This document shows positions 1-34,973 of a stretch of 34,973 nucleotides of DNA, piece after piece; within the stretch, counting starts at the first letter, position 1; every line of letters begins with the position of its first letter. The notes under the pieces were generated by a model. That model was given only the letters and a program-made list of their open reading frames with translations, did no database searches and was not told the DNA's origin. A program made the translations under genes and the position numbers. The stretch is from Planctomycetota bacterium (GTDB taxonomy: Bacteria > Planctomycetota > Phycisphaerae > Sedimentisphaerales > Anaerohalosphaeraceae), in contig JAGGWF010000041.1 in the NCBI GenBank assembly GCA_021157685.1, positions 1 to 34,973 on the forward strand, read 5' to 3'.

Positions 1-103
1 AATCTGTAGCCAATGACTCATGATAAATGAATAAAGACGAATATTTCTTTGAACAAATAGTTAATATATAAACTATATATAGATAGACAGAAAGGAAACG
101 GCC

Positions 104-1051
104 ATGAAAACGAAAGTGAAATGGTACAAGTTGCGTTGGCGGGTGATTGGGTCTATTTTTCTGATGATCGTTTTTTCTGTCGGTTATGCGGGTTGTCGGT
201 TTTACAATGCTCTGCGCGTTCGATCGATGGGGGTCGGTCCGGCGGGGCCGACGGTTTCCGCAGCACCGTTTGAAAAGATATGGAATGAGCAGGAAATTGT
301 CTTTTGGGGCGTTGGTGACAGTATTACTCGCGGCTACGGGGGGCCGGGTGGATTGAATTATTTTGACCTGCTCGTGCAAAATGATAATGAGATGTACCCG
401 GACATGCGGGGCAGGGATTTGTCCGGGGTGTTTCCAAAGCTAAAAGCAAGAAATATTGCCGTTGATTATACGATCTCGCAGGAACACATCGACTGGCAGC
501 TTGTCAAAGTGCCGAAATACGATGACAGCGTTCATGGTGTTATCGTCCTGACTTCCGGTGGTAATGATCTGATCCACGATTACGGCCGAAGCGAGCCGCG
601 ACATGACGCGATGTACGGATGCAGCTACAAACAGGCACAGGAATGGTGTGAGATGTTAAAGGGCCGATTGGACACACTGCTGAATGGCCTGATGGAACGA
701 TTTCCCGGCGGTTGTGATATTTTCTTTGCCACTATCTTTGACCCGACCGACGGCGTGGGTGATCCGCAAACGGTGATGATGAACCGGTGGGGTGCTTGTG
801 TCAAAGTGCTGGCGCTGGCCAATGAAAAGATTGCCGAGTTGTGCGAACAATATCCCAATGTGCACTTAGTTGATATCCATTCGGAATTTCTGGGGCATGG
901 TATTCACTGCGATGAGTTCTGGCGCAAACATTACCACAAAGACGATCCGCACTTTTGGTATGCGCCGATACTGGAAGACCCAAACATCCGAGGACATGAT
1001 GCGATCCGCCGGTTGTATCTTAATGAAATGGTACGGGTTTATGCACAATGA
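104..1051 (+). CDS. SGNH/GDSL-family hydrolase, membrane-anchored or secreted
   Basis: Full ORF with SD (aaaggaaacg); N-terminal TM/signal segment; block-I motif GVGDSITRG and C-terminal D..H region. Confidence 0.75.
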   Translation: MKTKVKWYKLRWRVIGSIFLMIVFSVGYAGCRFYNALRVRSMGVGPAGPTVSAAPFEKIWNEQEIVFWGVGDSITRGYGGPGGLNYFDLLVQNDNEMYPDMRGRDLSGVFPKLKARNIAVDYTISQEHIDWQLVKVPKYDDSVHGVIVLTSGGNDLIHDYGRSEPRHDAMYGCSYKQAQEWCEMLKGRLDTLLNGLMERFPGGCDIFFATIFDPTDGVGDPQTVMMNRWGACVKVLALANEKIAELCEQYPNVHLVDIHSEFLGHGIHCDEFWRKHYHKDDPHFWYAPILEDPNIRGHDAIRRLYLNEMVRVYAQ

Positions 1052-1087
1052 CATCCTGATGATCGTATAGAATGAAAGGAGGTCGCC

Positions 1088-2602
1088 ATGAAGACGAACT
1101 TAAATCGATATCGTTTGGCGGGGGTTGCAGGGGGGTTGTTGTTGGCGGCGGGGCAGTTTTTGGGTTATCTGTCTGTTTTGCAGCTTATCGCATTACTACC
1201 GCTGATGGTGTTTGCTCTTCGGGATAAACGGCCGCGATGGGCGGCACTGGCGGGGTTGTATATGGGCATTGCCTATACGATTCCGCAGATGATCTATTTG
1301 CGAATGCCGATTCCGGTTACAGTGATCCTGCTGGTTTGGATGACGATACAGCTGATGCTGCTGTGCATGGCAATCGCATATTTTCTGCCTGTCCACACAA
1401 TCCTTGGGCCTTTAGCGGTCGGGGCCGTCTGGTATATTCTGGACTGGATCAACTACACCGCCGTACCTGTCTGGGGCATGGCCCAGACCTTCGCGCGAGG
1501 ATGGACAGCTTATCCGTTTGCGATTCAATTCATCTCTATTACCAGCATCAGCGGGGTATTGTTCGTTGTTGGTGTTTTGCAGGGGTTTGCGGCATATATC
1601 ATTGTACGACGGAGCAAGTTTTATCCCCTCTGGCTTGCAAACCCCTCTCTGCTTCAAACCCCTCCGGCCTTACAGCCACCTCCCCTTGGCAGGGGAGGAG
1701 CTATTTGCCCTTGTTGGCAGGGGGAGAGCTTGTGGGCCGGCGTTACCGGTGGGGCTATCCTGTTGATCCTTGCCGGGGTTAACGCGGCGATATGGTTTCA
1801 AAAGCCGGCTGATTCGATAAAAGTTGCGGCGGCGGGGTGGGTTTTTGATGACCGAAGCGAGGGGCTTAATCCGAACAAGACCGCCGGTTTTGAGGAATTG
1901 TTCGCCGCACCCGCAAGAGAAGCCGCCGCGGAAGGCGGGCGCATCTTCACCACTGGCGAGATGGGGTTTTATATTGCCGGCCATGAATGGGATGAACGGA
2001 TCGAGCAATTCGCACAAGTTGCACGAGAAAACGATCTCTGGCTGGTTGTCGGATATTTTAATATCAGCATCGACGAAAACCGTATCTTTTTTATGTCGCC
2101 GGAAGGTCGGGTTGTTCACGAATATACGAAGACACATCTGACGCCGTTTGAGCCGGGGCATAAAGGTAATGGGGATTTGAAAACAATTGAGGTGGACGGT
2201 CTGACCATCGGTGCGATGATCTGCCAGGACGATAATTTCAGTGAACGGACCCGTTATTATGGCAATTTCAAGGCCGACATTGTTCTGTGTCCGGCGCAAG
2301 ATTGGCGGACTGTTAAGAATGCTCATCTGCAAGCGGTTCGCGCCAGGGCCATCGAATGCAACTATCCAATCGTTCGGGGTGCGGCCTGCGGTATTACAGC
2401 GGCCATTTCCGCACGAGGCGAGGTGTTTTCGCAAGTCGATCACTACGCATCCGGTCCGGGATATATCATTGAGGATATTCCCGTCTATGGAAGCAGAACC
2501 TTTTTCAGCCGGTTTGGCCACTGGCCGTCGTTGGCTGTGGCGGGGGTTTGCATTGGGCTATTTTTACTCAGGCAGGATGCCGGTGTTGGGTGTACCCGCT
2601 GA
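1088..2602 (+). CDS. Apolipoprotein N-acyltransferase-like / carbon-nitrogen hydrolase domain membrane protein
   Basis: N-terminal multi-TM region then nitrilase-fold segment with candidate E (GEMGF), K (YTKTHLTPF) and C (MICQDD) residues; SD aaaggagg upstream. Confidence 0.7.
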   Translation: MKTNLNRYRLAGVAGGLLLAAGQFLGYLSVLQLIALLPLMVFALRDKRPRWAALAGLYMGIAYTIPQMIYLRMPIPVTVILLVWMTIQLMLLCMAIAYFLPVHTILGPLAVGAVWYILDWINYTAVPVWGMAQTFARGWTAYPFAIQFISITSISGVLFVVGVLQGFAAYIIVRRSKFYPLWLANPSLLQTPPALQPPPLGRGGAICPCWQGESLWAGVTGGAILLILAGVNAAIWFQKPADSIKVAAAGWVFDDRSEGLNPNKTAGFEELFAAPAREAAAEGGRIFTTGEMGFYIAGHEWDERIEQFAQVARENDLWLVVGYFNISIDENRIFFMSPEGRVVHEYTKTHLTPFEPGHKGNGDLKTIEVDGLTIGAMICQDDNFSERTRYYGNFKADIVLCPAQDWRTVKNAHLQAVRARAIECNYPIVRGAACGITAAISARGEVFSQVDHYASGPGYIIEDIPVYGSRTFFSRFGHWPSLAVAGVCIGLFLLRQDAGVGCTR

Positions 2603-2646
2603 GCCGCACCCGCTCCATTACTGTCGCGGCTCTGATGGCGCATAGA

Positions 2647-2682
2647 AAAACGCCGGTCGTTGGCATAACCGGCGTTTTGCAT
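2647..2682. terminator. Rho-independent terminator, possibly bidirectional
   Basis: aaaaaCGCCGGTcgttggcataACCGGCGtttt hairpin with A-tract 5' and T-tract 3', between convergent 1088..2602(+) and the small ORF 2714..2809(-). Confidence 0.8.
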
Positions 2683-2713
2683 AATGGTGTTCTATGTTTG
2701 TTTTGTGTTCGCT

Positions 2714-2809
2714 TTAGCACATCGCGAGATAGCTGGCGATGGCTAAAATCAGAATTCGCTTCTTGTTAGCGACAAACGGAACCCAGAACTTGTAATAGTA
2801 CTTTGTCAT
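2714..2809 (-). CDS. Putative 31-aa small protein MTKYYYKFWVPFVANKKRILILAIASYLAMC
   Basis: ATG (2807-2809) to TAA (2714-2716); SD ggag at 2817-2820; upstream sigma70-like promoter and downstream terminator; below the ORF-track length cutoff. Confidence 0.55.
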   Translation of the reverse strand: MTKYYYKFWVPFVANKKRILILAIASYLAMC

Positions 2810-2877
2810 CGGTTTTCTCCCAAAAGTGCGTTCTTCTAATCAACCCCCATGACCGAAGCCATTTTCATCATGCCAGC

Positions 2878-2906
2878 ATTATACAATATAGTTGCCGCCG
2901 CTGCAA
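2878..2906 (-). promoter_or_regulatory. Sigma70-like promoter for the small ORF
   Basis: Minus strand TTGCAG (2906-2901), 17-nt spacer, TATAAT (2883-2878). Confidence 0.55.
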
Positions 2907-3161
2907 GAAAAAACCGGCAGTGAAATTGTATCTCTTTTGTTTTCAGAGGGTTATGGCTGTCTGTTCCGTGTTTTTTTGTTCTAAAAACGCATAAAGCTAA
3001 GGATATTTCCTTGAAATTGAACACTCTGCGGCGGCCGGAGCCGGATTATTTTCGGATTCTACTGAACCACCAGCGTTAACGCTCGTAATAGGGGGTGAGT
3101 GCTATTTTGAAAAGAAATCATTTTTCCTCCTCCTTAAAGATAGTTACAATGCTTGATAAAC

Positions 3162-3198
3162 AGAGCGGCCTGGTGTCATCGCGGGTCGCTTTTGTTTT
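3162..3198 (+). terminator. Terminator-like hairpin
   Basis: agcggcc...ggtcgct stem (one G.U) followed by ttttgttttttt. Confidence 0.45.
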
Positions 3199-3324
3199 TT
3201 TAGGAAAATGATTTTTTTTATTATTTTTCGAACAAGGGATGATGAGTTTTCGTATTCAAGAACAGAGACAGTAAAATATTGCCCTCCTCCTCCTTCTAAT
3301 GCCAGGTATTCTAACCTGGAACCA

Positions 3325-3358
3325 AGCAGCGGGTTCCTCCTTCCCGCTGCTTTCTTTC
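3325..3358 (+). terminator. Terminator-like hairpin
   Basis: agcagcggg-ttcctcctt-cccgctgct followed by ttcttt; a smaller ccaggt/acctgg hairpin lies just upstream. Confidence 0.55.
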
Positions 3359-3410
3359 TGCGCTCATAACCGGCGCCGATGGAACTATTTTCAAAAAAAA
3401 CAGCAAACAC

Positions 3411-3439
3411 TTGATAACTCCATCAAGTGAGACTATGTT
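3411..3439 (+). promoter_or_regulatory. Promoter upstream of the sialidase-like gene, paralogous to the Rrf2 promoter
   Basis: TTGATA, 17 nt, TATGTT; ungapped alignment to 5049..5093 matches 32/45 by hand count. Confidence 0.55.
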
Positions 3440-3469
3440 GGTCTGGTATAGAAAGGAGGGGCTGGCAGG

Positions 3470-3568
3470 ATGTCGATGATGCGTTTTGCCCTGGGGCCTA
3501 AGGGTGGGTTTCGACGGTCGAAGAAACCCGAAAAATGTTACGAAAACAGAAGGATTTGTATATGTTAA
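3470..3568 (+). pseudogene. Rrf2-family remnant, possibly a translated leader ORF (MSMMRFALGPKGGFRRSKKPEKCYENRRICIC)
   Basis: LGPKGGFRRSKKPEK aligns to MGPKGGFQLSKNPEK of the Rrf2 gene at 5096..5527; AGGAGG upstream; stop overlaps the ATG at 3562. Confidence 0.6.
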
Positions 3569-4890
3569 AAGGTATTAGATTTTTAGCCACTCTGTTTTTA
3601 ATGAGCAGCTTATCTTCAATTCTGTTGGCTGATTCGTCTAAAGAGTGGTCAGTCCGGCCTTTGGCGGATAATTATTATGAGTTGTATCACTCGCCTGATG
3701 CAAATAATATTTATATATATACCCCCAGCCTGTGTTTATGTCCAAACGGCAGGATAATAGCAACCTTTGGACTTGGGGGGCCAAAATCCGACAGCATTAA
3801 ACCCATTAAAGGAAAGGGCAAGGGCTTTGTGTATGCCTCGGACGATCATGGCAAGAGCTGGGGATTTAAAACAAATTTTCCTATCGTACATGCAAGGGCT
3901 TTTGTTGCAGGAAAAAGTTTATATGTATTAGGTCACGCTGGGAATCTCAGAATTATATGTTCGGATGACTGGGGAGAGACATGGTCGGAGCCGGTCGATT
4001 TGACCAACGGCCAGATTTGGCATGGGACAGCGACAAATGTCTGGTATAAGGGCGATTTTGTTTATCTGGTTCTTGAAAAGAAAGAACCGAGAAATATGCA
4101 TATCTGGGCCGTAAGTCAACTTGCCCCTATACTCTTAAGAGGAAATATTCATAAGGATCTGACAAAACGGGAGAATTGGACATTGGCCTCTGAGTTCACA
4201 TTTTATAAAAATGTCAAAGATACGGAATTGGATTGGTTTGGCGTTCCGTTTTATGACGGCTTTTTCCCGAACAGAAAAAAGCTGGCTCCGAAGAGGTACT
4301 TTTATCCAGCCGGTTGGCTTGAGGCAAATGTGGTTCAAATCAGCGATCCTAAGCATTATTGGTATGACCCGAATGGCCATACTTTTCACATTTTTATGAG
4401 GTCGAATACCGGAAAAACAAATTTGGCATGTATGGTAAAGGCGGTTGAGCAGCCAGATGGCTCGATTAAAACCATGTTTGAAACAGCGCCTTCCGGAAAG
4501 AAAATGGTATATATACCATTCCCCGGCGGGCACATGAGATTTCATGTTCTATATGATGAGCAGACCGAATTATATTGGCTGCTGGGAACTCAATCAACCG
4601 ATAGTATGACCCGAGCGGAGTTATTGCCCAAAGACAGATTTGCAACGCCTGATAACGAGAGACGCAGACTGCAACTGCACTTTTCAAAGAATATGGTTGA
4701 CTGGTGTTTTGCCGGAATTGTTTCAATCGGGCCGGTTGAAAAGGCGAGTCGGCATTATGCATGCATGATCATCGACGGAGAAGATCTGCATGTTCTGAGC
4801 CGGTCAGGCGATCATGAGGCCAAGGATGCGCATGATGGCAATATTGTAACTTTTCACACGGTAAAAGATTTTAGAAGGTTGGTCTATTAA
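3562..4890 (+). CDS. Sialidase/neuraminidase-like BNR-repeat secreted protein
   Basis: Asp-box motifs SDDHGKSW and SDDWGETW; signal peptide MLKGIRFLATLFLMSSLSSILLA. ORF track starts at 3535; the ATG at 3562 gives a better signal peptide and SD. Confidence 0.65.
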   Translation: MLKGIRFLATLFLMSSLSSILLADSSKEWSVRPLADNYYELYHSPDANNIYIYTPSLCLCPNGRIIATFGLGGPKSDSIKPIKGKGKGFVYASDDHGKSWGFKTNFPIVHARAFVAGKSLYVLGHAGNLRIICSDDWGETWSEPVDLTNGQIWHGTATNVWYKGDFVYLVLEKKEPRNMHIWAVSQLAPILLRGNIHKDLTKRENWTLASEFTFYKNVKDTELDWFGVPFYDGFFPNRKKLAPKRYFYPAGWLEANVVQISDPKHYWYDPNGHTFHIFMRSNTGKTNLACMVKAVEQPDGSIKTMFETAPSGKKMVYIPFPGGHMRFHVLYDEQTELYWLLGTQSTDSMTRAELLPKDRFATPDNERRRLQLHFSKNMVDWCFAGIVSIGPVEKASRHYACMIIDGEDLHVLSRSGDHEAKDAHDGNIVTFHTVKDFRRLVY

Positions 4891-5048
4891 GACTCATATT
4901 AATGAGGTCAGGATGTGTATATCATGTTTGCAATGGGTCAGTAAACGCGCGTGCGAGATCGGCCCGGCCCGTGCATTTGGGGTTCATAAAACGGATACCA
5001 TTGTCCGGTACTTTTGAAATTATTTTCAAAAAAATTCGGATGAATGCT

Positions 5049-5077
5049 TGACAGTTCCAGTAAATAGGACTATATTC
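5049..5077 (+). promoter_or_regulatory. Promoter of the Rrf2-cupin unit
   Basis: TTGACA, 17-nt spacer, TATATT. Confidence 0.6.
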
Positions 5078-5095
5078 ATCTGACATAGAAAGAAG

Positions 5096-5527
5096 TTGTT
5101 AACGGGATATGCAGTTATGGATTTAATTCGTCGGGATACTGATTATGCTTTTCGCTTTGCGGCTCAACTGGCTGGAGCGTACGGCGAGGGTTGTCTTCTT
5201 TCGGCTCGTGTGCTGGCCAAAGACAACGGGGTGTCCTATGCGCTAGCCTGCAAAATCCTGCAGAAACTGGCTGGTGCAGGCATTGTCAAGAGTACGATGG
5301 GGCCCAAGGGCGGGTTTCAGCTGTCGAAAAATCCCGAAAAAATAGAGTTTAAGCAGGTTGTCGAAGCGGTTCAGGGGCCGATCAGCGTGAATAAATGCCT
5401 GGTGGGTGACTATCTGTGTCCGCTCAAGGGCAAGTGTCCGGTTCATCCGAAGATGGCCGTTCTGCAATCGCAGATCAATGGCTATCTAAAGAAGTTGACA
5501 TTACAGGAATTTATTAGCGGAGAGTAG
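5096..5527 (+). CDS. Rrf2-family transcriptional regulator (probable Fe-S sensor)
   Basis: Rrf2 winged-helix sequence incl. GPKGGF wing and C-X6-C-X5-C (CLVGDYLCPLKGKC). Start may be ATG 5117. Confidence 0.88.
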   Translation: MLTGYAVMDLIRRDTDYAFRFAAQLAGAYGEGCLLSARVLAKDNGVSYALACKILQKLAGAGIVKSTMGPKGGFQLSKNPEKIEFKQVVEAVQGPISVNKCLVGDYLCPLKGKCPVHPKMAVLQSQINGYLKKLTLQEFISGE

Positions 5528-5532
5528 AAAAA

Positions 5533-5898
5533 ATGGATAAAATTGAGAAACAGACAGACTGCCTTGAGGCCTGTTATGGAAAAGCAGCCGTTCTTGAACA
5601 ATTGATCGCCTATGCCGATGATTCCATTGTCAGTAAGACCCTTTTGGATAAACCCATTGGTACGATTACCCTGTTCGCCTTTGATAAGGGGCAACGACTC
5701 AGTGAGCATACCGCGCCGTTTGATGCCGTGGTGCAGGCCGTTGATGGGCAGGGGGTGGTTACGATTGACGGGGCCGACCATACGGTGGACACCGGACAGA
5801 TTGTTATCATGCCGGCCAATATTCCGCATGCGGTGCGGGCGGAGAAAAAATTCAAAATGTTGTTAACGATGATTCGCGTTAAAAAAACAAAGTCGTGA
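5533..5898 (+). CDS. Cupin-domain protein
   Basis: Small beta-barrel sequence LSEHTAPFDAVVQAVDGQGVVTIDG...MPANIPHAV. Confidence 0.8.
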   Translation: MDKIEKQTDCLEACYGKAAVLEQLIAYADDSIVSKTLLDKPIGTITLFAFDKGQRLSEHTAPFDAVVQAVDGQGVVTIDGADHTVDTGQIVIMPANIPHAVRAEKKFKMLLTMIRVKKTKS

Positions 5899-5913
5899 TT
5901 GTTTACGGCAAGA

Positions 5914-6456
5914 GGAACCACGAATGAACACCAATAAACTTGGGGCGGTCGAGTGAGCAACCAATAAAAAGAGAACCACGAAAAAAAGAAAAGATGGTAA
6001 CCGCAGATTTCGCAGATTTTCGCAGATTAAAAAGAAAAAAAGAACCACGAAAGGCACGAAAAACAAAAAAAATTAACCTAAGAGAAGCAAAAGTTGATCG
6101 CCTGCTTTTCTCAACATAACCATTTGTTAAATAAAGAATTACAGCGTTTCAATAAAAAAAACGACGCATAAAAAACAAGGAAATACAAGATTGTATTACG
6201 AATAAAAAAGGTGAAGAAAGAAACCACGGGACTCACTGAATGACACGGAAAAAAGTATAACGCGAAAGACGCAAAAGAGGCAAATGGCGCAAGTGTTAAA
6301 AGAATATAAAATAGCGACTTTTGCGACTCTTGCGTCGCTTGCGTTAAAAAATAGGAAATTAAAAAAATGTTTGTTAAAGAGTATAAATCACGAATGGCCA
6401 TGAATGTGCAGCACACGCGGTATTAGTGTGTATTTGTGTCTATTCGTGGTTCTCTT
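5914..6456. repeat. Mosaic of short intergenic repeats (CACGAA, CGCAGATT and GACGCAA families)
   Basis: Inverted terminal-like arms gaaccacgaatgaacaccaataaa (5914) / gaaccacgaatagacacaaataca (rc, ~6452); three CGCAGATT copies at 6003-6028; inverted pair of (A)CGC(A)AA arrays at ~6256-6295 and ~6315-6350. Confidence 0.65.
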
Positions 6457-6501
6457 TGGTATAAATGGCTACACGAAATTTTAATTGGAAAGGATAAACA
6501 G

Positions 6502-8154
6502 ATGTTTTGCTATCAATGTGAACAAACGATCGGGGGCAAAGGATGCTCAAAGAATGTCGGCGTGTGTGGTAAGACGGCCGAAACCGCGGACCTGCAGGAC
6601 CTTCTGATCTATGCGTCGCAGGGTATTTCCATGTATGCGCATCGGGCGGGACAACTCGGTCTGACGGACCGGGCGGCCGATCAGTTTGTCGTCGAGGCGT
6701 TGTTTACCACGGTGACCAATGTGAACTTCGATCCAGTTCGTCTGGAGGCGCTGATTGCCAAGGCAGGTCAGGTTCTCGATCAGGCCAAGGCGATGTACAG
6801 TGAGGCCTGCCAAAAGAACGGTACGGAACCGGAGCATCTGGTCGGTCCGGCTCAGTGGCAGGTTCCCGGCAGCCGGGATGAAATGCTGACTCAGGCCGCT
6901 TCGCACAGTATCGCTAACCGGCTCCAAGCGTATGGTGCGGATATTGCGGGACTGCAGGAATTGATTGTGTACGGTCTGAAGGGGACGGCGGCCTATGTGG
7001 ATCACGCAAAGATTTTGGGTATCGAAGATGACGGCGTGTATGCGTTCTTCCATGAGGCGATGGACTTTTTGACCGGGCCGCTGGCTACCGATGTCGATGC
7101 ACTGGTCGCGATGTCGCTGAAGGTTGGCGAAGTCAACTTGAAAGCCATGGGCTTGCTTGATGAGGCCAACACTGGCGTCTACGGCCATCCTGAGCCGACC
7201 GTGGTGCGTGTTACGCCGGTTAAGGGAAAAGCGATTCTCGTGTCCGGCCATGACCTAAAAGACCTGGATTTACTTTTGAAGCAGACCGAAGGCAAGGGTA
7301 TCAATATCTATACGCATGGCGAGATGCTGCCGTGTCTGGCCTACCCGGAATTGAAAAAGTATAAACATCTTGTGGGTAACTATGGCGGCGCCTGGCAGGA
7401 TCAGAAAAAAGAGTTCGACGCGTTTCCCGGTTCGATCCTGATGACGACCAACTGCATTCAGAAGCCGCAGGAGACCTATAAGGGCCGCATCTTTACGACC
7501 GGGCTGGTCGCGTGGCCGGGCGTGGTGCATATCGGTCCCGATAAGGACTTTACTTCGGTGATTGACGCGGCTCTGGCGGCGGATGGATTTACCGAAGATG
7601 CCGAAGAGAAGACGATTACTATTGGCTTTGGACATAATGCGGTAATGAATGTGGCGCCTGCGGTAATCGATGCGGTTAAGGCAGGCCAGATCAAACACTT
7701 CTTTCTGATCGGTGGTTGTGACGGTGCCAAGCCGGGCCGTAACTACTTTACCGATCTGGCCCAGCAGGTTCCGGATGATTGTGTCATTCTGACGCTGGCG
7801 TGCGGTAAGTATCGCTTTAACAAATTGCCGTTTGGTGATATCGGTGGGATTCCGCGGTTACTGGACATCGGCCAGTGTAATGATGCGTATTCGGCGATCC
7901 AGATTGCGGTTGCTCTGGCCGATGCGTTCGAGTGCGGTGTCAACGACCTGCCGCTGTCGATGGTGCTGAGCTGGTACGAGCAAAAGGCCGTTTGTATTCT
8001 GCTGACGCTGCTGCATCTGGGGATCCAGAATATCAAGCTGGGGCCGACACTGCCGGCGTTCATCGGGCCGAATGTGCTGAATGTTCTGGTCGAAAAGTTC
8101 AATATCGCTCTGATTACCACGCCCGAAAAGGACCTGGCGGAGATGCTCGCTTAA
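6502..8154 (+). CDS. hcp: Hydroxylamine reductase / hybrid cluster protein
   Basis: MFCYQCEQTIGGKGC N-terminal Cys motif and full-length Hcp-like sequence; SD ggaaagg upstream of ATG 6502 (ORF track start 6436 is too early). Confidence 0.92.
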   Translation: MFCYQCEQTIGGKGCSKNVGVCGKTAETADLQDLLIYASQGISMYAHRAGQLGLTDRAADQFVVEALFTTVTNVNFDPVRLEALIAKAGQVLDQAKAMYSEACQKNGTEPEHLVGPAQWQVPGSRDEMLTQAASHSIANRLQAYGADIAGLQELIVYGLKGTAAYVDHAKILGIEDDGVYAFFHEAMDFLTGPLATDVDALVAMSLKVGEVNLKAMGLLDEANTGVYGHPEPTVVRVTPVKGKAILVSGHDLKDLDLLLKQTEGKGINIYTHGEMLPCLAYPELKKYKHLVGNYGGAWQDQKKEFDAFPGSILMTTNCIQKPQETYKGRIFTTGLVAWPGVVHIGPDKDFTSVIDAALAADGFTEDAEEKTITIGFGHNAVMNVAPAVIDAVKAGQIKHFFLIGGCDGAKPGRNYFTDLAQQVPDDCVILTLACGKYRFNKLPFGDIGGIPRLLDIGQCNDAYSAIQIAVALADAFECGVNDLPLSMVLSWYEQKAVCILLTLLHLGIQNIKLGPTLPAFIGPNVLNVLVEKFNIALITTPEKDLAEMLA

Positions 8155-8168
8155 AAGAATAAAAATAA

Positions 8169-8238
8169 GCCACAGAGGACACAGAGGTTAAAGAGTATAA
8201 TTATTTTTTATCTCGGTGTTCTCTGTGAACTCTGTGGC
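8169..8238. repeat. Inverted repeat of the CACAGAGG family between hcp and the ferredoxin gene
   Basis: gccacagaggacacagagg (8169) versus reverse complement of ctctgtgaactctgtggc (8221-8238). Confidence 0.65.
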
Positions 8239-8254
8239 AAATAATGGGGCCATT

Positions 8255-8997
8255 ATGGCACTGCGAAATATCGTTAAGATCGATGAAGACAAATGTAACG
8301 GCTGCGGCCAGTGTGTGAATGCCTGTGCTGAAGGCGCGATCCAGATGATCGACGGGGTGGCCAAACTCGTCAGCGAGATTTACTGCGACGGGCTGGGTGC
8401 GTGTCTGGATTGCTGTCCGGTTGATGCAATCACCATCGAGCAGCGTGAAGCCGCTGAGTTCGATGAGGAAGCGACAAAACAATATCTCGAAGAGAGCTGG
8501 CTCGCAATAAGACCGCCTATGAACAACAAGCCCCCAAAGCCAAGCCCGAGGGGTTTGTCTGTCCGGGTTCGCGGATGATGAATTTTGACAATCAATCAAC
8601 AACTGACGCATCTGTGCCGCAAGGTGATGTGTCCTCGCAACTGGGCCAGTGGCCGGTGCAGCTTACGCTGGTTTCGCCGATGGCGCCATATTTTGTCGGG
8701 GCCGATCTGATGCTGGTGGCTGATTGTGTGCCGTTTGCGATGGGTGATTTTCATACGAAATTTTTGAAAGGTAACGCCATCGCCGTGGCCTGCCCGAAAC
8801 TGGATGATACCGGCGCTTATGTTCAAAAGATCGCCGATATCCTGACCACTGGAAAACCGAAATCGCTGACAGCCGTCCACATGGAGGTTCCCTGCTGCAA
8901 TGGCCTGCGCGTCCTCGCCGAAAAAGCGATTGCCTAGTCTAGTTCGGATCTGACCATTAAAGACATCACCATCAGTTTACGCGGTGAAGTGCTGTAA
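8255..8997 (+). pseudogene. 4Fe-4S ferredoxin-type protein interrupted by frameshift and amber stop
   Basis: [18 protein letters not shown] and [10 protein letters not shown] clusters in 8255..8578; continuation [32 protein letters not shown] in another frame joins 8575..8937; after TAG 8935 the same frame reads SSSDLTIKDITISLRGEVL* to 8997. Confidence 0.7.
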
Positions 8998-9003
8998 AAC
9001 AAA

Positions 9004-9030
9004 AGCGGAGCGGCGCAAGCCGCCCGATTA
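9004..9030 (+). repeat. 3'-UTR GNRA-loop hairpin element, copy 1
   Basis: AGCGGAGCGGCGCAAGCCGCCCGATTA a few nt after stop 8997. Confidence 0.5.
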
Positions 9031-9074
9031 AACGCTCGGGGTTTCTTGAAAACACTGAGGGGGATGCCTAAACG

Positions 9075-9101
9075 CTATCGGTCGGCTTGCGCCGACGCGC
9101 T
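9075..9101 (-). repeat. 3'-UTR GNRA-loop hairpin element, copy 2
   Basis: Minus strand AGCGCGTCGGCGCAAGCCGACCGATAG immediately after stop of 9106..9624. Confidence 0.5.
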
Positions 9102-9105
9102 GTTG

Positions 9106-9624
9106 TTATTCCACCGTCCATCGCAGGTTGGGAATATCTTCGGGTTTGACGAACTCGACACGCCCGTCGGCGAAGGCGATGTTGGCGCCGGGATTATTTT
9201 CGCCGTGGCGGTCGGTGACAACATCATCCGGCCCGCCGACTTGGTTCCAGCCGGGAGCACTTTCAAATAGCAACACCAGATCCGGCGGTAACTCATTCGC
9301 ATCCGCCGGAATGTTCTCATTCATCGCATAACTGCATGGGCCGATTTTGTCGACGGGACATATAAAATACTTATCCATTCCATCTAAATATTGCTGGATA
9401 TTTTCACACCATTGACCTGTAGATGGATACATCTGATCATTTTCTTTGTAGAGCGACACTGCCATCATGGTTTGTTTTAAGTTGGTTTTGCAGACAATAA
9501 GACATGCTTGTTCTTTGGTGGGACAATGACATGGGATTATAAGAGCGAATATGAAAATTGAAAGCAGTATAAGCAGCAGGATATAAAGTCGCTTGTTTGG
9601 TTTTTTGTCTGTCTTTTCTTCCAT
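9106..9624 (-). CDS. Prepilin-like / H-X(n)-DG domain protein (DUF1559-like C-terminus)
   Basis: N-terminal TM segment; C-terminal RHGENNPGANIAFADGRVEFV. Confidence 0.6.
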   Translation of the reverse strand: MEEKTDKKPNKRLYILLLILLSIFIFALIIPCHCPTKEQACLIVCKTNLKQTMMAVSLYKENDQMYPSTGQWCENIQQYLDGMDKYFICPVDKIGPCSYAMNENIPADANELPPDLVLLFESAPGWNQVGGPDDVVTDRHGENNPGANIAFADGRVEFVKPEDIPNLRWTVE

Positions 9625-9680
9625 CTTTTGCCCCGTTTTTCAATTGGATGTTGATTATTGCAGATTGTATATGGGCGAAG

Positions 9681-9739
9681 GGGTGTTGTAAATGGGAAAG
9701 TTGGCGGATGCATAAACGGCCTGAAAGGCCGGTATAACT
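9681..9739. repeat. Direct repeat copy A (partner 10173..10233)
   Basis: gggtgttgtaaatgggaaagttg...cggcctgaaaggccggtataact. Confidence 0.65.
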
Positions 9740-9892
9740 TAGCCCAGGGCAACGCCTTGGGTATAGGAGCATTCAATTCCAATTCACCCTGAAGGGGCAG
9801 AATATATTGCCCTTACAGGGCGAAACATTATATGGGATTCTGTTACCCAGCCCGTTTGGCTGGGCTAAGATATGTTAGCCCTTCGGGCTACT
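9715..9892. repeat. Cluster of about six micro-hairpins
   Basis: ggcctgaaaggcc, cccagggcaacgccttggg, ccctgaagggg, gcccttacagggc, gcccgtttggctgggc, tagcccttcgggcta in ~180 bp. Confidence 0.6.
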
Positions 9893-9898
9893 TTGTCG

Positions 9899-10168
9899 CT
9901 ATGGCTCGATCTCGCAACCGGGGAAAATCTGTTGGAACAGTTCGAGTTCGAGAATCAGTCTCAGATAGGCCTGCGTGATCTGTTGGTCGGTATAGTCCGG
10001 ATGGCGATGGCGGATACCGGCTTTGGTGATTTGACGGAGGTTATCGCAGAGTTGAAATGTCAATTCAGCTCGACCGGGCAAGCCCATCCTACGCAGGGTT
10101 TCGATTTGCTTTAACTCTGTTATTTGTGATGTGTCCGCACTTCTTACCATATAGTTATTATACAGCAT
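9899..10168 (-). CDS. Conserved-looking small hypothetical protein (~83-89 aa)
   Basis: ORF with strong upstream -10/-35 on minus strand; AELTFQLCDNLRQITKAGIRHRHPDYTDQQITQAYLRLILELELFQQIFPG has protein-like composition. Confidence 0.55.
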   Translation of the reverse strand: MLYNNYMVRSADTSQITELKQIETLRRMGLPGRAELTFQLCDNLRQITKAGIRHRHPDYTDQQITQAYLRLILELELFQQIFPGCEIEP

Positions 10169-10172
10169 GCAA

Positions 10173-10233
10173 GGGTATTGTAAATGGGAAAATTGAGATG
10201 CCTTCTTAAGCGGCCTGAAAGGCCGGTATAACT
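10173..10233. repeat. Direct repeat copy B (partner 9681..9739)
   Basis: gggtattgtaaatgggaaaattg...cggcctgaaaggccggtataact; overlaps the stop codon of 10232..12097. Confidence 0.65.
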
Positions 10234-12097
10234 AAATTTCATCAATCTCAATTTTTCCCAATGCGGCCAACGCGATTCGAACATTGCCAAAGGGGGCACT
10301 GACGGCAAAGCCTGCTACATGCGGGGACAACCTCTCGATCATCTCACGGGCGATCTCGATCCCGATTCTTCTGCCGTCTTCGCGTGTTGCTGCTTTGGAC
10401 ATTCGTTTGAGCAATTCATCCGGCACCACCACACCGGGGACTTCGTTGGCCATGAACTCGGCGTTCTTGTAGCTGGTAAACGGCCAGATGCCTGCGATGA
10501 ACGGCAGGCCGCAATTCTTGACAGCCGCTGCGAATGTAAAGAACATCTCCGTATCAAACACCGGCTGGGTAATTACATATTCAGCTCCCGCGGCGATCTT
10601 CTGCTTAAACCGTTCGATCTCGCGATTCAGCTCAGAGGCCACCGGATTGGCGCCAACACCAATCGTCAAGTCAAGCTGTTGGGGCAATTCATTGCCGGCG
10701 ATATCCAGTCCGCGGTTCAGTCCATCGGCAACCTTTGTTAATGCCACTGAATCCAGATCAAATACTCCCGTTGCATTCGGGTATTCGCCCAACTTCGGTG
10801 GGTCACCGGTGATTAGCAGAACATTTTGCAGCCCCATCGCCTGAATGCCGAGCAGGTCGGACTGCAACCCGATCAGGTTTTTGTCCCGGCAGCAAATATG
10901 CAGGATCGTTTCAATTTCAGCGGCCTGCTCGATCTTCAATGCTGTTACCAGCGGCGACAAACGCGCACTGGCACGCGGTCCGTCGGGGATGTTGATCGCG
11001 TCAATTCCGTGTGCCGCACACAGCTTGGCATTTTCAATTACCTTGGCTGTGTCCACACCTCGCGGCGGCGTCAGTTCGATGCAGGTAATTGGCTCACCAG
11101 CGGCTAACTTTGCCCCTAGCTTGCTTTTATCCGCAAGCGGCGTCGGTTCGGTTCCGACCGGCTTTTCCTCTCGAATATCGATGTGTACAACGGCTGGTTT
11201 AGCCGTCATGGCTTTGGCCAAGGGTCGCAGTGTCTTGGTGATTTCACGGATATGTGCTGGTGTTGTTCCGCAGCATCCACCGATCAGGCGGGCGCCGTTT
11301 TCGTAGAACCGCTTGGCATATTCGGCCATGTACTCCGGTGTACACATATACAGCGTGCGGCCCTCGACCCGGCGGGGCAGTCCCGCGTTCGGCTGGATCG
11401 ACAGTGGTTTATCCGTTACTTTCCGCAGCCGCTTGAGTCCTTCAAGCATATCCGACGGCCCCAGTGAACAGTTCAGCCCCACCGCAACGACTGCATCATA
11501 TCGGGCAATCTCGGCGATGGCTTTTTCGATGCGAGTTCCGAAAAAAGTTTCCAATTGTTCCGTGCAGGTTATCTGTGCCACAATCGGCAGGCTTGTCTTC
11601 GCGATCGCCTCAATCGCAATCGCCAGTTCGGCGGTACTTGTAAAAGTTTCCAGCAGTAGAAAATCGACTCCACCTTTGGCCAGTGCCTCAGATTGGGCAG
11701 CAAAGGCATCACGGAGTTGTCGTTTTAATTTTTGTCCGGGGGCAGGATTGTTTTTGCCGGTTGGCCCGATGGCTCCGGCAACAAGATGATCTTTGCCTGC
11801 AACTCTCCTGGCCAGTTCAGCGGCGGCGATGTTGATAGAAGTGCCTTTGTCGGCCAGTCCGAAACGGGCGAGTTTGAACTGGTTAGCGCCAAAGGTATTC
11901 GTTTCGATAAAATCGCAACCGGCGTCAAGGTATTCTTGGTGAATGGTTTCAATCAATTCCGGCCGGGTCAGGCTTAGCTCGTCAAAACAGGTGTTCAAAA
12001 AGAATCCGTGCTGATAGAGCATCGTCCCCATTGCCCCGTCGCCGATGACAATTCCCTGCTCAAGCTGATTATTTAAGTTCAAATCTGCCATACTCAT
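10232..12097 (-). CDS. Bifunctional homocysteine S-methyltransferase / methylenetetrahydrofolate reductase
   Basis: N-terminal GDGAMGTMLYQHG...GGCCGTTPAHI (MetH-type zinc site) plus C-terminal MetF-like domain (CIELTPPRGVDT, ITQPVFDTEMFF). Confidence 0.9.
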   Translation of the reverse strand: MSMADLNLNNQLEQGIVIGDGAMGTMLYQHGFFLNTCFDELSLTRPELIETIHQEYLDAGCDFIETNTFGANQFKLARFGLADKGTSINIAAAELARRVAGKDHLVAGAIGPTGKNNPAPGQKLKRQLRDAFAAQSEALAKGGVDFLLLETFTSTAELAIAIEAIAKTSLPIVAQITCTEQLETFFGTRIEKAIAEIARYDAVVAVGLNCSLGPSDMLEGLKRLRKVTDKPLSIQPNAGLPRRVEGRTLYMCTPEYMAEYAKRFYENGARLIGGCCGTTPAHIREITKTLRPLAKAMTAKPAVVHIDIREEKPVGTEPTPLADKSKLGAKLAAGEPITCIELTPPRGVDTAKVIENAKLCAAHGIDAINIPDGPRASARLSPLVTALKIEQAAEIETILHICCRDKNLIGLQSDLLGIQAMGLQNVLLITGDPPKLGEYPNATGVFDLDSVALTKVADGLNRGLDIAGNELPQQLDLTIGVGANPVASELNREIERFKQKIAAGAEYVITQPVFDTEMFFTFAAAVKNCGLPFIAGIWPFTSYKNAEFMANEVPGVVVPDELLKRMSKAATREDGRRIGIEIAREMIERLSPHVAGFAVSAPFGNVRIALAALGKIEIDEI

Positions 12098-12384
12098 TTT
12101 ATAATAATCCTGACCAAATTATAGTAACCCTGACTGAAAACTGGTGGTTTTCCTATGAAACCAACCAAACTATCACGAAAATGGGACAAAATCAATGAAT
12201 TGCAATCATTTTTAATGAAAACGGTTTTTATCGGTCGAAAATGGTTTAGAGAGTGTATCGTGTGAGTCGGGTTGCGAAATGGCTTGCAATTATACAATTG
12301 CCGGCTATACTATTCCTCCAACTTTTGAGGAAGTGATTTACCGTATAGAGAAAAAGGATTTTAATACAATCTCGGGAAAAAGCT

Positions 12385-12825
12385 ATGGACCTGAAAAAAA
12401 TAAAAGAACTGATAGACATAATGAAGGAAAATGACTTGGTGGAGTTAGAGATTGTCGATGGCGATTCGAAAGTCCATCTCAAAGGCCCCCATGCAGCAGT
12501 CCCAGCGATGCCTCCCGCGCCGACTCCTGCCGCACCAGCAACCCCGGTTTCGGCCGCTCCGGCTCCGGCAGAAGCGGTTGATGACGGGCTGATTAAAATT
12601 GAATCACCCATTGTGGGGACTTTCTATCCGTCGCCCAGCCCGGAATCTGACTCGTATGTCAAGGTCGGCGATCAGGTTAACGCTGATACCGTTGTATGTA
12701 TTATTGAGGCCATGAAGGTGATGAACGAAATCAAGGCCGAGGTCGGCGGGGTTATCGCGGAAGTATGCTGTGAGGATGGCGAGGCGATTGAATTTGGTCA
12801 GGTCCTTTTCAAAGTGCGCCCCTAA
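12385..12825 (+). CDS. accB: Acetyl-CoA carboxylase biotin carboxyl carrier protein
   Basis: Biotinyl motif EAMKVMNE, Pro/Ala linker. Confidence 0.92.
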
Positions 12826-12893
12826 TTCATAAGATATCCGGTGTAAAGTCGGGACTCCTCAAATTTGATATCTAAGTATTCCGAAAGAATTTT

Positions 12894-14234
12894 ATGTTTT
12901 CAAGAGTCTTAATTGCAAATCGAGGCGAAATTGCGCTCCGTATTATCCGGGCTTGTCACGAGCTTGGAGTCGAGGCGGTCGTGGTCTATTCAGAAGCCGA
13001 CCGGGATGCGGCGTATGTGCAGTTGGCCGATGAGGCGATTTGTATTGGTCCGGCGGCTGCGGCTAAGAGCTATCTGAACATTCCCGCGATCATCAGTGCC
13101 GCTGAGCTTGCGGATGTCGATGCGATTCATCCGGGATATGGCTTTTTTTCTGAAAACGCACATTTTGCGGATATTTGCAACGACTGTGGTATTGTGTTTA
13201 TCGGCCCGGATCCGGAGTCTATGCGTCAGCTTGGCGACAAGGTGGCCGCCAGAGCGCTTGCCAAGAAGGCAAGAGTGCCGGTTGTGCCGGGTTCTGAGGG
13301 CGAAATTAAGGACGAAGCCGAGGCGATTAAATTAGCGAATAAGATCGGTTATCCGGTGATCGTCAAGGCCGCCGCCGGTGGTGGCGGTCGCGGAATGCGG
13401 GTTGCGCATAATGACATCAGTTTGCGAAAGGGCTTTATCGCAGCGAAGACCGAGGCCGAAGCGATCTTTAAAGATGGAACCGTGTACATTGAGAAGTTTA
13501 TTGTAGAACCGCGACATGTTGAAGTGCAGCTTATGGCCGACAAAAGCGGTAACGCGGTCCATTTCTACGAACGAGACTGCACCATCCAGCGGCGACATCA
13601 GAAACTGATTGAGGAATCGCCATCTCCGGTACTCAATGAAAAGACGCGCGAGGAATTGTGCAAATCGGCACTTCGACTCGTTAAGGAAGCTAAATATCAT
13701 AACGCCGCAACATGCGAATTCCTGCTTGATAAGCATAATAATTACTACTTCATTGAGATCAACACCCGGATTCAGGTGGAACATCCCGTCAGCGAAATGG
13801 TAACAGGGCACGATCTGATCAAATGGCAGCTTAAAATTGCTTCTGGCGAGGCATTGGATATAAGACAGCGAGACATCCGCCACACCGGATGCGCGATGGA
13901 GTGCCGCATTAACGCCGAAGACCCGGCTCGCGACTATGCTCCCTGTCCCGGACGGGTGGACGAGTTCATTGTTCCCGGCGGTATGGGAGTTCGTGTGGAT
14001 ACACATCTTTATCAGGGTGCGATGGTTTCGCCGTATTATGACTCGATGATTGCCAAGCTGATCGTCCATCGGCCGACGCGCGAAGAAACGATTGCCACGA
14101 TGAAACGCGCCTTGCGGGAGTTTAAGATCGGGCCGATCAAAACGACGATCCCGACGTGTCTGGAAATCCTGTCGCACCACCTGTTCGTCAAAAGCGAGGT
14201 CGACACCAGCTTCATCGAACGCCACATGGGGTAA
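12894..14234 (+). CDS. accC: Biotin carboxylase subunit
   Basis: [49 protein letters not shown]. Confidence 0.95.
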
Positions 14235-14240
14235 ACAAAC

Positions 14241-14266
14241 AGCGAGAGGGCGAAAGCCCTCCGATT
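14241..14266 (+). repeat. 3'-UTR GNRA-loop hairpin element, copy 3
   Basis: AGCGAGAGGGCGAAAGCCCTCCGATT just after accC stop. Confidence 0.5.
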
Positions 14267-14435
14267 GGGATACCTGTGGCTTCCGTTTTCGATACACCGT
14301 TGCTATTATCAATCATCATTGTCGCATAGTTGCGGCACTTCCGTTTTTTATTTGACTTGTGTGGGGTTTTGGGTAAACTACGGGGCCTTTACACTGGCAG
14401 TAGTCGTGGATTTAGAAACTCATGGAGATCGTATA

Positions 14436-15323
14436 GTGGGATATAATTGTGTAGTATTGGTTAAGCAAGTGCCGGATACCAAACGGGTTACGGGTCAGGC
14501 AATGAACGATGACGGCACGGTGAACCGTGCGGCGCTTCCGGCGATTTTTAACCCGGAAGACCTCAATGCGCTGGAATTGGCACTGGATATCAAGGACCGA
14601 TTCGGCGGCACTGTTACCGTGATGACAATGGGTTTGCCGACGGCGACAGATGTTTTGCGGGCGGGGATGTTTCGCGGAGCCGATCAGGCGATTTTGGTGA
14701 CAGATCGTCGTTGTGCGGCCTCAGATACCTTGGCGACGAGCTATATTCTCAGTTGCGGTGTCAAAAAACTCAATCCCGACATTGTCCTTTGCGGCCGTCA
14801 GGCAATCGATGGCGACACGGCCCAGGTCGGTCCACAGATTGCTGAAAAGCTGGATATGCCCCAGATTACCTATGTTGAAGACCTCGTCTCGCTGGAGGGT
14901 GAAACGATTGTCATCAAACGCAATCTGGGCAATGGCTGGCAGGAAGTCAGAGGCCAATTGCCGGTTCTTTTAACTGTGTTGGATACGGCTAACGAACCGC
15001 GTGTGCCGAGGGCCAAACGATTGATGAAGTGCAAGGCCGCTAAGTGCCGTATGGAAGTTGAAAAAGCGGCTAAAGAAGATGATTCGATTGATGTCGATGC
15101 GGTGTGTAAGGATTTGGAAGACAGGGGCTTATTGATCAGGCAGTGGGATCTGGACTTTTTGGAAGCGGATATGCAATGGTGCGGCCGGGACGGTTCGCCC
15201 ACCAAAGTGCATCGTATTCAGAGTGTGGTTTTGGCCGCCAAGGAATCCAAGGATGTCGAGCCCACTCAGGACGCGGTGGAAACAATGGTTCACGAACTGA
15301 TTGTGGATCACACCATCGGCTGA
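14436..15323 (+). CDS. etfB: Electron transfer flavoprotein beta subunit
   Basis: CVVLVKQVPDTKRV...NPEDLNALELAL...CGRQAIDGDTAQVGPQ; GTG start at 14436 with GGAG SD preferred over track start 14265. Confidence 0.9.
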   Translation: MGYNCVVLVKQVPDTKRVTGQAMNDDGTVNRAALPAIFNPEDLNALELALDIKDRFGGTVTVMTMGLPTATDVLRAGMFRGADQAILVTDRRCAASDTLATSYILSCGVKKLNPDIVLCGRQAIDGDTAQVGPQIAEKLDMPQITYVEDLVSLEGETIVIKRNLGNGWQEVRGQLPVLLTVLDTANEPRVPRAKRLMKCKAAKCRMEVEKAAKEDDSIDVDAVCKDLEDRGLLIRQWDLDFLEADMQWCGRDGSPTKVHRIQSVVLAAKESKDVEPTQDAVETMVHELIVDHTIG

Positions 15324-15374
15324 TAAAGATAAAATGAATGGCCCTTTGGGTAACAGGATAACAAGGAAGACGAG

Positions 15375-16403
15375 ATGATTGAAGTCAATAAACAGGGAGA
15401 AGTTTGGGTTTTTGCAGAACAGCGCGGCGGCAAGATCGAAGAGACGCCGCTGGAACTGATGAGCAAGGGTCGCGAACTGGCTGATACACTCAAAGTGCCG
15501 CTGGCGGCGGTTCTGCTGGGCGATGAGGTAAGCGGTTTGACCGAGCAACTGGCTCGCTATGGCGCCGATAAGGTGTATGTGGCGGAGCATCCGTTGCTGG
15601 AATACTATCAGGCCAGCAGTTACGCCAAGGTGGTCGACGAATTGATTCACGAATACGCACCGCAGATCGTTTTGTACGGAGCGACGCCGTGCGGCCGTGA
15701 CTTAGCGCCACGAGTGGCCAGTTCTGTTAAGGCCGGTCTGACAGCGGATTGCACAGATCTTCTGATCGGCAATCATGAAATCAAAAAGACCGGCACGGTT
15801 TATGAGAACCTGTTGTTTCAGGTTCGTCCGGCCTTTGGCGGTAATATCATCGCAACAATTATTAATTATGACCGTTGGCCGCAGATGGCGACGGTGCGTG
15901 AGGGCGTGATGCCGATGCCGGAGCCGGATGTTAGCCGCAAGGCGGAAGTTGTCAAGAAAACTGTTCATCTGTCCCAGACTGATTTGGTCATTGATATTAT
16001 TGCCGAACATATGCAGGCCAAAAAGGTCGATCTCAAGGCCTCGCGGGTTATCGTTGCCGGTGGAGCGGGTGTGGGGAGTAAAGATAATTTCAAACTCGTC
16101 TGGGATTTGGCGCATTGTTTGGGCGGAGCGCCCGGAGCGACCCGTGCGGCAGTCGATCTCGGATTTATTGACCGCGATCATCAGGTCGGACAGACCGGTA
16201 CGACCGTTCGCCCGAGTCTCTATGTGGCTATTGGTATCAGCGGGGCCATTCAGCATCAGGCGGGCATGGCGGACAGCCAGAAGATTATCGCGATCAATAA
16301 TGACCCCGATGCACCGATCTTCGGTGTGGCCCATTACAAGATCACCGGCGACCTGAACCAAGTGGTTCCGATGATGATCAAGGCGATCAAGGAAAAAGTA
16401 TAA
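15375..16403 (+). CDS. etfA: Electron transfer flavoprotein alpha subunit
   Basis: C-terminal FAD-binding motif VAGGAGVGSKDNF...GATRAAVD...QTGTTVRPSLYVAIGISGAIQHQAGM. Confidence 0.93.
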   Translation: MIEVNKQGEVWVFAEQRGGKIEETPLELMSKGRELADTLKVPLAAVLLGDEVSGLTEQLARYGADKVYVAEHPLLEYYQASSYAKVVDELIHEYAPQIVLYGATPCGRDLAPRVASSVKAGLTADCTDLLIGNHEIKKTGTVYENLLFQVRPAFGGNIIATIINYDRWPQMATVREGVMPMPEPDVSRKAEVVKKTVHLSQTDLVIDIIAEHMQAKKVDLKASRVIVAGGAGVGSKDNFKLVWDLAHCLGGAPGATRAAVDLGFIDRDHQVGQTGTTVRPSLYVAIGISGAIQHQAGMADSQKIIAINNDPDAPIFGVAHYKITGDLNQVVPMMIKAIKEKV

Positions 16404-16442
16404 GAAATCAAAGATAGAACCCAAGTTTAGGGATGGTCAAAG

Positions 16443-18242
16443 ATGGGAAATTTTTATACGGATAATGATGATATTCAATTTTTGTTCCGGCATTTGGATC
16501 TGGCAAAGGTTGCCGATTTGCAGGAGGAAAAATTCAAGCATAAAGGTCAGTTTGAAACGGCCCCGGCCGATGCGGACGAGGCGATTACCAACTACAATAT
16601 GGTACTCGATTCGATTGGCCAACTCAGTGCGGACTTTATCGCACCCCGCAGCGAAGACATTGACAAAGAGGGTAATACGCTGAACGAGGATGGTACGGTC
16701 AGCTATGCCAAAGGTATTGCCGAATCGATGGAGGCGCTGGCCAAGGCCGATGTAATGGGCTTTACACTGCCGCATCGTTTTGGCGGGTTGAATTTTCCCT
16801 GCCTGATCTACTCCATGGCCATCGAGATCGTCTCTCGTGCGGATGCATCGCTGATGAATATTTTTGGTTTGCAGGGCATTGCCGAGACGATCAATTTCTT
16901 TGCTGATGAAGACATCAAAAAACAGTACCTCCCCGATTTTTCCGACGGTAAGGTGACCGGAGCGATGGTACTGACCGAACCGGACGCCGGTTCTGACCTG
17001 CAGGCCTGTAACCTGCGGGCGTTTCAGGATGACGATGGCAACTGGCTTCTTCACGGGGTCAAACGCTTCATTACCAATGGCTGCGGCGAGGTTTTACTGG
17101 TGTTGTCCCGCTCGGAAGAACGCACTGGCGGCTTGGGCCTGAGCTTGTTCGTCTGTGATCGCGGTCCCACCGTGACGGTTCGTCGTCTGGAAGACAAACT
17201 TGGTATTCACGGTTCACCAACTTGTGAACTGTTCTTTGACAATACGCCGTGCCAACTTATCGGCGAACGCCAGCGCGGCCTGGTAACCTATGTGATGAGC
17301 TTGATGAACGGCGCCCGTATCGGTATCGCCGGTCAGTCCATGGGCATCGCCGAAGCGACCTATCGCGTCGCGCGGGATTATGCCGCCAGTCGTGAGCAGT
17401 TTGGCGTGCCGATCGAAAAACTGCCTGCTGTACGCGATATGGTGATCGATATGAAAATGAACATCGAAGCCGGTCGGACACTGTTGTACGAAACTGGCTG
17501 GATCGTGGATCACGAAATCGGCTTGAATAAGATCATCAATAACGCTGAGGATAAGGCCACTGCCAAGGCCGCCAAGAAAGAGCTGAAATTCATCAAACGG
17601 CTGGCCGGAATGATGACGCCGATGAGCAAGTATTTCTGCTCTGAGATGTCCAATACCGTATCCTACGATGCGATCCAGGTGCTGGGCGGCAGCGGCTACA
17701 TGCGTGACTATGCCTGCGAACGACATGCACGCGACGCCCGCATTACGACAATCTACGAAGGTACCAGTCAGTTACAGGTTGTCGCAGCCGTTCGCGGTGT
17801 TTGCGGCGGAACCTGCGAGAAATATTTGGCCCAGTTGGCCCAGAGAGACTACGTCGACAGCGTACAGGACTTATTGGCGTTGTTGAAAGAAGGCACCGAG
17901 ACACTGCTGGAATGTGCGGCATTTGCCAAGGGCCAGAGCATCGATTATATGGATCTCTATGGACGACAGTTGGTGGATATCGCGATTGCTCTAATCGATG
18001 GCTATCTGTTCTGCGGACAGGCCTCCAGCAAGGTCGATATGGAGGTGGCGGTTGCAGATAATGGTGATGCCGAAGCACCCAAAACGGTTCCGATGACCCA
18101 GCGCAAGGAGATTCTTGCCCGCCGGTACATCACCCGCAACGCGGTCCTGATCAAAAAGTTGGCCGCAGAAGCCCTCTCTGGCGACAAGACCACTTTCAGT
18201 GAATACGAAGCCCTCATCGGCCCCGTCCCGGAGATTGCGTAA
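16443..18242 (+). CDS. Acyl-CoA dehydrogenase family protein
   Basis: AMVLTEPDAGSDLQ, KRFITNG, YAASREQFGVPIEKLPAVRDM, QVLGGSGYMRDY. Confidence 0.92.
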   Translation: MGNFYTDNDDIQFLFRHLDLAKVADLQEEKFKHKGQFETAPADADEAITNYNMVLDSIGQLSADFIAPRSEDIDKEGNTLNEDGTVSYAKGIAESMEALAKADVMGFTLPHRFGGLNFPCLIYSMAIEIVSRADASLMNIFGLQGIAETINFFADEDIKKQYLPDFSDGKVTGAMVLTEPDAGSDLQACNLRAFQDDDGNWLLHGVKRFITNGCGEVLLVLSRSEERTGGLGLSLFVCDRGPTVTVRRLEDKLGIHGSPTCELFFDNTPCQLIGERQRGLVTYVMSLMNGARIGIAGQSMGIAEATYRVARDYAASREQFGVPIEKLPAVRDMVIDMKMNIEAGRTLLYETGWIVDHEIGLNKIINNAEDKATAKAAKKELKFIKRLAGMMTPMSKYFCSEMSNTVSYDAIQVLGGSGYMRDYACERHARDARITTIYEGTSQLQVVAAVRGVCGGTCEKYLAQLAQRDYVDSVQDLLALLKEGTETLLECAAFAKGQSIDYMDLYGRQLVDIAIALIDGYLFCGQASSKVDMEVAVADNGDAEAPKTVPMTQRKEILARRYITRNAVLIKKLAAEALSGDKTTFSEYEALIGPVPEIA

Positions 18243-18280
18243 AACACGATTGTAAAACGATAAAAGATTGTTACAATACC

Positions 18281-18309
18281 AGCCCCGGCCAACCGTCGGG
18301 GTTTTTTTG
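18281..18309 (+). terminator. Rho-independent terminator after the etf-acd unit
   Basis: ccccgg...tcgggg stem followed by ttttttt. Confidence 0.65.
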
Positions 18310-18336
18310 TGATATAACAGAAGACAGGGGTAGATT

Positions 18337-19029
18337 ATGCTCAAAGCAGTGATTTTTGATTTTGACGGAGTGATTGCCGATTCGGAGGCCTTGCATTACA
18401 AGGCACTGAATGCGGTCCTTAACCGGTACGGTGTTGATGTGCCAAAAGAAGTCCATTGGCAAAAATATCTGGGCTATTCGGATCGTGAAAATATCGAGGC
18501 GGTCAATGTTGATTATGGAATGGAATGGGATAGCGCTAGGGTGCAGGTGTTGATCGACGAGAAAAAGGTCGTGTTCGATGAGCTTATTGTCAGTGGTTCG
18601 ATTATTATCGACGGTGTGGCAGTATTCATTCAGCGGTTGATTGACGCCGGTATTCGCCGGGCGGTTTGTTCCGGGGCGTTGCGGAGTGATATTGACCTGA
18701 TGCTGGCCGGAACTGATTTCAAGCATGCGTTTGAGGTGATTGTCACCGCCGATGATGTCACCCACGGAAAACCCGACCCCAAGGGCTACCTCATGGTGAT
18801 GGACAAACTTAACCAAAATGGAACCGATCCGATCGAAGCAAATCAATGCGTTGTGATCGAGGATTCTCACTGGGGGTTGGAGGCGGCGGCAGCAGCAGAA
18901 ATGCAGCCGGTCGCGGTAACCAATACATATTCCCGAAGTGAACTGGAGCGGAAGGGGCGAAAAGTTGTTGATCGACTGGACGAGTTGACGATTAATGATT
19001 TGCATCATCTCTGCGAGCAAGCCGAATAG
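18337..19029 (+). CDS. HAD-superfamily hydrolase (beta-phosphoglucomutase-like)
   Basis: FDFDGVIADSEALHYKALN, GKPDPKGYL, VIEDSHWGLEAAAAAEM. Confidence 0.88.
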   Translation: MLKAVIFDFDGVIADSEALHYKALNAVLNRYGVDVPKEVHWQKYLGYSDRENIEAVNVDYGMEWDSARVQVLIDEKKVVFDELIVSGSIIIDGVAVFIQRLIDAGIRRAVCSGALRSDIDLMLAGTDFKHAFEVIVTADDVTHGKPDPKGYLMVMDKLNQNGTDPIEANQCVVIEDSHWGLEAAAAAEMQPVAVTNTYSRSELERKGRKVVDRLDELTINDLHHLCEQAE

Positions 19030-19117
19030 TATAAACAAAATGTCTTTCTGGGCAAGTGTCTAATCTTATAAGAAATAGTGTTTTTCTGTGCTAAAAACGC
19101 TATTTCTACTCCTCAAC

Positions 19118-19145
19118 TTGACTTTTTGACATCCGCCTCTATACT
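19118..19145 (+). promoter_or_regulatory. Putative promoter of dnaG-rpoD
   Basis: TTGACT, 16-nt spacer, TATACT. Confidence 0.5.
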
Positions 19146-19226
19146 TTTATTGTCTTTCTCGTTTTTTTGCCGTGCGGGGAGGGTCTATATTGTTTTAGGT
19201 TGTGAGAACACAATGCGGCAGACGGG

Positions 19227-21116
19227 GTGGGATTGTTGTGCTGTTCGATAAGTTACGAGATGATTAAGGAGCCCCATGAGGGGGCGTATTACGGAGACAC
19301 CTTGGCTGGCAAGTGGGATTATAACCTGATTAGCCGGATTCAGCAGGCCAATGATATTATCGATGTCATTTCCGAGCACTTGAATCTGGTAAAAAAAGGA
19401 AAAGAAATGGTTGGCTTGTGTCCGTTCCACGCCGACCATAAGCCCAGTATGTCCGTCAGTCCCGTCAAGCAGATATTCAAATGCTTTGCTTGCGGTGCCG
19501 GCGGCGATGTCTTAAAGTTCGTCCAGATGAAGGAGAACTTAACATTCCCTCAAGCTGTAGAGAGATTGGCACAACGAGCTGGGATTGAAATTGAACCCGT
19601 CCGGCGACAGGGGGATAGCTCTCAGGCGGGTCAGCTTGACTCGTTGAAGCTGGAAAAAATAAATGCTTGGGCATTAAAGAGTTGGGTGGAAAACCTTTGG
19701 CATCCTGAAAGGGGTGCCGATGTACGAAAATATATTAATGATCGGGGTCTCTCGGAAGATATTGCACGAAAATGGCAGCTTGGCTTTGCGGTGGACGCTT
19801 GGGACAATCTTACCGGAAAGGCCGCTCATAAAACCGATGCCGCCAAATATCTGACCCAGGCAGGGTTGGCGGTCGAACGGGAACATGGCGGCTGCTATGA
19901 CAAATTCAGGAATCGGTTGATGTTCCCGATTTTAGATGTAACCGGCCGCGTGATCGGTTTCGGCGGAAGAACGCTGGGTGATGATCCGGCCAAATACATG
20001 AACTCTCCGGCGACGGTGCTGTTTGATAAAAGCCACTCGCTCTACGGTCTGGATCAGTCGCGAGAAGCGATCTCGCAGAGCGGAACGGTTGTTGTGGTTG
20101 AGGGCTATACCGATGTGATGATGGCGCATCAGTTTGGGATTAAAAATGTCGTCGCCGCGTTGGGTACGAGTTTAACCACTGGCCATGCGAGAATATTGCG
20201 GCGGTACGCCAAACGCATCGTATTGATCTTCGACAGTGATGTCGCCGGAAAATCCGCCGCCAACCGGGCGTTGGAGGTTTGCCTGGATCAGAAGATCGAT
20301 GTACAGCTTGCATTTGTCCCCGAGGGCAAGGATCCGTGTGATTACCTGCTCGAAGCCGGTCCTGAAGCATTCAGAAATGTGATTGACGCGGCCGAAGATA
20401 TACTCGAGTTTAAATGGAAAGTTCTGAACGAGCAGCTTGAAGGCGGTCAGAATCTGTCAGATCGCACCGAAGCGATTCGCCAGTTTCTGCAGACAGCGGC
20501 GCCAGCGCTGCAGGCCCGACAAATGGATTCAGTTAGTCGAACGGTGGTGTTGAGTCGGCTCAGTGAGTTGCTGGGTGTTTCCGTAAGTCGTATCGAGGAA
20601 GAGATTGCCGCTGTTCAAAAACAAAAACGCCGTACACAGCGACCCGATGATATGGACGAGCAGGCAGAACGGACCCCTGATGTGGATGTGAATTTGGCTT
20701 CAAAGGCACAACGAGAGGTTCTGGAGGCATTGCTTGGGAAACCCGATTGTTTCCGGCAGGTTTCCGCTCGGATTTCTGTGGGTGATTTTGGCCCGGATGA
20801 ACACTTGAAGGAGTTAGCGGGGGCTGTTTTTGATGTTCTCTCGCAAGAACCTCCGTTGCAATTGTCGCATGTTTATAGCCGGATTGAATCACCGCAGGCG
20901 TCCGGCTTACTGGCAGAACTGCAAATGGCAGCCGAGCAAAAAACCGAGTTGCTTAGCCAACTGGAAGGAGCGCTTTCGGAACTGGAAAACCGCAGACAGG
21001 ATAGCCGGATTCAGGCACTCAAGCAGGGTATGGATAAAGATGATGAATTAAAACAGATGCTCAGCCAGATTGCCAAAAAAGGGCCGAATCTGAGAAATGC
21101 CGGGATTCGTTCTTAA
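19227..21116 (+). CDS. dnaG: DNA primase
   Basis: CPFHADHKPSMSVSPVKQIFKCFACGAGGD zinc site, EGYTDVMMAHQFGIKNVVAALGTSLT Toprim. ATG 19260 is an alternative start. Confidence 0.93.
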   Translation: MGLLCCSISYEMIKEPHEGAYYGDTLAGKWDYNLISRIQQANDIIDVISEHLNLVKKGKEMVGLCPFHADHKPSMSVSPVKQIFKCFACGAGGDVLKFVQMKENLTFPQAVERLAQRAGIEIEPVRRQGDSSQAGQLDSLKLEKINAWALKSWVENLWHPERGADVRKYINDRGLSEDIARKWQLGFAVDAWDNLTGKAAHKTDAAKYLTQAGLAVEREHGGCYDKFRNRLMFPILDVTGRVIGFGGRTLGDDPAKYMNSPATVLFDKSHSLYGLDQSREAISQSGTVVVVEGYTDVMMAHQFGIKNVVAALGTSLTTGHARILRRYAKRIVLIFDSDVAGKSAANRALEVCLDQKIDVQLAFVPEGKDPCDYLLEAGPEAFRNVIDAAEDILEFKWKVLNEQLEGGQNLSDRTEAIRQFLQTAAPALQARQMDSVSRTVVLSRLSELLGVSVSRIEEEIAAVQKQKRRTQRPDDMDEQAERTPDVDVNLASKAQREVLEALLGKPDCFRQVSARISVGDFGPDEHLKELAGAVFDVLSQEPPLQLSHVYSRIESPQASGLLAELQMAAEQKTELLSQLEGALSELENRRQDSRIQALKQGMDKDDELKQMLSQIAKKGPNLRNAGIRS

Positions 21117-21166
21117 GCGTTCCTGACGATCGAAATATTTTTTAGACGAAAAAACAAAGGAAACAA

Positions 21167-22999
21167 ATGACTTCAAAAAAAGGCAAAAAGGAGCAGGATG
21201 TCCACAAACAGGATGTCATTGAGAAGGCCCAAGATGACAATAATTCCGATCTGTCTGATAAATCTGTGGAGTCCGAAGATACAAAGTCGCTGACAGAGGA
21301 GACTGAAAAAGAGTCCGAAGCGGCCAGTGCTGCCCGTAAGGAAAAAATCGAACAGACCATTAAATCGATTATTGTCAATGCCAAGAAAAAGGGCTACCTG
21401 ACCTACGAGGAGTTGAACAATACGCTCCCGGATGAAATTATTAGTCCCGCGCGGCTGGATAGTCTTCTGATGACATTTGATGAAATGGGAATTCAATTGT
21501 TAGATGAGGCTGTTGCCACGAAAGATGACGACGATAGTTTTGAGGATACAGACAAAAACGGACACACTGAAGGGGAGGACGATCGTGCCCTTGAGGCGGC
21601 GCTGATAGAGCCGGAAGTTCGTAAGATCGACGATCCAATACGGATGTATCTGACGCAGATGGGCGAAATCCCCTTGTTGACGCGTGAAGAGGAAATCAAT
21701 CTTGCCAGAAAGATTGAACTGACGCGTCTGGCATTCCGGCGTAAAGTGCTTGAGAGTGATTATTGTTCCAGAGCTGCAGTGGAAGTTCTTCAGCAGGTTA
21801 GTGAGGGAATGCTGCCGTTTGACCGAACGATGAAAATGAGCAGCGGAGAAGCTCAGGAAAGAGCTGTTACTAAGAGCCGTATTCCTATCAATATGGATAC
21901 GGTAAATAAGTTGCTGGATCGCAATGCGGGTATTTTCCTGGCATTGGTACAGACCGATGATGCGGATGCGATTAAACAGAGCATGAAACAAATTCATCGA
22001 AATCGCAGGAAAATTGCCTCACTGCTGGAAGAACTGCGTTTACGGACCAGCCGCATTCAGCCAATGATGAAAAAGCTGCAGGGCATCCAGCAAAAGATGC
22101 ACCAGTTGCAGAAGTTGATTCAAGTAGGGCCGACACAGGATTATGATCCTGAAGATATTGAAGCGATGAAACAGGAACTCAAGGGTATGCAGGAACTGAT
22201 TCTGGAAACGCCGAATCAGTTGGATAAACGATTGTGGGCCGTAGAAGTGGTGCATACTCAATACGAAGAGGCCAAGCGTAATCTTTCCGGAGGCAATTTA
22301 CGGCTGGTTGTTTCGATCGCGAAGAAATACCGTAATCGTGGGCTGAGCTTTCTCGATATTATTCAGGAAGGTAATACCGGCTTGATGCGGGCCGTGGATA
22401 AATACGAGTATCGTAGGGGATATAAATTCAGCACCTATGCCACTTGGTGGATTCGACAGGCGATCACCCGGGCCATTGCCGATCATGCCAGGACGATTCG
22501 TATTCCGGTTCATATGATCGAAACGATGAGTAAACTCAGGACGATTGGTAAGGATCTGTTGCAAAAGTTCGGCCGGGAGGCAACGATCGAAGAGATTGCG
22601 GAAGTCGCCAAGATGAGTGTTACCGAAACCCGTCGTGTCCTGAAGATCAGTAAGCATCCATTTAGTCTGGATCGTCCCATCGGTGAGAGTGAAGACAGTT
22701 ACTTTGGTGACTTCATCGAAGATGACACGGCTGAATCGCCTGTTCAGTCCGCCACTCAGGAAATGCTCAAGGACCGTATCGATGAAGTCCTCAAGACCTT
22801 AACCTATCGTGAACGCGAGATTATTAAGCTGCGATACGGGATCGGCGATGGCTATACCTATACGTTGGAAGAGGTCGGTCGTATTTTCAAGGTGACGCGC
22901 GAGCGTGTGCGGCAGGTTGAGGCCAAAGCGATTCGAAAACTCCAGCATCCGGTGCGTGCGAGAAAACTGGAAGGTTTCATGGATGATCACTCGGATTAG
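21167..22999 (+). CDS. rpoD: RNA polymerase primary sigma factor (sigma-70)
   Basis: [63 protein letters not shown]; region 4 [30 protein letters not shown]. Confidence 0.95.
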
Positions 23000-23006
23000 C
23001 CGCTGA

Positions 23007-24203
23007 TTACAGGATTTCCATCGCGACGGCGGTTACATCATCGATTTCGCCGGGCTTGAAGTGATACTCTTTAGCTGTGTTGCTAAGGGCTTCGATCATC
23101 GGCTCTACGGGAAGGCGGCACATCTCAGAAAACGGCTCATTGAAACAGAATTGCCCGTCATCATCGCTGGCCCCGATGAGGGGTTCGGCGCCGTCCGAAA
23201 AGACGAAGAGTTTGTCGCCGGGCTGAAGTTGGATGGACTTCTGCTCGAAGTCGGCCTCGGGGAAAACGCCGAGCAGTCCGCCGCGGCTTTGAAGCTGAAC
23301 AAGCTGATTATCGCGAATCAGTACCGGGTAGGGGTGTCCCGCACGGGAATAATCCAGTTGAAGCGTCTTAATATTCAACAATCCGTAGAAGCAAGTCGCA
23401 AACAAACATCCAGCTAATTCTTGCTCCGACATTCGAAGGTTCAGCGTGGTAATCACTTCCCACGGCTTGAAAATCGTGTACTTATCATTGATTGTCTGCC
23501 GCATGATGGCGGCTTGTTTCAGGAACATTGTCAATAGAGCTGCCGGCATAGAGTGTCCTACGGCATCGGCAAGATAAAAACCGATATACTTCTCGTCCAG
23601 CCGGGCGATGTCGTAAATATCCCCGGATACCCACTCGGCGGGGCGGAACATCGTGGCCCAGCGAATATTTCCGGCATGGGGCAACCGCGTTGGGAGAAAG
23701 TTCCGCTGGACATGTCCGGCCATTTCAAGTTGCTTGGCGGTATCTTCGTTTACTGAGAGTTGACAGGTGTGAGCGTCCTTTTCGGACAGATCCCGCTGCA
23801 ATCGTTTATAGAATTTCACATTGCTTTCGATCCGTGCCCAAAGTGGGGCATAGTCCACAGTGTCAATCTTTGAAGCAAGCGGCAGATCGTCAAGCTGGAA
23901 AAAATCGGGGCAGTTATGGATAATAATCGAGATGTCCTTCTGATCCAGTTGTTTGAATAGCTCCTGAAATACCGCGGCGTTATTGGTATCGATCGATCCG
24001 GCGTCAAAAATAACCGTTCCCAGGATGCTGCGGCTGTGAATACAGGAGTTAAAGTTGCTGCTTGCAACTTGGTCCCATAAATACCCATTTTCATTGAGCC
24101 GTTTGGTCAATTCGTCAGAAATAGGCCGATCCCCGACAAACAGCACATGGACCGGTGCCGTTTGATTTTGTGAACAGGTTGTCATGTCAGTTTTCGTGAT
24201 CAT
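23007..24203 (-). CDS. SpoIIE/RsbU-type PP2C serine phosphatase with N-terminal receiver-like domain
   Basis: GHVQRNFLPTRLPHAGNIRWATMFRPAEWVSGDIYDI...GFYLADAVGHSMPAALLTMF. Confidence 0.82.
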   Translation of the reverse strand: MITKTDMTTCSQNQTAPVHVLFVGDRPISDELTKRLNENGYLWDQVASSNFNSCIHSRSILGTVIFDAGSIDTNNAAVFQELFKQLDQKDISIIIHNCPDFFQLDDLPLASKIDTVDYAPLWARIESNVKFYKRLQRDLSEKDAHTCQLSVNEDTAKQLEMAGHVQRNFLPTRLPHAGNIRWATMFRPAEWVSGDIYDIARLDEKYIGFYLADAVGHSMPAALLTMFLKQAAIMRQTINDKYTIFKPWEVITTLNLRMSEQELAGCLFATCFYGLLNIKTLQLDYSRAGHPYPVLIRDNQLVQLQSRGGLLGVFPEADFEQKSIQLQPGDKLFVFSDGAEPLIGASDDDGQFCFNEPFSEMCRLPVEPMIEALSNTAKEYHFKPGEIDDVTAVAMEIL

Positions 24204-24536
24204 TTTTTCCGCCGGAGCATAAATCTCTTGGTATTCCTATTTCGGACAATGGAATCTCTTACTTAATGATGCAATGGCGTATTTTTACAATTCAGACCGG
24301 ATTGGATTTTTAATTGCATGGTTTTCAACTCTTTATAGACAAAGAGGTTAGGGATTTCCCGGTTGTCATATGTTCATTTTGATGCCTCTGTGGATATGCG
24401 GTTTGCCCGTAACTACTTTATTAATGAATCCTTATGGTTAGTCATGGGTTCTCTAATTTCAAATCATATTTTATTGTTTTGCTTTTTTGAGTTGTCAGTG
24501 GTATCATGATGTCTAATGAACATAGTAGTAGTGTTA

Positions 24537-24597
24537 TGGCAGAGAAAATGAGAGCCGCGCACTGACCCATCAGCATGGGCGGTGCGTGGTTTTTTTG
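24537..24597 (+). promoter_or_regulatory. Leader terminator/antiterminator upstream of glpT, probable GlpP target
   Basis: tggcagagaaaatgagagCCGCGCACtgacccatcagcatgggcgGTGCGTGGttttttt; shares tggc.gaga..atgagagccg with the leader at 26692. Confidence 0.65.
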
Positions 24598-24642
24598 TTG
24601 GCTTTTGGGTCTTGAAATTTTATCGTAACCATGGAGCAAAAG

Positions 24643-25995
24643 ATGAATTTTTTGAAATTTCACAATTATTTTTCCCCGGCGACTCACATCGAGCGTCTGC
24701 CGGATGAACAGATCAAAAAGCGATATTCCCGGTGCCGCTGGGGTGTTCTTGAGTCAACTTTTACAGGGTACGCCACATTTTACCTTGTCAGAAACAACCT
24801 TTCGATCGTTTCAATGGATATGGAGCAGGCACTACATTATAGTCACTCAATGATCGGTAATATCCTCGCCATTACTGCCATATCCTATGGACTTGGTAAG
24901 TTTCTGATGGGGTCTGTTTCAGATAGGAGTAATCCCCGTAAATTTATGGCTTTTGGATTGCTTATTACAGCGATCTTAAATTTACTTTTCGGCAGTGCCA
25001 GTCATTATGGAATCCATTTGCTACTCTGGGGGCTAAACGGGTTTGTTCAGGGAATGGGTTGGGGCCCGTGCGGTAGGTCGATTGGTCACTGGTTCAGTGT
25101 GCGTGAAAGAGGCACGGTTTTTAGTTTGTGGAATGTATCTCACAATGTCGGCGGCGGTATTGCGGGGGTCCTGTCGGCTCAGGCCGCGGTGGCTTTTGGC
25201 TGGCGAAATGCGTTCTACTTTCCTGCCGCAATCGCGATTATCGGAGCGATTTATCTTTTCTTCAGATTGAAAGATACCCCTCAATCGGTGGGCCTGCCGC
25301 CTATTGAAGAGTATAAGGATGACTTCACTGAGGATGAAAAGCTGCACGGGACACATGAGCAGGAACTGACCGCAAAACAGTTGTTTTTAGACTACACCTT
25401 AAAGAATAAATACATTTGGTTGTTAGCGATTGCCAATCTTTTTGCTTATATTGTTCGTTACAGTATGTACGATTGGGGGCCGTTGTATCTTCGTGAGGTT
25501 AAAGGGGCCTCTTTGTCCGATGGCGGCATTGCTGTGTTGCTGCTGAATTTTGGCGGGATTCCTTCGACCATTCTTCTCGGCTGGCTCTCTGACAAACTTG
25601 GCGGCAGGCGGGGCATGGTGGCTGTTTTATGCATGTTCCCTATCGCATTTGCATTTATGGGGATCATCGTTAACCCGGCCGGCCATCTCTGGGTTGATAT
25701 GACAATGTTGATGATCATTGGTTTTTTGGTTTATCCGGTAATCAATCTGATTACGATTATGGCACTGGATTTAACCTCTAAAAAGGCGATTGGTACCGCC
25801 GCCGGTTTCATTGGGTTGTTTGGTTATTTGGGCCGAGTGATTCAGGCCTCCGGATTTGGTTGGATGGCGGATCATTTTGGTGAGCTTTATGACCCTCAAA
25901 CGGCGTGGAATATTATTCTGTGGACCATTGTTGGTTGTGCGGCTATTTCTGTTTTTCTTCTTGGCTTTACATGGAAATTAAAGCCAAAAGCTTAA
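24643..25995 (+). CDS. glpT: MFS organophosphate:phosphate antiporter, glycerol-3-phosphate transporter type
   Basis: GlpT-like RYSRCRWGVLESTFTGYATFYLVRNNLS, YGLGKFLMGSVSDRSNPRKFMAFGL; SD ggag before ATG 24643. Confidence 0.82.
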   Translation: MNFLKFHNYFSPATHIERLPDEQIKKRYSRCRWGVLESTFTGYATFYLVRNNLSIVSMDMEQALHYSHSMIGNILAITAISYGLGKFLMGSVSDRSNPRKFMAFGLLITAILNLLFGSASHYGIHLLLWGLNGFVQGMGWGPCGRSIGHWFSVRERGTVFSLWNVSHNVGGGIAGVLSAQAAVAFGWRNAFYFPAAIAIIGAIYLFFRLKDTPQSVGLPPIEEYKDDFTEDEKLHGTHEQELTAKQLFLDYTLKNKYIWLLAIANLFAYIVRYSMYDWGPLYLREVKGASLSDGGIAVLLLNFGGIPSTILLGWLSDKLGGRRGMVAVLCMFPIAFAFMGIIVNPAGHLWVDMTMLMIIGFLVYPVINLITIMALDLTSKKAIGTAAGFIGLFGYLGRVIQASGFGWMADHFGELYDPQTAWNIILWTIVGCAAISVFLLGFTWKLKPKA

Positions 25996-26032
25996 AAGAA
26001 GGCATTCTGCCGGAGAGGATGACCTAATCGAA

Positions 26033-26584
26033 ATGGTAAAATACGACAATACGATTATTGCGGCCATTGGCACGCTGGATAAATTAGATGCGGCGATCGA
26101 GTCGAAGTGTAAAACGATTTTTTTGCTGACGGGAAATATTTTTAATCTGCAAAGCTCTATCGATAAGATTCATCAAGCGAACAAGAAGGTCTATGTGGAT
26201 ATTGACCTTATGGAGGGCTTCGGAAAAGACCCCGTTTTTCTGGAGTATCTTAATGAGGTTCTTAAGCCGGATGGGATTATTACGACTCGAAGCAACCTTA
26301 TTAAGAAGGCCAAGGGCCTGGGGTTGTTTGCGGTTCAAAGAATCTTTGTATTTGACTCGAGGTCTCTTAATTCCGGGATCGATCTGGTTTTGAAGACAAG
26401 GCCCGACGCGCTCGAGATTTTGCCGGGTATTATGCCCAAGGTTATCAGGGAAGCTCGGGATAGGGCAAAATTGCCTGTTATCTGTGGTGGGTTGATATCG
26501 GACAGGGAAGACATTGACAGTGCGATCAATGCGGGTGCGATTGCCATAACGACCAGTCGCGAATCGCTTTGGGATTTGTGTTAA
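26033..26584 (+). CDS. glpP: Glycerol-3-phosphate responsive antiterminator
   Basis: FLLTGNIFNLQSSIDKIHQANKKVYVDIDLMEGFGKD...DALEILPGIMPKVI...GGLISDREDI...AITTS. Confidence 0.85.
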   Translation: MVKYDNTIIAAIGTLDKLDAAIESKCKTIFLLTGNIFNLQSSIDKIHQANKKVYVDIDLMEGFGKDPVFLEYLNEVLKPDGIITTRSNLIKKAKGLGLFAVQRIFVFDSRSLNSGIDLVLKTRPDALEILPGIMPKVIREARDRAKLPVICGGLISDREDIDSAINAGAIAITTSRESLWDLC

Positions 26585-26691
26585 TATTAAATGATTGAAG
26601 CAGGAGTCAGGATGTAACCGTAGTGGGAGCATAATAAATAATATGGACAGTTTGTCATCAGCTTTTTGCGAGTTTGTGACAAACAACACTT

Positions 26692-26764
26692 TGGCTGAGA
26701 CCATGAGAGCCGTACAGTGTTACCCGTACAAGGATTGTTACGGGGGACAGTGTGCGGTTTTTTG
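26692..26764 (+). promoter_or_regulatory. Leader terminator/antiterminator upstream of the glpA-like operon, probable GlpP target
   Basis: tggctgagaccatgagagCCGTACAgtgttacccgtacaaggattgttacgggggacagTGTGCGGtttttt; inner stem cccgta/tacggg. Confidence 0.65.
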
Positions 26765-26780
26765 TTGATAGGTGGAATTT

Positions 26781-28208
26781 ATGTATGACATAACGATTAT
26801 TGGTGGCGGCGTCACAGGTTGTTTTATTGCACGGCAGCTTTGCCGGTACGATTTAGAGGTCGTGCTGATCGAGAAGAATTATGATGTTGCCAATGAGACC
26901 ACTAAAGCCAACAGCGGGATTATTCATTCCGGCTATGATGCGCGTCCGGGGACGCTGAAAGCAAAATTAAACACCCTTGGCAATCCGATGTTTGACGAAA
27001 TCTGCAGCGAATTGGGGGTGCCTTTAAAGAGGATTGGCTCATTAACAATTGCTAAGACCAACAAAGAGATGGGAACTTTAAAAAAACTCTATGAGCGTGG
27101 GTGCACCAATGGTATTCCGCAGCTATCATTGATTGATGCCGATGTGGTTAGACGGATCGAGCCGAATATTCATCATCAAGTCAAGGGTGCATTGCTTGCC
27201 GAAACGGCTGGTATTGTCGACCCGTTTTGCCTTACGATTGCCTTGGCGGAGAATGCATCAGATAATGGCACAGAGGTTAAGTTGGAAACCCGGATTGTTG
27301 GAATCGATCGTGAGAAGGATGGCTATCTGTTGACCACCGATGGTGGATCTATCAGATCCCGATATGTCATTAGTTGTGCCGGGGTCTATGCGGAGGAGAT
27401 AAACGACCTTCTGACGCCGTCACATTTTAAGATCGCTCCCAGAAAAGGTGACTATGTCGTTTTTGACAAAAAAACAGGCGGTCTGGTAAACCATGTTATC
27501 TTTCAATGTCCTTCGGAGAAAGGCAAGGGGGTTTTGGTGACGCCGACCGTTCACGGCAATCTCCTTGTCGGACCTGACTCGGAGGTGGTCAAATGCAAAG
27601 ATGATGTGTCCACGACGCGCTCCGGACTTGATGAAATCTTGGCAACTTCAGCCAAGAGCGTTGAGGGAATTCCGGTGGGCATGGCGATAACAAATTTCTC
27701 CGGCTTACGGGCGACTCCGGATACAGGTGATTTTATTATCGAAGAACTGAAAGGCCATAAAGGTTTTATCAATGTTGCGGGTATCGAATCCCCCGGCCTG
27801 ACCGCTTCCCCTGCGATTGCGGACTATGTGATAGAGATTTTGAAATCTTCGGGGTTGGATCTGAAAACAAAGGCAGACTTTAATCCTATCCGAGAACCGA
27901 TCGCGGAATTTATAGAGCTTAGTGATGAGGAAAAGAGCACCCTGATCAAGGCCAATCCTCTCTATGGGAGAGTTATTTGCCGGTGTGAAAATATTACGGA
28001 AGGTGAGATCGTTGATTCGATCCGTCGTAATGTGGGGGCTCGCTCTGTCGATGGCGTCAAGCGAAGGGTTCGTGCGGGAATGGGACGCTGTCAGGGAGGA
28101 TTCTGTGCCCCGAGAATCATTGAAATACTGGCAAGAGAATTGCAAAAGAATGCTTGTCAAATATTAAAAGACGAGAAAGATTCGTATATTTTATCGGGGG
28201 GAATTTAA
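26781..28208 (+). CDS. glpA: Glycerol-3-phosphate dehydrogenase-like FAD oxidoreductase with BFD-type [2Fe-2S] domain
   Basis: MYDITIIGGGVTGCFIARQL FAD motif; C-terminal CRCENITEGEIV...GMGRCQGGFC; SD aggtgg, ATG 26781 preferred. Confidence 0.82.
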   Translation: MYDITIIGGGVTGCFIARQLCRYDLEVVLIEKNYDVANETTKANSGIIHSGYDARPGTLKAKLNTLGNPMFDEICSELGVPLKRIGSLTIAKTNKEMGTLKKLYERGCTNGIPQLSLIDADVVRRIEPNIHHQVKGALLAETAGIVDPFCLTIALAENASDNGTEVKLETRIVGIDREKDGYLLTTDGGSIRSRYVISCAGVYAEEINDLLTPSHFKIAPRKGDYVVFDKKTGGLVNHVIFQCPSEKGKGVLVTPTVHGNLLVGPDSEVVKCKDDVSTTRSGLDEILATSAKSVEGIPVGMAITNFSGLRATPDTGDFIIEELKGHKGFINVAGIESPGLTASPAIADYVIEILKSSGLDLKTKADFNPIREPIAEFIELSDEEKSTLIKANPLYGRVICRCENITEGEIVDSIRRNVGARSVDGVKRRVRAGMGRCQGGFCAPRIIEILARELQKNACQILKDEKDSYILSGGI

Positions 28209-28215
28209 AGAGATA

Positions 28216-29490
28216 TTGATGACGACATATAAAAAAGCATGTTATGACTTAGTTGTGATCGGTGGCGGCCCCGCCGGGCTTGCCGCGGCAATCGAGGCAA
28301 AGAAAAACGGTATCCACCATATTCTTCTTCTCGAAAGAGACAGAGAGCTGGGGGGGATTCTTCAGCAATGTATTCATAATGGTTTTGGGATTCATGTTTT
28401 CAAGAAGGAATTAACAGGGCCGGAATATGCTGAAAATTTCATTGATGAATTACGAGACTTAGGCATTGAGTACAAGCTGGACACTATGGTGCTTGGTGTT
28501 CATGAAAATAAGACGGTCGAAGCTGTCAATCCTCAAGAGGGCCTTCTTTCGATACAAGCGAAAGCCGTTGTTTTGGCTATGGGGTGCAGGGAACGCACGC
28601 GTGGCGCGTTGAATATTCCCGGCAGCAGGCCCGCCGGGATTTTTACGGCCGGCACGGCTCAACGATTGGTGAATATCGAGGGGTATATGGTTGGCAAAAA
28701 AGCGGTGATTTTGGGCTCCGGCGATATCGGCCTGATTATGGCTCGCCGGATGACTCTTGAAGGGGCCAAAGTTGAGGCCGTTGTAGAGATGATGCCCTAT
28801 CCCGGTGGTCTGAATCGAAATATTGTGCAATGCTTAGATGATTTTGATATCCCGCTTTTGCTGAGTCACACGGTGGTCAATGTCTATGGTCGCAATCGTC
28901 TGGAAGGGGTTGATATCATGAAAGTGGATAAAGATCGGCAGGTCATTCCGGGGACTCAAAGACGAATTGAATGCGATACCATGTTGTTGTCAGTGGGGTT
29001 AATACCCGAAAATGAACTGTCGGTTGATTGCGGCATAAAACTCGACGCTGTTACGCAGGGGCCCATTGTTGATAACAGCATGGAAACCAGCGCCGAAGGG
29101 GTTTTTGCCTGCGGCAATGTTGTGCATGTTCATGACCTGGTCGATTTTGTGACGGAAGAGAGCCGAAGGGCCGGCCGGAGTGCTGTCGATTATATCCAGA
29201 GAAAGACGACCGCAACCGGCGTCAAGATCAAAGTGGTTCCGGGCGAGACCGTTCGATATGTTGTTCCTCAGCTTGTGAACCTTGATGGACCGGATATGGA
29301 TTTTGAGTTCTTTCTCAGAAGCCGGGATGTCCACGACCGGGCCTCATTGGTTATCAGTCTGGACGGTCAAAAAATTAAAACGATCAGGAAGCGATATCTG
29401 GTCCCCGGAGAAATGCAGCATATTAAGTTGAAAAGAAAGGCGTTGCCTGTTTGTTCCGGCGGGTCAACGCTTTCGATATCTATTGTGTAA
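28216..29490 (+). CDS. NAD(P)/FAD-dependent oxidoreductase, glp operon partner
   Basis: DLVVIGGGPAGLAAAIEAKKNG, MGCRERTRGALNIPGSRPAG, VILGSGDIGLIMARRMTLEGA. Confidence 0.85.
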   Translation: MMTTYKKACYDLVVIGGGPAGLAAAIEAKKNGIHHILLLERDRELGGILQQCIHNGFGIHVFKKELTGPEYAENFIDELRDLGIEYKLDTMVLGVHENKTVEAVNPQEGLLSIQAKAVVLAMGCRERTRGALNIPGSRPAGIFTAGTAQRLVNIEGYMVGKKAVILGSGDIGLIMARRMTLEGAKVEAVVEMMPYPGGLNRNIVQCLDDFDIPLLLSHTVVNVYGRNRLEGVDIMKVDKDRQVIPGTQRRIECDTMLLSVGLIPENELSVDCGIKLDAVTQGPIVDNSMETSAEGVFACGNVVHVHDLVDFVTEESRRAGRSAVDYIQRKTTATGVKIKVVPGETVRYVVPQLVNLDGPDMDFEFFLRSRDVHDRASLVISLDGQKIKTIRKRYLVPGEMQHIKLKRKALPVCSGGSTLSISIV

Positions 29491-29869
29491 GGGTATAATT
29501 GTGAGTGTGAACGAAATGATATGTGTCGTATGTCCTGTCGGTTGTCATTTGAGGGTTTCTGCCGATGGCGATGTTTATATGGTGGAAGGCAACCAGTGCG
29601 GAAGGGGCAAGGTTTATGCCATCAATGAATTGACCAATCCGCTTCGAACGGTAACTTCCACGGTTAAAATAAATGGCTCGCCCATGACACGGCTACCGGT
29701 AAAAACAAAGCAGGCCTTTCCGAAGGGGAGAATGCTGGAGTTGATGAGTGTGTTAGGTAAAGTCGAACTCAAACCGCCGGTGAAGCGTGGGCAGGCTGTT
29801 TTGAAAAATGTACTTGATACCGGCATCGATGTTGTCGCCACGAAAACCTGTCTGGATAACCGGGTCTAA
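29483..29869 (+). CDS. DUF1667 domain protein (Cys-rich glp operon partner)
   Basis: MICVVCPVGCHLRV...EGNQCGRGKVYAINELTNPLRTVTSTV...RLPVKTKQAFPKG. Confidence 0.82.
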   Translation: MCKGIIVSVNEMICVVCPVGCHLRVSADGDVYMVEGNQCGRGKVYAINELTNPLRTVTSTVKINGSPMTRLPVKTKQAFPKGRMLELMSVLGKVELKPPVKRGQAVLKNVLDTGIDVVATKTCLDNRV

Positions 29870-30924
29870 TTGCGGTTCAGTTTGGTTCGGATGATTTTGG
29901 CGCGGAGGGTGTCCCGCTGATCGGCATCGAGAATTTTGCCGGCTCGCAGTTGCAGGTGTGCTGGTTGGGTCAGCATGAACAACTCATTGACCGTGGCGAT
30001 ATTGATATCTTTGACCCGGCCCAGATTTACCCCCAGCCGGACATTGCTTAGCAGGAACAGGGCTTCTTGTGAACTGATCAGGTGTGCACTACGGAGGACG
30101 CCCAGTGCCCGCTGGATTTTATCATCCAGTGCATATGGTTTTTTGCTGAGCAGGGCTTTTCGTGCTTCAGTTTCGTAGGCGATAATCTTCGGAACGATGA
30201 CGGCCGAAAATGTCTCGATGATCTGCTGTTCGCTCAGGCCGAGTGTGATCTGATTGGACAGCTGGAAAAAATCCCCAACAGCATCGGTACCTTCGCCAAA
30301 CAGACCACGAACGGCCATATCGCAATCGTGTGCGGCGGTGATGAACTTTTCGATGTGCCCGGTCATCTTCAAGGCGGGCAGATGCAGCATCACCGAAACG
30401 CGGAGTCCTGTCCCCAGATTCGTGGGACAGGCAGTTAGGTAGCCCAATTGGCGGTCAAAGGCGTAATCGATCTTTTCTTCTATCAAATCATCAATCCGGC
30501 CAAGTCGTTGCCAGCAGGCATCCAGGTCTAACCCGGCGGCATACACCTGCATCCTGAGGTGGTCCTCTTCGTTGATCATCGCGGTAAACGATTCGTCCTC
30601 GGCCAGAACAACACTGCGCGGCCCTTTTCCTTTGGCGTGGCGACGGCTGATCAAGTGGCGTTCGGTCAGCAGATTCCGCTCAACATCCGAGGTATGATCA
30701 ATATCGACACACCAGACCTTTTCGCCAAGGTCAATCGACAGCAGGGCCTCTTTGAGACGGTCGTGAAGCTCTTGTTGGCGTTCGGCGGACAAACACGGCA
30801 GGAATTCATAGCCGGCGACATTGCGGGCCAGCCGGATGCGTGAGGAGATAACGATGTCTGAAACGGCGTTCGAGCCGCCGCTGAACCACGAACTGGGATA
30901 ATTGCATAGGTCTGCCGGTCTCAT
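29866..30924 (-). CDS. mcsB: Protein arginine kinase (ATP:guanido phosphotransferase)
   Basis: VISSRIRLARNVAGYEFLP, NEEDHLRMQ, GYLTACPTNLGTGLRVSVMLHLPAL. Confidence 0.92.
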   Translation of the reverse strand: MRPADLCNYPSSWFSGGSNAVSDIVISSRIRLARNVAGYEFLPCLSAERQQELHDRLKEALLSIDLGEKVWCVDIDHTSDVERNLLTERHLISRRHAKGKGPRSVVLAEDESFTAMINEEDHLRMQVYAAGLDLDACWQRLGRIDDLIEEKIDYAFDRQLGYLTACPTNLGTGLRVSVMLHLPALKMTGHIEKFITAAHDCDMAVRGLFGEGTDAVGDFFQLSNQITLGLSEQQIIETFSAVIVPKIIAYETEARKALLSKKPYALDDKIQRALGVLRSAHLISSQEALFLLSNVRLGVNLGRVKDINIATVNELFMLTQPAHLQLRAGKILDADQRDTLRAKIIRTKLNRN

Positions 30925-31427
30925 GTCAGCGCCTGAATCTGATCTCGCAGCTTCGCCGCTGCTTCGTAATCTTCGTTTTTGACGGCTTGGTCTAACTGTT
31001 GGCGGAGTTTGTTCCGTTCGATTTCATTGCGGTCGTGTTCACAGATGCGTGTGGGAACTTTGCCGCAGTGATGGCTTTTTCCATTGTGGTTTTGTTCGAT
31101 CAGCGGCAGCAGCTCCGATTGAAACTCCGTATAATCATGTGCACAGCCCAGAAGTGGGGTTTTAGCAAAACGCCCAAGGGTCATACCGCAGTTTGGACAG
31201 GCGTGGTCAGAAGCGGCCGTGATTGATGGCTTGCTCTGCTGGGATGTCTTTTCCTGTTGTGAACTCAGCAGCGTATTCATCAACTCGTCCAACGGGATCT
31301 GGGATTTTATCGACAGCCCCTGCTGCCGGGCGCATTGCTGGCACAGATGCGTCTCGGACCGTTGACCGTTGTCGATCTCGGTCAGATGGATCGTTGCGGA
31401 TCGTTCTTTACACGCCTGACAAAGCAT
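30921..31427 (-). CDS. mcsA: McsA-like protein with zinc-finger CXXC motifs and UVR motif
   Basis: MLCQACKERSATIHLTEI, CQQCA, CPNCGMTLG, C-terminal LRQQLDQAVKNEDYEAAAKLRDQIQAL; 4-nt overlap with mcsB. Confidence 0.88.
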   Translation of the reverse strand: MLCQACKERSATIHLTEIDNGQRSETHLCQQCARQQGLSIKSQIPLDELMNTLLSSQQEKTSQQSKPSITAASDHACPNCGMTLGRFAKTPLLGCAHDYTEFQSELLPLIEQNHNGKSHHCGKVPTRICEHDRNEIERNKLRQQLDQAVKNEDYEAAAKLRDQIQALT

Positions 31428-31526
31428 TTTTATTCCTTAAAATATAAATACAGAGCTAGTATACCACGGCGGACTGATTATATCAACATCGACAAAAAAC
31501 AAGGGGTACTGTAGTGGGTTTTGGGA

Positions 31527-31898
31527 TCAACGCGTATAACGAGCACGGCAGCCAGGGGCTTCTGTGACCTCGATAAAGTCGAGCCGAACAGGGCGGGGTA
31601 GTTTGGGCGACAGTTGATCATACAGGGTGCGGGCCAGCGTTTCGGCGGAAATATTGCGGTTTTCAAAGATTTCCAGTGATTCGAGCCGCTGCCCCTGGAA
31701 ATCTCGTAAGATGCTTTTGGCCATACACTTAAGTTCTTTGAAATCGATTACTAATTCATCTTTGTTCAACTGCTCCGATGAGACCGCCACACACACCTTC
31801 CAGTCGTGTCCATGCAGCGGTTCCTGGACACCGCTCTCAAAGGAAAGTTGATGCTGAGCCGTGAAAGCCATATCAATGAATAATGTGTACATAGGCAT
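31527..31898 (-). CDS. queD: 6-carboxytetrahydropterin synthase / 6-pyruvoyltetrahydropterin synthase family
   Basis: FTAQHQL, HGHDWKVCV, MVIDFKELK-like DELVIDFKELK, NISAETLARTLYDQL, VTEAPGCRARY. Confidence 0.8.
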   Translation of the reverse strand: MPMYTLFIDMAFTAQHQLSFESGVQEPLHGHDWKVCVAVSSEQLNKDELVIDFKELKCMAKSILRDFQGQRLESLEIFENRNISAETLARTLYDQLSPKLPRPVRLDFIEVTEAPGCRARYTR

Positions 31899-31955
31899 TA
31901 AGCTCGCAGTTTGTGATTCGTAGTTAAGATTTTTTTGATTATGGTTACATTAGCC

Positions 31956-32477
31956 CTATTCGGGGACATCGGGGATGATATCTGCGGAGTTTTTGTGGAT
32001 ATTTTGGCGGAGTCGTTTATAAACCGATTTAGGGATGAGTTTGGAGACATCACCGCCGAGCAGTGCCAACTGCCGTACCATGGTGGAATTGACATAGCCG
32101 AACTCTTCACTGGTCATTACAAAAACCGTTTCGATCCCCGCGACTGTTCGATTGGTCATCGCAAGCTGAAATTCATATTGAACATCCGACAGGTTCCTCA
32201 TCCCGCGCAGCATGACCTGGGCCTTTTTTTGTTTGGCAAATTCCACTGTCAGGCAGTCATAACTTTCAACCGTTACCCGCGGCAGATCAGCGACCAACTC
32301 CCGGATCATTTCGACCCGTTCATCCTTGGTAAAGAATTCGCTCTTGCCAGGATTCTGTCCGACGGCAATGACCAAATTGTCAAACAGCTTATTGCCCCGG
32401 CGAATCACATCGAGGTGGCCATTGGTGATCGGGTCAAACGAGCCGGGAAAAATGGCTGTGATAGGCCTATGTTCCAT
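31956..32477 (-). CDS. coaD: Phosphopantetheine adenylyltransferase
   Basis: AIFPGSFDPITNGHLDVIRR, LRGMRNLSDVQYEFQLAMTNR; ATG 32477 with GGGAG SD preferred over track start 32489. Confidence 0.94.
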   Translation of the reverse strand: MEHRPITAIFPGSFDPITNGHLDVIRRGNKLFDNLVIAVGQNPGKSEFFTKDERVEMIRELVADLPRVTVESYDCLTVEFAKQKKAQVMLRGMRNLSDVQYEFQLAMTNRTVAGIETVFVMTSEEFGYVNSTMVRQLALLGGDVSKLIPKSVYKRLRQNIHKNSADIIPDVPE

Positions 32478-32508
32478 AGATACTCCCAATTGTTCAGAGA
32501 CAGTTGTG

Positions 32509-33213
32509 TTATTTTTTCTTTAGTATTTTCGCTAATCGTTCTTTCATGTCACCGGCAGTATTTTCCATCGCAAGTTGATTCATAAATTGCTCGCCGGCGG
32601 CAAATCGCTGCTCGGCGATCGCACGGACGGCGGCAAACCGGAAGCTTTCTTTCAGGCGGGCCTGCCAATAGCCGTATTCAATTTTGCGTTTCCAGCTTTC
32701 CAGTATATCCGAAACGCCTTTGCCACCAATAAGCTGCTTGCGAAGGGTGCCAAGCAGGCCGGTCGCTCCCAGATCTTCCAACCCTCGCCCATCGGAAAGG
32801 ATCATCGCTTCGGTAACATCGGTGAATCGGTTGAAGGATTCACCGATGATCTTGTTGATCTTATCGATCCGCGTGTCGGTGGTGACATTCGCTAGCTTGT
32901 CCAAAACGGTTTGCATCGAAACATTGTACACCTCGGCATTGGTTACATCGGCCGGTGGCCATTTTCTCGTCGCTTTCTGATTCCCTGCGAAATACACCCG
33001 ACCGGAATCGGCAAAATAAGCCGCTGCGACCAGACAGAAGCGATCAATGGAAATTGCCTGTTCTGCCAGTTCCGGTAAACGGCAAATGTGCTCGATATTC
33101 CGAAGGATACGAAGTGTGCGGTCCCATAACCAGTCGTCATGGCCTCCCGACGGGGCCGAAACGGTCAGTATTTTCTGGGCGACTTGATGGATCGTGTCTA
33201 ATTCAGATATAAT
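32509..33213 (-). CDS. HD-domain-like protein of unknown function; start codon uncertain
   Basis: Reading frame is open well upstream of the track start (GTG 32997) to an in-frame stop at 33304-33306: SELDTIHQVAQKILTVSAPSGGHDDWLWDRTLRILRNIEHICRLPELAEQAISIDRFCLVAAAYFADSGRVYFAGNQ...; AGGAG near candidate ATT (33213) / ATA (33210). Confidence 0.5.
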   Translation of the reverse strand: MISELDTIHQVAQKILTVSAPSGGHDDWLWDRTLRILRNIEHICRLPELAEQAISIDRFCLVAAAYFADSGRVYFAGNQKATRKWPPADVTNAEVYNVSMQTVLDKLANVTTDTRIDKINKIIGESFNRFTDVTEAMILSDGRGLEDLGATGLLGTLRKQLIGGKGVSDILESWKRKIEYGYWQARLKESFRFAAVRAIAEQRFAAGEQFMNQLAMENTAGDMKERLAKILKKK

Positions 33214-33256
33214 GACTCCTGATTCGATGCGGATACTGTCAATATTTGTACTGCTA

Positions 33257-33283
33257 TCGCTATAACCGTTATAAGTATAGCGA
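33257..33283. repeat. Inverted repeat TCGCTATA-N11-TATAGCGA
   Basis: Perfect 8-bp arms followed by tttttt on + strand; upstream of the 32509.. minus gene. Confidence 0.6.
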
Positions 33284-33405
33284 TTTTTTGAAAAAAAGCG
33301 AGGTTAATTCTAAACTTCCGCCAAATTGGGTCGGCCTAAGTGCCGATTTATTTTGTAGATTTTAACATAAAGATAAAAAAACACTAAATTCTCTACATAA
33401 ATATA

Positions 33406-34038
33406 ATGCAAATTACCGAAATAAAACATATACTCAGTCGCGCTGGCGGGCAACGATTGCCTGTGGGACTTCAACGGATTGGAAATTGTTATTCAGGGAC
33501 GGATATGGCCGCTCGAAATCGTAGTGTTACGGTTTTGTTTTCACTCATCGCATCTATGACAGTCGGTGCGTTTGTTTTGATAGCGATGGATGATCATCGT
33601 CCCATTACTGGGGCGTACAGCTTGAGCAGTTATCTTCGCTTGGATCCCGCAGAGGATGCGGTTAAAAGTACGATCACTCAAACGGTTGCCCATTGGGATC
33701 AGGTTCAAATCTATTACAGCAATACCCTTGGCGGAAACGCCGACGAACTGACTTTTTTAACCGATTTGGCTAATGGGACCAAGACCCAGTTTCACTTCGT
33801 GGTCGCTAACGGCAACGGGGCCGAAGACGGGGCTATCCAGGCCGGTGAGTTCTGGAAACGCCAGCGTCTTTGTCAGGGCCGTAACGGCATCGTTCGGGTG
33901 TGCGTGATTTCTGATGGACGCTCCGAATCGGTAACGGACTGCCAGCTCAAGCGAACCGGCGTTTTGGTCGAGAGCTTGATCCGAACATTTGATATTTCGC
34001 CTCGAAACATCCACTATCCCGTCAACTGGAAAATGTAG
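33406..34038 (+). CDS. Peptidoglycan-recognition/amidase-like membrane-anchored protein
   Basis: N-terminal TM; HWDQVQIYYSNTLGGNADEL...FHFVVANGNGAEDGAIQAGEFWKRQ...VRVCVISDG resembles N-acetylmuramoyl-L-alanine amidase fold; start may be ATG 33505. Confidence 0.5.
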   Translation: MQITEIKHILSRAGGQRLPVGLQRIGNCYSGTDMAARNRSVTVLFSLIASMTVGAFVLIAMDDHRPITGAYSLSSYLRLDPAEDAVKSTITQTVAHWDQVQIYYSNTLGGNADELTFLTDLANGTKTQFHFVVANGNGAEDGAIQAGEFWKRQRLCQGRNGIVRVCVISDGRSESVTDCQLKRTGVLVESLIRTFDISPRNIHYPVNWKM

Positions 34039-34101
34039 CGATTTGACGGACCGTTTCATCGTTTTAACAGTTCTCTGTTGCATTCCGTGTTGTGTTTTCA
34101 G

Positions 34102-34130
34102 TTGACGATGCATCCTTTTTGCCGTATAAG
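34102..34130 (+). promoter_or_regulatory. Sigma70-like promoter upstream of the truncated tRNA
   Basis: TTGACG, 17-nt spacer, TATAAG. Confidence 0.55.
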
Positions 34131-34162
34131 TTTCTCCTGTGGCCGAATGTGTCTGCAATAAA

Positions 34163-34205
34163 GTCCCCGTAGCTCAATTGGATAGAGTACCGGCCTCCGA
34201 AGCCG
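34163..34205 (+). pseudogene. Truncated tRNA-Arg(CCG), 5' half only
   Basis: gtccccg-ta-gctcaattggatagagt-accggc-ctCCGaa-gccg; no variable/T arm or acceptor 3' strand follows. Confidence 0.75.
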
Positions 34206-34399
34206 TCGTATTAGACACGCAACCGCAGGCAAACAAAGCACTTACCGAACACTCCGAAATAAATACACGGGATTATCACGGTCAATCGTCATACCCAGTA
34301 GAATTGCAGGAACTCATCGACCATTGGGACGATCTGCCGGAACATGTCAGGCAGACGATTCAGATGCTTGTGGATGCGGCGGGGGGAGATTCGGATTAA
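34206..34399 (+). pseudogene. Fragment fused to tRNA half; C-terminal ...SYPVELQELIDHWDDLPEHVRQTIQMLVDAAGGDSD
   Basis: Frame of ORF 34139..34399; its N-terminus is translated tRNA, while the C-terminal segment looks like genuine protein. Confidence 0.4.
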
Positions 34400-34479
34400 C
34401 CTGTTTTACTTTACAAATCGTGGATATAAGCGAATCCTCTTAATGATTTAGGAGAAATGTGGTGGGTGCTTTTGGCAGT

Positions 34480-34966
34480 GGTGATTGGGCGGATGTGACG
34501 ACACGGAAGATTAATACCGGTCTGTGCAGGACTCTCAGCATCAGGACATTGAAGAAGTCTTCAGGAGAGAAGACCAGCAGGCTATCCCTATGTCTTTGTT
34601 CCACCTAAACGATATGACAGGATCCAGTTGACCAGACAGGGAAAGTCAAAGAGAAAGAAAAATACTTGGTCACTGAAAGATGCTAATAATAGTGTCATTA
34701 ATGGTTTTACTGGGATGTTTAATGAGATTAGGACTAAGGCAGGTCTTAAGAAGGGCACTTTTCACGATATTAGAAGAACAGCGATTACAAACTGGTTTTA
34801 TGCAGGATTAGAGATTACAGAAGTGATGAGATTGGCAGGTCATAGTAAATATGACACCACTTTGAAATACTACCTCTCTGTCAGTGACGATTTAGTTGAT
34901 AGGGCTAGACAGGCAGTCAGGCATAGTGTGAGTCGGGAGATGCTGGAGAGGGGGGTGGGGGAGTAG
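34480..34966 (+). pseudogene. Tyrosine recombinase/integrase remnant
   Basis: C-terminal catalytic motif GTFHDIRRTAITNWFYAGLEITEVMRLAGHSKYDTTLKYYL; upstream YPYVFVPPKRYDRIQ is in frame but DVTTRKINTG..RTLKKSSGEKTSRLSL lies in a different frame and no N-terminal domain is present. Confidence 0.7.
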
Positions 34967-34973
34967 GGGTTGT

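Follow-up and report, generated by a model that had tools for sequence, protein, structure and literature searches.

The window, that is, the whole stretch of 34,973 nucleotides analysed here, carries on its forward strand a compact cassette of glycerol-3-phosphate genes, in which the gene for the antiterminator protein GlpP lies between two RNA leaders that share a motif. The features of the locus are:

23007-24203, reverse strand: the gene 5′ of leader 1, on the opposite strand
24537-24597, forward strand: leader 1, whole, preceding glpT-glpP
24537..24557, forward strand: proposed antiterminator hairpin of leader 1, with arms 24537-24540 (UGGC) and 24554-24557 (GCCG)
Loop of leader 1, forward strand: A-GAGA(24542-24545)-AAAU-GAGA(24550-24553)
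24550..24596, forward strand: intrinsic terminator of leader 1, with a T-run at 24590-24596; the 5′ arm shares bases with the 3′ arm of the antiterminator
24631..25995, forward strand: glpT-like glycerol-3-phosphate antiporter (MFS/OPA); MFS_1, with TIGR00712 as best NCBIfam model
26033..26584, forward strand: glpP, glycerol-3-phosphate responsive antiterminator protein (PF04309, 3KTS, conserved residues)
26692-26764, forward strand: leader 2, whole, preceding glpA-FAD-DUF1667
26692..26712, forward strand: proposed antiterminator hairpin of leader 2, with arms 26692-26696 (UGGCU) and 26708-26712 (AGCCG)
26697-26700 and 26705-26708, forward strand: GAGA pair of leader 2
26705..26763, forward strand: intrinsic terminator of leader 2, with a T-run at 26758-26763
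26784..28208, forward strand: glpA-like FAD oxidoreductase (DAO) with a C-terminal BFD-like [2Fe-2S] domain
28219..29490, forward strand: FAD/NAD-dependent oxidoreductase (Pyr_redox_2), second gene of the glpA operon
29501..29869, forward strand: DUF1667 protein (PF07892, 99 bits)

The sequence-only reading had named the gene at 26033-26584 GlpP, and this assignment holds: the product matches PF04309 over the full length of the model (1-173 of 173; 214.5 bits against a cut-off of 27, E 8.7e-64), and PF04309 is the sole domain detected in the 183-aa protein. Its structural relatives are 3KTS, a glycerol uptake operon antiterminator protein (E 6.8e-34), and 1VKF (E 1.2e-17). Fourteen columns are invariant across 11 members of the family, and identity to the GlpPs of named bacteria, mostly Bacillota, is 31-38%. 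By analogy with B. subtilis GlpP, the ligand would be glycerol-3-phosphate. A profile search of genome contigs with a 3-sequence GlpP alignment returned 15 loci, all from Bacillota, and no relatives of GlpP were found in the viral contigs searched.

The glpT-like product is an organophosphate:phosphate antiporter nearest to GlpT, with a TIGR00712 score of 436 bits that lies under the cut-off of 632. The start of the glpA-like gene was set at the ATG at 26784, within a longer ORF that begins at a GTG at 26772. The cassette contains neither glpF nor glpK, and no glycerol kinase above the curated cut-off was found in the host genome, which is 88.7% complete. Thus, the signal is likely to be imported glycerol-3-phosphate, with phospholipid headgroups as one possible source.

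The proposal of two leaders with a common motif running into terminators was borne out. The window has exactly two copies of TGGCWGAGANNATGAGAGCCG, both on the forward strand (24537-24557 and 26692-26712), where 100 shuffles predict 0. When the whole host genome was searched for GAGANNATGAGAGCC with up to 2 mismatches allowed, these two were the only sites without a mismatch. The stems quoted in the sequence-only reading are present, and both terminator hairpins are strong (leader 1, -35.8 kcal/mol, z -3.1; leader 2, -40.5 kcal/mol, z -4.2). Each leader thus places an intrinsic terminator in the 5′ UTR ahead of glp genes, as GlpP-controlled leaders do. No Rfam family matches either window leader at gathering thresholds, and the leaders in L024, L026 and L049 gave no match at E up to 1. 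Elsewhere in the window, an Acido-Lenti-1 RNA (RF01687) lies at 9717-9761 on the reverse strand (40.1 bits).

A comparison of the leaders with one another revealed that the bases 5′ of the first GAGA are complementary to those 3′ of the second. The conserved unit therefore exceeds ATGAGAGCCG, which had been put forward as the antiterminator: it starts at TGGC, pairing with GCCG after the second GAGA. ATGAGAGCCG does belong to the conserved element, yet it is merely the 3′ half of a probable hairpin in which an N-GAGA-N4-GAGA loop is closed by the arms GGC(U)/(A)GCC. The terminator uses the 3′ arm of this hairpin as its own 5′ arm, and the two folds are therefore mutually exclusive. When the growing transcript was folded in silico, the small hairpin appeared first and was lost once the terminator 3′ arm emerged, for both window leaders.

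The arms covary across leaders (GGC/GCC, GGU/ACC, GUGA/UCAC, GUUACC/GGUAAC): GGU/ACC is found in the second leader of a related genome, G035, GGUU/GACC before glpD and GUGA/UCAC before glpF of Bacillaceae, GUUACC/GGUAAC at the locus of an E. coli GlpP homologue, and GUUACU/AGUAAC in Enterococcus. Pairing was assessed in leaders picked by motif and terminator alone, with their 5′ arms permuted. At a fixed register, 65 of 95 positions paired, compared with 45.7 ± 4.1 after permutation (0 of 20,000 as high); because the leaders are related, such counts are not independent events, and permutation on 10 collapsed classes gave a weaker signal (p = 0.005). An independent pair-count covariation score was 0.400 versus 0.165 ± 0.039 (0 of 500). 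In 14 held-out leaders, retrieved afterwards with a model lacking this pairing, 54 of 70 positions paired against 40.8 expected (6 of 20,000 permutations), that is, 77% in the true register versus 21-48% in slid registers. Sliding the register by +2 left some of the covariation in the first set (0.338) but not in the held-out set, where 41% paired. In some leaders the stem is short, with 3-4 pairs (leader 1, -2.9 kcal/mol), and it reaches 7-9 pairs in L029 and L033; a few leaders (L033 of E. coli, L043 and L047 of Paenibacillus) can be fitted only by shifting the register. The leaders contain an alternative pairing that excludes the terminator and is kept by compensatory changes. Judged by Rfam and the open-access literature searched, this definition of the hairpin is the new part of the present analysis. 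It provides a covariation-supported description of the RNA probably recognised by GlpP, so that GlpP regulons become searchable in genomes by RNA search and the GlpP-RNA contact becomes directly testable.

We found a strict association between GlpP and the leader in the host's order. Only 3 of its 161 genomes encode GlpP, and the strict leader pattern followed by a terminator was detected at 5 sites in exactly the same three genomes (backward control, 0). The leader is thus present in 3/3 genomes with GlpP and in 0/158 without it. A looser scan added a second leader in G035 (L024:8173, arms GGU/ACC), so that in all three genomes glpT and glpA are each preceded by a leader. In G524 and G035 the two-leader layout is as in the window, around glpT-(GDPD)-glpP and glpA-FAD-DUF1667; the G035 operon includes a phosphodiesterase-like gene, named by eye from its sequence. 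DUF1667 occurs in five genomes of the order, two of which lack GlpP. One of these (G047, L126 1273-4332) serves as a natural control, having the full glpA-FAD-DUF1667 operon in the same order with neither GlpP nor leader; in the other, the contig stops near the start of glpA, so that this genome is uninformative. The absence of the motif in relatives with GlpP had been named as the outcome that would count against the proposal; instead, relatives with GlpP carry the motif before glp genes, and relatives without GlpP lack it. The circuit had been called unusual should the host lie outside Firmicutes; the host indeed seems not to belong to Bacillota, and among 392 sampled genomes of its phylum only the window's own encodes GlpP. 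The 16S genes of the host and of two relatives match none of the EUB338-I, -II and -III sites within 3 mismatches, and match the PLA46 site only at 3 mismatches; a Planctomycetota-like affiliation of the host is presumed. Beside the glp cassette of G524 (L050, 7651-11966), genes for a glycyl radical enzyme, its activating enzyme and a TRAP-type transporter were noted by inspection of ORFs.

The search was extended to loci around GlpP from plasmid records, species genomes and the three GlpP-encoding genomes of the order. In 727 kb of these loci, with both strands counted, GAGA-N3..5-GAGA followed by a terminator occurred 34 times, compared with 0-1 in Markov-shuffled controls. A covariance model built from 23 leaders (R1) matched the host genome twice only, at the two window leaders. 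Scanned over 200 Bacillota genomes, it gave 18 matches at E ≤ 1e-4, 2 in a training genome and 16 new (L091-L106). Fifteen of the 16 new matches adjoin glp genes, namely glpA (9), glpF (3) and glpD (3), the exception being L105. A covariance-model search had been suggested as a check of the proposal, and its outcome agrees with it: Bacillota encoding GlpP have the same leader element, as expected for a GlpP-binding RNA. Since the leader tracks GlpP in the order and the model matches in Bacillota lie beside glp genes, we conclude that the window leaders represent the usual GlpP element, here in a host seemingly outside Bacillota. We lean towards a broader reading, in which GlpPs from Bacillota to Enterobacteria (YgcP-type) and the host's phylum recognise one uncatalogued RNA family with freely covarying arms, an invariant GAGA-N4-GAGA loop and a 3′ strand shared with the terminator.

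One Bacillota locus, L107 of G681, has the order glpP, leader, glpA, FAD, DUF1667, as in the window, with a nearly identical leader (UUAUGGCGGAGAAAUGGAGAGCCAUG) and 50% and 55% identity to the window's GlpP and GlpA, respectively. It shows no glpT match beside glpP, whereas the window's group adds glpT with a leader of its own. In the GlpP tree, which has several long branches, the G681 protein is sister to the clade of the window GlpP (support 93/85). The cassette was probably acquired, and a Bacillota source would fit, although a single candidate donor lineage was seen and the tree has long branches. A whole protein-RNA antitermination cassette, sensor and RNA targets together, would seemingly have moved to another phylum.

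In B. subtilis, GlpP with glycerol-3-phosphate disrupts the 5′ UTR terminator of glp transcripts (PMC9604022); its binding to the antiterminator, with stabilisation of glpD mRNA, is described as well (PMC7430163). The window very probably holds a compact GlpP antitermination regulon of this kind, with leaders that fold in two ways, GlpP-glycerol-3-phosphate holding the hairpin, and the genes then being read. As a leader emerges from RNA polymerase, the small GGC(U)/(A)GCC hairpin around N-GAGA-N4-GAGA would be able to form first. With further transcription, the GAGAGCC strand would re-pair with the downstream CGG(U/C)UUUU arm into the terminator, halting RNA polymerase before glpT-glpP (leader 1) or glpA-FAD-DUF1667 (leader 2). 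Most likely, GlpP carrying glycerol-3-phosphate binds to the GAGA-N4-GAGA hairpin and keeps it folded; the terminator would then not form and the glp genes would be read. The analysis shows GlpP, the leaders, both alternative pairings (by sequence and covariation) and the tie of GlpP to the leaders; binding of GlpP to the leaders, its ligand and readthrough would follow the B. subtilis example. The genes for uptake and oxidation of glycerol-3-phosphate would, under this probable control, be on only when it is present.

Because glpP and glpT both lie behind leader 1, import of glycerol-3-phosphate should raise both the importer and the sensor. This would amount to positive autoregulation via leader 1, with leader 2 then freeing the oxidising enzymes. 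From gene order alone we infer both the autoregulation and the two transcripts. The suggestion of a two-transcript feed-forward regulon fits the order of the genes; a promoter scan before both leaders gave nothing convincing and no sigma-70-like promoter, and the transcripts are therefore assumed.

How GlpP would engage the leader admits another reading: it might bind GAGA-N4-GAGA single-stranded and cover the 5′ arm of the terminator, the small hairpin being dispensable. The repeat is indeed invariant in all rows (which were chosen for it), its second GAGA abuts the terminator arm or extends into it, and the arms have just 3 pairs in some leaders. We nevertheless consider this unlikely, as covariation of the arms is seen in the first set and again in the held-out one, and the arms extend to 7-9 pairs in L029 and L033, neither of which is expected of unpaired RNA.

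Binding of the hairpin by GlpP also has to be set against readings that dispense with the protein. A conserved, structured leader with two mutually exclusive folds before the genes of one pathway could be a riboswitch that senses glycerol-3-phosphate or another metabolite directly; yet the leader occurs exactly in the 3 of 161 genomes with GlpP and is missing before the GlpP-less glpA operon, its loop is rather small to serve as an aptamer, and Bacillus leaders are known targets of GlpP acting by this mechanism (PMC9604022). We rejected this reading, which has very little probability left, on the leader's tie to GlpP and the size of the loop. Just as improbable is that the leaders are plain terminators without regulation, leader 2 ending the glpT-glpP transcript and leader 1 something upstream. 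Both are strong intrinsic terminators, but they share, on their 5′ side, a 21-base motif that is conserved between phyla and linked to GlpP, and leader 1 has no close upstream forward-strand gene to end, since 23007-24203 is on the reverse strand; on these grounds it too was rejected.

The circuit is of a known kind, ordinary for Bacillota and here confirmed in an unusual host. B. subtilis GlpP, with its glpD, glpFK and glpT leaders, belongs to the same PF04309 family and serves the same pathway; its leaders carry terminators in the 5′ UTR that GlpP disrupts with glycerol-3-phosphate (PMC9604022), and the window leaders are likewise terminators. GAGA-N4-GAGA with a terminator is also found in Bacillaceae and Paenibacillaceae related to B. 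subtilis. Unlike in B. subtilis, the window glpP lies with glpT inside a leader-controlled operon, the cassette is without glpF and glpK, glpD is replaced by glpA-FAD-DUF1667, and the host looks to be outside Bacillota. The RAT elements of BglG/LicT/SacY resemble the window leaders in that a protein stabilises a small hairpin and the 3′ part of that hairpin starts the terminator, but loop sequence and stem differ and the regulator is GlpP instead of a CAT-PRD protein, so that the leaders are not members of that class. A BglG-type RAT was rejected because the 183-aa regulator has PF04309 only, with no CAT RNA-binding and PRD domains. HutP and TRAP are, like GlpP, metabolite-bound proteins acting on repeated purine motifs near a terminator, yet they are unrelated proteins with other repeat patterns (general knowledge and PMC7430163).

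Several further leaders were seen at GlpP loci. Near a YgcP-type GlpP homologue of E. coli (L033, NZ_OL790696.1), two antiterminator-like leaders lie at 12135 on the reverse strand and 12294 on the forward strand, with arms GUUACC/GGUAAC and AUUACU/AGUAAU, and could mark a regulon. GAGA-N-GAGA leaders were also noted on the forward strand at 6677 and 11016 of L028 (Paenibacillus) and at 6639 of L031 (Peptoclostridium), where GlpP may control other genes of these regions.
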